Virus record (IMG/VR): IMGVR_UViG_3300045971_000163
Location: 1-64,000 of that record
DNA from: a virus
DNA length: 64,000 nt
Strand: one strand, 5' to 3'
Position numbers and translations under genes: made by a program. The notes under the pieces were generated by a model that ran no database searches, was not told the DNA's origin, and saw only the letters and a program-made list of their open reading frames with translations. This document shows, one piece after another, positions 1 to 64,000 of this stretch. Position 1 is the stretch's first letter. Every line of letters begins with the position of its first letter.

Positions 1-119
1 TGTCGCTGATGAGCGACGCTCAGGAAGAAATGGCGTACGGCAACGTTGAGTCTGCTCGCCAAACTATCAACCGCGCCAAGTGGATCATTGGCGAATACAT
101 GATGAAGGAACGGGCATGA
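1..119 (+). CDS. Hypothetical protein, 3' end only
   Basis: The reading frame enters the window at base 3 and ends at a TGA at 117-119, giving the last 38 residues of a protein whose start lies upstream. The tail is helical-looking and charged, and ends in MMKERA. Its stop overlaps the next start as ATGA, the tight coupling seen through this whole early region. No function can be assigned. Confidence 0.6.
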   Translation, partial: SLMSDAQEEMAYGNVESARQTINRAKWIIGEYMMKERA

Positions 120-343
120 ACGAACGTATTAAGGAACTTTGGAAGCAGGCAACCGAGTATGCTTTCTCTGTGACTACATTGAACGAGACTCCCAAGGAAT
201 GGGAAGAACTGAAGTTAGCCAAGTTTGCTGAGCTGATTGTTCAAGATTGTGCTAACGTTACGGTTCGCTATTTGCGCGAACTTGAAGGCGCAGATTTTGG
301 CACTAAAAAATTAATGCTTGAACATTTTGGAATTGCGAAATGA
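116..343 (+). CDS. Small conserved-type phage protein, unknown function
   Basis: 75 residues starting MNERIKELWKQATEYAF. A longer frame beginning at 80 exists, but the ATG at 116 overlaps the preceding TGA (ATGA), so translational coupling favours 116. Residues 45-60 contain a FAELIVQDCANV helix of a type common in small T4-like phage proteins. The gene overlaps the next by ATGA. I recognise no catalytic motif; it is probably a small accessory protein. Confidence 0.75.
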   Translation: MNERIKELWKQATEYAFSVTTLNETPKEWEELKLAKFAELIVQDCANVTVRYLRELEGADFGTKKLMLEHFGIAK

Positions 344-570
344 GTGAACTGTTGATCACCGAAGAAAAGCGTAGTGACATTAGCACTGTGTACGCCTACT
401 TGGTCGTGACTGAGGTCACGGAGTTTGGGCAAGATAAGCACAGTGATCGCTTTTCGTGTTTCAACGGTGACTACCAAGTTACCAAAGAGCGTGAGTTCAT
501 CGCAGAGCTTAACGCAAAAAATCCTGGCAGGTATCACAGTTATTGTATTATGTGGGACTCGTGTAACTAA
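340..570 (+). CDS. Hypothetical small protein
   Basis: 76 residues, start coupled to the previous stop by ATGA. It contains VYAYLVVTEV, and its last residues are YCIMWDSCN. A beta-rich pattern is likely. No known family was recognised. It lies in a run of co-directional overlapped small genes from 1 to 1760, so probably one transcript. Confidence 0.65.
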   Translation: MSELLITEEKRSDISTVYAYLVVTEVTEFGQDKHSDRFSCFNGDYQVTKEREFIAELNAKNPGRYHSYCIMWDSCN

Positions 571-571
571 T

Positions 572-856
572 ATGAGAGACGTAGTAAAAGTTGTTATGAA
601 ATACAAAGTGCTCAGATCCACTGGCCGCTTTCAGCTGCGCGAGTACAAAAACGAGAAGAACAGAAAAGCAAGGTTTGTTATTGCTGCTACGCCGCGGCTT
701 GAAACGCTCGCTACTATAGACGAAATGGCGAAATTATTTGACCCGCATGATAACAGGAAGTTGACTAACTCTAATGTTTACATGTGGAGGTTTAAGAAGC
801 TGGAAGTAGCAGAGCAACTGCTTTTTTTGGCTTTACTAAAATTTGGGGGTGTATGA
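572..856 (+). CDS. Hypothetical protein
   Basis: 94 residues from ATG 572 (MRDVVKVVMKYKVL), two bases after the previous stop. An upstream in-frame start at 425 would overlap the preceding gene by about 150 bases, so 572 is preferred. The protein is basic in its first half and ends with a leucine-rich segment (LLFLALLKFGGV). No family was recognised. Its stop overlaps the next start. Confidence 0.6.
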   Translation: MRDVVKVVMKYKVLRSTGRFQLREYKNEKNRKARFVIAATPRLETLATIDEMAKLFDPHDNRKLTNSNVYMWRFKKLEVAEQLLFLALLKFGGV

Positions 857-1191
857 TGAGCAGCCAGTTTGCGATTATTTGGTGTAACGAAGGCCTTGAG
901 GGCATTATACCCGTGAGCGAGATTGAGAAGGATGTGATGTGGCGCAACTTGAAAGGCGAAAACGCACAATCAACAGTAGGGCAAAGTATCAACCTCGCAA
1001 TACTGCGGGCACGTTACAACACACAACGAGCATACGAAATTTATGCCATTGAAACTGAAGAGGGAATTGAAGCTGACACGCTAAGGGAGATGTTTGAAGA
1101 CGCTCCACAGCAAGCAGCAGAAACAATACGCCGCCTTGGGGTTAAAATCCACAGTGACCGGCACGAGCAAAGAAAAATTAAAATAACATGA
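853..1191 (+). CDS. Hypothetical protein
   Basis: 112 residues; the start overlaps the previous TGA, and a second ATG follows immediately at 856 so the start could be either. It opens with SSQFAIIWCNEGLEGI, carries an acidic middle (ETEEGIEADTLREMFEDAP) and a basic C-terminus (DRHEQRKIKIT). The last codons overlap the phosphoesterase gene by ATGA, suggesting co-translation. Function unknown. Confidence 0.65.
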   Translation: MMSSQFAIIWCNEGLEGIIPVSEIEKDVMWRNLKGENAQSTVGQSINLAILRARYNTQRAYEIYAIETEEGIEADTLREMFEDAPQQAAETIRRLGVKIHSDRHEQRKIKIT

Positions 1192-1760
1192 CACAAAAAT
1201 ACTTTTTTACTTCCGATAACCATTTCTCCCACAGAAATATTATCAAGTATTGCAACCGCCCGTTCGCGGATTCCGACGAAATGAACGAGGCGATGATACG
1301 CAACTGGAACAGCGTTGTGGGACATAACGACATTGTTTACCACATTGGTGATGTTGCGTTCGAGAAGGACGAGCGAAAGCTCGACAACTTGCTTATACGG
1401 CTCAACGGCGAGAAGCATTTGGTTATGGGGAACCATGACAAAAACTTTAACAAGTGGCAGCGACATTTTAGATCGCGGTCGCAAATTGGCGTGGTGCACG
1501 TTCCGCCCGAAGCAAACAACGGCGTGGCTCAGCGAATTGTGCTGTGCCACTACGCTATGCGTGTATGGGACCAAAGTCACCACGGCACTTGGCAACTGTA
1601 TGGCCACAGTCATGGCACTATGCCAGACGACCCAAACATGTTGTCTACTGACGTGGGCGTGGATTCATGGGACTTTACGCCCGTAAGCATGGAACAACTG
1701 AACGCAGTGATGAAGCAAAAAACATGGAAGCCGATGGATCACCACGGCGATAGATTGTAA
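1188..1760 (+). CDS. Calcineurin-like metallophosphoesterase
   Basis: 190 residues. It carries the complete two-metal phosphoesterase signature in order: D10-x-H12, G54-D55, G81-N-H-D84, H121, and G139-H-S-H142. This matches the compact phage and bacterial calcineurin-like phosphoesterases that hydrolyse phosphomonoesters or phosphodiesters in the cytoplasm; the substrate cannot be read from sequence. It is the last gene of the overlapped run that starts upstream, joined to its neighbour by ATGA. The metal ligands all look intact, so the enzyme should be active. Confidence 0.9.
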   Translation: MTQKYFFTSDNHFSHRNIIKYCNRPFADSDEMNEAMIRNWNSVVGHNDIVYHIGDVAFEKDERKLDNLLIRLNGEKHLVMGNHDKNFNKWQRHFRSRSQIGVVHVPPEANNGVAQRIVLCHYAMRVWDQSHHGTWQLYGHSHGTMPDDPNMLSTDVGVDSWDFTPVSMEQLNAVMKQKTWKPMDHHGDRL

Positions 1761-1785
1761 TATTTTTCAACTGAAGGAGAGCGTT

Positions 1786-1953
1786 ATGTATGTAGGCACT
1801 GTTAAAACTGAGGCACCTTATATTGCTGTAAAGCGTGAGGAAGCTAAACGATTGCTTGGAACAAAATGGTTGCTGCATCCTGCTAACAAAGTGCAGCGTT
1901 TGACGCCATTCAGACCCATTCCTGTACAGTTAAACTTGGCCTACGATAAATAA
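1786..1953 (+). CDS. Hypothetical small protein
   Basis: 55 residues (MYVGTVKTEAPYIAVKREE...), with a good Shine-Dalgarno AAGGAGAG about 6 bases ahead of the ATG. It is basic, with a proline-rich end (PFRPIPVQLN). It sits between the phosphoesterase and the Fe-S operon, co-directional with both. No family recognised. Confidence 0.65.
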   Translation: MYVGTVKTEAPYIAVKREEAKRLLGTKWLLHPANKVQRLTPFRPIPVQLNLAYDK

Positions 1954-1987
1954 AACACACAGGTATGTGTTTTATAGGAGGCCAGGT

Positions 1988-3385
1988 ATGGCTTATTCAG
2001 AAAAGGTTGTGGATCATTATGAGAATCCACGTAACGTAGGATCGTTCGACAAGAATGATAGTTCAGTGGGCACTGGGTTAGTAGGTGCCCCGTCGTGTGG
2101 GGATGTTTTGAAGCTACAGATTAAAGTAGTGGATGGCATTATAACTGACGCAGTGTTTAAGGCTTATGGCTGCTTTATTAGTAACGCATTGATTAACACT
2201 CCAACACGGTCAAGAAAAATATCAGAGTTGCGGATTGGTGATGCTGTGTTAGCATGGAATGGGACAACTGTAGTTAGTCAAAAAATTAAAGAAATTATAA
2301 AACACTCAGTTCCAGTGTCTGAGTTAATGTGTGTTTCTATTGCTAGAAAAGAAGGGTCAACCACGACACCAGTTCAACTTATTGTAACAAAAGACCATAT
2401 TTTCTGGGGTGCAAATAATAAACCAGTGCAAGCAAATACTTTATGCCCTGGACAAGAGCTATATGAATTGACAGAACATGAATTGAGAGTGTTAACTAAT
2501 ATCCGGCATCGCGACGAGTTAAAGCAAAAAAACAGTAAGAGGATGTTTGAGTTTAACAAAGGGTTTGATAAAACCACGTTACCACAAAATCAACCCGGCT
2601 ATGTTTGTAAAGATGTCGAAACTGCTCGGAAACGCAAATCCATTGCAGCAATCAATAAGTGGAGTGATCCAGCATACAAAGAAAAATGGTCAGCGGGAAT
2701 GTCTGCTATTGATAGAGCTAAACCAACATCAATCGAAAACAAATTTATTAAATTATTTGAGGAAAACAATGTTGCAGCAGTGTACAGTGCCAATAAAGTA
2801 TGGATACAAACAAGCAGTGGCCCAGCAAGTCCAGATTTTATTGTGCCAGGAAAGAAAAAATGTATAGAAGTATATACCACACGAATGCCAGCATTTATGC
2901 AAGACCGATCAACAAAGTCTGATTATGTTAAAAACAGAGTAGCACAATTTGCATCAGCTGGATATGACTGCTTATGCATACCAATTGAACAATTTAGCGA
3001 GGCTCTACCAACTGTTCAAAATTTCATACACAATGGCAAAAAAATCATAAAAGTGTCAAGCAAAATACACGGGCATACATTAAATTCCTGTGAGCGTGAT
3101 GGTGATAATGTAATAGTGTATGACCTTAGATTAGAAGATGGTGCCCATGTATATTTTAGTCATGGTGTTGGATCTCATAATTGTGGATCAGCGATTGCAT
3201 CAAGTTCGTTAGTTACAGAATGGGTTAAAGGCAAATCGTTAGATGATGCTGTGATGATTAAAAATCAAGACATCGCCGAGGAACTTTGTCTCCCGCCAGT
3301 TAAGATACATTGCTCCATCCTTGCCGAAGATTCCATTAAAGCGGCGATTGCTGACTATAAGGCAAAACATGTTGTCACTCACTGA
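1988..3385 (+). CDS. iscU: Iron-sulfur scaffold protein IscU interrupted by an intein
   Basis: IscU is the scaffold on which [2Fe-2S] and [4Fe-4S] clusters are assembled before transfer to client proteins. Residues 1-61 and the segment after base 3181 join into a 128-residue protein that aligns almost end to end with proteobacterial IscU (AYSEKV, ENPRNVGSF, YGCGSAIASSSL, LPPVKIHCSILAED). The three scaffold cysteines (C37 in APSCGD, the YGC cysteine, and the HC cysteine near the end) are present, as is the LPPVK motif that recruits the HscA chaperone. The precursor is 465 residues because of the intein at 2171-3181. AGGAGG precedes ATG 1988; a slightly earlier in-frame start (1967) lacks this. 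The stop overlaps iscA by 17 bases. Confidence 0.93.
   Translation: MAYSEKVVDHYENPRNVGSFDKNDSSVGTGLVGAPSCGDVLKLQIKVVDGIITDAVFKAYGCFISNALINTPTRSRKISELRIGDAVLAWNGTTVVSQKIKEIIKHSVPVSELMCVSIARKEGSTTTPVQLIVTKDHIFWGANNKPVQANTLCPGQELYELTEHELRVLTNIRHRDELKQKNSKRMFEFNKGFDKTTLPQNQPGYVCKDVETARKRKSIAAINKWSDPAYKEKWSAGMSAIDRAKPTSIENKFIKLFEENNVAAVYSANKVWIQTSSGPASPDFIVPGKKKCIEVYTTRMPAFMQDRSTKSDYVKNRVAQFASAGYDCLCIPIEQFSEALPTVQNFIHNGKKIIKVSSKIHGHTLNSCERDGDNVIVYDLRLEDGAHVYFSHGVGSHNCGSAIASSSLVTEWVKGKSLDDAVMIKNQDIAEELCLPPVKIHCSILAEDSIKAAIADYKAKHVVTH
2171..3181 (+). mobile_element. Intein (337 residues) with a Vsr-like homing endonuclease
   Basis: The insert begins with Cys (CFISNALINTPT), has the block-B TxxH motif as TKDH (intein residues 73-76), and ends in HN followed by the +1 Cys of the host protein (HGVGSHN|CGSAIAS). 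Excision restores the IscU sequence exactly, YG|CGSAIA. Between the splicing blocks, residues 185-290 resemble a Vsr-like or PD-(D/E)xK nuclease: SIENKFIKLF, then PDFIVPGKKKCIEV with the D...ExK-type spacing. Ahead of it ARKRKSIAAINKWSDP looks like a NUMOD-type DNA-binding helix. The insertion site is directly before a cluster-ligand cysteine, which doubles as the splicing nucleophile. Confidence 0.9.
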
Positions 3386-3689
3386 TAGAGCGGCAAAGAA
3401 GATACAGCAAGTTATAACTAAGCGTGGTAAGGGCACAGGTATTCGCCTGGGCGTTAAAACTACTGGTTGTAGCGGGCTTGCTTATGTGTTAGAATACGTG
3501 GATACGCCCGTTGATGGTGACGTTTGTGTTGATTGTAAAGATTGTAAACTGTTTGTTGACCCAAAGAGTTGCCCTTACTTGCAAGGCATGGAAGTTGACT
3601 ATGTTCGTGACGGTATAAACGAAGGATTCAAGTTTAACAATCCCAACGAAAGAGATCGTTGCGGTTGTGGCAGTAGTTTTAGAGTATAA
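3369..3689 (+). CDS. iscA: A-type Fe-S carrier IscA
   Basis: 106 residues ([15 protein letters not shown]...). It matches IscA along its full length, with [27 protein letters not shown] and the C-terminal CGCGSSF. The three cluster-binding cysteines (one in TTGCSG, two in CGCG) are intact. IscA accepts clusters or iron and passes them to apo-proteins, especially [4Fe-4S] enzymes. The start lies inside the last 17 bases of iscU, so translation is coupled. A longer frame from 3321 overlaps iscU more and adds no conserved sequence. Confidence 0.92.
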
Positions 3690-3700
3690 GGAGACACGAT

Positions 3701-4024
3701 ATGGTAGAATTTACTGACGCAGCATGCAGCAAAGTGGCGGAGATTATGGCTGAAGAAGACAATCCCGCGAACAAACTGCGTGTTTTCGTGCAAGGTGGTG
3801 GTTGCTCTGGCTTCCAATACGGGTTTACGTTTGATGAAGAACAGAACGAAGATGACTTTACTATCGAGAAAAATGGAGTAACCGTTTTGGTCGACGCTAT
3901 GTCCATGCAATATTTGCAGGGTGCAACGATCAACTACAAAGAAGATTTGATGGGCGCTCAATTTATAATTGAAAATCCCAACTCGGTGTCTACTTGTGGT
4001 TGTGGTTCTTCCTTCAGTATGTGA
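3701..4024 (+). CDS. erpA: A-type Fe-S carrier ErpA
   Basis: 107 residues closely matching Erp[21 protein letters not shown], then [20 protein letters not shown] and the terminal [11 protein letters not shown]. The three ligand cysteines are intact. ErpA delivers clusters to [4Fe-4S] enzymes. A Shine-Dalgarno AAGGAGA precedes ATG 3701, and the gene follows iscA by 11 bases, completing a three-gene Fe-S assembly operon. No cysteine desulfurase (IscS) is present in the window, so sulfur would have to come from the host enzyme or from a gene outside the window. Confidence 0.92.
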
Positions 4025-4058
4025 CATTAACTGCTAACATTATACTGCTTAGGTATTC

Positions 4059-4066
4059 TATAAATA
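4059..4066 (+). promoter_or_regulatory. T4-late-type promoter box TATAAATA
   Basis: An exact TATAAATA lies 18 bases before the HNH gene start at 4085. This is the consensus of T4 late promoters read by sigma gp55. A Shine-Dalgarno (AGGAGAG) lies between the box and the gene. The assignment is by motif and position only. Confidence 0.55.
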
Positions 4067-4084
4067 TTATTTATAGGAGAGAAT

Positions 4085-4651
4085 ATGTTTTTACGAGATA
4101 CACAAGAATCATCAACATTTATTAGAAAATACAAATCAGGAAAAGAAGTTGAATGCAAATCAGTGAGAACTACTCATTATTTTAAATGTGATAAATGCGG
4201 TGTAGAATTTTCTAGGCCAAAAAATGGATATACTAATTTACATACTGGCAGTCATTTTTGTACTGAATGTTATAGCAAGTCTGAAATGCAAACATTGTCA
4301 ACGCTGTCACGTAAGCGTGAATTTGAGCAAAATGGAGAAAAAGTAAAAATAGATCGTGGATATAAAGAAATCTATGTCGGCAATGAGTACCCATATCGAA
4401 ATACATTGTGGGTAAGAGAGCATATTGCAGTTATAGAACGGCACATAGGAAAAAGAATACCCGACGGATTTGTAGTGCATCATATTGACGGAAATAAAGC
4501 AAACAACAAGTTATCTAACTTGTTGTTATGTTCCGTGGCTAACCATAATAAATGTCACGGAAAAATAGAAAGGCTTGTTTTTGAATTATACGAAAAAGGT
4601 CTAGTAGATTTTGATAAAGAAAAAATGGAATATTTTTTAAAACAGGTATAA
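4085..4651 (+). CDS. Free-standing HNH homing endonuclease
   Basis: 188 residues. A zinc-ribbon-like N-terminal part (CDKCGVEF ... CTEC, residues 38-62) is followed by a classic HNH domain at about 118-160: VREHIAVIERHIGKRIP, then VVHHIDGNKANNKLSNLLLC and NHNKCH. These enzymes cut DNA and promote copying of their own gene. It has its own late-type promoter and sits exactly between the Fe-S operon and the non-coding RNA array, so it may have been inserted into a formerly intact junction. Confidence 0.88.
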   Translation: MFLRDTQESSTFIRKYKSGKEVECKSVRTTHYFKCDKCGVEFSRPKNGYTNLHTGSHFCTECYSKSEMQTLSTLSRKREFEQNGEKVKIDRGYKEIYVGNEYPYRNTLWVREHIAVIERHIGKRIPDGFVVHHIDGNKANNKLSNLLLCSVANHNKCHGKIERLVFELYEKGLVDFDKEKMEYFLKQV

Positions 4652-4676
4652 ATATTGATTTTGGTTAAAAAAGTTC

Positions 4677-4705
4677 TTGCTATCTATATACTTTGCATAT
4701 ATAAT
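4677..4705 (+). promoter_or_regulatory. Sigma70-type promoter of the RNA array
   Basis: TTGCTA (4677-4682), a 17-base spacer, and a perfect TATAAT (4700-4705). The predicted start near 4712 is only about 4 bases ahead of the first array helix at 4716. A TATAAATA late-type box also lies at 4647-4654, so the array could be read both early and late. Confidence 0.65.
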
Positions 4706-4715
4706 AGCGTGATAG

Positions 4716-4834
4716 AGAATAGGTACAGCAGTTTAAAAACAGCACTAGTCGGATAATCGCTTTAGGACTTGTCCTTTAGACTTACTGACAAACTTGAACA
4801 CCGAACCAAGTAAAAAGGGCGGAAAAACTATTCT
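4716..4834 (+). ncRNA. Array RNA unit A (119 nt)
   Basis: The unit is closed by AGAATAG (4716-4722) pairing with CTATTCT (4828-4834). Just inside the 5' strand is GTACAGCAG, the conserved motif of all five units. An internal AGGA/TCCT hairpin lies at 4764-4775. There is no coding frame worth calling. It is separated from unit B by a 19-base AU-rich linker. Confidence 0.6.
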
Positions 4835-4853
4835 GGTAGATTTTGAAATTATA

Positions 4854-5017
4854 AGGATCGGTTCAGCAACACCATAATACTATGGGAGGGAACTACTGCG
4901 CGGTAATTGTGGAGCCTTTCGGGGCTTTGAAGCAGTTATCGACACGCTGAAAGGCAAGTATAACCTCAAGGTGAGTTTGGATTTTCTCACTTGAAACAAA
5001 AAGTACAAAACGATCCT
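4854..5017 (+). ncRNA. Array RNA unit B (164 nt)
   Basis: The terminal helix is AGGATCG (4854-4860) with CGATCCT (5011-5017), followed by GTT. The motif GTTCAGCAA follows the 5' strand. Internal hairpins are visible: CCATA/TATGG at 4872-4885, AGCC/GGCT near 4913-4926, and GTGAG/CTCAC at about 4971-4990. A U-rich linker of 17 bases leads to unit C. Confidence 0.62.
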
Positions 5018-5034
5018 GTTGTTTTTGTTTTATA

Positions 5035-5272
5035 AGAGTGGGTACAGCAACTCAAAAATACAGCCAATGCTATAGAATGTGGTCGGAGGACTTTATACAG
5101 TGGAAACATTGTACGCAGACGGAATAGCTAGACCGGCTAAGGACCGGGTATGTGCCACGCAGAATACAATGTGGATAGGGCATCGCCGAATCGTTTGCTA
5201 TGGTTGAGTTACAAAGCCTTAAATGGATAACGTCGGACAACCAGACAATAAAAATCGCGTAACAACCACTCT
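5035..5272 (+). ncRNA. Array RNA unit C (238 nt)
   Basis: The terminal helix is AGAGTGG (5035-5041) with CCACTCT (5266-5272), followed by GTT. The motif GTACAGCAA is present. Inside is ACAGTG-GAAA-CATTGT (5097-5112), a hairpin with a GNRA tetraloop. The 3' third (GGATA, TCGG, CCAGA, AATAAA between 5225 and 5252) is shared with unit D, so these two are the closest relatives. Confidence 0.62.
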
Positions 5273-5283
5273 GTTATTTTGTT

Positions 5284-5507
5284 AGGATGAATTCAGCAAA
5301 CTACCACTCTTGCCCGTAAGGGCGAATAAGGCTGCAAGTAATCGTTCGCGGTGAAAGCTAATGTACATAGAATATGTAATAGTGCTCATAGAATGTGAGA
5401 TACGCTTCCAACTAAATTTGGAATAGTTGTCAGTTAGAATAATTGGATAGGGTCGGGGCATTTTAAAAGGGCCGACCAGAATAATAAATTACTGTGCCGA
5501 TCATCCT
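5284..5507 (+). ncRNA. Array RNA unit D (224 nt)
   Basis: The terminal helix is AGGATGA (5284-5290) with TCATCCT (5501-5507), followed by GTT. The motif is ATTCAGCAA. Inside are GCCC-GTAA-GGGC (5312-5323), a GNRA-type hairpin, and GGTCGG/CCGACC (5451-5456 with 5472-5477). The 3' block 5445-5488 resembles that of unit C. Confidence 0.62.
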
Positions 5508-5523
5508 GTTGTATTTGATAATA

Positions 5524-5600
5524 AGGTTAAATTCAGCAATTTAAAACTGCCTCAATTGGGGCTTCAATGAAAGCAGCTATGCTCTAAATAGTGTTAACCT
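5524..5600 (+). ncRNA. Array RNA unit E (77 nt), abutting the Ro60-like gene
   Basis: The terminal helix is AGGTTAA (5524-5530) with TTAACCT (5594-5600). The motif is ATTCAGCAA. Inner hairpins are GCCTC-AATT-GGGGC (5549-5562) and AGCA/TGCT (5572-5583). The 3' strand ends one base before the AAAGGA ribosome-binding region of the Ro60-like gene (start 5615), so this shortest unit could act in cis as a leader element that senses the protein, or be cut off as a separate RNA. Confidence 0.55.
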
Positions 5601-5614
5601 GAAAGGAAATTGAA

Positions 5615-6091
5615 ATGAACGCATTTGTAAATGCCATTGGTGAACAAATTCAACGTACCGAAAACGGTATGAAGGCTCGTGCATCCACAGCTAACGCCTG
5701 TGTTGACCTTTTCTTCGCTATCGGTGCAAGCCGTGGCAAGAACATCATCCCTCAATTCACTGCGGCATTCGTAGAGAACTCTGACCTTGCCTTGCGCATC
5801 GTTGCATGGGCTCGTGACGTTCGTGGTGGTGCGGGTGAACGTGAAATCTTCCGCTCGGTGCTTGCGCACCTTGAAACCGCTAACCCAGATGCTGCTAAGG
5901 CTCTGGTTAAGAAGGTACCTGAATTGGGCCGCTTTGACGATGGTCACTGTCTGAAAACAAAAGAACTCAAGACAGTTTGGTTTACAATACTAGGTGATAT
6001 TTTACGTGCTGGGCAAAATGCTAAAGAATTGCTGCCACAGATTGATTTGATGACTGAGGCTCAGTGCAAGAAAGTTCTAGAATCTCTTTGA
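5615..6091 (+). CDS. Ro60/TROVE-like protein, N-terminal half
   Basis: 158 residues. Residues 1-107 match the start of TROVE/DUF2828-type helical-repeat proteins: the signature WARDVRGGAGERE (69-81) and ELGRFDD (101-107). Ro60-family proteins form a helical ring that binds Y RNAs and misfolded RNAs. The C-terminal vWA half is encoded by the separate frame at 6865-7950. The frame stops at 6091, where it overlaps the 3' end of an antisense GIY-YIG endonuclease. Residues after about 108 may be remnants of the original gene or read-through. Start: AAAGGAAAT precedes ATG 5615. Confidence 0.72.
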   Translation: MNAFVNAIGEQIQRTENGMKARASTANACVDLFFAIGASRGKNIIPQFTAAFVENSDLALRIVAWARDVRGGAGEREIFRSVLAHLETANPDAAKALVKKVPELGRFDDGHCLKTKELKTVWFTILGDILRAGQNAKELLPQIDLMTEAQCKKVLESL

Positions 6092-6731
6092 GTTTCTTAC
6101 AGTTATCACCGTGCCACCGAGTAAATAAACCGGAGCCAACATTTTCATTACAATGAGGACACGATTTCTTAATTGAACTCGGGTTATTTGATACAAAATT
6201 ACTAATAGTACCATTAAGTTTCTTAGTCTCTCGGCACTTATCAATAACTGCTGGAGATTTAGGATCTGTACCCCTAGCAACTCTGGTGTTCAATTGCTTT
6301 TCGATACTTGATTGAGTTCTAATGTTTGTGCCGTTTTCAATTCTAGTTTTATTATATTTTTCTGTACTGGCATTGGTCCAATTTTGAATAGATCCATTAG
6401 CGGTATTAGTTTTTCTTGTATTTGATCTCTTTTTAATTATTTCTTCTGTTGGTATAACACCTTGACCAGATTCTAGTATCATATTTGCCCAAGCTGGATC
6501 TTTAACGACATTCCATAAATTGCTATAATATAGACCACGTTCTCGTAAAGATTCTAATGTTTCACATTCTTCTATAACTTCAGTAATATGTTCAAATCCA
6601 TGCACTCTCAAATGTCTAAGCCAATGAAGCCCAGAACCAGTATATTTACTATGATCTTCCTGAGTAGTCATACCCAGATATTTTAACCCAGTTTTAGAAT
6701 GTGTCTTGACGTATAATTTATAAATACCCAT
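6021..6731 (-). CDS. GIY-YIG homing endonuclease, antisense insertion
   Basis: 236 residues from ATG 6731, which has AAGGAGC ahead of it; an earlier frame start at 6791 has no ribosome site. GIYKLY (2-7) and KYLG (17-20) form the GIY-YIG core. The middle holds repeated TR/TRKTN-type DNA-binding motifs (NUMOD-like), and a CPHC...H...C zinc motif lies near the C-terminus. The gene lies antisense between the two halves of the Ro60-like gene, and its last 24 codons overlap the end of the N-terminal half. This arrangement is atypical of an intron-borne endonuclease, which is normally sense. Confidence 0.87.
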   Translation of the reverse strand: MGIYKLYVKTHSKTGLKYLGMTTQEDHSKYTGSGLHWLRHLRVHGFEHITEVIEECETLESLRERGLYYSNLWNVVKDPAWANMILESGQGVIPTEEIIKKRSNTRKTNTANGSIQNWTNASTEKYNKTRIENGTNIRTQSSIEKQLNTRVARGTDPKSPAVIDKCRETKKLNGTISNFVSNNPSSIKKSCPHCNENVGSGLFTRWHGDNCKKLKEILELSCTEPQSSNQSVAAIL

Positions 6732-6864
6732 GCTGGTTGCTCCTTTAAGTAATGCAATTAGAGTTTGTGGGTACGACCAATACCGCGACAAACATTTTTC
6801 ACCAAAATAATTTTATTTTCAATTCTTTTAGTATATAATAGTATTTATCCAAAGAGGACTTATC

Positions 6865-7950
6865 ATGTCATTTAAACAAGAACTTCGTAACAAATTAAAC
6901 CAACAATTGATCACTGCACAATCTGTCGCAAAATGGATGCCTCGTGAAAAGTCGGCAAAATCCACTGTGGCAAGAGAAATTCGTGAGTTTTTTGGCATGT
7001 CTCCAAAGTTCTATCGCCGTTCTATTGCTGAAATGTCGGATACAGTAGAGCAGAAGATGTGTGCCAGACTTTGGGATAACATCAATTATAGTCAAGTTCC
7101 ATCCGTAGCTCATTCACGCTACAAAAAAGCGTTTGGAAAGAATGGCACCACTTACGCTGAATACGTAACCAAGTTGGTTAAGGGTGATGACCCAACTGTG
7201 AAGATCAATGCTTCGGCAATCTTCCCACATGATGTGTTGAAGGGTCGTATCAACGGCTACGACATGAAGTGGGACAAGCAAGAGCTTGATGTGATCGAAG
7301 CTCAATGGGCTGCTCTGCCAAACTACATTGGTGACGCTTCGGTGTTGCCACTAGTTGACGTGTCTGGCTCGATGACTTGTACTGCTGGGCAAAAGGGTAC
7401 TACCACTTGTTTGGAAATCGCAGTGTCTTTGGGCCTGTACTTTGCAGACAAGAACAAGGGTGCCTTTAAGGATTGTATGCTGACTTTCAGCGACAAGCCA
7501 CAGTTGGTGGAGCTGAAGGGCAACATCAACGAGAAGATCAACCAAATGGTTACCACTGATTGGGGCATGAGCACTAACCTGCACTCGGCATTCAACGCGA
7601 TTCTGGCTACGGCTGTGAATCAAAAGGTGCCAGCGGCAGATATGCCAGGTACTGTGATCATCTTCTCAGACATGCAATTCAATGCCTGTGTGCATAACGA
7701 TGATTCAGCGATGGAGATGATTGAACGCAAGTATGCGGATGCAGGTTACACTGTGCCTAATGTTGTGTTCTGGAACTTGAACGCGGCATCTAACGTGCCA
7801 GTGAAGTTCGACAAGACAGGCGCTGCACTGGTATCTGGTTTCAGCCCAGCGGTTGCTACGGCAATCTTGTCTGGTAACATGGACGACTTCACCCCAGAAG
7901 CGATCATGTTGAAGGCGGTTATGGCGGACAGATATGCACTATGCGATTAA
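6865..7950 (+). CDS. Ro60/TROVE-like protein, C-terminal half with vWA domain
   Basis: 361 residues. Residues 15-130 continue the helical-repeat part (AKWMPREKS, then WDNINYSQVPSVAHSRYKKAF, typical of TROVE/DUF2828 proteins). The vWA domain follows, with a full MIDAS: DVSGS (165-169), T237 and D269 (FSDMQF). It has its own start (AGAGGAC before ATG 6865) and a -10-like TATAAT at 6834, so it can be made as a separate polypeptide. Together with 5615-6091 it makes about 519 residues, the normal size for an unsplit protein of this type. Whether the halves reassemble is not known. Confidence 0.8.
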   Translation: MSFKQELRNKLNQQLITAQSVAKWMPREKSAKSTVAREIREFFGMSPKFYRRSIAEMSDTVEQKMCARLWDNINYSQVPSVAHSRYKKAFGKNGTTYAEYVTKLVKGDDPTVKINASAIFPHDVLKGRINGYDMKWDKQELDVIEAQWAALPNYIGDASVLPLVDVSGSMTCTAGQKGTTTCLEIAVSLGLYFADKNKGAFKDCMLTFSDKPQLVELKGNINEKINQMVTTDWGMSTNLHSAFNAILATAVNQKVPAADMPGTVIIFSDMQFNACVHNDDSAMEMIERKYADAGYTVPNVVFWNLNAASNVPVKFDKTGAALVSGFSPAVATAILSGNMDDFTPEAIMLKAVMADRYALCD

Positions 7951-8501
7951 GTGAGATTGCATCTGGTAGCTTGGCTAATCCCAATATACCAGATTTTTTG
8001 AATCCCGTTCATGTCTGTGACATGGATGGGTATCAAATCATGCACGATACTTGGAAAGGATATCAAGTTTTTGGTATTCTTGATGAGAATAACTTACCTA
8101 AAACATATATCATAACTTCACCAGTCAATGAGTCAACGTTGAAGTTTGTTGAAATTCACACTGTACCAGCTCATGCTGGCCAAAATTTAGGTGCAATTTT
8201 GCTATATGCACTAAAAGCAAAGCTTGGAATTAAATTGTTGTTAAGCAAAGATGAAGTTGTCAGTATCCCCGCCCGCTCATTAATAATGAAGCTAATTAAA
8301 AATAATAGACTTGCTGCAACTAAAGTAAGTGGTGAACCGCTGTCAGCAGATGAAGTTATCAATATTATGAATACAATGGGCGATTCTAATCATGAGCTAA
8401 TTCTCGAAAGTCAAGTAAGCAATCAACCTAAGTTTAACAAAGACTTAGTGTTATCTGAAAGATGGTACTTACGTAACTCAAATTCTGAAAATTATGACTA
8501 A
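7941..8501 (+). CDS. GNAT-like acetyltransferase-type protein
   Basis: 186 residues. The middle (VEIHTVPAHAGQNLGAILL, about 75-95) resembles motif A of GNAT N-acetyltransferases, where the R/Q-x-x-G-x-G/A loop binds acetyl-CoA; here it reads GQNLGA, a relaxed version. The C-terminal 60 residues match nothing I know. It overlaps the end of the Ro60-like gene by 10 bases and is therefore likely co-expressed with it. The substrate is unknown. Confidence 0.5.
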   Translation: MRLSEIASGSLANPNIPDFLNPVHVCDMDGYQIMHDTWKGYQVFGILDENNLPKTYIITSPVNESTLKFVEIHTVPAHAGQNLGAILLYALKAKLGIKLLLSKDEVVSIPARSLIMKLIKNNRLAATKVSGEPLSADEVINIMNTMGDSNHELILESQVSNQPKFNKDLVLSERWYLRNSNSENYD

Positions 8502-8530
8502 AAATAATTAACCATTATTTTTGATCCAAG

Positions 8531-8698
8531 ATGAAATTACTGTTTAAGTGCCTTGCTTGTAATAAATATTTCACCAGTCATGTTGAGCCACCTCAACGAC
8601 TGGCAAATTGTCCAACTTGTCGAACTGATTGCGCACCTCAGCCGCACCGTAAACATGAAACAATCCAAACTAAACTCCCTAAAAGAAGCATGCACTAA
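8531..8698 (+). CDS. Small zinc-ribbon protein
   Basis: 55 residues, MKLLFKCLACNKYF..., with two knuckles CLAC (7-10) and CPTC (27-30), spaced as in zinc-ribbon proteins, followed by a basic tail. The last 44 bases overlap the next gene in another frame. Another frame across this region starts at 8553, but the cysteine pattern supports this one. Likely a small nucleic-acid- or protein-binding regulator. Confidence 0.6.
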   Translation: MKLLFKCLACNKYFTSHVEPPQRLANCPTCRTDCAPQPHRKHETIQTKLPKRSMH

Positions 8699-8900
8699 CA
8701 TTGCCATTGGCTATGTCGTTGGCATGTTAACCCAACTTATCCTGTATCCGCTTTACGGCATACACATTGCATTTACTACAAATTTAGCATTATCGTTTTG
8801 GTTTACGATTGTTGCTATTGCTCGCTCTTACTTTGTGCGCAGATATTACAATTATCAGTTGCATAAAAACAACAGTGTCGCGCAGCAATTAACTACTTAA
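8655..8900 (+). CDS. Small membrane protein (DUF7220-like)
   Basis: 81 residues from ATG 8655 (MKQSKLNSLKEACTNIAIGY). Two hydrophobic segments (about 15-36 and 42-62) are followed by RSYFVRRYYNY, a pattern I recognise from small phage membrane proteins often labelled DUF7220. The start preferred here drops 34 upstream residues that overlap the zinc-ribbon gene. Function unknown; it would sit in the inner membrane. Confidence 0.68.
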   Translation: MKQSKLNSLKEACTNIAIGYVVGMLTQLILYPLYGIHIAFTTNLALSFWFTIVAIARSYFVRRYYNYQLHKNNSVAQQLTT

Positions 8901-8909
8901 TCATTAAAC

Positions 8910-8938
8910 TTGATAATGTGTAAAAATAATGTTATTGT
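8910..8938 (+). promoter_or_regulatory. Probable sigma70 promoter
   Basis: TTGATA (8910-8915), a 17-base spacer and TATTGT (8933-8938), about 28 bases before the gene at 8967. It is a weaker match than the other promoters in the window. Confidence 0.45.
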
Positions 8939-8966
8939 TAAATACAATATCACAATGGAGATGTAA

Positions 8967-9131
8967 ATGGACAAAATCACAGAATTAGATCTTAAAAAAA
9001 ATTCTAAGCCGTTAACTAATTCAGATCTGCTGGCAGAATTATCCAATGTTGAAAAGTTAGAAGCAATACTTACGAGACTTCAGATTTTAACTAAGAAAAC
9101 TAACCCAGAATTTAATAATGAAAATAAATGA
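8967..9131 (+). CDS. Hypothetical small protein
   Basis: 54 residues, MDKITELDLKKNSKPLTN..., with a GGAG ribosome site just upstream. It is lysine- and leucine-rich and probably helical. Its end overlaps the next start (9118) by 14 bases. No family recognised. Confidence 0.6.
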   Translation: MDKITELDLKKNSKPLTNSDLLAELSNVEKLEAILTRLQILTKKTNPEFNNENK

Positions 9132-9405
9132 AGTAATTATTAACCCTGCCCAATCAATTTATGAACGATTAGCAGATAAATCTAATAATTTAGTTGCAAA
9201 CTATGAAAAGTTTTATAAAGACACTCAGTCACTGACACAAAATTTTACTATACCACCTAAATTTATATATCCCAGAGATACAATTTATGAGATTATATCG
9301 GAAATTAAATCAGCAGAAAAGTCACTTAGTGATATGAGAACGTCGTTGCCGCAACTATCTAAACTTTTGTCTAAACTTCTTGATTATTATGATCAGCAGT
9401 ATTAG
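9118..9405 (+). CDS. Hypothetical protein
   Basis: 95 residues, starting MKINEVIINPAQSIYERLAD, an opening shared by several T4-like phage small proteins. The rest is helical with an IYEIISEIKSAEKSL segment and a tyrosine-rich end. It overlaps the previous gene. Function unknown. Confidence 0.65.
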   Translation: MKINEVIINPAQSIYERLADKSNNLVANYEKFYKDTQSLTQNFTIPPKFIYPRDTIYEIISEIKSAEKSLSDMRTSLPQLSKLLSKLLDYYDQQY

Positions 9406-9451
9406 AAATTACGTTGCATAAAAACAACACTATTTCACAGCAAATCACCGC

Positions 9452-9480
9452 TTGACTTTGACCCAAACTTACGCTATAAT
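9452..9480 (+). promoter_or_regulatory. Sigma70 promoter
   Basis: TTGACT (9452-9457), a 17-base spacer and TATAAT (9475-9480). It faces the metalloprotease-like gene at 9513, giving a leader of about 25 bases with an AAGGA ribosome site. Confidence 0.75.
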
Positions 9481-9512
9481 GGTGGCAAGAGTAGAAATAA
9501 GGACAAAATATC

Positions 9513-9914
9513 ATGGAATTCGTTGTAGAAGCCAAGAGCCATTTGCGTAAAAAGTTCATCACTGCATTGCTGCCGTCAATGATCAAGCAACTTGGACTCG
9601 AAAAAAGCAAGAAGTCCGTGCTGATCATGGTAGACGAGGTGGAAGCGTTAGGCGTCACAGTCCCGTTTGAAAGTTTTGACTGCTATCTGATTGTCATTAA
9701 GCCACAGCGTATGGTTAGCATTGGTGCTACTCTTGCACACGAAATGGTGCACGTAAAACAAATGGCGCAGGGGAAATTGCGCAAAGTAACCAAGACCCAC
9801 ACAATGTGGGCAGGCAAGCGTTACACAAAAACAACGAAGTATCTCGATCAACCGTGGGAACAACAGGCATTCGCAATGCAAGAGCTGGTATTCCGTCGCG
9901 CTTTGGAAAGTTAA
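9513..9914 (+). CDS. Zincin-type metallopeptidase-like protein
   Basis: 133 residues. HEMVH (76-80) in the context GATLAHEMVHVKQ is a zinc-protease HExxH helix, and WEQQAFAMQ (about 119-127) supplies a downstream glutamate in the manner of SprT-like or minigluzincin proteins. It may cleave a host or phage protein; the small size leaves little beyond the catalytic core. It is driven by its own strong promoter, consistent with early expression. Confidence 0.68.
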   Translation: MEFVVEAKSHLRKKFITALLPSMIKQLGLEKSKKSVLIMVDEVEALGVTVPFESFDCYLIVIKPQRMVSIGATLAHEMVHVKQMAQGKLRKVTKTHTMWAGKRYTKTTKYLDQPWEQQAFAMQELVFRRALES

Positions 9915-9916
9915 AC

Positions 9917-10228
9917 ATGACAACACTCGCAGATCTCAACAAATTTCAGCCAGGGCAAGGTCACTGGCCTTCCACTGCACACAATCACAGTGAAATGAAC
10001 GCCATGTTTGACATCTTGGACGCAGAGTTCAATAGCAGTGAGAAAATTTACACGGCATTTCATCGCCTGCAATGTTGCCACAGTAAGCCGCGGGGCGACG
10101 CAATGCGAGTCTTCAAAGAAGAAGCTGGCAAAGGTCTCCGGCGCAATGATTTCTTTTACAGCGAGCACCAAGTTGAATTGCTCGCGCATGCACTGTTGAG
10201 CATGTGGATTGTGAATGAGAACCGCTAA
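9917..10228 (+). CDS. Hypothetical protein
   Basis: 103 residues from ATG 9917, two bases after the previous stop; the longer frame from 9806 overlaps the metalloprotease-like gene and is rejected. It is histidine-rich (WPSTAHNHSEMN; HRLQCCHSKP), perhaps metal binding, but no family was recognised. It is in the same transcript as 9513. Confidence 0.62.
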   Translation: MTTLADLNKFQPGQGHWPSTAHNHSEMNAMFDILDAEFNSSEKIYTAFHRLQCCHSKPRGDAMRVFKEEAGKGLRRNDFFYSEHQVELLAHALLSMWIVNENR

Positions 10229-10230
10229 AC

Positions 10231-10443
10231 ATGCAGATGCCGATCAGTGAGGAGATTGTTGCCGCAGTGCGTGACATTGATGCAGATGTTCAACGTGCGG
10301 AGGAGGATGTCCATAAGCTGTATTTACGCACCGGTGTCATTGACGAATTGTCACAAGAGTTCAAAACACTGCAATTTCACTGGACACGTCACGCTGGCAT
10401 GTATAGATTAGTCAAGGATTTACTCAACATTCCGCGGCAATGA
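10231..10443 (+). CDS. Hypothetical small protein
   Basis: 70 residues, mostly acidic and helical in the first half (EIVAAVRDIDADVQRAEEDV), probably a coiled coil. It overlaps the next gene by ATGA. No family recognised. Confidence 0.62.
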   Translation: MQMPISEEIVAAVRDIDADVQRAEEDVHKLYLRTGVIDELSQEFKTLQFHWTRHAGMYRLVKDLLNIPRQ

Positions 10444-10625
10444 GTCACGAACCTATTCCAAATCAGGGTGAAAAGTTAAAGGAAGTGCTTGATCTCGCAC
10501 AGAAATTATGCGATCATCAGCGAACATTTGACGCTTTAAGCAAAGTGCACGAAGAACCGGTGCCAGATTTTGTGAAGGCTGCTCGGGCAATTAGGGAAAT
10601 TCAGCGTATTGTCCAAAACAAGTGA
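10440..10625 (+). CDS. Hypothetical small protein
   Basis: 61 residues, coupled by ATGA to the previous gene. It is helical, with LKEVLDLAQKLCDHQ and a KAARAIREIQRIVQNK end. Function unknown. Confidence 0.6.
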   Translation: MSHEPIPNQGEKLKEVLDLAQKLCDHQRTFDALSKVHEEPVPDFVKAARAIREIQRIVQNK

Positions 10626-10674
10626 TTTCAGCGTGAAATCATGCATTTGTTGCTGAAATACAACAAGAAACCTG

Positions 10675-10703
10675 TTGACTTCGCCGTAGATCTACGCTAT
10701 AAT
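10675..10703 (+). promoter_or_regulatory. Sigma70 promoter
   Basis: TTGACT (10675-10680), a 17-base spacer and TATAAT (10698-10703), ahead of the small basic protein gene at 10734. Confidence 0.75.
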
Positions 10704-10733
10704 AACCACATACAGCAACAAACGGAGTTAAAA

Positions 10734-10931
10734 ATGACACTTCAAAACATCAATTTTGCCGCATTGAGCCAAGCAAATCAGCAAGTGATTGCTAAATTCC
10801 AAAGCCCAGAACGCGAGTCAAGCGTGGTTAAAGGTGTGCCGTTGAGCATGCTGTCTGAAGTCCGCAACATTGTCCGCAGTGCTGCAAACGGCCGCAATGT
10901 CCGTGTCAAATTCCGTGGTCCGCGTCATTGA
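10734..10931 (+). CDS. Small basic protein, unknown
   Basis: 65 residues from ATG 10734, placed by the promoter ending at 10703 and a GGAG ribosome site. The C-terminal half is arginine-rich (EVRNIVRSAANGRNVRVKF) and could bind nucleic acid. A longer frame from 10641 would start upstream of the promoter and is rejected. The 160 bases after it hold only a weak TTTGTT/AACAAA hairpin near 11003. Confidence 0.65.
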   Translation: MTLQNINFAALSQANQQVIAKFQSPERESSVVKGVPLSMLSEVRNIVRSAANGRNVRVKFRGPRH

Positions 10932-11092
10932 CGCACAGGCTTTGACTTGTCTCAAGGCAGACGCTCGCTCGTTTGCTGTTTACGTTGATTAATAAATCGT
11001 TTGTTTGATAACAAATCGATAAAGCAATACCTGCTAAAGTAAGTTGACATTGGGTTGACTTTCAAGGGCTGGTTATTTAAGGAGAAGAGAAA

Positions 11093-11626
11093 ATGATGCA
11101 CATCAATAAAGTGACAAATGCTACCAGGGTTGGACATATCGAGCTCCATTCAACACATGATAAAAAATTAGTGTTGTTATCTGATGCAAAGATTACCCGG
11201 GATGAACTTAAAAATGAAACCGGTAGGGTATATTTTCTTACCGTCGACGGCTATATTAAGAAAATTGGTGGTAGCCAGTGCAAGGGTGGCATCCAAGGCA
11301 CAATCGGGGCATACTTGGGCGGGTTTGCTGTGGGTATGAGTCCGCGAAGTTTTTGCGGATGGCGTTACATTCGCAACGAGATTCAAGCAGGAAAAAAGGT
11401 CGAGTTTTACTTCATCCTTGCTCCCAAGACAACGGCAAAAATCCCAAGTATGAGCGGTTTTAAGCAACTTGAAATCGCAGTTGACTTCCATCAAATTGAA
11501 ACTGCCTGCGTCGAGGAGTTTGTCGCAACAGTTGGTGAATATCCATTTTTAAATATGCAAGAGAGTGGCAAACGGTGGGTTGACACCGGCCTCCTTGAGG
11601 GGTATCCTGGCATTATTAAGATGTAA
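11093..11626 (+). CDS. Putative GIY-YIG-like nuclease next to a DNA methyltransferase
   Basis: 177 residues. GRVYFLTVDGYIKKIGGS (about 44-61) has the spacing of a GIY-YIG core (VYFL...KKIG). A conserved-looking RSFCGWRYIRNEI follows. I do not recognise the family firmly. Its position directly before a Dam-like adenine methyltransferase, separated only by an inverted repeat, suggests a restriction partner or a regulator of the methyltransferase. It could equally be an unrelated phage gene. Confidence 0.42.
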   Translation: MMHINKVTNATRVGHIELHSTHDKKLVLLSDAKITRDELKNETGRVYFLTVDGYIKKIGGSQCKGGIQGTIGAYLGGFAVGMSPRSFCGWRYIRNEIQAGKKVEFYFILAPKTTAKIPSMSGFKQLEIAVDFHQIETACVEEFVATVGEYPFLNMQESGKRWVDTGLLEGYPGIIKM

Positions 11627-11639
11627 TATACATTGCTCA

Positions 11640-11674
11640 AATCTGCGACTACTTTGCCAGAGTAGTCGCAGATT
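11640..11674. promoter_or_regulatory. 14-bp perfect inverted repeat before the methyltransferase
   Basis: AATCTGCGACTACT (11640-11653), a 7-base loop, and its exact complement (11661-11674). It could be a terminator for the upstream gene, although no T-run follows. It also covers the -35 position of the probable promoter whose TATAAT lies at 11689-11694, only 9 bases before the methyltransferase ATG, so it could be an operator. Confidence 0.6.
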
Positions 11675-11703
11675 CCTGCATTTTAAGTTATAATAAATAC
11701 ACT

Positions 11704-12720
11704 ATGAACAAAACAGATTACCTTAACTCAATTTGCAAAGAAGACGGATCGTTCAAACGATTAAGCAAGATCTCGAACTTGCGATACCCGGGTGGTAAAA
11801 CCAAAGCCATCGGGTTAATAACAGAATATCTGCCAGATGTTCTTCCCAAGAAAATATTAAGCCCGTTCATTGGCGGAGCGAGTTTAGAAATTGCGTGGGC
11901 GAACAATTTAGACGTTGATGAAGTTGTTGCATGTGACATTTTTCATCCGCTTACTAATTACTGGGAGCACCAGCTCAATGAGCCAGACAAATTAGCAGAT
12001 GAGTTAGAGAAGTTTGGATTAGGTGATCCAAATTATCGTGCATACAAACAGATTTTAAAAGATTGGTATGAAGATCCAGTTAAAAACAAGTTAACTGATT
12101 TGGAAGCCGCTGCCCATTACTATTACAATATGCAGTTAAGTTATGGGCCAATGTTTTTAGGCTGGACAAGCCCAAACAAATTAACCACGCCCAAAGAATA
12201 TGCTCGCATCATTGAACGTGTTAGGGAGTTCCGCTGCCCAAAATTACGAATTGAAAATATTCCGTTTGAGGAAAGTTTACTGAAATACCCAACGCATTTT
12301 GTGTATGCTGACCCACCATACCTATTAGGTTACGATAGTGAAGTCTTCAAGGCAATCTATCCTAATCAAGGCGGAGAGTTTCATAAAGGGTTTAACCACG
12401 AACTTTTTCGCGACCTTATGATTAATCGCAAGTCAGAGTGGATCATTAGTTACAATAATTGTGGCACTATACGAACTTGGTTTGACAAATTTGAGCAGAT
12501 TTACCCTGAATGGCAATACTCATATCAGCAAGGGGAAACTCGCAAAAAAGATGACGAGGGGAAATCAGTAAGAGGGGCGAAAAATAGCAGAAAAACCGGC
12601 AAAGAAATTTTGATCGTCAATTCAACTTATACCGCCCACACATACTCACCACCCCCAGTTAAGATAAAAAATAAAAAATCGGTTATGGCCAACCCAATGC
12701 TCGACTTGTTATTTGAATAA
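11704..12720 (+). CDS. Dam-like DNA N6-adenine methyltransferase
   Basis: 338 residues. RYPGGKTK (27-34) is the S-adenosylmethionine-binding motif of D12-class (Dam/DpnM) enzymes, FIGGAS (55-60) supports it, and DPPY (203-206) is the catalytic motif. It would methylate adenine in a short DNA site, perhaps to protect phage DNA from host restriction. The protein is longer than Dam (278), with the extra sequence mostly C-terminal. The ATG lies only 9 bases after a TATAAT, so the transcript may have almost no leader. Confidence 0.88.
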   Translation: MNKTDYLNSICKEDGSFKRLSKISNLRYPGGKTKAIGLITEYLPDVLPKKILSPFIGGASLEIAWANNLDVDEVVACDIFHPLTNYWEHQLNEPDKLADELEKFGLGDPNYRAYKQILKDWYEDPVKNKLTDLEAAAHYYYNMQLSYGPMFLGWTSPNKLTTPKEYARIIERVREFRCPKLRIENIPFEESLLKYPTHFVYADPPYLLGYDSEVFKAIYPNQGGEFHKGFNHELFRDLMINRKSEWIISYNNCGTIRTWFDKFEQIYPEWQYSYQQGETRKKDDEGKSVRGAKNSRKTGKEILIVNSTYTAHTYSPPPVKIKNKKSVMANPMLDLLFE

Positions 12721-12760
12721 TTTATTTGAACAAATTTAACTGGCTCTCCCGCACCCGCAC

Positions 12761-12767
12761 ATAAATA
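12761..12767 (+). promoter_or_regulatory. Late-type promoter box ATAAATA
   Basis: ATAAATA 27 bases before the gene at 12795, with AAGGAGA as the ribosome site between. Confidence 0.45.
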
Positions 12768-12794
12768 TTTTTCCACACATAAGGAGAATTATTT

Positions 12795-13031
12795 ATGTTC
12801 ATCAAAAGTGACTCAACTCACAAATCTCGTGCCGACTCAATACGCAAAATCGTGCAGGCGTTAAACGAGAGTGAAATCCAAGTAAAGAAAAAATCAAGAA
12901 AGCAATTTAAAAAATTGTCAGACGCGATCGGCGAAGCAAACATAACGCTCTTGCTTACATCCATTAAAGATAACAACGATCGCAACTATTCGAAAAGCGA
13001 ATATTTAGCAGCAAAAAGAAGGAGTGAGTAA
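12795..13031 (+). CDS. Small lysine-rich protein, tandem paralogue 1
   Basis: 78 residues with a basic central helix (VKKKSRKQFKKL). It is clearly paralogous to the next gene: both share ESR/KSRAD-like starts, KIV-ALN/E, the KVKKKS block, a KKL-AI-EA segment and an SI-DN-DR end. Likely DNA binding or virion-internal. No named family known to me. Confidence 0.68.
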   Translation: MFIKSDSTHKSRADSIRKIVQALNESEIQVKKKSRKQFKKLSDAIGEANITLLLTSIKDNNDRNYSKSEYLAAKRRSE

Positions 13032-13034
13032 TTT

Positions 13035-13268
13035 ATGTTATCAAAATTTCGAACAACGCAAGAATCTCGTGATAACGCAACGTTAAAAATCGTTAAAGCA
13101 TTGGAATACGGTGAAATCAAAGTAAAGAAAAAATCAAAAGCACATTTTAAAAAATTAAAAAAAGCAATTGAAGAAGCAGATCAAATTCGCGTGTTAGCGT
13201 CTATACAAGACAATCTTGATCGCAGTCGCCCGAAAAGAAAATACTTTTCAGCAGCGAAAGGAGAATGA
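13035..13268 (+). CDS. Small lysine-rich protein, tandem paralogue 2
   Basis: 77 residues, paralogous to the preceding gene over nearly its whole length and separated from it by 3 bases. The pair arose by local duplication; the shared block is the lysine-rich helix around residues 30-50. It ends with ATGA overlap into the next gene. Confidence 0.68.
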   Translation: MLSKFRTTQESRDNATLKIVKALEYGEIKVKKKSKAHFKKLKKAIEEADQIRVLASIQDNLDRSRPKRKYFSAAKGE

Positions 13269-13666
13269 CTATGACTAACGCAGAACTAATCGAGTGGTTA
13301 TCACAGCAAGACCCAACACTTGAAGCAGGTATGCTGTATGAAGGGTGCGGCCCACATGCATTGCCGCTATGCTTTGACATTGACAGTCTTGGGCAAAATG
13401 TTGGAGTCACCCAGGGTGAGTTGCAAGAATACAGCGATGCTACTAATAATGTCATCGCCGCAGGTCTCCAGCCAAACGAACCTGCTCTTATACTATACCG
13501 CAAAAGCCCAAATGTAAGTCGCGGAACACCTTTGACTCCGGATCAATTACGTTTACTACAGAAACAGCAAAGGGTGAAAAAGGCAAAATTGCCAAGGTTT
13601 AATCCTTTTGGTATGTCATATGGGAAAAAGCGAAATATATCAACAAATTTAAAAACAAAAGGATAA
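13265..13666 (+). CDS. Hypothetical protein
   Basis: 133 residues (a start at 13271 is also possible). The N-terminal half contains AELIEWLSQQDPTLEA, an opening often seen in small phage proteins with a helix followed by a beta region. The C-terminal half is basic (RLLQKQQRVKKAKLP). Function unknown. Confidence 0.65.
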   Translation: MTMTNAELIEWLSQQDPTLEAGMLYEGCGPHALPLCFDIDSLGQNVGVTQGELQEYSDATNNVIAAGLQPNEPALILYRKSPNVSRGTPLTPDQLRLLQKQQRVKKAKLPRFNPFGMSYGKKRNISTNLKTKG

Positions 13667-13669
13667 ATT

Positions 13670-13906
13670 ATGACAACCCTAACACTACAAGAAGTATTCG
13701 CAAAACAAGCCGAGTTAGCGACTCCGCATTCTGGTGACATATATGCTAATCCAGGAAGTCAAGGGCCAAAGAATCGCGACGAGGATATCCAAGGAATGGC
13801 TGCGTGTTCCATGTCAAACTTTGATTTGCAAACAGCCACTGAAATGGTTGACCGCAGGATTGCAAATTATGCAAAGCATACTGGGCAAGCACACCTACAC
13901 TATTGA
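13670..13906 (+). CDS. Hypothetical small protein
   Basis: 78 residues starting MTTLTLQEVFAKQAEL, 3 bases after the previous stop. NPGSQGPKNRDED in the middle is likely disordered, and the C-terminal half is helical. No family recognised. Confidence 0.6.
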   Translation: MTTLTLQEVFAKQAELATPHSGDIYANPGSQGPKNRDEDIQGMAACSMSNFDLQTATEMVDRRIANYAKHTGQAHLHY

Positions 13907-13936
13907 TATTATAAAAAGACCCCCAGTAACGTGCTT

Positions 13937-14071
13937 ATGCGAATTATAAAAATCTGGGAAGATGAAGTGCCAGCGTTTTGTGAAAAATACGAAATTGACT
14001 ATTCCCACCCTAAACCAGTTTCTGAAACATTTATTCCATACGTTACAGAAAAAGTTGCAGTAGAAGCGTAA
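13937..14071 (+). CDS. Hypothetical very small protein
   Basis: 44 residues, MRIIKIWEDEVPAFCEKYEI..., in the same direction as its neighbours and filling the gap before a hairpin. There is no strong ribosome-binding site, so it is a possible rather than certain gene. Confidence 0.42.
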   Translation: MRIIKIWEDEVPAFCEKYEIDYSHPKPVSETFIPYVTEKVAVEA

Positions 14072-14125
14072 ATTGTAACAAAGCCTTCGAGAGCACCCGT
14101 GCTCTTGACACGGTTAAGTGACTGA

Positions 14126-14151
14126 AAAGTGTTGCAGAAATGCAACACTTT
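14126..14151 (+). terminator. Strong hairpin with GAAA loop, probable terminator
   Basis: An 11-bp perfect stem (AAAGTGTTGCA, 14126-14136, with its complement 14141-14151) closed by GAAA and followed by CTTCTGTT. A sigma70 promoter begins 7 bases later. The U-tract is imperfect, so it may also be an RNA-stabilising or processing element. A second smaller hairpin (GAGCAC/GTGCTC) lies just upstream near 14090-14104. Confidence 0.6.
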
Positions 14152-14157
14152 CTTCTG

Positions 14158-14186
14158 TTGACAGTCAAGCATTTTGGTGTTATAAT
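14158..14186 (+). promoter_or_regulatory. Perfect consensus sigma70 promoter
   Basis: TTGACA (14158-14163), exactly 17 bases, TATAAT (14181-14186). This is the textbook consensus at both boxes and should be very strong. It drives the gene at 14218. Confidence 0.85.
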
Positions 14187-14217
14187 ATTCACATAGCAGC
14201 AAAGAAAGGCACCGAAA

Positions 14218-14439
14218 ATGAAGTTCAAGCAAACCCAAAAGTTCCGCGTTATTGTTAAAGGTGTGTCCGTTTACGTGACTGCCAAGCAAATTCGCTGGGG
14301 CTTTGGTGACCAGATTAGCACCAACGCTGCCGTGTATGCTGCGTTTACCAGCCTTCAAGACATGAAGGCCGTGGACAATGCGACGGTTGGACTGTGCGCT
14401 CGCTACGGCGAAGTTGACGTCCAAATTGATACGTTGTAA
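14218..14439 (+). CDS. Hypothetical small protein
   Basis: 73 residues, MKFKQTQKFRVIVKGVSVYV..., with an AAAGGCACC ribosome region. It is beta-rich by pattern. It is transcribed alone between two strong promoters, a layout typical of a highly expressed early host-takeover protein. No family recognised. Confidence 0.68.
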   Translation: MKFKQTQKFRVIVKGVSVYVTAKQIRWGFGDQISTNAAVYAAFTSLQDMKAVDNATVGLCARYGEVDVQIDTL

Positions 14440-14448
14440 AAATACAAC

Positions 14449-14477
14449 TTGACGTAACCGCGATTTCAGTATATAAT
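14449..14477 (+). promoter_or_regulatory. Sigma70 promoter of the MoxR gene
   Basis: TTGACG (14449-14454), a 17-base spacer and TATAAT (14472-14477). The -10 region and its surroundings (TTTCAGTATATAATACTCGCAT) are nearly identical to those of the promoter at 17936-17964 that drives the vWA partner, suggesting co-regulation. Confidence 0.8.
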
Positions 14478-14514
14478 ACTCGCATAGTTTAACAAATCCC
14501 ACAGGAGTTTACAA

Positions 14515-15624
14515 ATGGCTACAGCCGCACCCGTTTCCCAGAACCGTACAGTTACCGCAATCGAAGCAAAGCGGGCCATTGTGCGTTGTTTTGCTAAAAA
14601 GCGCCCAGTGTTTTTGTGGGGCCCAATGGGCATCGGCAAATCAGAACTGGTTTCTGACATCGCTGACGAGTTTAACGGCTTGACCATTGACTTGCGTATG
14701 GCAACAATGGAACCCACGGACTTGCGTGGTATCCCGTTTTACAACAAAGAATCCGGCAAAATGGAATGGGCTCACCCAGTTGAGTTGCCCACCGAAGAAC
14801 TGGCTGCACAGTATCCAATCGTGGTGCTGTTCCTGGATGAAATGAATTCTGCTGCGCCCGCTGTACAAGCTGCCGCATATCAACTGATTTTGAATCGCCG
14901 TGTTGGCACTTACAAGTTGCCAAACAACGTGGTGATTATTGCTGCTGGTAACCGCGAAAGTGACAAGGGTGTTACCTACCGCATGCCTGCTCCGTTGTCC
15001 AATCGCTTTGTGCACTTGGAGATGCGGGTAGACTTTGACAGCTGGCAAAAGTGGGCTGTTGAACACCGTATCCACAAGGATGTGGTTGGTTGGGTTAGCT
15101 TCAGCAAGTCCAGTCTGTTCGACTTTGATGCTCGCAGCCCAAGCCGCTCGTTTGCTACTCCACGCTCATGGACCTTTGTGTCCGAGCTGCTGGACGACGG
15201 TGAAGACGACTCCACGCTGACTGACTTGGTGTCAGGTGCAGTTGGTGACGGTCAAGCTGTCAAGTTTATTGCACACCGCAAGACTGCTGGTCAACTGCCG
15301 CTCCCAATGGACATTTTGGAAGGCAAGGCTAAGGAACTGAAGATCAAGGAAATCAGCGCAATGTACTCGCTGGTTACTTCCATGTGCTACGAGTTGCAAG
15401 ACCAGCAAAAGAAACTGGCTGGCGACAAGTCAGGCAAATGGCATGAAATGTCGGATAACTTCTTCCGTTTCATGATGGACAATTTCACAACTGAGATTGT
15501 TGTAATGGGAGCAAGAACGGCCCTTACAGTTTATAATCTCCCGTTTGTTCCGGGTAAGCTGAAGAACTTCGATGAATTTCACAAACGTTTTGGAAAATTT
15601 ATCATAGCAGCAAGTTCCAACTAA
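14515..15624 (+). CDS. MoxR-family AAA+ ATPase
   Basis: 369 residues. Walker A GPMGIGKS (36-43), Walker B VVLFLDE (103-109), sensor 1 around N146 (AAGNRESD) and an arginine finger at R164 (LSNRF) are all present. MoxR ATPases remodel or activate protein complexes together with vWA-domain partners carrying a MIDAS metal site. Such a partner is encoded nearby (17971-19251) under a near-identical promoter, and a second vWA protein is the Ro60-like one at 6865. CAGGAG precedes the start, and a terminator follows the stop. Confidence 0.86.
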   Translation: MATAAPVSQNRTVTAIEAKRAIVRCFAKKRPVFLWGPMGIGKSELVSDIADEFNGLTIDLRMATMEPTDLRGIPFYNKESGKMEWAHPVELPTEELAAQYPIVVLFLDEMNSAAPAVQAAAYQLILNRRVGTYKLPNNVVIIAAGNRESDKGVTYRMPAPLSNRFVHLEMRVDFDSWQKWAVEHRIHKDVVGWVSFSKSSLFDFDARSPSRSFATPRSWTFVSELLDDGEDDSTLTDLVSGAVGDGQAVKFIAHRKTAGQLPLPMDILEGKAKELKIKEISAMYSLVTSMCYELQDQQKKLAGDKSGKWHEMSDNFFRFMMDNFTTEIVVMGARTALTVYNLPFVPGKLKNFDEFHKRFGKFIIAASSN

Positions 15625-15640
15625 ACTTGTGTGTTTAGTA

Positions 15641-15664
15641 GGGAGGCTTCGGCCTCCCTTTTTC
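15641..15664 (+). terminator. Rho-independent terminator
   Basis: GGGAGGC-TTCG-GCCTCCC followed by TTTTT, directly after the MoxR gene. A UUCG-looped stem with a U-tract is a canonical intrinsic terminator. It also separates the plus-strand module from the convergent fibre gene. Confidence 0.92.
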
Positions 15665-15674
15665 TTTGACTATT

Positions 15675-17513
15675 TTACCAAGTGCTGCTCAATGCAGTTC
15701 TTGTCCAAATCGGTGTTGCACCATTGAATGCCGCCGTGCAAGCGTACAAATAGTTGGCATCAACCGCAACCATACCAACCACATCTCCCGCTTTACCAAT
15801 TGCGGCTGTTGGAACATTACCTAATCTATTAGACGTATTGATCAACGTGCCGCCGTTATTTGTCAACTGGACTGTGCCTAATACTCCTGCATCAGTTGTC
15901 AATGTAGTTGCTGCGTCCATTGTAATAGTGTACCATGGATCTGCGGTACTTGCACCAATGATTGCTGCGCTATTGGTAATGATCAAGCCACTGCTGTACA
16001 ATGTAGCGCCACCAATCTGTAAGTTACAGTTGTCAATGGTCATCTCTGGGTTAGAGCCAAGGTTGCCGTTTGTAAATAAGCAAATACCGTTGCGGAAGCC
16101 AGTGATTGTTGTCGTAGCTGGGCCAAACGTTCCGCCCCACACTTGGAACCATGCTGCTCCGCCACCCTCAACTGCGGTAATATTCCATATATCAGCACCT
16201 GCACCAACATCACAATCATTAATGTCAATCTTGCTGTTACCAACTAAGTTAGCAGTAACGTTACCTTTTATTGACATACCAGTAAATCGCGTCACTAACG
16301 TGCCAGTGATTGTAACTGCGCCAGTTAAACGTGAACCTAGACTACCAACGAAGTTTAAACGAGTCTTAGTAATGGAGAACGCTTCGTTGTAAACGTGTGG
16401 TGCTAATACAATAGCAACTTCACCGCTACCAACTGTTGGTGCTGCATCAATAGCTGCCTGGATTGTCTTGAACGGAGTCAATACTGAGCCAGTTTCAACA
16501 TAGGTATCAGTGCGCTCACCGTCAACGTATATTGTTTTGGTAGTTGGTATCCATGCAGCATCACCTTTATCTCCCTTAAGTCCTTGTAGGCCAATTGCTC
16601 CGGCTAATCCATTAGATCCGGCTGGACCTTGCAGCCCAGTTGGCCCTTGGAGACCAACATCACCTTGTATTCCCTGCAATCCAGTGTCACCTCTCACTCC
16701 TTGAAATCCTTGAATACCTTGCAAGCCCTGCGGACCCATAGCACCATCGGCACCTGGCAACCCTTGATTTCCTTGCAACCCTTGAATACCTTGGTCACCT
16801 TTGCTACCGACGTCCCCTTGTGGTCCTTGAATACCCTGTGGTCCTTGAATACCCTGTGGTCCAACAATTTGTCCAATACCTACCCAAATTGTTCCGTTCC
16901 AGGAATACAAATTTCCATCGGCAGTAACAATATAAGAATCACCGGTGATGTTGCCAATAATTGGTAAATCTGCACCAACTGCCACTGAACCTTTAAAGGT
17001 AACTCCAGTGCCAGCAAGACCTTGAATACCTTGAATACCTTGAATACCTTGGTCGCCTTTTGGCCCCACTGGACCTATTTCTCCTTGAATACCCTGCGGA
17101 CCTTGAATACCTTGGGACCCAGCACTACCTGGGATGCCTGTTAAACCGATTTCTCCTTGAATGCCTTGAATGCCTTGGGCACCGTCTATACCATTGGATC
17201 CGGCTGGACCTTGCATCCCTTGAACTCCATTCAATCCATCAATGCCATTTAATCCTGCAGGGCCTTGTGGTCCAACTTGCCCTGTGTCTCCCTTTTCTCC
17301 TGCAGGTCCTTGAGGTCCAGTATCACCTTTTGGTCCAATAATTGGTGGGTTTGTAATTGTGCCACCCGTAGAAACTTCTCCACTATAAATAACCAATTCT
17401 GTTGGGGGCAACTCTGAAATTATTGGAGAACCAACAGTATTTTTGCTGTTGTGAATTTCTTCGTGCAATACCGTAAACGTGTCTGACCCACTAATTTGAA
17501 AAGAGTTACTCAT
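15675..17513 (-). CDS. Collagen-like tail fibre protein with beta-helix tip
   Basis: 612 residues. A short N-terminal segment (about 1-58) is followed by two long Gly-X-Y tracts (about 59-172 and 218-325, many GPQGIQG and GPAG units) that should form trimeric collagen triple helices. Between them lies a small domain (TFKGSVAVGADLP ... YSWNGTIWVGIGQ). The C-terminal 280 residues begin with a VDGERTDTYVETGSVLTPF segment and continue as a right-handed beta-helix-like repeat ending in a WTRTALSSTW cap. This is the layout of a receptor-binding fibre. The gene is alone on the minus strand, facing the MoxR module. Confidence 0.85.
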   Translation of the reverse strand: MSNSFQISGSDTFTVLHEEIHNSKNTVGSPIISELPPTELVIYSGEVSTGGTITNPPIIGPKGDTGPQGPAGEKGDTGQVGPQGPAGLNGIDGLNGVQGMQGPAGSNGIDGAQGIQGIQGEIGLTGIPGSAGSQGIQGPQGIQGEIGPVGPKGDQGIQGIQGIQGLAGTGVTFKGSVAVGADLPIIGNITGDSYIVTADGNLYSWNGTIWVGIGQIVGPQGIQGPQGIQGPQGDVGSKGDQGIQGLQGNQGLPGADGAMGPQGLQGIQGFQGVRGDTGLQGIQGDVGLQGPTGLQGPAGSNGLAGAIGLQGLKGDKGDAAWIPTTKTIYVDGERTDTYVETGSVLTPFKTIQAAIDAAPTVGSGEVAIVLAPHVYNEAFSITKTRLNFVGSLGSRLTGAVTITGTLVTRFTGMSIKGNVTANLVGNSKIDINDCDVGAGADIWNITAVEGGGAAWFQVWGGTFGPATTTITGFRNGICLFTNGNLGSNPEMTIDNCNLQIGGATLYSSGLIITNSAAIIGASTADPWYTITMDAATTLTTDAGVLGTVQLTNNGGTLINTSNRLGNVPTAAIGKAGDVVGMVAVDANYLYACTAAFNGATPIWTRTALSSTW

Positions 17514-17530
17514 TTTAAATCCTTTTGTTA

Positions 17531-17537
17531 TATTTAT
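17531..17537 (-). promoter_or_regulatory. Late-type promoter box ATAAATA
   Basis: On the minus strand, ATAAATA lies 18 bases before the collagen-like fibre start, as expected for a late virion gene. An AAAGGAT ribosome site follows. Confidence 0.55.
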
Positions 17538-17551
17538 GCGACATTTACAAT

Positions 17552-17580
17552 TTGACTTCTACCCAGTTTTACTGTATAAT
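17552..17580 (+). promoter_or_regulatory. Sigma70 promoter, leaderless-type spacing
   Basis: TTGACT (17552-17557), a 17-base spacer and TATAAT (17575-17580). Only 6 bases separate the -10 box from the ATG at 17587, so transcription should begin at or next to the start codon. Confidence 0.75.
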
Positions 17581-17586
17581 CGCAAC

Positions 17587-17916
17587 ATGAACATCGATGT
17601 TTCCCAACCGACTACTCCCAAGGCTGCGCGAATGCGGACTAAGACTGTCAAGCAGATTGTTGACATTTCACACTATCTTGACGTGCAGAAAAATCCACCA
17701 GCGCCCACAGGTGATTACTTGGTTGACATGGTGTGGTGGACTAAAAAATACGAAGAAATTCCGCTTGGCAAAATGACACGAAACCACGTGCGGAACGCAT
17801 TGCAGTGGTGCATACGCAAGCAACCATCTAACGTCACATTTACCAAGGACGGTTACACTTGCCAACAATGGATTACTGCGTTTACCGTACGCTTGTTGGA
17901 CCCAGATCTGCCTTAA
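17587..17916 (+). CDS. Hypothetical protein
   Basis: 110 residues from ATG 17587. It has a basic N-terminal third, then DISHYLDVQKNPPAP and a tryptophan-containing C-terminal half (VDMVWWTKKYEEI, LQWCIRKQP). A frame start at 17536 lies upstream of the promoter and is rejected. No ribosome-binding site is visible, consistent with a leaderless message. Function unknown; it lies just before the vWA gene. Confidence 0.68.
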   Translation: MNIDVSQPTTPKAARMRTKTVKQIVDISHYLDVQKNPPAPTGDYLVDMVWWTKKYEEIPLGKMTRNHVRNALQWCIRKQPSNVTFTKDGYTCQQWITAFTVRLLDPDLP

Positions 17917-17935
17917 AATAAGGCAATTTCAGCAC

Positions 17936-17964
17936 TTGACAGTGCCCTGATTTCAGTGTATAAT
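17936..17964 (+). promoter_or_regulatory. Sigma70 promoter of the vWA gene, leaderless-type spacing
   Basis: TTGACA (17936-17941), a 17-base spacer and TATAAT (17959-17964), then 6 bases to ATG 17971. It shares TTTCAGTRTATAATACTCGCAT with the MoxR promoter at 14449-14477. Confidence 0.8.
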
Positions 17965-17970
17965 ACTCGC

Positions 17971-19251
17971 ATGCACACAGAAAGCTCACACAAAATGGTT
18001 ACATTTAACGAATACGTTATGCACGCCGTCGGCACTTCAACGCAAAAGAAGATGAAGGCTGATCCGTTGCCAACGGACCCAGAGATTGATCGTCGTACAC
18101 AAGAAAAGCTAATTACAGCCCGCATTGGTTTGCTGCTTAAGGCGCCGTTTTTTGGCAACCTTGCAACCCGCCTTATACTTAAAAACGCTGACGAGTGGCT
18201 TACCACTATTGCCACTGACGGGCGTTATTTTTACTACAATTCCCGCTTTGTTGACAGCATGAGCATCAAGCAGACTGAGTTTGGCTTTGGCCACGAAGTG
18301 TTGCACAATGTTTATGACCACATGGGCCGTTGCGGTGACCGTGACAAACGCCTGTTTAACATTGCCGCTGACTACTGCGTCAACCAGGATTTGCTGGACC
18401 AACGCATCGGCGAACGTATTACAGTTATCCAAATTTTAGTTGATGCCAAGTACAAGGGCATGTCAGCTGAAGAAGTGTACGACGATTTGTATGCTAACGC
18501 CGAGAAAATTAACATTGACGATCTGCTTAACAAGATGCTGGACGAGCATTTGGACGACAGCGATGAGAACGACGATAACCGTCCTAAATACAGCGAAGAA
18601 GAACGCCGCCAAATCCGCGACGAGATTAAAGAAGCAATGTTGAGTGCTGCTCAAACGTGCGGCGCTGGTAACTTGCCAGGTGGTGTGCGGCGTATGCTTG
18701 CTGACATGACAGAGCCAAAGATGAACTGGCGTGAACTGTTGCAGCAACAAATTGAAAGCACAGTCAAAGCAGACTACACATTCATGAAACCGTCGCGCCG
18801 CAACTGGCACATGGATGCAATTTTCCCAGGGCAAAGCAATGCAGACATGATTGACATCTGCATCAGCGTTGACTTGTCGGGTTCCATCAGCGATACACAG
18901 TGCAAGGATTTCTTTAGCGAGATCCACGGCATTATGCAGATGTATGATGCGTTTAAGATTACTGTGTGGACGTTCGACACTGCGGTTTACAATCCCGCAA
19001 CGTTTACGCAAGATAACATGGACGAGATTTTGACATACGTGCCTGAAGGTGGCGGTGGCACAACGTTTGAAGCTAACTGGGAATTCATGAAGGAAAACGA
19101 GATTGAACCTAAAAAGTTCATCATGTTTACTGACGGCTACCCGTGCGGTTCTTGGGGTGACGAAAATTACTGTGATACTGTATTCATTATTCACGGGTCA
19201 ACGACGATTGAACCCCCATTCGGTACATTCGCGTATTATGATGCGGCGTAA
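17971..19251 (+). CDS. vWA protein with HExxH metallopeptidase-like region (DUF2201 type)
   Basis: 426 residues. The N-terminal part carries a zinc-binding helix, GHEVLHNVYDH (107-117, HEVLH at 108-112). The middle is acidic (about 185-220). The C-terminal vWA domain has a MIDAS: DLSGS (301-305), the GGGGTTF threonine and FTDGYP. This layout matches DUF2201 metallopeptidase-like vWA proteins that accompany MoxR ATPases. The start may be ATG 17971, essentially at the predicted transcription start, or ATG 17995; neither has a clear ribosome site. Its 3' end overlaps a convergent HNH gene by 16 bases but appears complete. Confidence 0.82.
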   Translation: MHTESSHKMVTFNEYVMHAVGTSTQKKMKADPLPTDPEIDRRTQEKLITARIGLLLKAPFFGNLATRLILKNADEWLTTIATDGRYFYYNSRFVDSMSIKQTEFGFGHEVLHNVYDHMGRCGDRDKRLFNIAADYCVNQDLLDQRIGERITVIQILVDAKYKGMSAEEVYDDLYANAEKINIDDLLNKMLDEHLDDSDENDDNRPKYSEEERRQIRDEIKEAMLSAAQTCGAGNLPGGVRRMLADMTEPKMNWRELLQQQIESTVKADYTFMKPSRRNWHMDAIFPGQSNADMIDICISVDLSGSISDTQCKDFFSEIHGIMQMYDAFKITVWTFDTAVYNPATFTQDNMDEILTYVPEGGGGTTFEANWEFMKENEIEPKKFIMFTDGYPCGSWGDENYCDTVFIIHGSTTIEPPFGTFAYYDAA

Positions 19252-19880
19252 GTGAGTTTGCCGGGCACACACCCAGCCGGGCATTCTTTAACTAAAAAGT
19301 TTTCAACTCCATTGTTATAGAAATGTTTTCCAGAGTTATTATCCTGACCAGGTCGGCCTTTACGCTTTAGGCTCCATTGATCCTTTAGCCACTGAGGTCG
19401 AGTTTTACCAATCTTGCTTATGCCAATCTTATGCTTATGATCATCGCTAAGAACTCTTGGTCCATAGACCGCGTTGGCTGCTTTTACCCCAGCAGAGATA
19501 GCCAGTTTATCCTTAGGAGATCGTGGAGACCCAAACATTGGATTATTGCTGCCAGTCATTGACTCAGAACAAAGTTTTCGAATCTGCTCAAATTTGCGTC
19601 CTGAAATTTTGTACCTCTGTTGATTGCTACTTGCTTGACACATTTTAGACAATGCTGATATCATTTTTCTTCGAAGTTTACCTTCAGTCATTTTAGGTAA
19701 AAGCCAATGGCATATAAAGTGTTCTCTTGCAGTTAGAGAAATTAAATTTTGATTAGTATTATTTCCGCCAAGGGATTTAGGTATAATATGGTGCCGCTCA
19801 ACATACCCGATAATTGGGCGTGATTTTGCCGCTGATATTATGTTATAATACCAGTTAGAATATTTGTTTTGTAAATACAT
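19236..19880 (-). CDS. HNH homing endonuclease with NUMOD motifs
   Basis: 214 residues. An HNH core near residues 28-60 (VERHHIIPKSLGGNNTNQN, LTAREHFICHWLL) is followed by NUMOD3-like DNA-binding repeats (GSNNPMFGSPRSPKDK, LSDDHKHKIG). A late-type ATAAATA box on the minus strand at 19943-19949 and an AAGGA ribosome site precede it. It is inserted convergently against the 3' end of the vWA gene without destroying it. Confidence 0.85.
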   Translation of the reverse strand: MYLQNKYSNWYYNIISAAKSRPIIGYVERHHIIPKSLGGNNTNQNLISLTAREHFICHWLLPKMTEGKLRRKMISALSKMCQASSNQQRYKISGRKFEQIRKLCSESMTGSNNPMFGSPRSPKDKLAISAGVKAANAVYGPRVLSDDHKHKIGISKIGKTRPQWLKDQWSLKRKGRPGQDNNSGKHFYNNGVENFLVKECPAGCVPGKLTYAAS

Positions 19881-19981
19881 TGCTGATTGTCCTTCACGAC
19901 GTTAGAGTAGTTGGATATTTCCAGTATCGCGAACTACACCTTTATTTATCCATAAAACTTTAGGCAAAAACTTTTTAGTAG

Positions 19982-19987
19982 TATAAT
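19982..19987 (+). promoter_or_regulatory. TATAAT box 6 bases before denV
   Basis: A perfect -10 hexamer lies exactly 6 bases ahead of the denV ATG, the same spacing as at 17575-17580 and 17959-17964. The -35 position is poor, so activity is uncertain. Confidence 0.5.
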
Positions 19988-19993
19988 GTTGCT

Positions 19994-20386
19994 ATGACAA
20001 GAATAAACGTAGTGCCAGTTGAAGAACTTTGTGACCAGCATTTACTTGCAGAACACAGAGAATTGAAACGAATTCCAAACTGTTTGCTTAAAGGGATGCT
20101 CGCACCTGCCTACGACAATGCACCTATCAATTATACGCTTGGCGCTGGCCATATCAAATTCTTTGTAAACAAACTTGGGTGGCTATGGCAGCGATACAAT
20201 TTGCTGCATGCTGAATGTTTAGCACGTGGATTTAACGTTTCGTATCAATTTAGAAATATGGAACTTGCTGCACACGGGTTTAAATTAAACAACTGGGTGC
20301 CAACTGACGCAAGTTTAGAAATAAATCGCGCTCGTATTAAAGACAAAATGCCTAAAAAACCAAGGTTTACACCACATGTCACTTAA
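19994..20386 (+). CDS. denV: Endonuclease V, pyrimidine-dimer DNA glycosylase/AP lyase
   Basis: 130 residues homologous to T4 endonuclease V (138). T2, the catalytic N-terminal amine after Met removal, and E23 are both present, within MTRINVVPVEELCDQHLLAE and HRELKR. LGAGHIKFF and LLHAECLARGFN also match. The enzyme flips and excises UV-induced pyrimidine dimers and then cuts the backbone. A sunlit aquatic lifestyle would fit. There is no ribosome-binding site; the TATAAT 6 bases upstream suggests a leaderless transcript. The end overlaps the next gene by 11 bases. Confidence 0.93.
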   Translation: MTRINVVPVEELCDQHLLAEHRELKRIPNCLLKGMLAPAYDNAPINYTLGAGHIKFFVNKLGWLWQRYNLLHAECLARGFNVSYQFRNMELAAHGFKLNNWVPTDASLEINRARIKDKMPKKPRFTPHVT

Positions 20387-20642
20387 ACACGGATACGCTA
20401 ACCCACTCGCAGTGCTAAACATGCGGGTGGTGGATCACTGCCCGCCACATTTTGAGAAAATCTCGTTCAAAGTGCTTGGCTTTCAGTTCAAACCCATTAC
20501 AGACTGGATACACGAAAACACTGACGGACGATTTTGGACATCTACCAGTGTGCCAAATATGACGGTCGCGTTTGAAAATCACTCAGAAGCATCGTACTTT
20601 GCGCTGATGTTGCCTACATTTAATGTGGAGCAACAACTCTAA
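20376..20642 (+). CDS. Hypothetical protein
   Basis: 88 residues, overlapping the end of denV. It has a basic/aromatic composition (FKVLGFQFKPITDWIHEN, DGRFWTSTSVPN), which reads like a small mixed alpha/beta fold. No family recognised. Confidence 0.62.
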   Translation: MSLKHGYANPLAVLNMRVVDHCPPHFEKISFKVLGFQFKPITDWIHENTDGRFWTSTSVPNMTVAFENHSEASYFALMLPTFNVEQQL

Positions 20643-20667
20643 AATTTTTCGTTGGCTATCTAGTGCA

Positions 20668-20674
20668 ATAAATA
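20668..20674 (+). promoter_or_regulatory. Late-type promoter box ATAAATA
   Basis: ATAAATA lies 32 bases before the gene at 20707, with an AGGAGAC ribosome site in between. Confidence 0.5.
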
Positions 20675-20706
20675 AGTTTGCATATTACACTAATAGGAGA
20701 CACAAT

Positions 20707-21003
20707 ATGACAGAGCAAACAACTACCCCTACGCCCGCAGAATCTGCGCCAGCAGCACCAGGCTTAACTGTGCAAGATCTACTGCTTACGTTGCAAGTAG
20801 TACAGGTTGCAGCATCGCGCGGCGCATTTAAGGCTGACGAACTCACAAACGTTGGCGGTTTATACGACCGTTTATTTAAGTTTTTGGAAGCTACCGGCGC
20901 TATCCAAGCAAAGCCAGTTGAAGTAACGCCAGAAGCTGCACCAACTGAAGAAGCACCAGCCGCTGAACCAGTTGCTGAAGTAGCAGCAAAAAAGAAGAAA
21001 TAA
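20707..21003 (+). CDS. Conserved T4-like phage protein, low-complexity tail
   Basis: 98 residues from ATG 20707, after AGGAG. The core (VQDLLLTLQVVQVAASRGAF, then ELTNVGGLYDRLFKFLEATGA, residues 21-65) is a pattern I know from small proteins of T4-like cyanophages. Both ends are proline/alanine/glutamate-rich and probably disordered, ending in AAKKKK. It heads a three-gene set with 21020 and 21717. Function not known. Confidence 0.72.
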   Translation: MTEQTTTPTPAESAPAAPGLTVQDLLLTLQVVQVAASRGAFKADELTNVGGLYDRLFKFLEATGAIQAKPVEVTPEAAPTEEAPAAEPVAEVAAKKKK

Positions 21004-21019
21004 TTAAAAAGGAAATAGT

Positions 21020-21748
21020 ATGTTGAAGCACATCGCAAAACACAACGAGAGGAAGGCAGTAATTCTGTTCCACACTATACCAGGTGAGGACCACATGTGT
21101 CTGCTTGTGTACAGTGACGTACTTCCTCGTATTATTCACGACACAGTAATGACCTGCGTAGAAAGTTTACCAGGCCAGCAAGCAACAAACTTAGCTGATG
21201 CATTACACCGTGTTATTATGGCAGACGGCCGTAACGCTCTTGAAGTGTTGCACCGTGAAGGCATGATGAAGAAGGTCCAAACTTCTCAAGTTATTATGAC
21301 CCCAACTGCTAACAGTAAGATTAGGCTTGACGAGTTGAACACAATACTTGCTGAAATGGCAAAGGGTGAAGACGCAGTTAAACGCCTTGCTGAAGTTGAT
21401 TCGCAATCTGGCTTACAAAAGAAGAAACGTGATAACTCAACCCCACCGCGTGACGTTGGACAACCAATCGCTAAGAATTTGCCATCAGTTCCACCACTTG
21501 TTGCCGCTGATGACGGAGTTTTGTCTGACGCTGCTATTGCTGCTCAACAAGTTGCTCAAGCAACTCGCATGAAAGCAGAAGCAAATTCAATGCTTGCTGA
21601 AGCTGCACGGTTAGAAGCTGATGCTGCCAAGCTGATGCCTCCAGTTGCAAAAGTGAAAGCCCCTGCCGCTAAGGCAAAGAAAGTCGCTGCACCCGCTGCA
21701 ATGAAGGCCACAGTAAATGTCAACACCAAGAAAACCGCGAAAGCCTAA
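21020..21748 (+). CDS. Conserved T4-like phage protein, unknown function
   Basis: 242 residues. Residues 1-95 (KAVILFHTIPGEDHMCLLVYSDVLPR, IMADGRNALEVLHREG) are the conserved part seen in T4-like cyanophages. The rest is a long Ala/Lys-rich helix and disordered tail (AAQQVAQATRMKAEANSMLAEA, KVKAPAAKAKK). It overlaps the next gene by 32 bases. Its conserved neighbours suggest a structural or DNA-packaging-time role, but this is not established. Confidence 0.72.
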   Translation: MLKHIAKHNERKAVILFHTIPGEDHMCLLVYSDVLPRIIHDTVMTCVESLPGQQATNLADALHRVIMADGRNALEVLHREGMMKKVQTSQVIMTPTANSKIRLDELNTILAEMAKGEDAVKRLAEVDSQSGLQKKKRDNSTPPRDVGQPIAKNLPSVPPLVAADDGVLSDAAIAAQQVAQATRMKAEANSMLAEAARLEADAAKLMPPVAKVKAPAAKAKKVAAPAAMKATVNVNTKKTAKA

Positions 21749-22055
21749 GTCACGGAAGATTAACGTAAGCGATCGTTCAAAGTGGGAAACTATTTTAAAG
21801 ACAGTCACTAAGGACGAAGTTCCTGTTGAGCTGTTAGAATCGCTTACTGTAAATTTATCTGACGGGACCGCTGTCACTATCAATATTCGCGAGCTTATTG
21901 ATAATGGCGCCACAACTACATTTATTGAAAATCAAATTAACGATAAATTAGAGTTGCATAGTGATGAGATAGAAGATATTGATTTCTTTATTTGCATCGA
22001 TTCCGTAGCAAAGGCAGTACAACCAGTTACTGACCACATTCTCAAAGACTTATGA
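21717..22055 (+). CDS. Conserved T4-like phage protein, unknown function
   Basis: 112 residues. The basic N-terminus (STPRKPRKPKSRKI) is followed by a conserved-looking acidic domain (VPVELLESLTVNLSDGTAV, EIEDIDFFICIDSVAKAV). This combination occurs downstream of the preceding gene family in T4-like phages. The start lies within the end of that gene, suggesting coupling. Confidence 0.72.
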   Translation: MSTPRKPRKPKSRKINVSDRSKWETILKTVTKDEVPVELLESLTVNLSDGTAVTINIRELIDNGATTTFIENQINDKLELHSDEIEDIDFFICIDSVAKAVQPVTDHILKDL

Positions 22056-22098
22056 AACAATAATATAGGGACTATTGGCATGTTTGGATAAATAAAGT

Positions 22099-22860
22099 AT
22101 GGACTATACTAACATTTATACCAAACTTGTCAATCGAGGTCAACACCGAGATCTTCATCCTCCGTTTGAAACACACCATATACTGCCAAAATGTCTTGGC
22201 GGTGATGACGCGTCGACTAACCTCGTAAGGCTAACCCCTGAAGAACATTATACCGCTCACCATCTATTAGCTAAAATATATCCAGAAAATAAAAAATTAT
22301 GGTTTGCTGCACATATGATGACTGTTGGCCTTCCAAAATCACGCAGAAATAAAGCGTATGGATGGGTTAAAAGAAAATTATCAGTCTCAATGCAAGGAGC
22401 AGGAAATCATATGTATGGAAGGAAACTAACTGATGAACGAAAACAGAAGAGTGCACGGGTCGGAACAAAAAATGCAATGTTTGGCAAACACCATTCAGAC
22501 GCCACAAAAAAGAAAATATCAGAAAAAAATAAAGGTGGTCCAGGATTAGTTGGAGATGCCAATGGCATGTTTGGGAAACATCATAGTGATGAATCTAAGG
22601 AAAAAATAAGCCAAAATAACCCATGGACCGGAACTGCTGGTAAAAGCATTCACCCAAATAAAGGGCGTAAATTAACTGAGTTGCAAAAAGATCACTTGCG
22701 AAAAATATTCACAGGAGTTAAACTAAGCAATGAAAGAATACAAAAGCTGCGGATACCAAAAGGGCCACAATTAGTAGTTACATGCCCACATTGTGGAAAA
22801 ACTGGTGGTGTCTCGAATTTAACACGATACCACTTTGATAACTGTAAAGGAAAGAAATGA
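22099..22860 (+). CDS. HNH homing endonuclease with NUMOD3 repeats
   Basis: 253 residues. The HNH core (THHILPKCLGGDDASTN, LTPEEHYTAHHLLAK) is at 25-60. Then come three NUMOD3-like repeats (NHMYGRKLTDERKQ, NAMFGKHHSDATKK, NGMFGKHHSDESKE) and a C-terminal zinc motif CPHCGKT...RYHFDNCK. It stops inside the thyA start (ATGA) and so travels as a unit directly before thyA, a common homing target region. Confidence 0.9.
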   Translation: MDYTNIYTKLVNRGQHRDLHPPFETHHILPKCLGGDDASTNLVRLTPEEHYTAHHLLAKIYPENKKLWFAAHMMTVGLPKSRRNKAYGWVKRKLSVSMQGAGNHMYGRKLTDERKQKSARVGTKNAMFGKHHSDATKKKISEKNKGGPGLVGDANGMFGKHHSDESKEKISQNNPWTGTAGKSIHPNKGRKLTELQKDHLRKIFTGVKLSNERIQKLRIPKGPQLVVTCPHCGKTGGVSNLTRYHFDNCKGKK

Positions 22861-23735
22861 AGAACTATTTAGATGCATTAAGATATATACTAGACAACGG
22901 TGAAATCAGAAAAAATAGAACAGGGATAGATACAATAGGTGTATTTGGAATGCAGCAACGGTATGATTTACGCAAAGGCTTCCCTGCAATAACTACCAAG
23001 AAGCTTGCATGGAAAGCAGTAGTATCAGAGTTAAGGTGGTTCTTAAAAGGATCAAGTGATGAGCGAGAACTATGTGAAATGTTGCATGGTACTCGCGACG
23101 AAGAAAAGAAAACTATTTGGACTGATAACGCTAACGCACCTTATTGGAAGCCAAAAGCAAGATACAAAGGTGATGCTGGCCGTATTTACGGTGTGCAATG
23201 GAGGCATTGGCTAACACGCCAAAAGCAATACATTTCATCCAGTGTGTGGGAATATGTTGAAATTGACCAGATTAAGAATTTGATTGACAGTATCAAGAAA
23301 GATCCTTTTGGCCGCCGCCACATTATCTCAGCTTGGAATCCAGCTGAGTTAGACCAGATGGCGTTGCCACCATGCCACGTAATGGCGCAATTTTACGTCA
23401 ACAGTAAAAACGAGTTGAGCTGCCAAATGTATCAACGTTCTGCGGACATGCCTCTTGGCGTCCCATTTAATATTGCTAGTTATTCTCTGCTTACACATAT
23501 GATCGCACAAGTTTGCGGTTTAGGAGTAGGCGAATTTATTCATACCGTAGGTGATGCTCACATATACTTAAATCAAATTGATGCTGTTAAAGAACAACTT
23601 GCACGACAACCACTACCATTGCCAACTTTATGGTTAAATCCAAATATAAAGAACATCGATTCATTTAAGATGGATGATTGTAAGTTGATTAACTATCAAC
23701 ACCACGAACCTATACAAATTCCTTTTTCGGTATAA
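22857..23735 (+). CDS. thyA: Thymidylate synthase
   Basis: 292 residues. It converts dUMP to dTMP with methylene-tetrahydrofolate. R21 (RTG), the active-site C173 in MALPPCHVMAQFY, the QRSADMPLGVPFNIASY motif and the C-terminal PIQIPFSV are all present. The length is normal for ThyA. It supplies dTMP for phage DNA synthesis. No intron is visible in the gene itself, although both flanks carry homing endonucleases of different classes. Confidence 0.96.
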   Translation: MKNYLDALRYILDNGEIRKNRTGIDTIGVFGMQQRYDLRKGFPAITTKKLAWKAVVSELRWFLKGSSDERELCEMLHGTRDEEKKTIWTDNANAPYWKPKARYKGDAGRIYGVQWRHWLTRQKQYISSSVWEYVEIDQIKNLIDSIKKDPFGRRHIISAWNPAELDQMALPPCHVMAQFYVNSKNELSCQMYQRSADMPLGVPFNIASYSLLTHMIAQVCGLGVGEFIHTVGDAHIYLNQIDAVKEQLARQPLPLPTLWLNPNIKNIDSFKMDDCKLINYQHHEPIQIPFSV

Positions 23736-23738
23736 ATA
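23731..23738 (+). promoter_or_regulatory. T4-late-type promoter box TATAAATA
   Basis: An exact TATAAATA overlaps the thyA stop codon and lies 31 bases before the GIY-YIG gene, with AGGAGGAAAG as a strong ribosome site. The endonuclease appears to have its own late promoter. Confidence 0.55.
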
Positions 23739-23769
23739 CAGTAAGAGGTACTGCTAGGAGGAAAGCGTT

Positions 23770-24588
23770 ATGCAAGGCATATACTGTATAGAGCACATTA
23801 AATCGGGGCGCAAATATTATGGGAGTTCAATCAACGTGCAAAAACGATTGAAACAGCATAAGAAAGAGCTGACGAAACAGATGCATCACAACATACAACT
23901 TCAGCGGGCTTTCGACAAGTACGGCGAACTAGCATTTACTTTTGCACTAATTGAAGAAACTGAGTTTGATTCTCAAGTTGAGTTGTTAGCGTATGAACAA
24001 ACATATCTTGATCACAATGTCGGCGGTTACAATATGGCTCCAGCTAACGGAGGCGACTGTTTAAGTAATCACCCAGAGAAAGATGAGATTAGAGCTAGAA
24101 TCATTGAGTCGCACAAAGATACCATTGCAGCTATGACAGACGAGGAAAGGAAATTGCGATGGAGCAGGGGCGGAGCAGAAAATTACAACTGGAAGAATGG
24201 CGGAGTATGTTTCAAATTATGTCCACAATGTGGTGCTAAGAAAATTAGTTCAACTGCTAATTGCTGCGGCAACTGTCGTCAACGTGTCGGAAAGAATAAC
24301 CCATTCTATAACCAACATCATACTGAAGAAACGAAAGAGCATTTACGAAAGATAAACATCGAGAATAGTTGGATTAGGGGAATTGACCCAACTCTTCTAC
24401 CTTACACTATTCAATATGAAGTAACATACCCCACAGGCGCAATTAAACAGGTAGCAGGGCTAAAGGCAATCGCTCAAGAATTTGATGTTAGTATCGCGAA
24501 TGTTCATGCTACGATTAAACGAATCGCATCGGGCAAGATTCCGCGTCGTGGAAAACTTGCTGGAGTATCTATTAGGAAGATTGCATGA
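23770..24588 (+). CDS. GIY-YIG homing endonuclease
   Basis: 272 residues. GIY (3-5) and YYG (16-18) with a catalytic-type glutamate in LLAYEQTYLDHN form the nuclease. A zinc finger (CPQCGAKK...CCGNC, about 157-176) and a helix-turn-helix-like end (LKAIAQEFDVSIANVHATIKR) would bind DNA. It is free-standing, directly downstream of thyA. Confidence 0.9.
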   Translation: MQGIYCIEHIKSGRKYYGSSINVQKRLKQHKKELTKQMHHNIQLQRAFDKYGELAFTFALIEETEFDSQVELLAYEQTYLDHNVGGYNMAPANGGDCLSNHPEKDEIRARIIESHKDTIAAMTDEERKLRWSRGGAENYNWKNGGVCFKLCPQCGAKKISSTANCCGNCRQRVGKNNPFYNQHHTEETKEHLRKINIENSWIRGIDPTLLPYTIQYEVTYPTGAIKQVAGLKAIAQEFDVSIANVHATIKRIASGKIPRRGKLAGVSIRKIA

Positions 24589-24884
24589 GCTCAGTTTTAG
24601 ACGTACTTGATAAATTTACAGCGGTAGTGAACATGCACGACGTTGTCATCAAAGAAATCGACATCGAGTTCTTTAGATTGTTTGTGGGCAATACTCTCGA
24701 TGATGCCCACGAAGAGCTGCGTTACCTGGCTAGTGACGCACACCCAATTGGAAAATGGTGTAATGAGCGTGGCATTAAAATGACTGAACTAGTGTTAACT
24801 AAAAACTCGGAACAATTGCATAAAGTTGTACTATACGCTACAATGGATGATATTCAGATGACTGAATATGCATTAAGGTTTTAA
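24585..24884 (+). CDS. Hypothetical protein
   Basis: 99 residues coupled by ATGA to the GIY-YIG gene and touching the epimerase gene. It is mixed alpha/beta by pattern (HDVVIKEIDIEFFRLFVGN; LHKVVLYATMDDIQ). No family recognised. It starts the run of island genes. Confidence 0.62.
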   Translation: MSSVLDVLDKFTAVVNMHDVVIKEIDIEFFRLFVGNTLDDAHEELRYLASDAHPIGKWCNERGIKMTELVLTKNSEQLHKVVLYATMDDIQMTEYALRF

Positions 24885-25832
24885 ATGAACATTTTGGTTA
24901 CTGGCGGGGAAGGCTTTATTGGCCATAATGTAGTACACACGTTAGAAAAAGATAATCACCGTGTCACTACATACGATAACCATACCACGTATGGTATCTT
25001 AGATTCTGCTGAAGTAAAGCGTCTGCATTCTGAGCGTAGGCAATTTACTAAAGGACCATGGATTACAAGCGACATACGAGATTTGCGCCACCTTGAAGCG
25101 GCAATGCTAGTGGCAGAGCCTGAGGTTATTGTCCACATGGCAGCGTTTCCACGAGCCAAAGTGGTTAACGCAAAACCAGTTGAAGGCTCGGATGTGATGA
25201 GCTCTGCATTGATGTCGTTATTGATGCTTAGTAAAATGCACCATGTTAAACGTTTTGTTTACATTAGCAGTTCAATGGTGTATGGCGACTTCGACACTGG
25301 AGTAACAGAAGATGCTGTATGTAATCCTAAAGGCACTTATGCTATATTGAAGTATGCTGGTGAATTGTTGGTGCGAGATTATTGCACGACGAATAATATT
25401 GAATATGTCATTGTACGTCCCAGTGCAGTGTATGGCCCTCGTGATGTAGAAGATCGCGTGTTAAGTAAGTTTTTGATGAATGCACTACGTGGTGAAGATA
25501 TTGTTGTCAAGGGAGTAAACGAGGTACTGGACTTTAGTTACGTTGACGACGTTGCGGCGGGCATTGCGTTAACAGCTACGCATAAAAATGCACCTGGCAA
25601 TGTGTTTAACATTACACGCGGAGTTGGGTTGATGTTACTTACGGCTGCAAAAATGTGTGTCAATATAGCCAACTCATCATCTAAAATCATCGTAGCAGAC
25701 AAAGACGAATCTTTCCCAAGCAGAGGTGCGTTATCAATCGGCAATGCGTCTAGTAAACTGGGGTATGCCCCACAGTGGTCGCTAGGACACGGGCTAGAAA
25801 AATACTATGAGTGGATACAAAGTACCATTTAA
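24885..25832 (+). CDS. NAD-dependent sugar epimerase/dehydratase (extended SDR)
   Basis: 315 residues. The NAD-binding GGEGFIG (7-13, GxxGxxG), the catalytic SSS (128-130) and YAILK (Y152, K156), and VRPSAVYGPRD are all standard for nucleotide-sugar epimerases/dehydratases. The sugar substrate is not certain. It directly precedes and overlaps a DegT-type aminotransferase, a pairing used to make amino-deoxy sugars. It is the first of the island's glycan-precursor enzymes. Confidence 0.9.
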   Translation: MNILVTGGEGFIGHNVVHTLEKDNHRVTTYDNHTTYGILDSAEVKRLHSERRQFTKGPWITSDIRDLRHLEAAMLVAEPEVIVHMAAFPRAKVVNAKPVEGSDVMSSALMSLLMLSKMHHVKRFVYISSSMVYGDFDTGVTEDAVCNPKGTYAILKYAGELLVRDYCTTNNIEYVIVRPSAVYGPRDVEDRVLSKFLMNALRGEDIVVKGVNEVLDFSYVDDVAAGIALTATHKNAPGNVFNITRGVGLMLLTAAKMCVNIANSSSKIIVADKDESFPSRGALSIGNASSKLGYAPQWSLGHGLEKYYEWIQSTI

Positions 25833-26907
25833 CGGATTAGGCAGGCAGTACGCTTCACTTAAAGAAGAGTTGCTGCATGCTGCTGATTTAGTGTACTCAA
25901 GTGGTCGAGTACTAGATGGTGAGTACACTGCTAAGTTTGAGCAAGCGATTGCCACACGTACAGATCGCACGTATGCAATATCTGTTAGCAGTTGCTCACA
26001 GGCGTTGTTAGTGTCAATGATGGCGTATGCTGGCCACGACACTAGTAAAAAGGTTGCAGTACCTGCATTAAGTTTTGCAGCCACCGCTAACGCCAGCGTA
26101 TTAGCAGGGCGTAATATTCAATTTATTGACACTGACACAGACGGTATCCTAGATATAAGTAAACTTGATGGATCGCATATTGGTATTATTTTGTATGTTA
26201 ACTTATTTGGTAATGTCATTGACTACGATAAGCTAAAATTAGTAAGCGACTTTTTCAATGATAGTATCCCTATTATCGAAGATGCTGCTCAAAGTTTTGG
26301 TGCCTACTATAAAGGTAAGCCTAGTGGCAAGCTAGGAGACATTAGTTGTTTATCTTTTGATCCCACTAAAAATTTACCTAACTATGGTAGTGGCGGAATG
26401 GTGCTAACAGATAATGATGACGTTGCCGCGTATGTAAAAAGTTTTAAAGACAACGGCAAACAATCTAGTCACTGGATGGTGGGCACAAACTCCAAAATGA
26501 GCGAGGCTGACTGTGCACAAATGTTAGTTAAGTTGAAATATTTTGATCAGTGGCAGGCACGTAGAGCTAAAATTGCTGCGTACTATGCAGACAACCTAAG
26601 CGACATTGTTTCTGTGCCAGAGTACTCGTTTGATGTAATACCGTCGTGGCACAAGTATGTTATTACTACAGTTGATAATCGCGATGACCTAGCCAGCAAA
26701 TTATTAACGTATGGAGTCGAGACAAAAGTTCACTATAAAACATTGATGCCTGACATGCCTGTATTCCGCTATGATGGTAACATACCATTCCCTGCCGCAG
26801 ATGCAATATCCAATACTGCGCTAAGTTTACCTATCTATCCCGAGTTAACCGACGTAGATGTTGAGCATGTAGCAGCATCAATACGCTCCGTATTTCTCAA
26901 CAAATAA
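25807..26907 (+). CDS. DegT/DnrJ/EryC1 PLP sugar aminotransferase
   Basis: 366 residues. The PLP lysine is K188 in SFDPTKNLPNYGSGG, with the cofactor-binding D159 in IIEDAAQSFGA. These enzymes transfer an amino group to a keto sugar nucleotide. It overlaps the epimerase gene by 26 bases, so the two should be made together. It converges with the 1102-residue minus-strand gene, overlapping by 30 bases. Confidence 0.9.
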   Translation: MSGYKVPFNGLGRQYASLKEELLHAADLVYSSGRVLDGEYTAKFEQAIATRTDRTYAISVSSCSQALLVSMMAYAGHDTSKKVAVPALSFAATANASVLAGRNIQFIDTDTDGILDISKLDGSHIGIILYVNLFGNVIDYDKLKLVSDFFNDSIPIIEDAAQSFGAYYKGKPSGKLGDISCLSFDPTKNLPNYGSGGMVLTDNDDVAAYVKSFKDNGKQSSHWMVGTNSKMSEADCAQMLVKLKYFDQWQARRAKIAAYYADNLSDIVSVPEYSFDVIPSWHKYVITTVDNRDDLASKLLTYGVETKVHYKTLMPDMPVFRYDGNIPFPAADAISNTALSLPIYPELTDVDVEHVAASIRSVFLNK

Positions 26908-29900
26908 CGCATTCAGCCAGTCCCACTCGAACGACAGCATCAGTTTTTCCATATTGCCGTTAACTGAGTCGTAGTATTCTCTCGCATCGTTTGCACCGCT
27001 AATACTCCACTTTGCGTTCTTACCTTCAGCAATCGTGCACCATGTTAGTAAGCGTTGTGCTGAAACGTCATCAGTTGTGTCACACAGTTTAATGCATTCA
27101 CGGAATGCCGTGCGCCACGTAATGATAGGTGACACGTTGTAATGTGCTGTTGCTGATAATAGCGGCACTACCTCGTGCTTTTGACTCAGTGTAAAATCTA
27201 ACCCATACTCGACAGTAGCAAGCGTCAGTGCCTTATTGTATGCTAACACAGCCATGTGCCCATACTCTAAACCGTTTACTGGATTGTGTGCGTGGAAGAT
27301 ATAGTGTTTTGGCTCTTGAAGATAGTCTGGTTGCCAATCCCAATTAAACTCTGGATTGACTTCTAACTTAGCAAATACAGCATAAAACCAAGGTGTGGTG
27401 CTCACTGTTGCCGCTGCTTTATACGCTGCCGCTCGCCCGTTAACGTCCTTTACCCAATGTATTTTTCTGTCTTTCGCAACACATTTTACCAAATGATTGT
27501 ACCAGCGTTCAGCGTCAGGCTCCCCGTTAGAAATATACACGATATCTAGCGCGGAATCGCGTATAAACTGCTCTTTGTGTGGCAAAATGTACGGATAATC
27601 GTACATTTGCGTGTCGATAAACTGCTTTGCGTCACGTGGCACTACTGTTACGCTGCCGCTCTGTGAAAAAGTGTGTAGAACCCTGTCTTTTTTACGCCAA
27701 ACTGAAGGTGAAAACTTTGCTGTATTTGCTATACTGTGATGCCTAAATATCGTGAATGGCCCGTTAAAGTCGTGTGCTTTTACTGCATCAACCAAACTGT
27801 CTGATGCGTAAACCACCTCGTCCATTGGCAACCGTGGCACTATTTGATCAGTACAATAGTTAACAGTAGTAAACCAGTCCAGTAATTCGATTGTATCCAT
27901 CTGCTCTTTAAACGTAGGCACATGAATGTAAAATGTGTCGCCGAACTTTTGATCATCTGATGAAAATACGTGCAGCATTTTTGCTTGCCATGGTTCTGGT
28001 TGCCACGTAAAGTCAAACTTACTGTAATCGCATATTGAGTTAGTGACCCAAATGTAGTCAGTGGTCGCAGTTGCTATCAACCTGCGTAGCGTTGCTAAGT
28101 AACTGTCAGCAAAGCGGGCAACTTTTACATCAGGATAACGCTTCTTCATTTTATCAAGAACAGCCGTAGATCCGTTGTTCAAGTGATCAACGAAGTAAAT
28201 GTCGTAAACGTCGTCTGGCCTGTATACTGGCTGGTCTTTTACAAAGTTCAAGTTTGGAAACTCTTCCAAAGTTTTAGCCCACTTAGCATGCCGTGTAAAC
28301 TCGTTCTTGTTAATCAAGAATGTGTCACTCCACTTTTGCCACTGTGACGCAAACACATGAGTCATAAAGTTTTGCCATGGTTGCGCATGCCACTCAAAGC
28401 TAAAGTTATCGTATACGTTCTCAGAACTAATAACCCAAAACTTCTGTGTTTCTGATCTTACTACACATCGCTTTATAGTTTCCAACCACCCATTCATGTA
28501 GCGTATCTTCTGTATGTCAGGGTACCTTAATTTAAGTGCATCAAATCTCGTTGCTGATGTTTTGTTATTCATGTCAACAAAGAACATGCTTACGGCCCGC
28601 ACGATAGACTTATCAATATTTCCTGTGTTGTCGCCAGCGTTTAACCTAGCACCTATTTTACGCTTTAATATGGGTACTTCAGTTTCAAACTTTAACTCCG
28701 TTGCGCCTGGCACTGTGTATAGCAAGCCGATAGACATTTGATACTCTGAGCTAAAGTGGTAAACATATGGCGCTTCTTTGGGATGCGGTAACCAGCTAAA
28801 ATCTATTAGCCCGCTGTTTACTTCTTCAGGTACAGTCCAGTTTAATCTTGTTGGTGTCAGCGTTGCTGCAAAATCCGTAACATACTTTTTTTCTGTTCCA
28901 CCGGGCATCCTATACTCAACTGTTGGCATGTCGGCGGCGCCATACCATTGATTACCAAACACGTAGATGTATGCTGGCTCAAAGGGATTAGGCACCCATG
29001 CTGCTAACGTGGTAATATCCACATTCTCAACTAGTAACTTCCAGTATTTGCTATTCTTTTTAACTGTTACTATTTTCTCGTCGCAATATTTGTACTCAGT
29101 TGCACCAGGTTCAAAATATTCAACAGTTGGCATTTCAATGGCACTGTACCATGGGTTGCCAAAGACGTAGATATACGGTGGTTCAAAGGGATTAGGTGCC
29201 CATGTGAAATCAATATCCCACTCTGCTTCTTTACGCAATGTTTTCCAACGTGTAGGCTCTGGCTTATGCTCAACTGTAACTATTGCGTCAGTGACATACT
29301 TTCTCTCAGTAGCGCCAGGTACGTGATACTCAGCAGTAGGCATTTCAACAGATGAGTACCATGGGTTACCAAAAACGTAGATGTATGGCGGTTCAAAGGG
29401 ATTAGGTGCCCAGTTGGGATCTGGTTTCCATATTGCTTCAGGCTTAAGGTATTTCCACAGCGACGGGTCTACTGCGCACGTTAACGCTTTTTCGTCGCAA
29501 TACTTTCTCTCAGTAGCGCCAGGTACATGATACTCAGCCGTAGGCATTTCAACAGCACTGTACCACGGGTTGCCAAAGACGTAGATATATGGAGGTTCAA
29601 AGGGATTAGGTGCCCACTGATAATCAACAACCCAGTTTGCTTCTTTTAGTATTTTCCAATGTGCTTTGTTTGGCTGAACTGTTAGCACTTGTTCATCGCA
29701 ATACTTTCTCTCAGTAGCGCCAGGTACATGATACTCAGCCGTAGGCATTTCAACAGCACTGTACCACGGGTTGCCAAAGACGTAGATATATGGAGGTTCA
29801 AAGGGATTTGGACACCAGTTAGGATCAATGTTCCATTCTACATTTGTTTTTAATATCTTCCAGTTAGTTGAGTCAGCATAACGGCGTAAATACTTTCTAT

Positions 29901-30186
29901 CGTAATAATGCTCAACTAACTCTAAATCTTCTTTGGGTGCAAATACGGCGCTGAAATTCTCGCCAAACTGTGAATATAATAAATGTATATGTGTGTGATG
30001 ATATTCCCATGGGGGTGGTATAACCCCAAAATCAAAATCACGCATATCTTTACTACCGTCTACAAACCAAAAGAACTCAGTTCGTGCTTGTTTCTTAGCA
30101 TCAGCAAGATCAACTGCTGGCTTTTCGTATGGGAATAGGTTGGGTGCGTGGGCACTAGTGTAGAACAGATCAAACATAGGTAGCAT
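26878..30186 (-). CDS. Giant repeat protein ending in a glycosyltransferase-like domain
   Basis: 1102 residues. Six tandem repeats of about 67 residues (roughly 105-525) each carry PNPFEPPYIYVFGNPWYS and EYHVPGATE-type blocks. Three further, more distant units follow (FWVISSENVYDNFSFEWHAQPW...THVFASQ; YIWVTNSICDYSKFDFTWQPEPW). The C-terminal 250 residues (VNGLEYGHMAVLAYNK, SPIITWRTAFRECIKL) match the glycosyltransferase-like protein at 52685-53641 (INGLMYGNGGMSCWSK, SPFQAWRAGFREGVKM). Similar repeat proteins exist in T4-like marine phages. A modular glycan-modifying protein is likely; the role of the repeats is unknown. Confidence 0.72.
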   Translation of the reverse strand: MLPMFDLFYTSAHAPNLFPYEKPAVDLADAKKQARTEFFWFVDGSKDMRDFDFGVIPPPWEYHHTHIHLLYSQFGENFSAVFAPKEDLELVEHYYDRKYLRRYADSTNWKILKTNVEWNIDPNWCPNPFEPPYIYVFGNPWYSAVEMPTAEYHVPGATERKYCDEQVLTVQPNKAHWKILKEANWVVDYQWAPNPFEPPYIYVFGNPWYSAVEMPTAEYHVPGATERKYCDEKALTCAVDPSLWKYLKPEAIWKPDPNWAPNPFEPPYIYVFGNPWYSSVEMPTAEYHVPGATERKYVTDAIVTVEHKPEPTRWKTLRKEAEWDIDFTWAPNPFEPPYIYVFGNPWYSAIEMPTVEYFEPGATEYKYCDEKIVTVKKNSKYWKLLVENVDITTLAAWVPNPFEPAYIYVFGNQWYGAADMPTVEYRMPGGTEKKYVTDFAATLTPTRLNWTVPEEVNSGLIDFSWLPHPKEAPYVYHFSSEYQMSIGLLYTVPGATELKFETEVPILKRKIGARLNAGDNTGNIDKSIVRAVSMFFVDMNNKTSATRFDALKLRYPDIQKIRYMNGWLETIKRCVVRSETQKFWVISSENVYDNFSFEWHAQPWQNFMTHVFASQWQKWSDTFLINKNEFTRHAKWAKTLEEFPNLNFVKDQPVYRPDDVYDIYFVDHLNNGSTAVLDKMKKRYPDVKVARFADSYLATLRRLIATATTDYIWVTNSICDYSKFDFTWQPEPWQAKMLHVFSSDDQKFGDTFYIHVPTFKEQMDTIELLDWFTTVNYCTDQIVPRLPMDEVVYASDSLVDAVKAHDFNGPFTIFRHHSIANTAKFSPSVWRKKDRVLHTFSQSGSVTVVPRDAKQFIDTQMYDYPYILPHKEQFIRDSALDIVYISNGEPDAERWYNHLVKCVAKDRKIHWVKDVNGRAAAYKAAATVSTTPWFYAVFAKLEVNPEFNWDWQPDYLQEPKHYIFHAHNPVNGLEYGHMAVLAYNKALTLATVEYGLDFTLSQKHEVVPLLSATAHYNVSPIITWRTAFRECIKLCDTTDDVSAQRLLTWCTIAEGKNAKWSISGANDAREYYDSVNGNMEKLMLSFEWDWLNALFVEKYGAY
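29495..29808. repeat. Near-identical DNA repeat within the giant gene
   Basis: About 113 bases at 29495-29607 recur essentially unchanged at 29696-29808, an offset of 201 bases or exactly 67 codons. Adjacent repeats are more diverged, so this pair marks a very recent in-frame duplication or gene conversion. Confidence 0.85.
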
Positions 30187-30191
30187 AAATA
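30185..30191 (+). promoter_or_regulatory. Late-type promoter box ATAAATA
   Basis: ATAAATA lies 22 bases before the secreted nuclease gene, within the first codons of the divergent giant gene. Confidence 0.45.
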
Positions 30192-30213
30192 CTTATTAAT
30201 TGTACTGCATCAT

Positions 30214-30954
30214 ATGAAATTAATCTACCTTATTCTTACCGTTTTTCTTGTCTCAGCCAACGCCCAAGTTGCCGATTCTTGCGACAGTATGACTCCTTTT
30301 GGCAAGCCCGTAGTTAAAACCGTTGAGAAAGCCACCCGTCTTTGCCGAAAAATGTACGTGCTTGAACACTCTCCATCACGCCATACTGCGTTTTGGTCGG
30401 CAGAGCACTTGATTGGTACAGAGCAAGGTACTGGGGCAGATCGTGTGAATGCGTTTAAAGCTGACCCAGACTTACCAATAACGGAAGCTGCGCGTCCGTC
30501 AGACTACGCTGGTTCAGGCTACGATCAAGGTCATATGTCTCCGGTTGGTGACATGCACAAAGATGCTGAAGCAATGTTAGAAAGTTTTTACTTATCCAAC
30601 ATGGTTCCTCAAATTCCAATGAACAATCGAGATGGATGGAATCACTTAGAGTATTATGTGCGTGGGTTAGCAATGAAAAATAACAATGTGTATGTTATTA
30701 CTGGACCTGTGTATCAATGTATTACGTGCGTTACCATTGGAAAAACCAGAGTTATGATACCTACACACATCTACAAGATTGTGTACATTCCATCACGCAA
30801 ACTAGCAATATCATTTTTAGTTCCTAATGTTCCATTTACAGACAAAGACATTCCTAAATATATTACTACAGTAAATGCAGTACAGAAAGCAACAGGGATC
30901 AAGTTCTTCCCAATGCTAACTGTACCTGTGGATGACGCTAAAGCAATGCTTTAA
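30214..30954 (+). CDS. Secreted DNA/RNA non-specific endonuclease (NUC1 type)
   Basis: 246 residues. A signal peptide (MKLIYLILTVFLVSANA, cleavage near 17/18) precedes a beta-beta-alpha-metal nuclease with DQGH (104-107; H107 is the general base, and the family motif is DRGH) and the metal-site asparagine in LSNMVPQIPMNN. These enzymes degrade DNA and RNA. Export to the periplasm is unusual for a phage enzyme; it could destroy incoming DNA of competing phages or salvage nucleotides. It overlaps the convergent carbamoyltransferase gene by 4 bases. Confidence 0.85.
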   Translation: MKLIYLILTVFLVSANAQVADSCDSMTPFGKPVVKTVEKATRLCRKMYVLEHSPSRHTAFWSAEHLIGTEQGTGADRVNAFKADPDLPITEAARPSDYAGSGYDQGHMSPVGDMHKDAEAMLESFYLSNMVPQIPMNNRDGWNHLEYYVRGLAMKNNNVYVITGPVYQCITCVTIGKTRVMIPTHIYKIVYIPSRKLAISFLVPNVPFTDKDIPKYITTVNAVQKATGIKFFPMLTVPVDDAKAML

Positions 30955-32468
30955 CTTAGCACCGTAATGCCGTATAGTTCTTGAAATCTGTCGGCATCAG
31001 CCCTATCGTTTACCATTGGTTCACCTCGTATGTTCAACGAGGTATTTAACAACATAGGGCAGCCGGTTCGTTTATGCCATACTTCCAATAACTGACGTAT
31101 GCCAGATGTGCATGCTCGCGACACTGTTTGTACACGTGATGTTCCATCAACATGTATAATAGCAGGGAATTTGTCAGGTTTTAAACAAGTTGCTGTTACT
31201 TGCATGTAAGGACTTTCATCCCAGCCCTTAGGCATTGCGAAATACAGATGTGCGTACTCTTCTAAGATAACCGGTGCAAACGGCCTGAACTTTTGCCTGC
31301 GCTTTATTGCATTTACTTTGTCTTTAATCTCACCACCACGCGGGTCAGCAAGTAAACTTCTATTGCCTAATGCACGTGGCCCAAACTCTGCCCTGCCACT
31401 GGCTACCCCAACTATCTTATCAGTGAACAACTTTTCAATCAGTTGCGCCACTGGGTACTTACCTGGTATGTCGGTTCCTAAGTAAGGACTTACCCAGTTT
31501 AATCGCTTTTTATACGCTAACGCTGCGGCACCAAGTGAGCTGCCAGCATCGCCGGGATTAGGCATGACCCAAATATTGTCAAACCAGTTACCAAGGTACC
31601 TATTAGCAGAGCAGTTTAACGCTACACCACCAGTATACACTAAATCACGGCTCCAGCGAAACTGAGCTGCTTTAAGCATAATCTCGTTTACTAACTGCTC
31701 AGTGACAAACTGTGTTGATGCTGCTATGTCAAAGTTATTTTGCTCTTCTGTCTCTTGTGTTGAGTCTAAATAATCTTCGTCAACGCCGCAATGCATATTC
31801 AACCGCATGGTTGCTGTGCTAGCATCAGAGACTAGCTCGTGCTTTATCCTGCTTGTGTAGTGTGACGAGCCGTAGCCGGCCATGCCCATGAGAATGTATT
31901 CTTCATCAAGCGGGCGGAGGCCAACACGTTTTGTCATAGCACTGTAAAATAGTCCAATGCTGTGAGGGTAGCGTTGTCCCCATAGTCTAACATATTGTGC
32001 CTTGCCCCAGCGATCATACTCTGCGCCATAAATGCTTATTGTGTCCCATTCCCCAATCGCGTCAATCACCACTACTGTTGCCCGTTGGAAGGGGCTAGTT
32101 TGGAAGGATGCGGCTGCGTGAGATAGATGATGCGGCTGGTGAACAAACTGTGTGAGCGGTTTGAACATTACCTCTGGGCAATGGTTAGCGAGATATTTTT
32201 TAATCGTTATGTCGCTAAAATCAAACGCATCAGCGTATTGCCCAGCATATAACTGCCGCGTCTTTTTCAGCCACGGACGCTCGTAATACGATACAATGCT
32301 TGGCGGTCCATGCGACAATGCCTCTTGCATGAGCTCAAGACAAAGGTGCTCGTCGTGTTTCTTTTTGCTGTATCGCTCAGAGTGTCCGGCAAATAAAATA
32401 TTGCCTTTACTATCCACAACGCTTACCGCAGCGTCGTGAAAGCCAGCACTAATACCAAGGACTTTCAT
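30951..32468 (-). CDS. NodU/CmcH-family carbamoyltransferase
   Basis: 505 residues. The N-terminal ASKHA-type domain has ISAGFHDAAVSVVD and HHLSHAAASF, with the DEEYILMGMAGYG and TGGVALNCSAN motifs. The C-terminal YrdC-like part has GRAEFGPRALGNRSLLADPR and LLNTSLNIRGEPMV. The family uses carbamoyl phosphate and ATP to carbamoylate hydroxyls on sugars (NodU) or small molecules (CmcH). Given the sugar enzymes around it, a carbamoylated surface sugar is the likely product. Its start is coupled to a 33-residue microprotein gene. Confidence 0.92.
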   Translation of the reverse strand: MKVLGISAGFHDAAVSVVDSKGNILFAGHSERYSKKKHDEHLCLELMQEALSHGPPSIVSYYERPWLKKTRQLYAGQYADAFDFSDITIKKYLANHCPEVMFKPLTQFVHQPHHLSHAAASFQTSPFQRATVVVIDAIGEWDTISIYGAEYDRWGKAQYVRLWGQRYPHSIGLFYSAMTKRVGLRPLDEEYILMGMAGYGSSHYTSRIKHELVSDASTATMRLNMHCGVDEDYLDSTQETEEQNNFDIAASTQFVTEQLVNEIMLKAAQFRWSRDLVYTGGVALNCSANRYLGNWFDNIWVMPNPGDAGSSLGAAALAYKKRLNWVSPYLGTDIPGKYPVAQLIEKLFTDKIVGVASGRAEFGPRALGNRSLLADPRGGEIKDKVNAIKRRQKFRPFAPVILEEYAHLYFAMPKGWDESPYMQVTATCLKPDKFPAIIHVDGTSRVQTVSRACTSGIRQLLEVWHKRTGCPMLLNTSLNIRGEPMVNDRADADRFQELYGITVLS

Positions 32469-32566
32469 TTATAGATAAACGGGTCCATTTTGCGAAGTTT
32501 CTTCAACTTCTTGCGATATGCTATCTCAAGTTTAATCTTGTTGATCAGTCGTTTAATCCAGCCCAT
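32465..32566 (-). CDS. 33-residue basic microprotein ending DPFIYK
   Basis: MGWIKRLINKIKLEIAYRKK, then LKKLRKMDPFIYK. It is too short for usual ORF cut-offs. Evidence for coding: AAGGAAA before the ATG, a TGA that overlaps the carbamoyltransferase ATG (ATGA), and a DPFIYK ending that I know from small proteins beside sugar-modifying genes in T4-like phages. It is amphipathic and basic, perhaps membrane- or protein-associated. Confidence 0.62.
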   Translation of the reverse strand: MGWIKRLINKIKLEIAYRKKLKKLRKMDPFIYK

Positions 32567-33257
32567 GTTGTTTTCCTTGTAAATATTCTGCTAACTCTTC
32601 GGGTGTTCCTACCTGTTCTACTTTGTCTACATATTTAATCTTAATTCCCAAATCCAGTGCATAATTGTACACAGGTGCAACATAAAACTCATTGTTAGTT
32701 CTATCGTTCGCAGTTACCATCTTCTCGTATGCTGCTAAGTAATCACCAAACTGTTTCCAGTAGTACATGCCAGCAGTGGCACAATTAGATATCTGTACTT
32801 TTTCAGCAACCTTAGTTACGTTGCCGTTTGCGCCTGTGGTGCAATATGACCACTTGTCGCCATAACCTGGAAAGCAGAATATAGTACCGTTTGCAGTCAA
32901 TGACTCAACGTCTCTGTCCCAATGTAATAGTTGGTCACTATTCACAATTATTACTTCATCGTCGACACTTACTTCCTCAACAGCTTTGCTCACTGTAGTC
33001 GCGGCACCATCTGTCAATCCGTCAATTGCGACAATGGAGAAGTTTTTAACAAACTTAGCAAATACTTTCTTTAACTTATATTTTTCAATGTGCTCGCGTT
33101 GGCATAAGAATACATGATGCAAATTAAGTAATCCTAAATGCTCAACCACATGTTGAATCATTGGCTTATCTAAGAATGGGATTAACGGTTTGGGTAAGTC
33201 GTAACCCACAGTAGTAAACCTACTCCCCAGTCCAGCCATTGGAATAATAATTTTCAT
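32553..33257 (-). CDS. Sugar-phosphate nucleotidyltransferase
   Basis: 234 residues. The NTP-transferase signature AGLGSRFTTVGYDLPKPLIP (8-27), with the metal-site NSD in VIIVNSDQLL (about residue 107). It would activate a sugar phosphate with an NTP; the base and sugar are not deducible. It is immediately followed by the microprotein and carbamoyltransferase genes and overlaps the upstream HAD gene by ATGA. Confidence 0.88.
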   Translation of the reverse strand: MKIIIPMAGLGSRFTTVGYDLPKPLIPFLDKPMIQHVVEHLGLLNLHHVFLCQREHIEKYKLKKVFAKFVKNFSIVAIDGLTDGAATTVSKAVEEVSVDDEVIIVNSDQLLHWDRDVESLTANGTIFCFPGYGDKWSYCTTGANGNVTKVAEKVQISNCATAGMYYWKQFGDYLAAYEKMVTANDRTNNEFYVAPVYNYALDLGIKIKYVDKVEQVGTPEELAEYLQGKQHGLD

Positions 33258-33850
33258 AATGATAGATATTTTAAGTTATTTAATTGAGTGACGTTATACG
33301 TTTCAAATCCAGCTACTGCCGCAGCATTTAGTGTAGGATGAAAATCGTCTACTACCAATATTTCGTTACGTGGCAAGTTGACCATTGCGGCGATATATTC
33401 AAATGCTTCAGTGCTTGGTTTATTTTTAAGCCCAGAATCATTACCAATCACCAGTTGTCCAGTGTGACCTAAGTTGAAATGGTCTAGTATCATTAATATG
33501 TAATCCACTCTGGCATTAGACACATACGATACGGTAATGCCTCTCTCAAGCAATTTCGTAATAACTGGTATTGTGTGTTCATTATATTCAATAAATTCCC
33601 GGTAATACTTGAGCATGTTAAACTTCCACCTTAGGAACTTTACTCGTTGTTCTGGAGTAAGCGTAATACCTTGAGACTCTTCTAGAAATTTTAACTTTGC
33701 GGTAGTTGGAATAGGAGCGTCAATGAAAATGTCAGTCACTGGAGCAAATCCAAACTTTTTCATAGTTACTTCCATGGAAATATGATTGGCTTCTTTACTA
33801 TCAACCAATACCCCGTCAATGTCGAAGATGACGTGCTTTATATTAGACAT
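33254..33850 (-). CDS. HAD-superfamily phosphatase
   Basis: 198 residues. Motif I is FDIDGVLVDS (D10 nucleophile, D12), motif II lies in VSYVSNARVD, and motif III/IV in LVVDDFHPT. It is a phosphoglycolate-phosphatase-like hydrolase, with a likely sugar-phosphate substrate given the neighbours. Overlaps with both flanking genes suggest one translated block. Confidence 0.87.
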   Translation of the reverse strand: MSNIKHVIFDIDGVLVDSKEANHISMEVTMKKFGFAPVTDIFIDAPIPTTAKLKFLEESQGITLTPEQRVKFLRWKFNMLKYYREFIEYNEHTIPVITKLLERGITVSYVSNARVDYILMILDHFNLGHTGQLVIGNDSGLKNKPSTEAFEYIAAMVNLPRNEILVVDDFHPTLNAAAVAGFETYNVTQLNNLKYLSL

Positions 33851-34716
33851 GATATTTTCTTAGCAACGTTTTTATATACCATTGGTGTAAAATGGCCATC
33901 ATAAGAATGGGTCTTTACTGTTGGGCCATATTCTCCGTCAGCTACCATCATAATACCTGGCCAAAATCCCGTCAACATGTCTGTATACCGTGTGTATGTG
34001 TCGTCGACTTCTATTTGTTCCTCACTCCCAAATGTCACCATCAATGGAGTAAAATTGTTTAATTTAGCTATTCCATATACCCAGGAGATTTCTTTGAAAT
34101 AATAGTGATTGTTTTCTTTCTCACCCCAATGTAACATAATTAAATCATGCAGTATTTTTTCAGAGTTCGACAGTTCTGCGGACCGTTGTCCAGGGTTAGC
34201 CATTGCGTATCCTTGACAAGACAATAGCTCGTGTCTATGATGATATGAGTTCCCAAGTATTACTGTTATTTTTTTATTAGGTGCTAAGTTTTTAACTGTA
34301 AGGCTCCACTCGACTAATACACGGGCTGCACGTTCAACACTTCCACCAGGAATAGACAGGTTCAACACCTGTAACTCTGGTCTAAGAATTTGAAGCTGCC
34401 CGGGCCATGACAATCTTCGTTCTAACTCCCATAGAGTTAAATGTTGTTCTCTAGATTCATTCGAATTTTTGAACTTAAACAACGTCGAGACTCGAGTGTT
34501 AGTATCTAATAGAACATTTTCTCTTGTTGTAAGATCGCCAGGATATCCTACTAAGGTATAATCGGCAGTGCCATGACCATGTGAAAAGCTATCCCCAGCA
34601 CAAATTACCAATGGTGAATCATTGCAAAATAACGTCTTAGACTTATTAACAATTTCGTGTGCTGATCGGTCTCCGTTAGTAAGTTTAGGATCAAAATTTA
34701 ATTCAGCAAATTCCAT
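33838..34716 (-). CDS. SGNH/GDSL-like hydrolase-type protein
   Basis: 292 residues. GDSFSHG (41-47) is the block-I serine motif of SGNH esterases, and VILGNSYHHRHE (about 158-169) could supply block III (G-x-N-D-like). A second protein of this type lies at 46164-47015. Such enzymes add or remove O-acetyl groups on glycans. The C-terminal Asp-x-x-His is present as SYDGHFTP. It overlaps the HAD gene by 13 bases. Confidence 0.65.
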   Translation of the reverse strand: MEFAELNFDPKLTNGDRSAHEIVNKSKTLFCNDSPLVICAGDSFSHGHGTADYTLVGYPGDLTTRENVLLDTNTRVSTLFKFKNSNESREQHLTLWELERRLSWPGQLQILRPELQVLNLSIPGGSVERAARVLVEWSLTVKNLAPNKKITVILGNSYHHRHELLSCQGYAMANPGQRSAELSNSEKILHDLIMLHWGEKENNHYYFKEISWVYGIAKLNNFTPLMVTFGSEEQIEVDDTYTRYTDMLTGFWPGIMMVADGEYGPTVKTHSYDGHFTPMVYKNVAKKISCLI

Positions 34717-34725
34717 GTACTCACC

Positions 34726-35967
34726 TTAGACTGGTCGAGTATTACCATAATGCACCAATGTGCAACCCCATGACTCAACCACGTCGTGGTCTAAGTATCG
34801 CCATGGATCAACAATGATACTACCGGCCTCAAATGTGCAATAAAAGTCTTGATGATCAGCTTGCTTCATCGTAGTATTACCGTAAGTAGTAGGTGCATGG
34901 TGCGCCATTAAAATAACACCTTTAACCGAGGAATGAATATCGTCCGTCAATGGGTCAATGTAATCGAGTTCAATGCCTGCTTGCTCAACATAATGTCCAA
35001 CCAGCAAACTATAGCTACCATCAATGTAAGTAACATTTGGTTTGAACGCCTTGCCGTGAATCCATACTGGAAGGTTATGTTGTTTAGCTAATTTAATTAA
35101 TTTGTTAGCCATGTTCTCTGCTTGCACTTCACGAGCTCGCATAACCATTTCAAACATGTCGTAGCCTAGGTCAAGTTTTTCTGCCATCCAGCGTAACGCA
35201 ATGTTGTCACGTGGGTGGCATCCACCTGCGTCACCCAATCCTGCTTTCAGGTATGCTGGGCCAGTAATACGGTGTGTAGAACGTGCTAGTGCGTTTGTAA
35301 CAACGTCAACGTTCATGTTGCCGTTCTTCTCTGCTACGTCTTGGATCATGTTTACAATACCAATCTTAGTGCTGATAAATGTGTTATAGAAGATCTTAAT
35401 GCCTTCAGCTTCGTCCCATGTGCCAACTTCGTAGCGTGGATCGTTAACCATAAATGTCTTGTAAAAGTCTGTCAGTATTTTTGCGTCATGTGTAACGTCG
35501 CCGTCCTCAGTCCCAATGATTACCATTTCAGGGTTAACCATATCCCATGCCACACTGCCCATGGCAATCAGGTATGGGTTGTAAATGAAACGTGCGTTAG
35601 TGATCAACGGGCGAAGTTCGCGGCGTGTGGTGCCTGGTAGCACAGTGGAGATAAGAACGACAAGTTGATTTTGTGTTACGTATTTGTTAACGTCGTCAAG
35701 CACGCTCTTGACAATGTCGTAGTTGAAGTCTTTTGGCTCAAGTTCCATACAGGGAATGTGTCCGCCGTATTCTGTTACATGTGGTGTAGGAACAGCGATG
35801 AAAATTAGCTCACGACCCATTACTGCGTCTTGTATCGTAGACATAACGGTGATCTTGTTGCTTTCGACCGTGTTAACATCGTAGCCCGCAACATCGTAAC
35901 CTGCGTCTGCCATAACTTCAGCAGCGACCAAACCCAACTTGCCAATACCAATAAACCCTACTTTCAT
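34726..35967 (-). CDS. UDP-glucose/GDP-mannose dehydrogenase family protein
   Basis: 413 residues. The N-terminal Rossmann motif is GFIGIGKLG (4-12). The catalytic C250 sits in the family motif as GDAGGCHPRDN, with K191 and N195 (KIFYNTF) also conserved. The family oxidises nucleotide-sugar C6 alcohols to acids. The C-terminal third is shorter and less typical. It starts the minus-strand sugar operon running down to 30951, behind a late-type box. Confidence 0.9.
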   Translation of the reverse strand: MKVGFIGIGKLGLVAAEVMADAGYDVAGYDVNTVESNKITVMSTIQDAVMGRELIFIAVPTPHVTEYGGHIPCMELEPKDFNYDIVKSVLDDVNKYVTQNQLVVLISTVLPGTTRRELRPLITNARFIYNPYLIAMGSVAWDMVNPEMVIIGTEDGDVTHDAKILTDFYKTFMVNDPRYEVGTWDEAEGIKIFYNTFISTKIGIVNMIQDVAEKNGNMNVDVVTNALARSTHRITGPAYLKAGLGDAGGCHPRDNIALRWMAEKLDLGYDMFEMVMRAREVQAENMANKLIKLAKQHNLPVWIHGKAFKPNVTYIDGSYSLLVGHYVEQAGIELDYIDPLTDDIHSSVKGVILMAHHAPTTYGNTTMKQADHQDFYCTFEAGSIIVDPWRYLDHDVVESWGCTLVHYGNTRPV

Positions 35968-35993
35968 GTGCTCTCCTAAATAAGTATGTATAT

Positions 35994-36000
35994 TATTTAT
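35994..36000 (-). promoter_or_regulatory. Late-type promoter box ATAAATA
   Basis: ATAAATA on the minus strand lies 27 bases before the dehydrogenase start at 35967, with TTAGGAGAGC as the ribosome site. It would drive the 35967-30951 sugar block. Confidence 0.5.
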
Positions 36001-36058
36001 TCTGTATCTGCTGTCAAGATTTATTTAACAGTGTTGTAAAAAAGCAACAAACCATTTG

Positions 36059-36087
36059 TTGACTTTTGATTAAATTCATGTTAAACT
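36059..36087 (+). promoter_or_regulatory. Sigma70-like promoter
   Basis: TTGACT (36059-36064), a 17-base spacer and TAAACT (36082-36087). It faces the lipoprotein gene at 36120. The -10 box matches at four of six positions. Confidence 0.6.
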
Positions 36088-36119
36088 ACCGGCATTGTAA
36101 CAAGAAAGGGTGATTTACC

Positions 36120-37781
36120 ATGAAGGTGCGTTTACTGTTAACTGGCGTTTCAATTGCTGTTTTAACAGCATGTGGCGGGGGTGGTGGAGGCAGTGCGCCG
36201 AGTGCTGCTGCTATTGCCACAGTGGGCACAAATTCTTCGCCGGTGGTGACCGCACCAGTAGTTGCCCCTGCTGTAGTAATCAACCACACCTACACCTATG
36301 CGGCGACACCACCAATTCCGCAGCCAACGCTAAATGGCCACTCCTTATCTGCTGGCGACTACAAGTCTACGCACAATTTAGGAACGTGGGAAGTTGCTGA
36401 TTTGCGTGGCATTGGGCGCGAAGACGTTATTTACGTGCCAACATTTGCACCTCAATATATGCCAAAGCAACCGCTGGAAATTTGGTTGAACAATGGTGAC
36501 GGTACTTGGGACGTTGACGGTGCTAACAAACTAATCGTAGGTGGAGCCCCGAGAATGGGCGCATCCTTAGTAAGGACAAGCGACTTAAATGGTGATGGCA
36601 GACCTGACATTTTAATTGCAGAAGGCATTGAGTTAGGTTCTTGTGGTTCTTCAGCAGACACTAATCATGAACTCTGCTACGGCGGAAATATAGTGTATTT
36701 GGAAAGCCAACCAGACGGCAAATATATTAACGCAAGCTCGAAATTTGCGACAGTAAACATTCCCAATGGGAATGTAGTTATTAGCTCATTGAATGGTGAC
36801 GGTATTAATGACATACTTGTAAATCAAGATGGTTCACTGCGTTTGTTTAAGAACGACGGGCATGCAAACTTCACAGAGCAAACAGACAAGTTACCGTTAG
36901 AAATTCGCTATATTGCAGATCCACTAAAAACTGGCACACGGTGGGCAGCAACAAATGGAGTGGCACAAGGCGTTGGCACTTCAAATTTGATCAAACTACG
37001 TGCAAACAGCAAACCCGTAATTGTTACAGGCAGTTATGGTTGGGACTGGGGCACTGACGAACCTGGTGCGATACGGTTTACAACTGGCACTGACAGCATT
37101 AGGTTTTTCGAGCAAGATGCAAACGGAAATTATGTTCGTACCGCAATGATTGTAGAAGAAAAAACACGAGGCAATGCTTGTGGTATCAATTCGATCGTGC
37201 CAATGCAGGTAAGCAATGTTGCTGGGCGAGAAGAGGTATTTATAAACTGGGAACCAACGACTGCTAATACTCCCAGCACTGCAATTCTTTGCTCTCCTAA
37301 AATCTACACCAGCACAGGTAACGCAGACACTGCGGTGTTAAATGTCACTGAAATGATCAACATGATCAATCCAGCGGATGTGACGATCAACTTAGGTGGA
37401 AATGAGCTAACATTTCCGACCCCTAGTCGAGCAATAGACGTTAACAACGACGGATGGGCCGACATTGAACTGCGTCAGGTCGCCACTATTGATAATATCG
37501 CAAATGGCTACGCTACACGGTTATATAACAATGGTGGAACCAGTTTTGGGATTAAACCGTTAGTCATTGGTGGCGTAACGCAAACAGGAGCAACACTTGC
37601 CGCATTGACTGGCACCGATACTACCAGCAGAGTAATGGCAATGCGTATTAAATACGGGCCTAACAAATATGGTTTTGTGTTGCTTGAAGGTTCAAATTTT
37701 GAGGACTCTAAGATTGATGCAAATACTGGGGTTCGTGTTTGGAACACTATGCGGCTGCACAGTATTTTGAAGGTTGACTAA
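36120..37781 (+). CDS. FG-GAP/VCBS-repeat lipoprotein
   Basis: 553 residues. The signal sequence ends in the lipobox LTAC (C18), followed by a Gly-rich linker, so the mature protein would be lipid-anchored. FG-GAP/VCBS-type calcium motifs recur: DLNGDGRPD (155-163), SLNGDGIND and DVNNDGWAD, consistent with a beta-propeller. The gene is a single unit with its own promoter and terminator, a layout of lysogeny or superinfection-exclusion moron genes. Location on the host outer membrane is likely. Confidence 0.85.
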   Translation: MKVRLLLTGVSIAVLTACGGGGGGSAPSAAAIATVGTNSSPVVTAPVVAPAVVINHTYTYAATPPIPQPTLNGHSLSAGDYKSTHNLGTWEVADLRGIGREDVIYVPTFAPQYMPKQPLEIWLNNGDGTWDVDGANKLIVGGAPRMGASLVRTSDLNGDGRPDILIAEGIELGSCGSSADTNHELCYGGNIVYLESQPDGKYINASSKFATVNIPNGNVVISSLNGDGINDILVNQDGSLRLFKNDGHANFTEQTDKLPLEIRYIADPLKTGTRWAATNGVAQGVGTSNLIKLRANSKPVIVTGSYGWDWGTDEPGAIRFTTGTDSIRFFEQDANGNYVRTAMIVEEKTRGNACGINSIVPMQVSNVAGREEVFINWEPTTANTPSTAILCSPKIYTSTGNADTAVLNVTEMINMINPADVTINLGGNELTFPTPSRAIDVNNDGWADIELRQVATIDNIANGYATRLYNNGGTSFGIKPLVIGGVTQTGATLAALTGTDTTSRVMAMRIKYGPNKYGFVLLEGSNFEDSKIDANTGVRVWNTMRLHSILKVD

Positions 37782-37798
37782 CTCAGTGATTAAACTTG

Positions 37799-37824
37799 AA
37801 AAGCGGGGCTGTTGCTCCGCTTTT
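37799..37824. terminator. Bidirectional terminator
   Basis: AAAAGCGGGGC (37799-37809), loop TGTT, GCTCCGCTTTT (37814-37824): an 11-bp stem with A-tract and T-tract on both sides. It serves the lipoprotein gene and the convergent gene at 37835. Confidence 0.88.
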
Positions 37825-37834
37825 CCTTGCCTAA

Positions 37835-39055
37835 TTATTCAAGTGTTACGTTTAATTTTGATAGCACAGATTCAAACTCATCAATGATGAAGTTTACACA
37901 TTTTCCTTTTCTTTGAATTAGCATATCTCTATTTTTTATTAACCGTGGCATTAACTCATCTCGTAATGATGTGCATGCTTCGATAGTGTACTTGGCATTG
38001 ATGCGTAAAATTTCAGCAAACACTGCTGTAAGCCTATCTTTTCCAGAAACAATTGAGTCATACGAATGGTCTATAATATCATCAAACACATCAAATCCTG
38101 AATCACGCAAATATGCAATAATACCAGCACCGCCATTAATAATAGATAAATGATAGAAATAAAATGTCTTGTACACTTTGTCAGTCGGAAATACATACGG
38201 AATACCTTCAAATTGACTGTTATAATCCATTTGGATAGTTTCGTTGACTATTGAGAAAAGACTATATCTAAAAAATGGTTCTATTGATGAGCCAATGACA
38301 GGATTTGTATCATTGACTGATACTGACTCGTCTACATAGTCAAGATACACTGGTGAGCCAACTCTAGCAAAGTCATCCTCTGTAATGCTTCCGTTGGTGC
38401 ATTGTCTAGTTTCAGCAATAAGATCAGGAGTTAACTTCATTATATATGAATAATAACTTTCATTAGAAATGCCAGTCTTACACAAAAATGATACCATTGC
38501 TGCTCTGTGTGGTTTTGACACTCTGTTTAAACACAAAAATTTTTTCTTAAGGTCTTCAGTTGAGGGATGTGGGAAATTAATTTCAGTAGTGTATACTTCG
38601 CATTGCGGATATCGTAAAATATTTATTTTCCCGCGCCCGCCAAAATACCCTTTACTAAACATTGCGTCATATACAGCCGTCGCATTTACTGCTCCAGTAA
38701 CATAAAATATGGATTGCGTGGGGAAAAGTCTTTTATCTGCCCATTTATGTATATCTTGTAAAATATAAAAATATGCTTCCTTTTGTAAACTTATAAGTAC
38801 GCCAGCAGTACCATTCTGAATCCGTTGTTCTACATCAATAGGTATAAATTGTCTGTCTAAATAATCCATAAATATATCACTAGTATAATCATAGTTAAGT
38901 TCATAAAGTATAAATTTAAATGAGTTAGTCAATAATTTATACTTGTAATCAATTACTGGTATTTCATAATTGTGCAGAAGTAATAATTCGTCAGATATTG
39001 ATTTGTAGGCAGCACCTGGCGAACTATTTTGTATTATTGCAATACGATTATTCAT
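37835..39055 (-). CDS. Glycosyltransferase-like protein, paralogue 1
   Basis: 406 residues. Two stretches point to the exostosin-like/fucosyltransferase-like fold: KKKFLCLNRVSKPHRAAM (about 170-187) and FYFYHLSIINGGAGIIAYLR...GFDVFDDIIDHSYD (about 305-340). The latter aligns with the paralogue at 39048 (IFYKRPFMLVGDKGNLQML...GFKTFPTLFDESYD). It overlaps that gene by 8 bases. Function as a GT is inferred, not certain. Codon use and AT content look higher than in the neighbouring epimerase/aminotransferase genes. Confidence 0.55.
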   Translation of the reverse strand: MNNRIAIIQNSSPGAAYKSISDELLLLHNYEIPVIDYKYKLLTNSFKFILYELNYDYTSDIFMDYLDRQFIPIDVEQRIQNGTAGVLISLQKEAYFYILQDIHKWADKRLFPTQSIFYVTGAVNATAVYDAMFSKGYFGGRGKINILRYPQCEVYTTEINFPHPSTEDLKKKFLCLNRVSKPHRAAMVSFLCKTGISNESYYSYIMKLTPDLIAETRQCTNGSITEDDFARVGSPVYLDYVDESVSVNDTNPVIGSSIEPFFRYSLFSIVNETIQMDYNSQFEGIPYVFPTDKVYKTFYFYHLSIINGGAGIIAYLRDSGFDVFDDIIDHSYDSIVSGKDRLTAVFAEILRINAKYTIEACTSLRDELMPRLIKNRDMLIQRKGKCVNFIIDEFESVLSKLNVTLE

Positions 39056-40391
39056 TGTGATATACCTGATTTATTAAATCAACTATTTTACTATCGAGTG
39101 CTGTGTTTTGTATAAGTAATGTATAGTTATGCTCTAATATATCACGGCATAATGCTGCCTGATCCATAAACAGTTGATAATTATATGCATATCTCTTTAT
39201 ATTATCTACTATAATACGATGTCGATCAAACATGTTATCGAACAGGTCGTATGATTCGTCAAATAAAGTGGGGAACGTTTTAAACCCCATATCACGCAGC
39301 ATTTGCAAATTTCCTTTATCGCCAACGAGCATAAATGGACGTTTATAAAATATGGATTTGAATGTTTTTTCACTTATTACCGGAGACGAGCCGGGAAAAT
39401 TAGTAAACCCACCTGTCTCAGAAATCAAATCAAAACAAGTGTCATATATCCATTTATCATTGTATAAAAAGTTTTGATCTTCGTTGCTGAATAAAATGTC
39501 ATCGTCAATACGCTTTGGAGGCAAAATTGTTGTTGCTACTTCATGAAAAACTGCGTAATCTTCGTCATTGGCTGGTAGCTGCTTTCCTTCAAGCATGTCA
39601 AATCCATAAATAGCACATCTAGTGTCACGTTGATTTTCAGTGAAATTCACTATGCCTGATATATCTGTCATAAAACTAACCCTAGCATGTTTAACTAAAT
39701 CGGCAATTATTAGACGACGTAGGAAAAAGATACGATGCCTCCTCGGTTGCATATTTAAATGTAGGAACAAATATTGTTTTTGTTGTGCAAAATATTGGCC
39801 TAGATCAACTCGATGACTAGTTTGTTTCAAATATGAGCGGCGATCGTGTATTGCTCGCAACGGTAAATTAACTGATACCACTAACGGTGGGCATCCATCA
39901 TGACTCTTATTTGCAGAGGACACTAATATACGTCCAGAATAATTTGGATTAAAACAAGTTAACATGTCTGAAACCATAGCTAACGCTTGCGTCCCAAATC
40001 TAGGAAATTCGTAAACCTCTAACGAATAATCATATAATATAGAAATATTATTGTTAACGATTTTTGAAAATTGACTTTCTGTCAAATGATATAGATAACT
40101 ATTTAACCCTACATCTAATTCAGACTTACATGGAATTAGATATATATAAATTTTATCACTTGCAATTATTGCGTCATCCAATAATTCATATGAAATATTG
40201 GTAGATTGGATAATAGGTGATCTATGAATATTTTCACCTGGCATATATTTGCCCAAAAATGCATTCATCCATTCACGTGACTGGTTCATCCTTGTCGGAA
40301 ATATATCAGTCATTGTTTCATATGCAGTTTTTATGTAAATTTCACCGTCTAATGCTTTAATTGAGTCTACTAAAAATACTATTGGTTTCAT
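39048..40391 (-). CDS. Glycosyltransferase-like protein, paralogue 2
   Basis: 447 residues. YLFLHLNMQPRRHRIFFLRR (about 208-227) and KTFKSIFYKRPFMLVGDKG with FPTLFDESYDLFDN (about 352-385) resemble exostosin-like GTs. It is clearly paralogous to 37835-39055. It overlaps the radical SAM gene by ATGA, tying the two pathways. The acceptor is unknown. Confidence 0.55.
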   Translation of the reverse strand: MKPIVFLVDSIKALDGEIYIKTAYETMTDIFPTRMNQSREWMNAFLGKYMPGENIHRSPIIQSTNISYELLDDAIIASDKIYIYLIPCKSELDVGLNSYLYHLTESQFSKIVNNNISILYDYSLEVYEFPRFGTQALAMVSDMLTCFNPNYSGRILVSSANKSHDGCPPLVVSVNLPLRAIHDRRSYLKQTSHRVDLGQYFAQQKQYLFLHLNMQPRRHRIFFLRRLIIADLVKHARVSFMTDISGIVNFTENQRDTRCAIYGFDMLEGKQLPANDEDYAVFHEVATTILPPKRIDDDILFSNEDQNFLYNDKWIYDTCFDLISETGGFTNFPGSSPVISEKTFKSIFYKRPFMLVGDKGNLQMLRDMGFKTFPTLFDESYDLFDNMFDRHRIIVDNIKRYAYNYQLFMDQAALCRDILEHNYTLLIQNTALDSKIVDLINQVYHNE

Positions 40392-42298
40392 TTTATTCCT
40401 ACTGTTGTTTTTCCAAAATTTCTGCGCCTGCTAAAGTATATAAGCTCTAAAAACTTAGCGAAAGTCATGTCTTTTGCCTCAGTGAAGTCAAAAGTGTAAT
40501 GCTTACGTGGCACTAATGACTCTCCTTGTAAGTATCCTAACACATCGTACTCTACTTTCGCAACCACTGGGTATTCAGAAAGCTTCTTGTGCTGTACAAT
40601 GTAGTTACGGTGCAATACGCATACAGACTGATATAGTCCAGGCGTTAGTCGGAACTGCTTTAAGTATTCATCAATGAGATCAAACATGTGGTCATATTTG
40701 TCCTCCGTGTGAATATTAATGGTAGTACGGTGTATTAAATTCCACCCGTGGATCGGAATATTACCTACTGACGGGTGATTGATTCTCCCATCAATCATCC
40801 AGCGTGAATAGTATTGCCTCGTATCGTCATGCTCTTGCTTAAACCATGGATCACGCATAAGAAATTCATAAAGCCCAGTGTAAAAATCTTCGTACGATAC
40901 ATCCAAAAACTTACGCATAAACCTTGACGCAAAGGTAGTCAGACCGTTAATATGCAATGTGTTAACAAACCAGCTAAAGCATTGCGCATCTAACATGTCG
41001 TCCAATGGCATTACCCGTGTTGAGACCACAACGTCTACTCCTTCTGCTAACACATCGTCGTTATAACTGCCGCTCATATAATCGTATACTGTGGTGGACT
41101 TAATCTTGTGTAATATACGTTGCCCTGTATTCATTTCAGCATTCTCAAGTAACTGTGCTTGGAATATTTCAATTCCAGTGTGGTTGCCTGCTTCAAATAG
41201 TTGCCATAAGTTATTTTTCCACGACGCTAATGTCTCTGCCGGTAGTCCCAAAATTAGCTCAGTATTAACAGGCACACCTTGCTTTTCAGCCATTGCAAAT
41301 ACCTCACTAATTTGATGCATGCCTAAATTCTTACGCTTAATTGCATCTAAGACATCGCCATTCAAACTCTGCACTGATAATGTCAGCCCGTGATTAAAGG
41401 TAGGCGAGTCAAATAGTTTCTTGACAATGTTAATTACTTCAGCCTTTTGCATCTTCGCCCAGCTTGCATTAAATGTATATGGATAACCGTACTCTGTCTG
41501 CAATGCAATAATCTTGTCTGCTATTAAATTATCACGCTCTACGAACATGCCAAAGTTTGCGTCACAAATGCTCATGTGCCCGCAGTTGTGTGCTGCCATC
41601 CAATCAAGTTCAGTGTATACTCGTTCTAACGCAAATTTCTTAACTTTGTTGTAGGTCAAACTCCCCCAGTCGCAAAACGTACATTGATATGGGCAACCAC
41701 GGTTAGTCTCAAGAGTGGAGTTCCATTCGACGTCTGGATTGTCAGCAATAATTTTATCAAATATACCTGTTGTATACGGGCTTGGTAAGTCATCTAAATT
41801 TTCAATACGTTCTGCATCACCAGTGTTTATCACTGTGCCATTATTGTTGATCAGCAGCCCTGGCACCGTAATAATAGTATTGGTAAGGTATGCCTCAAGT
41901 AAACGTTGAAACGTTATCTCACCCTCACCTTTAACTACGATATCCATAAACGGAAATCGCTCAAATATTGCTAAGTCAGTAATCGGTGGTTCTGGCCCAC
42001 CAAACATTATTACAGTATTTGGTGATGCTGCTTTCAACCGTCGTGCTAATTCATAGTTATAGTTTCTGTTCCAAACATACGTGCTAAATCCAACTATATC
42101 CGAGCCCAGTAAGTTTGCTAGCGCGATATCCAAATCTTCACGTTTCCACTGCAACGTTTTTAACTCAAAATTTTCACTGACAATTACTGATTGCTTGGCA
42201 TAAGCCCACAACACGCCAGCACTATAGGGAAGATAGTGAGCATTTAGCTCTTTTGGCCCTTGTTGGAAATTTGGCTGGACTAGACTTAATGAGTACAT
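40388..42298 (-). CDS. B12-binding-type radical SAM enzyme
   Basis: 636 residues. The N-terminal half has a cobalamin-binding-like fold (GSDIVGFSTYVWNRNYNYELA, VIMFGGPEPP, GEGEITFQRLL). The radical SAM cluster motif is C202-PYQ-C206-TF-C209. A long C-terminal extension (about 420-636) matches nothing I know. These class-B type proteins methylate or rearrange unactivated carbons. It heads the minus-strand block behind a late-type box at 42317. No DxHxxG motif is visible, so cobalamin binding is uncertain. Confidence 0.85.
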   Translation of the reverse strand: MYSLSLVQPNFQQGPKELNAHYLPYSAGVLWAYAKQSVIVSENFELKTLQWKREDLDIALANLLGSDIVGFSTYVWNRNYNYELARRLKAASPNTVIMFGGPEPPITDLAIFERFPFMDIVVKGEGEITFQRLLEAYLTNTIITVPGLLINNNGTVINTGDAERIENLDDLPSPYTTGIFDKIIADNPDVEWNSTLETNRGCPYQCTFCDWGSLTYNKVKKFALERVYTELDWMAAHNCGHMSICDANFGMFVERDNLIADKIIALQTEYGYPYTFNASWAKMQKAEVINIVKKLFDSPTFNHGLTLSVQSLNGDVLDAIKRKNLGMHQISEVFAMAEKQGVPVNTELILGLPAETLASWKNNLWQLFEAGNHTGIEIFQAQLLENAEMNTGQRILHKIKSTTVYDYMSGSYNDDVLAEGVDVVVSTRVMPLDDMLDAQCFSWFVNTLHINGLTTFASRFMRKFLDVSYEDFYTGLYEFLMRDPWFKQEHDDTRQYYSRWMIDGRINHPSVGNIPIHGWNLIHRTTINIHTEDKYDHMFDLIDEYLKQFRLTPGLYQSVCVLHRNYIVQHKKLSEYPVVAKVEYDVLGYLQGESLVPRKHYTFDFTEAKDMTFAKFLELIYFSRRRNFGKTTVGIK

Positions 42299-42316
42299 GT
42301 GTTAAACGATAAATAA

Positions 42317-42323
42317 TATTTAT
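42317..42323 (-). promoter_or_regulatory. Late-type promoter box ATAAATA
   Basis: ATAAATA on the minus strand, 19 bases before the radical SAM start at 42298. The opposite side also precedes the plus-strand gene at 42337. Confidence 0.5.
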
Positions 42324-42336
42324 CGCGCATAAACTA

Positions 42337-42804
42337 ATGACCATTTTAATTGCCCACCGCGGCAACATCAACGGCCCACAGCCAGAAAAGGAAAATACAC
42401 TCAAATATTTATTTGATGCTGTTGAGGCTGGGTATGATGTTGAAGTAGATATATGGCTAGTTGGTAACCAATGGTTTTTAGGTCATGATGAACCGCATAT
42501 TCCAGTGCACGATATTGATCTTCATTATTTAGCACCCCATGCGTGGTTTCATGCTAAAAACTATGCTGCGTTAAGCGAGTTAACTCACATTGAATGTCAT
42601 GTGTTTGCCCATGAGCAAGATCCGTTCGTAGTTACTAACAAAGGTTGGATATGGTCCCATAAAGGCTGTGTTAACCCGCATGGCATAGTGGTAATGCCAT
42701 CGTTAGAAACAGAGCAGCACCTTATACTAAACTGTGCAGGCGTGTGCCACGACTACTTGCTAGACGTTGAGAAAATTCTCGCTAACAATCCGCATAACGT
42801 CTGA
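42337..42804 (+). CDS. Short glycerophosphodiester phosphodiesterase-like protein
   Basis: 155 residues. AHRGN (6-10) with an early ENTLKYLFDAVEAGYDVEVDIW segment and LGHDE matches the catalytic first half of GDPD enzymes (H, R, then E-x-D, then H). The usual family length is about 240-300, so the barrel would be incomplete or reduced. The last 45 bases overlap the convergent HisC-like gene. Role unknown; it may act on a glycerophospho-linked glycan. Confidence 0.65.
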   Translation: MTILIAHRGNINGPQPEKENTLKYLFDAVEAGYDVEVDIWLVGNQWFLGHDEPHIPVHDIDLHYLAPHAWFHAKNYAALSELTHIECHVFAHEQDPFVVTNKGWIWSHKGCVNPHGIVVMPSLETEQHLILNCAGVCHDYLLDVEKILANNPHNV

Positions 42805-43767
42805 CGTTGCAGAAATCCGTATCAGTAACTTTCTGCTTACTGGCGGTAGTAATACATCGCGCTTAAACGTTAGCCCAGCTTCTGTAAATTTTGCAAAGTA
42901 ATCATCCTGCGGTACATGCACCCAGTTGCCGCCAATGTTCCACGGATAATGCCGTGCTATCTCTTTGCGGTATGCTATTGTGTTACCAACATAGTTGTCA
43001 TGAAGTTCAGCGTTTTGTAATACCCATTGCGTAAATTTCACACTCGCGCCAGTAATGGGGAACATAGGCCGCATCTTAGCCATGACTTGAATAATCTCTT
43101 TCTTCGCTATAGCGTAGCCAACTCTTGCTCCGGCACCACCAAACGATTTGCTCAGACTATAGGCAAAAATATAGTTCTTGTCTAACTTGTCGTGTACGTT
43201 AAGAGGTGTACAACCAAAGTCTGAGTATACTGAGTCAACCACTATAGGTACTTCGTAACGTTCCAAAGTTGCAAACAAATCAAGTGACGGTGAGTCACCA
43301 ACTGGTGAGTTTGGATTTGTCATCACTACAAGGCTAGGCTTTGTACAGGGAAAGTTAGTGTCGTGTGTTAGTGTAAGCCCGTCGTATTTCAACAGCACCG
43401 GCTCGCATGCGTTTTGTGCTGTGTATACATCGTACATTGGAAAGTGATACTCAGGCATGATTACTTGTGTATTGTGTTTAGTAAAGCACTGAAACGCACA
43501 AAAAATCACGCCGTCTGCTCCTGAAAACAGCATAATATTTTCAGGCTTTACATTGTGTCTATCCGCTAATGTTTGCTTTAGCACGGAGTCATTGGGATAA
43601 TTTATGAAATCCTCTTGCGTTAGTGTGCACATAAACTTATGCCAGTCTAAAGCGTCAAACGGAACAGTTCGCTCACATGCATGTAACCGTTTACCGATGG
43701 TAGCATTACCAATCGTGTTTACCGTATTCATACGGACTACCTTGTCTAAATGCTTATTGTACTTCAT
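42760..43767 (-). CDS. HisC-like PLP aminotransferase/decarboxylase (fold type I)
   Basis: 335 residues. The PLP lysine is K207 in YSLSKSFGGAGARVGYA, with VMTNPNSPVG and VDSVYSDF also conserved as in histidinol-phosphate aminotransferase and threonine-phosphate decarboxylase. No other histidine genes are present, so an amino-alcohol or amino-sugar product made for a phage modification is more likely. It overlaps the following radical SAM gene by ATGA. Confidence 0.88.
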   Translation of the reverse strand: MKYNKHLDKVVRMNTVNTIGNATIGKRLHACERTVPFDALDWHKFMCTLTQEDFINYPNDSVLKQTLADRHNVKPENIMLFSGADGVIFCAFQCFTKHNTQVIMPEYHFPMYDVYTAQNACEPVLLKYDGLTLTHDTNFPCTKPSLVVMTNPNSPVGDSPSLDLFATLERYEVPIVVDSVYSDFGCTPLNVHDKLDKNYIFAYSLSKSFGGAGARVGYAIAKKEIIQVMAKMRPMFPITGASVKFTQWVLQNAELHDNYVGNTIAYRKEIARHYPWNIGGNWVHVPQDDYFAKFTEAGLTFKRDVLLPPVSRKLLIRISATSDVMRIVSENFLNV

Positions 43768-44666
43768 AATATTTGTGACAAGAATTTTGGCAGCTCTTTA
43801 TAGCTACAATTTTTACAATGCTCAGTGGGGTGGTTTGATGCGCAACCCGACGCAATGGTACGCATAGGAACTGACGAGTGAATAAGTTGTAGCGGCTGTT
43901 GGAACAAGTTACCAAGAGGTTTTGCTGATGTGTTCATGCAGCATACCTTTACATTACCGTCTACTGTGACATACAATCCTTTTTTTACCCAAAAGCAATC
44001 ACTATAGTTCCACGGTGTTTTACCTTTGAAATATTGCTTATATTGTCTCAAGTGATCTAACTGTTCTTCAGTGAACCCATTAAGTAAGCCAGTCACTGAT
44101 TTATCCTCGTCCCAGTTTTGTACAAAATTGATGCGTAACCCGTCTAGAGAATACATGTCAACTATTGCTAGTAATATGTCAATGTCAAACACATTTTGCG
44201 GAGTAACAGTAAAGTTAACAGGAAACACACAATTAACTTCTTGTTTAACTGACGCTAATGTCCGTAAAAATTTGTGTAGTTTATCCCAGCTTGAGCCAAA
44301 CCGTATATCTTCGTAGTTTTCCTTGCCACCGTCAATGCTCAAGTAGCACATATCCAAATACTTTACTGCATCTATAAACCTCGTAGTGAGTGCCACTTGA
44401 CAGTTAGTCGCAGATATTACAAATGCTTTTGGAAATGTTTCACGGAACCGTCGTGTAATCGTGTTAAAATGTGGGTGCATGAATGGCTCGCCCATTCCCA
44501 TCAGTTTTGCTTCAGTGATAGGCTGCTTCTCTATTTGCTTTAGCAGCAGATCAAACTGCTCTACTGTCATGTGCGTAGAGCCGTTGATTACTTCTTTACG
44601 GTTGCAAAACTTACAGTCTACATTGCAGTAAGAAGTCGTTTCAAGATAAGCGTATGATATGTTCAT
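43764..44666 (-). CDS. Radical SAM/SPASM protein
   Basis: 300 residues. The cluster motif is C14-NVD-C18-KF-C21, followed by LMGMGEPFMHP and a C-terminal SPASM-type cysteine region (DCFWVKKG, VKVCCMNTS, CKNC) that would bind auxiliary Fe-S cluster(s). SPASM enzymes modify peptides or proteins, or complex substrates. It is the smallest of the island's SAM enzymes and is tightly joined to its neighbours. Confidence 0.88.
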   Translation of the reverse strand: MNISYAYLETTSYCNVDCKFCNRKEVINGSTHMTVEQFDLLLKQIEKQPITEAKLMGMGEPFMHPHFNTITRRFRETFPKAFVISATNCQVALTTRFIDAVKYLDMCYLSIDGGKENYEDIRFGSSWDKLHKFLRTLASVKQEVNCVFPVNFTVTPQNVFDIDILLAIVDMYSLDGLRINFVQNWDEDKSVTGLLNGFTEEQLDHLRQYKQYFKGKTPWNYSDCFWVKKGLYVTVDGNVKVCCMNTSAKPLGNLFQQPLQLIHSSVPMRTIASGCASNHPTEHCKNCSYKELPKFLSQIL

Positions 44667-45676
44667 TAGTTAATTTCAAACGGTATATCGTATGATATAA
44701 ACTTTTTAATCCATAGTACCATATTTTCTACATTATCGACATCTTTTTGCCATTGCTCTTCTAATTCTTGCAATTGTGCTACCGTGTTGTCGTCACTGAG
44801 ATCAATGAAATTTAATTTTCGTGCGTCAAGTATATGAGTTGGGCGAATAATTATGTCAGTGACATTCATAAAATGCATTGGAGCGACAGATATTCTAAAA
44901 AGTTCTAAATATTGTAAAACCCACAAGTGCAGCGATGGCGTAAATAACTGCATTCCGCCGCCAGTAGCGCATATATATCTAAACATTAGGCCATATGCAT
45001 AAAAAGCAGTTCTCCCAAAAACATTAAATTGATCAACGAATTGCTCAAACTTAATTACTTGTTTTTGTTCATCTTGACTCCAAAATGCCTGCATTGGTGT
45101 ATATGTAGTAGCAGCTTGTCTGTATACGGTATTCTGTGATACCCCGTTAATTGTGTGAAGTACACTCATACTATTAATTTGAAGGAGCATGTCAGGACGG
45201 GTTAAAATTATTACATCGAATTTAAAATTGCCCTCCTTTTCAAATTGCCTCATTGAATCAAATGATTTTTCATGCAAAAAAGCAACATATGAAAATTCTT
45301 CAACGGTAGGTGGTTCTCCCATTGTTGTGAAATGATTAACGATGTTAACCGTTGACACTACATTTATTTTAATACCTGCAACTAAATCAGTGAATTTGTC
45401 CCCAATGATAGTTAGCAATAACTTTTTTGTAATGCCAGTTTCTAAAAAACTATTAATTTTTTTCGGAAATATCGAGTAAGATTTATCCCAAGTAATAATT
45501 GAAATATAAATTTCTAAATTTGGTAAGGGGAATCCCTCACTTTCAATATTATGCTGCCGTATTATGCTTTTAATAAAGTCAGCATGCGAGTGTACAGCGT
45601 TTCTGTATTCTCTTAATTGGCCAACAAAAGTTAGTAAAATGCGATTTGGTTGCACGTTATCTTCATGTGTTTCCAA
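44666..45676 (-). CDS. Unknown protein, glycosyltransferase-like
   Basis: 336 residues. ILLTFVGQLREYRNAV at the start and FDVIILTRPDMLL (about 152-165) resemble GT-type nucleotide-sugar-binding proteins (R-x-D-type motif). The rest is unrecognised. It overlaps the next gene by 14 bases and touches the radical SAM/SPASM gene. AT-rich codons set it apart from its upstream neighbours. GT identity is tentative. Confidence 0.45.
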   Translation of the reverse strand: METHEDNVQPNRILLTFVGQLREYRNAVHSHADFIKSIIRQHNIESEGFPLPNLEIYISIITWDKSYSIFPKKINSFLETGITKKLLLTIIGDKFTDLVAGIKINVVSTVNIVNHFTTMGEPPTVEEFSYVAFLHEKSFDSMRQFEKEGNFKFDVIILTRPDMLLQINSMSVLHTINGVSQNTVYRQAATTYTPMQAFWSQDEQKQVIKFEQFVDQFNVFGRTAFYAYGLMFRYICATGGGMQLFTPSLHLWVLQYLELFRISVAPMHFMNVTDIIIRPTHILDARKLNFIDLSDDNTVAQLQELEEQWQKDVDNVENMVLWIKKFISYDIPFEIN

Positions 45677-46160
45677 AATTTATCCCCCTAATCATATTTT
45701 GGCTATTAAAAATATTTGCTATCAATTGATCATGCGAGTCCGGCGGCGTTCTAACTAAAAGTTGAAACAAAATCAACATTGCTCCAGTGGACCCATTAGC
45801 AGTAATAATGCCGGTGGGAAATGCGGCCAACACCCCACCATTGTGTAATTTTGATGCATGCAAACATCTTTCAGTGACGTTACCGGAAGGCGCTATTAAG
45901 GATTTAGATCTAATAACGTTGTGTTTATTAAAACATATAATAACTTGTTTATAATGAAAATGAGCTACACTTTTTAGAAATTCTGCTATGTCTACTTCCA
46001 TATCAACAAATTGATTAGATTCCGTTAACATGAAAATTTTTTCAGTTATGTAATTAATCCAAAGTAAATCTGTCGGAAATTCAGTAAAATCTTCACCAGT
46101 GGGGTCTACCGTTTCTAATACTATTTGCAATTCTATAGTTTTTGTGATAAAATTCTTCAT
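45663..46160 (-). CDS. Hypothetical protein
   Basis: 165 residues, overlapped by 14 bases with 44666-45676 and separated by 3 bases from the SGNH-like gene. It contains LIAPSGNVTERCLHASKLHN and GIITANGSTGAMLILF. No family was recognised. It is AT-rich like its neighbour. Confidence 0.5.
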   Translation of the reverse strand: MKNFITKTIELQIVLETVDPTGEDFTEFPTDLLWINYITEKIFMLTESNQFVDMEVDIAEFLKSVAHFHYKQVIICFNKHNVIRSKSLIAPSGNVTERCLHASKLHNGGVLAAFPTGIITANGSTGAMLILFQLLVRTPPDSHDQLIANIFNSQNMIRGINFGNT

Positions 46161-46163
46161 TAA

Positions 46164-47015
46164 TCAAAATCGTTGTATTAAATAATCTGCAATTGTTTTC
46201 TGACCATGCTTGTTATAGTGCCCACCAGCACATCGTAGATGTGATATTCCGAGGTTATCTCCCAAGTCTTCAAAATCTTCTGGAACAACGTCAGGTAATA
46301 TATTTCCATATCTTAAAATATCATATACTAATTGTTTCGTTGATGCTTGCACTTGCATTTTTCGGAAAATGTGCGGCACTGTAGGTATCAAATTTAAAAA
46401 TATTACTTTTTCTACATTATTTACTTTTAACAAATTTGCAGTGTCAACTAATGTCATTGCCCAACTTATTAAAAAATTAGTTACATTAAAATGTGTAATG
46501 AATTCTCTAGCAAATTCCTTTGAAAAATCATTTTGACTGTTTTCTACATTCCCGGGAAAAATTGAGCGCGAAGTAAATCTGCTTAACACAAATTCTAAAT
46601 CATCATTGCGATCTGTCAGCATATTTATCCACACATCGTTGTGCTCTAATAATTGCATAACTCGTGATGGAACTGTTACTCCAACAATCCACGCCGTATC
46701 TTTTGGGTCTACGCTCTTCTTCTTTAGTGATTCAATCAGCAAGTATGTTTGCAGTTTAATTCCTTCTTGACTCGCTCCTGACTGCGCGAAGTTTATATAA
46801 TCATACCCTAACTCTTTAGCCATCAATGACGTAAACCGCATGGTATCAAGTAACTCAAAATACCGGCGAAACATTGCTTGATCAACTGGAATATCAAATT
46901 CCAATGTGGTCATTTCGTCGTGTTTAAGATGCGAAAACTCGTCAGGATAATGTGTGCGTACAAGTTCAGCGCCAAAGATAAAACTATCCCCAACCGCGCA
47001 TAATGTTTTAGCCAT
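46164..47015 (-). CDS. SGNH/GDSL-like hydrolase
   Basis: 283 residues from ATG 47015, with CGAGGT ahead of it and an 8-base overlap with the previous stop; the frame start at 47051 would overlap more. GDSFIFGAE (9-17) is block I of SGNH hydrolases, and GGHYNKHGQKTIADYL near the end gives the block-V histidine. It is the second GDS-type enzyme of the island. Acetyl or other O-ester transfer or removal is likely. Confidence 0.7.
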   Translation of the reverse strand: MAKTLCAVGDSFIFGAELVRTHYPDEFSHLKHDEMTTLEFDIPVDQAMFRRYFELLDTMRFTSLMAKELGYDYINFAQSGASQEGIKLQTYLLIESLKKKSVDPKDTAWIVGVTVPSRVMQLLEHNDVWINMLTDRNDDLEFVLSRFTSRSIFPGNVENSQNDFSKEFAREFITHFNVTNFLISWAMTLVDTANLLKVNNVEKVIFLNLIPTVPHIFRKMQVQASTKQLVYDILRYGNILPDVVPEDFEDLGDNLGISHLRCAGGHYNKHGQKTIADYLIQRF

Positions 47016-48213
47016 GTAATAACCTCGCGAACTCGGGAAAAGTTTCCGCAAACGATGTATGACGCGATGCGTCTAATGCTGTATTAAACTGCAAGCCTTG
47101 TTCTAGTATATCGGTTCCTTTGCTACCGTTAAACATGTTAATCAACATATCTATTTTCCAGCCATCAAGCCCGTTGCATTTCAATAAAATTTCTCCCGTT
47201 AATGCTGCGGGCAGTGCACTCACAGATAAAAATGCTGGATCGTGTACGAAGTTCATGTGTACATGCAACCCACGAGCTTTCATAAACTCATGAAACTCTG
47301 GCAAATAATACACGTTCATCCAACTTACAGTTTGGCATACGCTTGTGTTAATCCACGGTATTGACTGTAACTTATCTAAGTTAGTAATAACATCATCCCA
47401 CTTAGTGCCACTGCGTATGTATTCATTACGGTTACCCAAGTCGTCAATGCTACATGATACCTGTACCGTTTTAAAGTAACTCCATAACTCAATCAAGTTG
47501 TCAGGCAAGTTGGTCATGTTTATGTTGTACCACAGTGTAATCTGCTTGTTCAACCCCCTATCAATTAAGCGTTCCAAATAATGCCAATGCTTTTCGACAA
47601 GAGTGGGTTCGCCACCGTTGATATACAGTAACTCAACGTCTTTGCTATGCTCTAATAAATCGTCCCAGAAAGCTTCACTTTCTGTCCAAGAAGCGTTGAT
47701 TTTCGCATCGTATTGTGTCACAAACTTCAGTTCTTGCTGTAGTTTCTTATACTCTGGAGCCCACTGTGTACTTGATGCTGGATTACATGTTCTGCATTTT
47801 ACATTACACAGATTACCTAAGCGTAGTTCAACAAACTTTAAGTTGACTGGTATTGTGCCGTCTGCTTGCGTTATAGCACGAGCCATATCTTCAGTGAACC
47901 CAAGTTTTTCGTTTTCCTCAATGCGTTTACTTCTTACTCCATTTGCTTCCTCACGATAGCACCGTAAACATGCACGAGGAGTTTCATTATTCAGCATTTG
48001 TAAGCGTGTTTGTTTATAGTAGTCGCTATTCATAATCTCGACTACCTTATTCTCGTTCAAGTTAAGATGTATGGGGCTATTTTTGGGATTACCATCAACA
48101 AAATTTCGAGCACTGTTCCTTGAATAAGTAAAGTCACTCACGCAGCAAAGCGTGACGCCACCATGCGGGTGCGTTGCTAAGTGTATCCACGGTAAACTAC
48201 AGTAAGTGCTCAT
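47008..48213 (-). CDS. Radical SAM protein with N-terminal cysteine cluster
   Basis: 401 residues. The N-terminus is CSLPWIHLATHPHGGVTLCC plus CLRCYREE, an auxiliary cysteine set placed before the SAM core instead of after it. The core motif is C-NVK-C-RT-C near residue 143, followed by YINGGEPTL. The partners are the three similar proteins upstream. This N-terminal layout is common to radical SAM proteins of T4-like phages whose substrates are unknown. Confidence 0.87.
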   Translation of the reverse strand: MSTYCSLPWIHLATHPHGGVTLCCVSDFTYSRNSARNFVDGNPKNSPIHLNLNENKVVEIMNSDYYKQTRLQMLNNETPRACLRCYREEANGVRSKRIEENEKLGFTEDMARAITQADGTIPVNLKFVELRLGNLCNVKCRTCNPASSTQWAPEYKKLQQELKFVTQYDAKINASWTESEAFWDDLLEHSKDVELLYINGGEPTLVEKHWHYLERLIDRGLNKQITLWYNINMTNLPDNLIELWSYFKTVQVSCSIDDLGNRNEYIRSGTKWDDVITNLDKLQSIPWINTSVCQTVSWMNVYYLPEFHEFMKARGLHVHMNFVHDPAFLSVSALPAALTGEILLKCNGLDGWKIDMLINMFNGSKGTDILEQGLQFNTALDASRHTSFAETFPEFARLLHG

Positions 48214-49616
48214 ATGTTATTCCACCATTCAAGCAGTTTTGGGTTCTCTGCGTAAATATCTTCTATTGTACACGATGCCTCTCGTATCTCAGCAAGTTTT
48301 GACTGCCAACCCTTACCGTTTTTAGCACCTTGCTTGTATTCATTCGGGTATGCTTCTTCATGTGTTGGACGTGTCTTCATTGACTTGAGCGTATTGACTA
48401 GCGACATTTGTTTATGTGACGCTTTTGGTTCCATGTACGCAAGTAAGTCGTTAATCATTTCATCAAGTATTGCCCGCGGCCATGCCATGGGCGTAAACAT
48501 TATGTCAGCATGGAACGCGAACATTATTTTCGTCTCAATCCGCACATCAAGCTCTTGGCTTAGATCAAAAAACTCTTTGAGGCTAAACATGCCAGGGCCA
48601 GTGATGGTCAAATCCAAAATCATTTTGCTGTGGCCACCAGGCAGTGTTGTACCTTGCGTAAAGTTGTCTATCCAAGTTGCCCAGTTTAACCCAGTGCGTA
48701 TAAACTCTGCTATCTCGCCCACACCGTCCATGCTCGCGCACATCATCCAGTCTTTGAAGTGAGGCAGATAGTCATACAAGTTTTTGCCCTTATAACTCAC
48801 TCTGCTTAGGTTGGAGTTGTATCGTAGGTAGCAGTTTTTAGCAGACCCATTGCGCACCATTTCCTCTAATGCCCACCAGTGCATTTCATACATGAGAGGC
48901 TCACCGCCTACCCAATATATTTCCTCTACTATACCTCTGCTAATAGCATCCCTAAACTCAGGCTCAACTACCTCTTGCTGAAACGTTTGCATTGCAGTTT
49001 TTACTTCAGGAATCATAAACGGCTGGTTCTTAGGGTCCCATAAGTTGTGCTGTTTCTTTTCTACTTCCCAGCTTGAGCTAAGTTGTTCTCCACACATACG
49101 ACACTTAAAGTTACACAGGTTACTGTAGCGATAGTCAAAGCTAATGGGCTCCATTGTCGTGTGCCCAGTTTCGTCTGTACTGTCAAAGCATTGCTGTATT
49201 TTGTTGTTAAACAAAAAGCCGGTGAACCACTTCCTGTAAGAGCTGATGCTAAGGATGTCGTCATTACATACATCGCATTGTGGAATACGTTCACCAGCCA
49301 TTAGCTTTTTGCGTATGTCTTTCATGTACTCACTATTCCAATGCTCTTTAAGTGACACTGGATTGTAATCAGATAAAGCTGTCTTAGACTCGGTTACTGC
49401 ACCATACTTTGCATCGTTTGACGAGTCAATGTATTGCTTTTGGAAGCTATGCTCTTCACGTGACGCACAGCAAAGCCTACGTTCAGATTGTGGACTGATG
49501 TAAGTATGTGTCCATGGTGCAGTGCAGAACACCTTGTTAGGTGAGTCCGGACTGCATTGACCGTTTGCCCAAATTGGGATAACCTTGTATTGCTTTACAG
49601 CTTTTTTCTTAGCCAT
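48210..49616 (-). CDS. Radical SAM protein with N-terminal cysteine cluster
   Basis: 468 residues. FCTAPWTHTYISPQSERRLCC and CDVCND (residues 28-49 and 113-118) come before the C-NFK-C-RM-C core (about 172-179) and YWVGGEPLMYE. It overlaps both neighbours by a few bases, so the tandem radical SAM genes are translated as a linked block. Paralogous to 47008, 49609 and 51156. Confidence 0.87.
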   Translation of the reverse strand: MAKKKAVKQYKVIPIWANGQCSPDSPNKVFCTAPWTHTYISPQSERRLCCASREEHSFQKQYIDSSNDAKYGAVTESKTALSDYNPVSLKEHWNSEYMKDIRKKLMAGERIPQCDVCNDDILSISSYRKWFTGFLFNNKIQQCFDSTDETGHTTMEPISFDYRYSNLCNFKCRMCGEQLSSSWEVEKKQHNLWDPKNQPFMIPEVKTAMQTFQQEVVEPEFRDAISRGIVEEIYWVGGEPLMYEMHWWALEEMVRNGSAKNCYLRYNSNLSRVSYKGKNLYDYLPHFKDWMMCASMDGVGEIAEFIRTGLNWATWIDNFTQGTTLPGGHSKMILDLTITGPGMFSLKEFFDLSQELDVRIETKIMFAFHADIMFTPMAWPRAILDEMINDLLAYMEPKASHKQMSLVNTLKSMKTRPTHEEAYPNEYKQGAKNGKGWQSKLAEIREASCTIEDIYAENPKLLEWWNNI

Positions 49617-51153
49617 TTTTTCCTAATGTATCGTTTGCAGTATCCCAGCCGTGGCCGTTATCTGTATCGTAATCTTCAGTAGTTGCAGGGTCGCCAGCGC
49701 GAGTACGCTCTGTTTCACTTGCGTATACTTGAGTAAGAATCTCAGTCGCAGTTGGTGTTTCAACATCAATACTATCTAAGAAGTCTACGAACTCTTTAGG
49801 GAAAGTAGCACGGAAGTCTTTGCCGCGACGAACGTCGTATTGTAAGTAAAAGTTCTTGAAGTCGTTGTATAACTTAGGAGTCTCTGCCGTGTTCTTATGC
49901 GGAGTTTTAACTACGTCTAAGTAGTCAACTAATCGTAATGTCTGAGCACGTTCCCAGTCGTTAAATATTTGTTGCCCGGTGTGGTCCTTTTCATCAGCAG
50001 TAATCTGCACGTTGTACCAGTCTTCTAACTTCACTTTGTACTTGTGTTTGATCTCTTCTGGTAGTATTGCGCAGGCTTGGAAGCTAGGGAATCGCAAAAT
50101 ATTAAGCGACATTGCACACCATTGCGCTCCATGCTTACGCTTAATAGCCAACATGTCGTCCATAAACTCAGTGATGCTTGCGAGGCAAAGGCTATTGATA
50201 GTCATCATACAATGAAGTCTACGGACGTTACCCTCAACAATAATGCGCTCAATGTTTGCTAACCATTGCTGATAATCCATACCATCGCGAATATACTCGC
50301 TGTGAGCACCAATGCTTTCATTACTTGTATAAATGTCAAACTGTGGAACATAATGGCTCATTGTAATGAGCTTGTCCAACAACGCTTTCTTGGGAACAAG
50401 ATTGGAGTTAACTGCATAGCGCATTTTTGCTCCTTTTTCAGGGTTTGCCTTAAACCAGTCAAACAACTTCCATACAGAGGGAGCCATGAGGGGTTCGCCT
50501 CCTGTAATCCGAATCTCTTCAAGATTATCTGACAGGCTGCTATTCCACCATTTCCAGAAGGCTTGGATGTAGGGATTGTCGTCGTCTTTTTCGGCGGCGT
50601 TTTCTGCCCACGGTGCTGTATCAATGAAGTGCCCTCGTCCATCAGATACGATGTTACGATAGGGACCAAACTTTTTAATGTCGCGTACCCAAGCAGTGCT
50701 AAAGGCAGGATTGCAATAAGAGCAAGAAAAATTGCAAGTGCGCTCAAAGCTAATTTCCAACGTCTTGAGATCGACATCCGCGTCCCACGGCATTTGTGTT
50801 GATTTGGTAATGTCTGCATCTTCGTAAATCTCTGTCTTAAATACACGGTCGCTAACATTATCACGATCCATATCCTCCACTTTCCAGCAGTATTCGCATT
50901 CGTGCGGTCGTGTGCCTTCTAACATCATCTTACGCATTTTCTTCTTGTGTTGCGTATTGTGGATGGCAGACGGGTTGTCTTTAATCTCGTCCAGATCAAT
51001 TTTGTGGGCTGGTGGGTGGTGACAACTTGTCGTCTGTCCATGCCCCAACCATATTGTTGCGTTATACCATTTTGCTGAACAGTACGAATCAGAAATAGGG
51101 TCAATGACCCTAACCTTAAACTCTTTTAGACTCTCGTTTGCTTTGCGACCCAT
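49609..51153 (-). CDS. Radical SAM protein with N-terminal cysteine cluster
   Basis: 514 residues. It has an N-terminal YCSAKWYNATIWLGHGQTTSCHHPPAHK and CEYCWKVED, then the C-NFS-C-SY-C core (residues ~140-147) and RITGGEPLM. It closely resembles the next protein (51156), sharing CHHPPAHxI/L, ALHNT and EYCWKVED blocks, so the pair arose by duplication. The C-terminal 40 residues are acidic and probably disordered. Confidence 0.88.
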   Translation of the reverse strand: MGRKANESLKEFKVRVIDPISDSYCSAKWYNATIWLGHGQTTSCHHPPAHKIDLDEIKDNPSAIHNTQHKKKMRKMMLEGTRPHECEYCWKVEDMDRDNVSDRVFKTEIYEDADITKSTQMPWDADVDLKTLEISFERTCNFSCSYCNPAFSTAWVRDIKKFGPYRNIVSDGRGHFIDTAPWAENAAEKDDDNPYIQAFWKWWNSSLSDNLEEIRITGGEPLMAPSVWKLFDWFKANPEKGAKMRYAVNSNLVPKKALLDKLITMSHYVPQFDIYTSNESIGAHSEYIRDGMDYQQWLANIERIIVEGNVRRLHCMMTINSLCLASITEFMDDMLAIKRKHGAQWCAMSLNILRFPSFQACAILPEEIKHKYKVKLEDWYNVQITADEKDHTGQQIFNDWERAQTLRLVDYLDVVKTPHKNTAETPKLYNDFKNFYLQYDVRRGKDFRATFPKEFVDFLDSIDVETPTATEILTQVYASETERTRAGDPATTEDYDTDNGHGWDTANDTLGKNG

Positions 51154-51155
51154 TG

Positions 51156-52685
51156 TTATCCTTTAGTGAATGCTTTCATGCACTCGATGTAATATTTACG
51201 CATTTCAGGGAACACTTCCATAAATTCTGTGTTGCGCCTGTTATCGTACTCAGTTATGAACTCGTAGAATGTCACTTTGTTTGTTAGTGTTTGCTGTGGT
51301 GGCAATTCCTGTTCCATTATAGCAAGATCACGTTTAACTTTCAATATCTCATATGGTTTGAATCCCTCAAACGTTGTAGAGTAATCGTCTTGCTGTACAT
51401 TCTCTTCCATAAACGCGAGCACTTCCTTTACTTGTTCAATGCCCCATTGTCCAGCATTTTGAATACTGAACCACGGAGGGTATCTCAAAATTGGTATATC
51501 GAACCAAATACGCTGATGCTTTTTAATCGTTACAGGCGGATGTTTGAAATCACCATTATCTGGCGGGTATATAACATAGTCCTCTTGCACACGACCACCA
51601 AACTCTTTGCGCAAGTCTAAAATCATTTGCAAAAACTGTCGCAGCGATGGAATACTTAGCAAGGTAAACGTGTTGATGAAACTAATACTTGAGTATTTTG
51701 TTTCACGCAAGTAAGTACGCACGTTAGCTAACATTTGCTCAAAGTCTAATCCAGTACGCATATACTCTGCTTGCTTACCATATCCGTCCACGCTGACAAA
51801 CACCATAAAGTGTTTGTATGCTGGCGCCACATACCAGTTATTTTGCGAGTTCTCGTTGAAGTTTTCTTTGTCTTCCCAAATACGAACTTCCTCTAATGCT
51901 TGCACTTTGCTTATAAACTTGGTAAACAGTTTCTGATCTGGAGGGCAAAAGTTGCTCGTAATAGATAGCTCAAGTTGTCCATTTGGATGTTCGTTTACAT
52001 AGTCAAGAACTTTAAAAGTGTTCTTGTCCATCAACGGCTCGCCACCCGTCATTCGGAATACTTTTAGCTGCCTATATATTGTAGGCCACCATTCCCAAAA
52101 TGCCGATACATACGGATTGTCTTTGTTTGCTACTTTAAGCGGCATCATACCGCGCTTGGCTAATGCGTCTATGTTATTGTGCGCACCAGTGCTCAACATG
52201 TAGGGACCAAACTTTTTAATCTCATCTTCCCATGTTGTGGACAAGTGTGGAGAGCAGTACATACATTTAAAATTGCATGCTTGGTTGAAGTTTACCTCTA
52301 CATAACGAGGGGTAACGCTTTCATCTATAGTGCCGCTTGCTACTTCGTTAAAGGTGGGCGCTGCCCACCATTCACTAGAACGGTAATGACGGTCAGATAA
52401 ATGGTCTCCTGCGTCCTCTACTTTCCAGCAGTAAGCACAGCCAGGTGGTCGCTCGCCAGCGATCATTTGCTTACGCTCGTGTATTTTTATTTTTGTATTG
52501 TGTAGCGCAGATGGTGATGCTGCTAACTCGTCTAGCGGAATAAGGTGCGCTGGCGGGTGATAACATGATTGTGTCATGCCTGCTGGCAAGTTGATGCTTA
52601 CTTGCTGCCATTTTGCTAGGCAGAGTGAAGGCGACACTGCATTTAACTTGGTTCGCATTTCTGCGGCAGCGTCATTATATTCCAT
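51156..52685 (-). CDS. Radical SAM protein with N-terminal cysteine cluster
   Basis: 509 residues from ATG 52685, chosen because it overlaps the upstream stop as TAATG; a TTG at 52691 is also in frame. The N-terminal SLCLAKWQQVSINLPAGMTQ is followed by CYHPPAHLIPLDELA and CAYCWKVED. The core is C-NFK-C-MY-C (about 138-145), then RMTGGEPLMDK. Paralogous to 49609. The large gap between the core and the C-terminus suggests an extended substrate-recognition domain. Confidence 0.87.
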   Translation of the reverse strand: MEYNDAAAEMRTKLNAVSPSLCLAKWQQVSINLPAGMTQSCYHPPAHLIPLDELAASPSALHNTKIKIHERKQMIAGERPPGCAYCWKVEDAGDHLSDRHYRSSEWWAAPTFNEVASGTIDESVTPRYVEVNFNQACNFKCMYCSPHLSTTWEDEIKKFGPYMLSTGAHNNIDALAKRGMMPLKVANKDNPYVSAFWEWWPTIYRQLKVFRMTGGEPLMDKNTFKVLDYVNEHPNGQLELSITSNFCPPDQKLFTKFISKVQALEEVRIWEDKENFNENSQNNWYVAPAYKHFMVFVSVDGYGKQAEYMRTGLDFEQMLANVRTYLRETKYSSISFINTFTLLSIPSLRQFLQMILDLRKEFGGRVQEDYVIYPPDNGDFKHPPVTIKKHQRIWFDIPILRYPPWFSIQNAGQWGIEQVKEVLAFMEENVQQDDYSTTFEGFKPYEILKVKRDLAIMEQELPPQQTLTNKVTFYEFITEYDNRRNTEFMEVFPEMRKYYIECMKAFTKG

Positions 52686-53641
52686 TACCAACCCTCAAGT
52701 TTCCTAATTACTGAAATCTCTGTCGTCATCAGTGCTAGGTTTTTGTGCCCTGTTGCGTAGTGGTGCTTGAAAAACTTTGATTGGTCGTAGTCGTAGTCAA
52801 CAATAGGCAGCGACAATTTTTGTTGTAACCCGTTCCATATGTCGCATTGCAAACTTGACCAATCACGAGAATCTATTTCTTGAAATTCAAACTCTACATC
52901 TTCCCACAGTTCTTCTAGTTTAGCAAAGTCTTGTACATCACGGTAGTCCCAGTCTTTGCCAAGCATAGTTAAGTAAGTGCCGTATCGTGCGCCCCACATC
53001 GCGTAGTTACCGTTCGTTACATCAGCACCAACACTCTGCCAGATACATAGATGGTCGTAGTTACGATTATGTACTTTTTCCTCAAACTCTTTGAGCGTGG
53101 GTTTTGCTCCACGGTCGAGGCACATTTTTACACCTTCCCTGAAGCCTGCTCTCCATGCTTGGAACGGTGAAGCGTTAGGGTAAGTGGTTGAGTAGCAGTT
53201 GTGCATGGCAATGTATTTTGGATCATAGCAAAACTCAACCGCAGTGTCATCACTACCATTGCTAGCCTCATGTGTTTTCATGTTGTAAACAAACTCTTTG
53301 CTCCAGCATGACATGCCACCGTTACCGTACATTAGTCCGTTGATGTGGTTACGGGCTTTCCAGCGAAATGCTTTACCCTTGTCCTCTACATCGTCTAGTG
53401 TAAGTTGTAGGTTAAAAAATTCTGCGTCAGGTAGATTATCGCCGTCAATGAGCACAAAGTAATCTGTGTCGCTTGCATCTGCCGCTGCCTTGTGCGCTGC
53501 ATCACTACCCTTAACCCCGTCTACTCGTTTTGCCCACGGCACCATGTTTTGAATCTTAATCCAAAACTCTTCTTTTTTCGGCTCATCAAACGTAAGGAAA
53601 ACGCAATCCAAATCCGCAATATCAATAATCTGTTTAGTCAT
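52685..53641 (-). CDS. Glycosyltransferase-like protein
   Basis: 318 residues. A DGD (66-68) follows SDTDYFVLI as in GT-A enzymes, where the DxD binds metal and the nucleotide sugar. INGLMYGNGGMSCWSK and SPFQAWRAGFREGVKM match the C-terminal domain of the 1102-residue repeat protein. It is thus the stand-alone form of that family. It joins the radical SAM gene by TAATG. Confidence 0.72.
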   Translation of the reverse strand: MTKQIIDIADLDCVFLTFDEPKKEEFWIKIQNMVPWAKRVDGVKGSDAAHKAAADASDTDYFVLIDGDNLPDAEFFNLQLTLDDVEDKGKAFRWKARNHINGLMYGNGGMSCWSKEFVYNMKTHEASNGSDDTAVEFCYDPKYIAMHNCYSTTYPNASPFQAWRAGFREGVKMCLDRGAKPTLKEFEEKVHNRNYDHLCIWQSVGADVTNGNYAMWGARYGTYLTMLGKDWDYRDVQDFAKLEELWEDVEFEFQEIDSRDWSSLQCDIWNGLQQKLSLPIVDYDYDQSKFFKHHYATGHKNLALMTTEISVIRKLEGW

Positions 53642-53984
53642 ATTTTATGTCGCTGTAATATTCGTGTTCAAAATCTTCGTCTTCTTCAAGTATCAACGCA
53701 GCATGTTTCTTTGCTACCTTATACTGATCGCCGCCTTGTGCAAGCTTTTTATATTTTGGCGACCTGTCAATCAATTTCAACTTGCCGTTCCGTACACAAT
53801 ACTCAAAAAAGTTATCGTACTCAACTCGTGTCACCACAATGTAGTTACCAGATTCTGGATGTTGCTGCATACAGCACATTATGATATCACCAGCATCATT
53901 ATAGTAAACTCTGTACTCTAACTCAAGTGGTTTGACTGGTTCTATTAGCTCAAATGCTTTTATTAGCTCATCTAAAGAGTTCAT
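53634..53984 (-). CDS. Hypothetical small protein
   Basis: 116 residues from ATG 53984, with GGAG 7 bases before it; another ATG at 53990 is too close to that ribosome site. Sequence is MNSLDELIKAFELIEPVKPL..., with an EYRVYYNDAGDIIMCC segment and an acidic end (EEDEDFEHEYY). It overlaps both neighbours. No family recognised. Confidence 0.62.
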   Translation of the reverse strand: MNSLDELIKAFELIEPVKPLELEYRVYYNDAGDIIMCCMQQHPESGNYIVVTRVEYDNFFEYCVRNGKLKLIDRSPKYKKLAQGGDQYKVAKKHAALILEEDEDFEHEYYSDIKYD

Positions 53985-54822
53985 GCTCATACTCCTTAAT
54001 AATATCGTCCGTTACCCATTCTTTTTCGTGGTAGTGTACGGGATGATATTGATTTACAGTGCCAATACGCAACATTGGCAAATCAAGTTCAAATGTCGTA
54101 GTTTCGTGCCATGGTTTTTCTGGCCATTGATTGATAGCTGATTTCATGTGTACAAAGTTGATGAATTCTGCTGTAGGCAATGTACATTGTTCAACACCTA
54201 GCAGTTTAGCAGTTAACGCATACACCACATCAGTAGTTGGATGTGGATCTCTACAGTTTTTTAGTGTGTTGCTTACTGTATCCCAGTTTTCAAAAATCAT
54301 TCTCGCTACATTAAAAAATGTCGTTGAAAGTCGTGTGTATCTAAAATACATTAGCCCATTGTAAGTATCTGGCAACTGGTTGTCGTCAAATACACGGCGA
54401 TATTTTCTGCTCGTTGCTGTTTTTTGCTGATAGTCTTTACATCCAGTGCTTAACACTATATCACGCAACCTAAACGCATGCCACCAATGCGAAATACTTC
54501 TGGTGAATAAAATGTCGCTCTCTACTTTTATCGTTTCTTTAAACGGCGTTAGGTCGCCCACTTGCCACTCGTTGGACAACTTCCATTCTTCGTCTTTAGC
54601 AGTGTCGTTATCAATCAAAATAACATAGTCAAACACTTTCCTATGTTTGTTTGTTACTTCTTTCATTGTCTGCTCGTCAACTAGCACAGCATACTTTTCT
54701 GTTGGCATCGTTAGCTTAATGCTCATTGCTTGTAAGTATGCCAGCCGCAGATAATCTGTGTCGCTATTGTTTTGCGCAATAGTCACAAATCCTTTTTGCT
54801 CTTGGTGTGGTGTTATCCGCAT
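53968..54822 (-). CDS. Glycosyltransferase-like protein
   Basis: 284 residues. The opening (GFVTIAQNNSDTDYLRLAYLQAMSIK) and FKETIKVESDILF (about 92-104, ESD as a DxD-like site) resemble GT-A/glycogenin-like enzymes. It pairs with 54813 by ATG/TGA overlap, and the two share the gene style (VMFAFNTPTVDYVEIA; PYDETLLIDSDYLML). A role in sugar transfer is inferred. Confidence 0.55.
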   Translation of the reverse strand: MRITPHQEQKGFVTIAQNNSDTDYLRLAYLQAMSIKLTMPTEKYAVLVDEQTMKEVTNKHRKVFDYVILIDNDTAKDEEWKLSNEWQVGDLTPFKETIKVESDILFTRSISHWWHAFRLRDIVLSTGCKDYQQKTATSRKYRRVFDDNQLPDTYNGLMYFRYTRLSTTFFNVARMIFENWDTVSNTLKNCRDPHPTTDVVYALTAKLLGVEQCTLPTAEFINFVHMKSAINQWPEKPWHETTTFELDLPMLRIGTVNQYHPVHYHEKEWVTDDIIKEYEHELFR

Positions 54823-55574
54823 ATTCGTGTTATGAACCGTAAATGTGCATCGCTTAACAAATACTGTTTGTCAATGACATGTATATTTTGTCTCGCAATA
54901 GCGTGTGCTTTATTTTCCTCTTTTACTATTAGCAAGTTACCCTTTACTGTAATGCTAGACACTTTGTCTTTAATCGTTAACATTGTAAAGGGTAGCTTAC
55001 ACTTTTCTTCCGTTGCGTATCCGTTTAGAACATGGTTGGCAATGGTGAATGCGTAGTCGTTGCGGAAGTTTGATTGATCAATCTGAAACAGTTTACAGTA
55101 ATACGCATAGTTACGCTGGACTTTACCCGCTAGATCAAATAGTTGCTTTGCTTTTAGTGTTTTCTTAAACGCTATCACCGTTGCCCACACATAGGGCAGG
55201 CTAGTAATGCCCATTGTGTATGTTGCGTCAGTGGCAAGCATCTTGTTATCGTGAACGATTTGATAATCTTCTAAAGTGTTTAGTATTTGCACTAACGAGT
55301 CATCTAGCATTAAGTAGTCGCTGTCAATGAGCAATGTTTCATCATACGGGCTTAACTCAAATGCGTTAAATCTGTTGCCGTTACGCCATTCTGTGCCGCC
55401 CTCATACTCACCTATACGCTTGTTTTCTAGTGTATTTTCTATATCTTCGTCAGTGATGATTGTGGTAGGCAGGTTCAGTGTGCTTTTAACTAGTTTTGCT
55501 GCTCGTGCTGCTATTTCCACATAGTCTACTGTGGGCGTATTAAACGCAAACATCACTACACCGCGTGTGCTCAT
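54813..55574 (-). CDS. Glycosyltransferase-like protein
   Basis: 253 residues. LSPYDETLLIDSDYLML (about 73-89) is the DxD-type metal site of GT-A enzymes, and EYEGGTEWRNGNRFNAFEL lies just before it. It overlaps both neighbours (ATGA with the upstream gene). It is related in pattern to 53968-54822. The acceptor is unknown. Confidence 0.62.
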   Translation of the reverse strand: MSTRGVVMFAFNTPTVDYVEIAARAAKLVKSTLNLPTTIITDEDIENTLENKRIGEYEGGTEWRNGNRFNAFELSPYDETLLIDSDYLMLDDSLVQILNTLEDYQIVHDNKMLATDATYTMGITSLPYVWATVIAFKKTLKAKQLFDLAGKVQRNYAYYCKLFQIDQSNFRNDYAFTIANHVLNGYATEEKCKLPFTMLTIKDKVSSITVKGNLLIVKEENKAHAIARQNIHVIDKQYLLSDAHLRFITRICG

Positions 55575-55885
55575 AGTTTCCTCAACTTCTTAAGCTCTGC
55601 GTGTTCTGTGTGCCAGTAGTTCATTACCTTTTGATAATGTTGCTGTGCTGTTACTAGAAAAACTTGCCTGCCAACCTCAATAGGATTGTTATAAGTATCC
55701 TCAATGTAAAGTGTATCTACTGGCCAAGTTGACACAAATGCTAGTAACTCTGGTGTGATTTTGAATAGCCCACCGTTATGAGCAAAATGTAGATCAGTTT
55801 GGATTTTTTCTCGTAAAATAGTTTTGTTGGTTTGGTAATCAGTTGCTAACTTTATTTGTGCAACTAATGTTTCGGTTTCACTCAT
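55571..55885 (-). CDS. Hypothetical phage protein
   Basis: 104 residues from ATG 55885 (MSETETLVAQIKLATDYQTN). A GTG at 55921 gives a longer frame but lies within the terminator hairpin, so the ATG is preferred, although it has no clear ribosome site. HFAHNGGLFKITPELLAFVS and a C-terminal LKKLRKL are notable. The opening of the helical C-terminus resembles small proteins beside T4-like phage structural genes. First gene of the island block read from this side. Confidence 0.6.
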   Translation of the reverse strand: MSETETLVAQIKLATDYQTNKTILREKIQTDLHFAHNGGLFKITPELLAFVSTWPVDTLYIEDTYNNPIEVGRQVFLVTAQQHYQKVMNYWHTEHAELKKLRKL

Positions 55886-55904
55886 TGTGTTTTGTCCATA
55901 AAAA

Positions 55905-55928
55905 TAGGTAAGTTGTGACACTTACCTA
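55905..55928. terminator. Terminator between the virion operon and the island
   Basis: TAGGTAAG (55905-55912) with CTTACCTA (55921-55928), an 8-bp stem with an 8-base loop, flanked by A/T-rich runs on both sides. On the minus strand it is followed by TTTTTA, so it would end the virion operon (55974-64000). Confidence 0.75.
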
Positions 55929-55973
55929 TATTTTAGCATGGAAGCTGGTTATGCTTCAACTATTTTGGCTGTA

Positions 55974-56843
55974 TTAAGTTAATACTGGTGTGCCCCACAC
56001 GTTTGTTAAGTTTGTGGTTTCTGGGTAGATTGCATAGGCTGTTACTGTGAGTGACAGTACCACTGTACCACCAAAAGAATTATCAGCTGGAATAGTTAAC
56101 GTTGCGTTATGCATAACTGATGCACCGTTTGCCCCATTTGTGGTATCTGCCACTGAGGCTGAATAAATGGATTGGCTAGCTGATGTAGTTGCATATGGTG
56201 CTGCTGAAGCAGTAGTTGATACTAACGACGATACAGTAGTTAATCCGCGATAGCCAACGGCTGTAATATTGTTTGTTGCATTATTAACAGTAACATTGAG
56301 TGCAGAAAAATCATTTTTTGCTGCAATTGATCGCGCTGTGCCAGAAGAATCAACTGCCGAGCAAACAAATTGTATTCTGCCACCACAATTAAAAAATAAT
56401 CTTGCTTGGTTTGCTGAAGCAAAAGTAACTGTACTGATAACAGATGGTGTTGCTGCTGCGGTAGCAGCAATATTAACTGACCCTGTTTTAGTGCCCAATG
56501 ACACCGTTGCCCCACTGGATGCATAATTTGCTCTATTAGTATACGCCGTATTCACCGCAGCTTGTAATGTACTTAAATATGTAATTGTATTACCGGCTGT
56601 AGGTGCTGAAATACCAGATCCAGCCCCAGCTTGGTGAGTAAGTATACTATTAAGATTATTAATCAGTGATGCCCATTGTACTGCGGTTACTGTGTCAGTA
56701 CCAGCAGTTACCACTGGAATTGCAGTTTGACCATAACCAGCGGCGCCACTGCCAGTGGACCAAACCGTGTTTAGCTGATTAGTGCCGTTAATTAAATTGT
56801 TGTAATCTGATGCCTGAATCAGGCCGCCTGATGCGTATGTCAT
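55974..56843 (-). CDS. Virion/tail fibre-associated protein
   Basis: 289 residues. It begins MTYASGGLIQASDYNNLING and is rich in Thr, Ser, Ala and Asn, the composition of phage beta-structured tail proteins. The middle (VSLGTKTGSVNIAATAAATPS, NQARLFFNCGGRIQFVCS) is a beta-sandwich-like domain seen in tail fibre and baseplate proteins. It is the last gene of the minus-strand virion operon and has a late-type box 24 bases ahead of it. Confidence 0.7.
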   Translation of the reverse strand: MTYASGGLIQASDYNNLINGTNQLNTVWSTGSGAAGYGQTAIPVVTAGTDTVTAVQWASLINNLNSILTHQAGAGSGISAPTAGNTITYLSTLQAAVNTAYTNRANYASSGATVSLGTKTGSVNIAATAAATPSVISTVTFASANQARLFFNCGGRIQFVCSAVDSSGTARSIAAKNDFSALNVTVNNATNNITAVGYRGLTTVSSLVSTTASAAPYATTSASQSIYSASVADTTNGANGASVMHNATLTIPADNSFGGTVVLSLTVTAYAIYPETTNLTNVWGTPVLT

Positions 56844-56861
56844 AATATTAAATCCTTGATT

Positions 56862-58808
56862 TTATGTATTTATCTTAACAATAGCATTAATTAACTTTTC
56901 TAATGCATTATCGTTCGTTTCCAACGCACGGCCAATCACGTTAAATGCAGTTAATTCTGCCATTTCTGCTGCCCTTGCTACGCCGTTTCCAGCACTTACT
57001 AACCTGTCGCCTTTTTTCACTGTCCCAACCACCCTAACTGGCGCTTTACCAGCCAAAACTACTGCGGGATGCGTTTCGTTACTACCAGATTCCGCATTCA
57101 TTAAATATGCTGGATTCGTAGATACAACACCAAAAATTTTCTCGCTGCTATCACGTAGTTCCATTGTAACTTCAGCAGTTCCGCCAATGGTCAACACCGT
57201 GCCAGGTACATACTCTGCGTCAGCCGCAAAGCGTTCTGCCAAGTCAGCGTAGTTTGCTGTTGACGCATTACCATTAAACGTCGTAGCATACACTGCATTG
57301 AACTTTAAACCACTGGAACCAATGTTGTATACATTGTTAAACCCTGCGGCTGGGATAATATTTCCAGTAATTGCTGTTAAGTTTACTGCTCCAGCACTAA
57401 TTCCGTCAACATACCCTTTCGTAGCAATAGTAGTAGGTACATCGCCTGTAACAGGGGTTATAGTAGTTGCTTTACCTGTGGTGCCATCAATGCTAATAAC
57501 GTTGGTAGGCACACCACCAACTTTAACAGACAAGTACATTGACTTCCCAGATACATCACTAACTAAATTTACTGCGTTTGAGTTGACATTAACTTTAAAG
57601 TCTGCTGATGCGCCAATAGAAATACCAGTATTAGTAGTAATACTTGGGGCAACCGTAAACACTGCGTTAGCTGCGTTATCTAATCTAGCGTAGCTAGTTG
57701 CTAACACACCAGATAACCTAGAAGAGTCATACGCTAACCCTGTGAAATTTGTAGCATATATATTAGCAAATGATGCTGCTACAGAACCCAAATTGTATGA
57801 TCCTGTGGTTTGCGGTAAAATAGTGCCAGTAATTTCGTTAGCACCATCTCGCATTAGCGCCGCGCTAGTTGAGCCAGAAGTAACACTATCAAGATACCCC
57901 TTAGTTACGATTGTAGCTGCTGGGTCCGACACTGTCGTAGTCTGTGCACTTGCTTTGCCTGTTGTGCCATCTAACCAGATAAGTTTAGTTGCTGTACCGC
58001 CTACTGTAGCGTACAATCCCAAATCACAGCCTGTAATATTGCTAATTAATTGCGTATCTGTGTTGGAAGTTTTTACTGTGAAGTTACTGCTTGCACCAAC
58101 AGTTAATCCATTGTTTGCAGTAATTGCCAACGCACCAGTCAACGTACCAGGTACGTCAGTACGCAAGTAGTTTGCTGCTATAATTCCACCCAATTTGGCA
58201 GCATTGTCCGTCAAACCATAGTAGCCTAAGCTGTTTTCTGACGACAAGTTAAAACCTGGGTTAATAATGCTGAAACCAGGGATTGTTGTGATAGTAAACG
58301 ATGGGTCTTTGCTTAGGATAGCGACTACAGTGTTGAACACTGTAAATTTAATAATAATGTGTGATTGTCCGCCGCCTGCTTCAAGGATGCTATCCGCAAC
58401 CATACCAGTTTGCCCAGTGTTAGCACTGTTCATTGGGCCAATAATTTTCCATTCTGTGCCCGCATACGCTTTCAACTGTAAATTAACTGGGTCCCACCAA
58501 ATATCACCAGCCATTGGGTTGGTTGGTTGCGTTGGAGTAGAGCCTGATACTGTTTTCCAGCCAGAGTTAGACCTGATACTAAGGCGTTTGTTTGTGGTAT
58601 CCCACCATAATTGACCTTCAACTGCGGCGCGAGGTTCTGTACTATTAGCAAAGTTCTCTAAGATTTGAACAAAATTCTCGTTCAAAAACTTACCGTAGCC
58701 TGGGTAATTCTTGCCAATTAGGGTCAAACTTGACGCTGATTCATCCACTTGCCCGTCTGGGACAGTAACCAGTGGTTGACCATTAGAAAGTGTTATATTG
58801 TATGCCAT
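56862..58808 (-). CDS. Tail fibre/baseplate protein with shared N-terminal domain
   Basis: 648 residues. The N-terminal 115 residues (AYNITLSNGQPLVTVPDGQV, NFANSTEPRAAVEGQLWWDT, GDIWWDPVNLQLKAYAGTEWKI) match the N-termini of 59791 and 61899. The QLWWDT and GDIWWD strands recur in these proteins and probably form a particle-attachment domain. The remainder is Thr/Ser-rich beta repeats (NNGLTVGASSNFTVKTSNTD, twice), ending in a peptidase-free tip. Confidence 0.78.
   Translation of the reverse strand: MAYNITLSNGQPLVTVPDGQVDESASSLTLIGKNYPGYGKFLNENFVQILENFANSTEPRAAVEGQLWWDTTNKRLSIRSNSGWKTVSGSTPTQPTNPMAGDIWWDPVNLQLKAYAGTEWKIIGPMNSANTGQTGMVADSILEAGGGQSHIIIKFTVFNTVVAILSKDPSFTITTIPGFSIINPGFNLSSENSLGYYGLTDNAAKLGGIIAANYLRTDVPGTLTGALAITANNGLTVGASSNFTVKTSNTDTQLISNITGCDLGLYATVGGTATKLIWLDGTTGKASAQTTTVSDPAATIVTKGYLDSVTSGSTSAALMRDGANEITGTILPQTTGSYNLGSVAASFANIYATNFTGLAYDSSRLSGVLATSYARLDNAANAVFTVAPSITTNTGISIGASADFKVNVNSNAVNLVSDVSGKSMYLSVKVGGVPTNVISIDGTTGKATTITPVTGDVPTTIATKGYVDGISAGAVNLTAITGNIIPAAGFNNVYNIGSSGLKFNAVYATTFNGNASTANYADLAERFAADAEYVPGTVLTIGGTAEVTMELRDSSEKIFGVVSTNPAYLMNAESGSNETHPAVVLAGKAPVRVVGTVKKGDRLVSAGNGVARAAEMAELTAFNVIGRALETNDNALEKLINAIVKINT
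56867..56873 (-). promoter_or_regulatory. Late-type promoter box ATAAATA
   Basis: ATAAATA on the minus strand 24 bases before the start of the 289-residue gene, overlapping the end of the previous gene. Confidence 0.45.
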
Positions 58809-58842
58809 TTAGATCTAAACTCCAATTTGTGTATCTTACTCT

Positions 58843-58849
58843 TATTTAT
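58843..58849 (-). promoter_or_regulatory. Late-type promoter box ATAAATA
   Basis: ATAAATA on the minus strand 35 bases before the 648-residue gene, in the 50-base gap after the Gly-rich gene. Confidence 0.45.
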
Positions 58850-58858
58850 CCGCGGATA

Positions 58859-59788
58859 TTAACTTATTGTTCCTAAACGTGTGCCAACTGCATTCCAAGT
58901 AACTAAACCGTTACCAATAACTGCTGAGCCTGCTGCTCCACCAGCATAATTAGCTCCAGGACCCCCGATCCTACTTACTAAAGGTGCCCCAGTGCCCGGA
59001 GCACCTGGTTGACCCAAATCTCCACCTTTACCGCCAATACTGTACCAGCCAGAGTTATTACCCAACCCGCCCGTTGTTGCGGTTCCAGCTATTCCGTCTC
59101 CACCATAATTAGTAAATCGAGTTGCAAAAGTATTTGGCCCGTGTAATCCACCTGCTCCTGCAATAATGCCAGCACCGCCACCGCCTGGTGCGCCTGACAA
59201 TTCCCAATATCCATTATCGCCACTGAGTGATGATCCTCCGCCACCACCACCACCTGCCATTGTCCCGTTATTTGTGACTGTTACAGCAACTGATGTTGAA
59301 AATGCTGCCCCACCTGGCTGCCCAGGCCCAGCACTCCAAGTATCAGTACCACTACTTTGTGCGTATGAAAACCATTGGTTTGCGCCGCCAATACCACCTT
59401 TTCCAACAATGTAGCCATTGTTAATTAAAGATACTCCGCCAGGAAAAGACCCAGCTATAAACAAAGCTGGAGTAGCCACAGTGTTACTCATAATGATAAC
59501 CCCAACATTAATAGTAGCAGCCAATGGAGTAGCACTATTCCATCCAGCCGCTATCGCCATTGCTCGCAAATCTAAATTAGCTTGATTTGATGAAACTACG
59601 AGTACAAACTGATTTGCTGCTCCGTGAAACTGTGATAACGACATGGTCCCTGATAATGGGACATTTGGGGCACCGGCACCAACAATTCCGCCATTACGAT
59701 GGTACGCAGAAAAATTTACTGCACCAGATTTAGCAAATTCTGTTCGCAATGATGAGAAACTTAAAGTACCGGTGGTTGGTAGAGTCAT
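58859..59788 (-). CDS. Glycine-rich tail tip/adhesin-like protein
   Basis: 309 residues. A beta-rich N-terminal part (about 1-110) precedes a strongly Gly-rich C-terminal half with runs such as GGGGGGSS, GAPGGGGAGIIAGAGG and GKGGDLGQPGAPG (about 130-300). Glycine-rich motifs forming packed polyglycine-II helices occur in receptor-binding proteins of some T4-like phages. This may be the tip protein placed on the collagen-type fibre encoded beside it. Confidence 0.68.
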   Translation of the reverse strand: MTLPTTGTLSFSSLRTEFAKSGAVNFSAYHRNGGIVGAGAPNVPLSGTMSLSQFHGAANQFVLVVSSNQANLDLRAMAIAAGWNSATPLAATINVGVIIMSNTVATPALFIAGSFPGGVSLINNGYIVGKGGIGGANQWFSYAQSSGTDTWSAGPGQPGGAAFSTSVAVTVTNNGTMAGGGGGGGSSLSGDNGYWELSGAPGGGGAGIIAGAGGLHGPNTFATRFTNYGGDGIAGTATTGGLGNNSGWYSIGGKGGDLGQPGAPGTGAPLVSRIGGPGANYAGGAAGSAVIGNGLVTWNAVGTRLGTIS

Positions 59789-59790
59789 AA

Positions 59791-61887
59791 TTAAACAGAT
59801 CCCGCGCCAAATAGTGCTGTAATGTCACCCGCCACAGTAAAATTACCGGTTGAGTCTAACCTAGCTTTATTTGCCCCACCAAATGCAAAATATAGTGAAG
59901 AGCCTGAGGCTATGATGGACCATGAGCCAGACTGCAATTGTGATGCAATACCTGACGTTGGACCTGCTGGCCCTGTGGCACCTTGAGGTCCAGTGGCACC
60001 TGGAGTACCTGCTGGCCCTTGAGGTCCAGTGGCACCTTGAGGTCCAGTGGCACCTGGAGTACCTGCTGGCCCTTGAAGTCCAGTTGGGCCGATGACTCCA
60101 GTGGAAGGACCTGCTGGTCCCATTGGGCCCGTTGGGCCCATTGGTCCGACTACCCCAGTCACTGGACCTTCTGGCCCTGTGGCACCTTGAGGTCCTTGTG
60201 GGCCAGTGGCACCTTGAAGTCCGCGTGGCCCAGTGGCACCTTGGGGGCCTACTAGGCCTTGGGGGCCTGGGGTTAGCGACATAGTGTTTATTTTATCAAC
60301 AACAAATGCTGTCGTTGCAACAGTAGTACCGGAACTCGTAGCCGGTGGAGTAGGTGCAGTTACAGTTCCGGTAAATGTTGGATTGGCTAGCGGTGCTTTA
60401 AGTGCTAGTTCAGTATTGGTTGTGTTTGCTACTACTGCAACTGAATTAGATATCGCAGTAGCCACAAAATTAGTAGTAGCTAATTTGTCTGAGTTATCTG
60501 ATGCTACTGGAGTTGGTGCAACTGGAACTCCAACAAAAATTGGCGAGTCCAATGGTGCCTTAGTTGCAAGGGCTGCGGTATTATTAGATGCAAAATTTGT
60601 AGCGTTCCCAAGTGATGTTGCTATAGCCCCTAGTGTTTGTAATGATGATGGTGCAGTACCTTTCAATGCTGCTATAGCGATGTCAGTATACACATTTGCG
60701 CTAGATGTGCTACTATCTATGCTGTTAGTAACAAACAACTTATTCGCAACATCTGTATTAGCAGTTGGCGCCACCGTAACTGTTGCATTTGTAAACGAGC
60801 CAGATGTTGCAGAAACATTATCTCCCATGAACAATGAAGCGTGAATATTAGCAAACCGCATACCAACAGAACCCAAACTACGGGTATTGGTAGTATTTGG
60901 TAATAAGTCTGCTTTAATGCTTACACTACCATCATCTTTAATAAAGTTTAAAGCTCGTGTTGTCAACGTAGAATCTACATAAGCCTTATTTGCAACACCA
61001 TCATTAGAGTCTGGTTGCAACGGAACAAATACTTTGCCCGTGATGCCCTCAACACGCAAAGCTGTACGTGTAAGACCGCCAGTATTAGTATGAATAACTA
61101 TGTCTTGGTCTTGTACATTGCTGTTTAGTGTTACTTCATTACCACTAGTACCAATAGTAAAATTATTGTTAGTGCCAACAGTTAACCCAGTGTTACTCGC
61201 TACTGTCAGTGAAGCATTAGTGGTACTTGGGATATCAGAGCGTAAAAAGTTTGCTGCTGCAACATTACCTAAGTTTAACGCATTATTTGCGTTACCGTAG
61301 TATTGTGCTGAATAAGAGGATAAATTAATACCTGGATTTATCGTAGTAAACCCACCAATGTTATTTGTTGTAAACTGCGAATCCTTACTAATAATAGCAA
61401 TAATGGACCCAGCAACATAAAGTTTAACTATTTCGTGATTTGCCCCATATATATCGGTCACAGTTGCAGCAATCGCTCCGCCAATGCCGTTTGTGGCTTT
61501 ATATGCTGGTCCAACTGTAGTCCAAGCCGCGCCATCGTATACGTTAAGTTGCTTACCTGTAGTATCCCACCAAAAGTCACCCTCGACATTCACTGATGGC
61601 GCTGTATTGCGCGGCCCTGATCCACTTATTACTTTCCAATCAATTCCATTGCGGACTTTCATTGCTTTAGCAACAGAATCCCACCATAATTGACCCTGTA
61701 ATGGATTAATAGGCGGGGTTGTATTTGCAAAGTTTTCCAAAATCTTAACCATGTTTTGGTTTTGCAATGGGCCATAACCTGCAAAGTTTTTACCAAACAG
61801 TGTTAAGCTTGTATATGATGAATCTTGGCTACCATCATTAATAGTAACTAGAGGTAAACCATTAGATAATTTTATATTGTATGACAT
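59791..61887 (-). CDS. Tail fibre protein with shared N-domain and collagen-like C-terminus
   Basis: 698 residues. The N-terminal domain matches those of 56862 and 61899 ([26 protein letters not shown]). The middle is beta-repeat with several [15 protein letters not shown]-type shaft elements, each followed by V/TAP blocks. About 535-650 form a Gly-X-Y triple-helix tract ([10 protein letters not shown] type), with a small C-terminal domain. It is a second collagen-like fibre after 15675-17513. Confidence 0.82.
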
Positions 61888-61898
61888 CTTTTTATTTC

Positions 61899-62882
61899 CT
61901 AAAATCGGCCAACTGCAATAGACACTAATCGTACACCTGAAGTTGAACTATCTTCCAAACTCTTTCCTATTACACAACCAGGGACCCATTGGCTTGCGTT
62001 GGTTAATGCGGTTGCTACCCCTGCTATTGTGGACTGTACTAACAAATCACCCTTATTAACTACCCCAGTTACTTTGCATCGTGTCTTTCCTAGCGTTGTT
62101 ACTGGTACAAAAAATACAGTACCTGCTGACGTATACGCAATATTTTCTGTGATAACCCCAGCAATTTTTGTGTTTAAGTACAAATTACTAGTAGTTACTT
62201 CGTATGCACCTCCAAATACTACTACGCTACCTGCTTCGTATGCTGCATCAGCGTTGTATGTTTCTGATAGTTTTTCGGATGCAGTAGCAGTTCCATTAAA
62301 TTTTAATGTGCTTGCCAGTGTAATACCAGGCAGTAGTTTAGAAAATCCTGACACGTTATCTGATATTTCAAACGCTGCACCAGTATTAATAATAGCTGCA
62401 TTGTGCCCATCAACTTTTATAAGTGCTACATTATGGTTAGTTCCACCAGCATCGCTTAATAATACTGGGTCCATACCGTAATAGTTTTGCCCCTTCCTGT
62501 ATGATGGGCCAACTAGTAACCACTCTGCTCCCGTATAAACCATAAGCTGGTGTGTGTCTGTGTTCCACCATTGATCCCCGTCAATGGGGTTAATAGGGGT
62601 AAGGTGGCCAACTGCTGAACTAGAGCATGGTTTGAACCTATTGCCGTCAAAAAAGTTTAATACTTTACCGTCTGAATCCCACCATAACTGTCCAGCTATA
62701 GGATTCAGTGGCGGTGTTATATTTGCGCTATTTTCTAGTAAGGAAACAAAATTGTTGGCTATTAGTTGTCCATAGTTATTAAAGTTTTGGCCAACCAATG
62801 AAATACCTAGCGAATTGTTAACAGTGCCTTCGTTAACGATTGCGTATATTTTACCATCAGTATGTGAAACGTTGTATGCCAT
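61899..62882 (-). CDS. Baseplate/tail fibre protein with shared N-terminal domain
   Basis: 327 residues. Residues 1-125 ([54 protein letters not shown]) are the domain shared with the 648- and 698-residue proteins. The end ([32 protein letters not shown]) matches the tail of the 648-residue protein (VKKGDRLVSAGNGVARA), so the fold is common to both. It is the shortest member and may be a connector. Confidence 0.75.
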
Positions 62883-62887
62883 GTTCT

Positions 62888-63502
62888 TTATCCAATAAAG
62901 TTCAAGTTAGTCAACGTGCTAATACGTATAGTGTAATCAATTTGGATCAATCGATTTAGTGATTTTTGCACTGGGTGGAATATAACATGAGTAAGTAACT
63001 TGCCTTGACCAGCTGCATTTTGTTTAAATCCTTTGAGTCCAAGCTCGTCAAAAACGTATGAGCCAGATAAATTCTGGCTATTGTCAAATGCTGCTTGGTC
63101 GTTAGGCTCGCCGTAATCTAGTAAACAAGAAACCAAAATATCAGAATAGTTCTTGCCGACTATAGGGCGAACTTCCATCTTGTTTCGCAAACTATCTGGA
63201 TTAAGCAAATTGTTATCGTCTACAATTTTGTAGTATGTTGGGCTGTATAAATCAGCGTTCACACCTTCAGAATTTGGTGGCAAATACGCAATAACGCCTG
63301 TTGGATCAATGCTTGTTCCACCGTTGCCAAAATGCATTTCTGATATGAAACTATGCCCTTTATTAGATAAACTGTAAGCTAATGCTTCTGAAAAATTTTC
63401 AAAATGTATGGCATTATCCTTATCCACAAAAACCTCTTTGGTCTCTGGATTCCAAATCTTAATGTGTCCTTTAACCCCAAGTGTAAAATTCATTTCATTC
63501 AT
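62888..63502 (-). CDS. Virion structural protein (baseplate/fibre type)
   Basis: 204 residues. TLGVKGHIKIWNPETKEVFVDKDNAIHFEN at the start and LIQIDYTIRISTLTNLNFIG at the end are patterns seen in T4-like phage structural proteins beside fibre genes. It is joined to the next gene by TAATG and lies 5 bases from the 327-residue gene, so it belongs to the virion operon. No catalytic motif. Confidence 0.68.
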   Translation of the reverse strand: MNEMNFTLGVKGHIKIWNPETKEVFVDKDNAIHFENFSEALAYSLSNKGHSFISEMHFGNGGTSIDPTGVIAYLPPNSEGVNADLYSPTYYKIVDDNNLLNPDSLRNKMEVRPIVGKNYSDILVSCLLDYGEPNDQAAFDNSQNLSGSYVFDELGLKGFKQNAAGQGKLLTHVIFHPVQKSLNRLIQIDYTIRISTLTNLNFIG

Positions 63503-63675
63503 TATGCTCTTCCTTCGACTAAGGTTTCACCAGTGTTTTTATCAAAAATCTTAAATTTTGCGTCAATGCTAATACCTGACACATCGTCTGGTGCTTTTTT
63601 AGGCAGAGTTTCTGACAGAAATTGCTTGCCGTTCTCAACTTTTACAGTATCAGTTAATATGCGTTTTTCGTTCAT
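63502..63675 (-). CDS. Small virion-operon protein
   Basis: 57 residues, MNEKRILTDTVKVENGKQFL... ending ETLVEGRA. It is below usual ORF cut-offs but fits exactly between two operon genes and ends as TAATG into the 204-residue gene. An ATAAATA box at 63681-63687 is only 6 bases upstream, too close to be a normal promoter. Function unknown. Confidence 0.6.
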   Translation of the reverse strand: MNEKRILTDTVKVENGKQFLSETLPKKAPDDVSGISIDAKFKIFDKNTGETLVEGRA

Positions 63676-63695
63676 ACAGTTATTTATCTATTATT

Positions 63696-64000
63696 TCAGC
63701 CTATAATATAGGAATCAAACGGGTCTATGTCGTATGGGTGTACTGGAGTACCATATTCTCCAAATCCATCGTCGTCAAACCTTGTATTGTTTGCGTTCGG
63801 ATCAATTCTACCACCCAAATCACCAGGAGCAGACGGCAAGAACGACCTTCCAGCATGTAAGAATCTTGCTTGAATTGTCCCGCTATCAAATAAACCAACC
63901 CCGTCCACAATACGGTCTGTAGTAGCGTATGGAACAGCGATAACGTTGTCAGCGTTTGGCACTGAGTCGTTTAACCAAGTCCGTTGTGGGACCGCAGTAT
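63696..64000 (-). CDS. Virion-operon protein, 5' part missing
   Basis: The last 100 or so residues of a minus-strand gene that continues beyond the right edge. A GTG at 63962 could look like a start, but the frame stays open to base 64000 (TAVPQRTWLNDS...), so it is partial. The visible sequence is Asp/Gly/Pro-rich (GDLGGRIDPNANNTRFDDDG, PVHPYDIDPFDSYIIG), consistent with a structural protein. Confidence 0.6.
   Translation of the reverse strand, partial: TAVPQRTWLNDSVPNADNVIAVPYATTDRIVDGVGLFDSGTIQARFLHAGRSFLPSAPGDLGGRIDPNANNTRFDDDGFGEYGTPVHPYDIDPFDSYIIG

What the first reader, a model, noticed from the sequence alone, without database searches (positions are those of the whole stretch)
4716..5600. 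Tandem array of five structured RNAs with covarying end helices and a UWCAGCA motif, upstream of a Ro60-like gene
Seen in the sequence: five units (119, 164, 238, 224 and 77 nt), each closed by a 7-bp helix. The helix sequence differs in each unit (AGAATAG, AGGATCG, AGAGTGG, AGGATGA, AGGTTAA) yet is perfectly complemented at the other end. Five independent exact pairings are strong covariation. Each unit has (G/A)U(A/U)CAGCA right after the 5' strand, and units B, C and D are followed by GUU then a U-rich linker of 11-16 nt. There is no credible ORF. A TTGCTA-N17-TATAAT promoter starts 4 nt ahead of unit A. Established: Ro60 (TROVE) proteins bind Y RNAs closed by a terminal helix with a conserved internal bulge. 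Inference: these are phage Y-RNA-like or otherwise Ro60-partner RNAs that form an undescribed family, cut at the U-rich linkers. The motif is unlike the known Y RNA core, so this would be a new class.
Basis: partly seen in the sequence, partly recalled or inferred. Interest (0 to 1): 0.92.

Follow-up and report, generated by a model that had tools for sequence, protein, structure and literature searches.

The report
Phage Ro60-partner RNA array
A bacterial virus carries a row of five folded RNAs beside a gene for a Ro60-type RNA-binding ring protein; the same RNA end-structure sits beside that gene in dozens of unrelated phages and some bacteria, and closely resembles an RNA class so far known only from social amoebae.

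Summary
Five units (119, 164, 238, 224, 77 nt) each have a perfect 7-bp end helix followed by RUWCAGCA. In 80 related viral loci the same frame (7-bp helix + NNNCAGCAA ... helix + GUU) occurs 204 times on the Ro60 strand against 3 on the other. It lies within 1.5 kb upstream of the Ro60-like gene in 55 of 62 loci, and in none on the opposite strand. The gene is Pfam DUF2828; the only confident fold matches of its AlphaFold model are Ro60/TROVE structures. Frames also lie near DUF2828 genes in isolated Listeria, Staphylococcus, Enterococcus, Vibrio, Campylobacter, Salmonella, mycobacterial and cyanobacterial phages, and upstream of it in Brachyspira. Inside the frame different modules are carried: YrlA-type permuted tRNA mimics, anticodon-arm hairpins, or, as here, large folds. 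So these are most likely Y-RNA-like partners of a Ro60 protein. Unexpectedly, Rfam's Dictyostelium Class I RNA model picks out phage frames: its 21 best hits across 20 viral records are all frames. The last window unit abuts the Ro60 ribosome-binding site, as in 21 relatives, which suggests autoregulation. Ro60 binding, processing at the linkers and homology with Class I RNAs are inferred, not shown.

The parts
4677..4705 (+). sigma-70-like promoter TTGCTA-N17-TATAAT
   Evidence: 10 of 12 consensus positions; about 3 such matches expected by chance in the region
4716..4834 (+). unit A, 119 nt: helix AGAATAG/CTATTCT, motif GTACAGCA, 3' GGT
4854..5017 (+). unit B, 164 nt: helix AGGATCG/CGATCCT, motif GTTCAGCA, 3' GTT; carries the 'beta' module (GGTGAGTTTGGATTTTCTCACTTGAAACAAAAAGTACAAAAC before the 3' helix) shared with about 20 relatives
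5035..5272 (+). unit C, 238 nt: helix AGAGTGG/CCACTCT, motif GTACAGCA, 3' GTT; 'gamma'-type large module
5284..5507 (+). unit D, 224 nt: helix AGGATGA/TCATCCT, motif ATTCAGCA, 3' GTT; 'gamma'-type large module
5524..5600 (+). unit E, 77 nt: helix AGGTTAA/TTAACCT, motif ATTCAGCA; its 3' strand runs into GAAAGGA, the ribosome-binding site of the Ro60-like gene
   Evidence: same arrangement in 21 relatives
5615..6091 (+). N-terminal part of the Ro60-like (DUF2828) gene; homologous to residues 1-136 of the uninterrupted relative L002/L004
6021..6791 (-). ORF inserted between the two parts of the Ro60-like gene; read as a GIY-YIG endonuclease from its N-terminal sequence (GIYKLYVKTHSKTGLKYLGMT), no Pfam hit
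6865..7950 (+). C-terminal part of the Ro60-like gene (rest of DUF2828 plus the vWA-like DUF7788)

Best explanation
The array is a phage operon of Y-RNA-like noncoding RNAs plus their Ro60-like protein. Each RNA has two parts. The frame (7-bp end helix with invariant G2-C, the single-stranded RUWCAGCA motif right after the 5' strand, and a 3' GUU) is the binding handle for the DUF2828-type Ro60 ring. The variable interior is an effector module: tRNA mimic, anticodon-arm mimic or, in window units A-D, a large structured domain. By analogy with YrlA/Rsr/PNPase, the RNP would tether or gate a nuclease or other RNA-processing partner through the module. Unit E lies in the Ro60 5' leader against the Shine-Dalgarno sequence, so excess Ro60 could bind it and repress its own translation. 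Shown: the frame, its covariation, its linkage to the DUF2828 gene, the Ro60 fold of that protein, and YrlA modules in some frames. Inferred: Ro60 binding, processing into separate RNAs, the effector role and autoregulation.
For: Frames 204 on + vs 3 on - in 80 loci, and 2-21 with altered motifs. 55 of 62 loci have a frame within 1.5 kb 5' of the Ro ORF, 0 of 62 on the opposite strand. Unbiased covariation: of 23 units picked by a 3' anchor without asking for pairing, 22 pair 7/7 across different helices, against 9% when helices are swapped; in the gamma alignment 5 of 7 pairs change on both sides and slid controls reach at most 53% paired. Foldseek of the DUF2828 model: only 3 PDB hits at E<=0.001, all TROVE/Ro60. 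YrlA module inside frames: L006 6.3e-6, L070/L086 2.3e-6, EFDG1 5e-10, mycobacteriophage Nicholas 2.5e-8, GAP32 1.4e-9. T4, which did not appear among the DUF2828 hits listed, has no frame in 143 motifs, whereas in phages with the gene the frames mostly cluster at the Ro/tRNA region. Brachyspira chromosomes have frames directly 5' of the gene. Strongly transcribed noncoding regions lie upstream of the Ro-like gene of Listeria phage CKA15 (PMC12282133).
Against: No binding, expression or processing data exist for this phage. In CKA15 the one published coordinate range of an abundant RNA (26,236-26,727) does not coincide with the frames (25,552-25,290); the positions of the other two regions are not given in the text read. 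Window units A-D carry no tRNA-like module and no Rfam hit. The Ro60-like gene is interrupted here, so the RNP may not be functional in this genome unless the two parts assemble or the insert is removed. Seven of 62 loci lack a detectable frame upstream. The AF2 model has mean pLDDT 71 and TM-scores of 0.44-0.51.
Confidence: 0.77

Rival explanations
1. The units are tRNA-related decoys or processing substrates of the phage tRNA array, unrelated to Ro60: the 7-bp end helix is an acceptor-stem mimic, and the anticodon-arm or tRNA-like interiors lure host anticodon nucleases or tRNA-processing enzymes.
For: Units lie between tRNA genes in many relatives. The helix length equals an acceptor stem and is followed by a single G. 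28 of 68 small units hold a 5-bp/7-nt NUNNNRN hairpin against 2% in shuffles, with many different 'anticodons'. PMC7790460 itself suggests that YrlA could inhibit an anticodon nuclease.
Against: No CCA. The frame follows the DUF2828 gene: T4 has tRNAs but no frame, and this window has the frames but no tRNA in 104 kb. Brachyspira has frames at its DUF2828 gene. The large modules of units A-D do not look like tRNA. This is compatible with Ro60 binding, as one effector use.
Confidence: 0.15
2. The frame is a splice- or circularisation-type element (permuted intron-exon): the 7-bp helix brings the ends together, the frame is cut out and the interior is joined into a circular RNA or a real tRNA.
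For: In L006:2969 and L088:1467 the sequences flanking the frame would join to perfect anticodon arms (ACG|GC CUUGUAA GCCGU; ACG|GC AUUUUAA GCCGU), and in L090:1470 GCGGC CU|UCCAA GCCGC.
Against: Small units already hold a complete anticodon-type arm inside the frame. YrlA is itself a permuted tRNA module that is not spliced (PMC8394870). A relic of descent from tRNA genes explains the joins. No splice-site consensus was found.
Confidence: 0.05
3. Only unit E, next to the ribosome-binding site, is functional, as a cis-regulatory leader of the Ro60-like gene; the others are decayed copies of it.
For: 21 relatives have a frame fused to GAAAGGA or a similar ribosome-binding site before the Ro start codon.
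Against: Units A-D keep perfect end helices and large modules conserved between contigs, and in other phages frames lie kilobases away or downstream of the gene.
Confidence: 0.05

Closest known systems
YrlA (Y RNA-like A, Rfam RF02553) with Rsr/Ro60
   Same: Noncoding RNA beside a Ro60-type gene, closed by a stem of its 5' and 3' ends, in part of the family carrying the D/T/acceptor tRNA mimic (scores up to 44.9 bits).
   Different: The end stem has a different conserved motif (RUWCAGCAA instead of the YrlA Ro-stem), units come in arrays and carry several unrelated modules. No match reaches the gathering score of 69, and window units have no tRNA-like module.
Dictyostelium Class I RNAs (Rfam RF01414)
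   Same: 5' A-G, 6-7 bp end stem with compensatory changes, UUACAGCAA-type motif right after the 5' strand, 3' end CUGU, variable interior (PMC7919456). The model's 21 best hits over 20 viral records are all frames, down to E 7e-7.
   Different: Best score 36.6 bits, below the gathering 41.5. Known only from dictyostelids; the known binding protein is Rnp1A with RRM domains; no link to a Ro60-type protein is mentioned in that paper. Window units are longer and hit poorly (unit E, 12.9 bits).
Vertebrate Y RNAs
   Same: Ro60-linked small RNA closed by a terminal helix.
   Different: No Rfam Y_RNA match.
T4 stable RNAs C and D (species 1 and 2)
   Same: Phage noncoding RNAs in a tRNA cluster.
   Different: No end helix plus CAGCA frame.

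Membership tests
Y RNA (Ro60 partner), in general | Encoded with a Ro60-type protein | tested here: met
   55 of 62 loci; Ro60/TROVE fold of the protein
Y RNA (Ro60 partner), in general | Stem formed by the 5' and 3' ends | tested here: met
Y RNA (Ro60 partner), in general | Direct binding to Ro60 | not testable with these tools
   needs pull-down or binding assay
YrlA (RF02553) | tRNA-like D/T/acceptor module | tested here: not met
   window units: no hit; relatives in the same frame: met
YrlA (RF02553) | Score above gathering threshold, including the YrlA Ro-binding stem | tested here: not met
   best 44.9 of 69 bits in relatives; none in the window
Dictyostelium Class I RNA (RF01414) | End stem with compensatory changes and invariant 5' G pairing with C of the 3' CUGU | tested here: met
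   G2-C invariant in 81 units; B, C and D end CTGTT, A ends CTGGT, E ends CTGAA
Dictyostelium Class I RNA (RF01414) | 11-nt motif CCUUACAGCAA next to the 5' stem | tested here: inconclusive
   CAGCA matches throughout; UUACAGCAA exact in Staphylococcus, Felix-type and Campylobacter phages; window has GTACAGCA/ATTCAGCA
Dictyostelium Class I RNA (RF01414) | Score above gathering threshold | tested here: not met
   best 36.6 of 41.5 bits
Dictyostelium Class I RNA (RF01414) | Length 42-65 nt (D. discoideum) | tested here: not met
   window units 77-238 nt; many relatives 47-68 nt. The DUSE promoter was not tested.
Ro60/TROVE protein | Helical ring plus vWA domain | tested here: met
   AF2 model of uninterrupted relative: Foldseek 9kop, 9l5y, 9nen; DUF7788/VWA_2 hits

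The most novel reading that the evidence does not exclude
The phage frames and the Class I RNAs of social amoebae are one class of RNA: partners of DUF2828-type Ro60 proteins spread across phages, bacteria and eukaryotes. The unexplained Class I RNAs would then be the Y RNAs of a Ro60-like protein, and the frame its recognition code.
Probability: 0.4. Interest if true: 0.95.

Novelty: new variant of a known kind. Interest (0 to 1): 0.86.

Why it matters
Ro60/Y RNA particles have been studied in animals and a few bacteria. Here a second RNA recognition frame, tied to a different Ro60 family (DUF2828), appears across phages of Gram-negative, Gram-positive and cyanobacterial hosts and in Brachyspira genomes, with a set of interchangeable modules. 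This gives laboratory phages (KVP40, Felix-type, P100-type, EFDG1, mycobacteriophages) in which Ro60 function can be tested. It also offers a concrete hypothesis for Dictyostelium Class I RNAs, reported as unique to dictyostelids (PMC7919456).

Tried and rejected
Rfam at gathering threshold on the window: nothing; on relatives: only tRNAs and one tmRNA. DNA similarity of the array to known phages: none. T4 species 1 and 2 RNAs as relatives: no frame. A T4 hit of the Class I model (E 0.0024) lies inside gene 31.2 and is taken as chance, so single weak hits of that model should not be trusted. Integron attC sites and transposon ends were considered and dropped: the helix sequence varies freely while pairing is kept, and only one strand is used. 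Circularisation of the permuted tRNA modules was kept only as a minor rival. A second tRNA-rich control phage (T5) could not be fetched. Literature on DUF2828 phage RNAs: no paper found apart from CKA15, whose authors guessed Y RNAs without describing the structure.

Full report
Observation. The five units are present at the stated place and are exact: A 4716-4834, B 4854-5017, C 5035-5272, D 5284-5507, E 5524-5600. Each has a 7-bp end helix of different sequence with a perfect partner and the motif [AG]T[AT]CAGCA right after the 5' strand. Over the whole 104,139-bp virus record no other site has the motif, an exact 7-bp partner and a following G. The genome fragment has no tRNA gene.

Relatives. 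A scan of viral contigs with the C-terminal part of the Ro60-like protein brought 80 loci. With a general frame definition (7 pairs, G2-C, motif CAGC[AG], G then T or C after the helix) there are 204 frames on the Ro60 strand and 3 on the other; altered motifs give 2-21 and 0-8. Of 62 loci with at least 700 nt upstream of the Ro60 ORF, 55 have a frame within 1.5 kb, and none has one on the opposite strand. Many of these loci are dense tRNA arrays with frames between the tRNA genes.

Covariation. Because frames were mostly collected by asking for complementarity, I made one set without it: units picked by a 3' anchor and the nearest upstream motif. 22 of 23 pair 7/7, over different helices; pairing a 5' strand with the 3' strand of a different-helix unit succeeds in 9%. 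In the alignment of large ('gamma') units, five of seven pairs change on both sides, all cells pair, and slid versions reach at most 53%. That alignment was selected for pairing, so the unbiased set is the better evidence.

The protein. DUF2828 plus DUF7788. The window gene is split (5615-6091 and 6865-7950) by an insert with an ORF on the other strand; relatives have it whole. An AlphaFold model of the whole relative L002 (mean pLDDT 71.2, pTM 0.72) has only three PDB matches at E<=0.001: a TROVE domain (9kop), Ro60 of Thermus phage phiLo (9l5y) and human Ro60 (9nen). Sequence profiles alone do not find them. The annotators of phage OC and the authors of the CKA15 paper reached Rsr by HHpred.

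What the frame carries. (i) Permuted tRNA modules of YrlA type: L006:2969-3082, L070:675-783, units in 192-kb to 524-kb phages, both units of Enterococcus phage EFDG1, mycobacteriophage Nicholas, and Cronobacter phage GAP32. All are below Rfam's gathering score; their end stem differs from that of YrlA. (ii) Short units with an anticodon-arm-like hairpin: 28 of 68 small units have a 5-bp stem and a 7-nt loop NUNNNRN (CUUGUAA, CUUUUAA, CUCAUAA, CUGCAAA, CUGUUAA and others) against 2% of shuffled interiors. (iii) Large modules ('beta', 100-170 nt; 'gamma', 186-286 nt) directly upstream of the Ro60 gene; window unit B is beta, C and D gamma-like. (iv) A frame whose 3' strand runs into the Shine-Dalgarno sequence of the Ro60 gene in 21 loci, with several different helices; window unit E is one.

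Isolated phages and bacteria. Near the DUF2828 gene, frames were found in Vibrio KVP40, Synechococcus BUCT-ZZ01, Cronobacter S13, Listeria List-36 and CKA15, Enterococcus EFDG1, Staphylococcus S-CoN_Ph11, mycobacteriophage Nicholas and Pseudomonas Milchi, and with the Class I model or a genome-wide scan also in Salmonella Si3 and Campylobacter CP81. Some lie several kb from the gene. T4, which did not appear among the listed DUF2828 hits, has none in 143 motifs; KVP40 and Si3 have a few weak frames elsewhere. Several Brachyspira genomes have frames within about 350 nt upstream of their DUF2828 gene; whether these are prophages was not tested.

Class I RNA. While checking L070's unit, Rfam's Dictyostelium Class I RNA model (RF01414) appeared as a weak hit. 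Searching 20 viral records with it gave hits to 36.6 bits (gathering 41.5), E down to 7e-7 per record. I read the 21 best hits among those fetched (E<=0.0062): all 21 are frames, some with motif variants (UAACAGCAA, UUGCAGCAA) that my own first pattern had not included. Published features of Class I RNAs (A-G start, compensatory end stem, CCUUACAGCAA motif, CUGU end, variable interior; PMC7919456) match the frame point by point, apart from details of the motif's first bases. I cannot separate common descent from convergence on one kind of protein pocket; no eukaryotic genome could be searched. Caution: the model also gave one chance hit in a T4 gene and weak hits in control genomes.

Mechanism. 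Most likely the DUF2828 Ro60 ring binds the frame, and the module reaches out to a partner, as YrlA does with PNPase in Deinococcus (PMC8394870). Unit E suggests translational self-control. These steps are inference. Expression support is indirect: Listeria phage CKA15 has three very abundant noncoding regions upstream of its Ro60-like gene on the same strand, and the protein is found in virions; the only coordinates given do not cover the frames.

Verdict. A real, conserved RNA family, very probably the Y-RNA counterpart of DUF2828-type Ro60 proteins, with a new recognition frame and new modules, and an unexpected likeness to Dictyostelium Class I RNAs.

Noticed in passing
window 5615-7950: The Ro60-like gene is split by an inserted ORF on the opposite strand (6021-6791, GIY-YIG-like N-terminus); relatives such as L002 and L004 have it whole. 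L056 also has an ORF that begins at the second part.
   Followed up: partly
window 4085-4651: HNH_3 endonuclease gene directly upstream of the RNA array.
   Followed up: no
window 1967-3385: IscU/NifU_N-type Fe-S scaffold gene apparently interrupted by an intein (weak Hint-module match inside), followed by two Fe-S_biosyn genes.
   Followed up: no
L006:2969-3082, L088:1467-1582, L090:1470-1600: In permuted-tRNA units the sequences flanking the frame would join to well-formed anticodon arms: a relic of origin from a tRNA gene, or possible circularisation.
   Followed up: partly
L118 (Listeria phage CKA15) record positions 26,236-26,727: The most abundant noncoding RNA region reported for this phage contains no frame; it may be a different, unclassified RNA.
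   Followed up: partly
L116:107-457: Enterococcus phage EFDG1 carries a tmRNA (Rfam RF00023, 140.6 bits).
   Followed up: no
window 17956-19251: DUF2201 metallopeptidase/VWA-like protein, a second vWA-type protein in the same phage.
   Followed up: no
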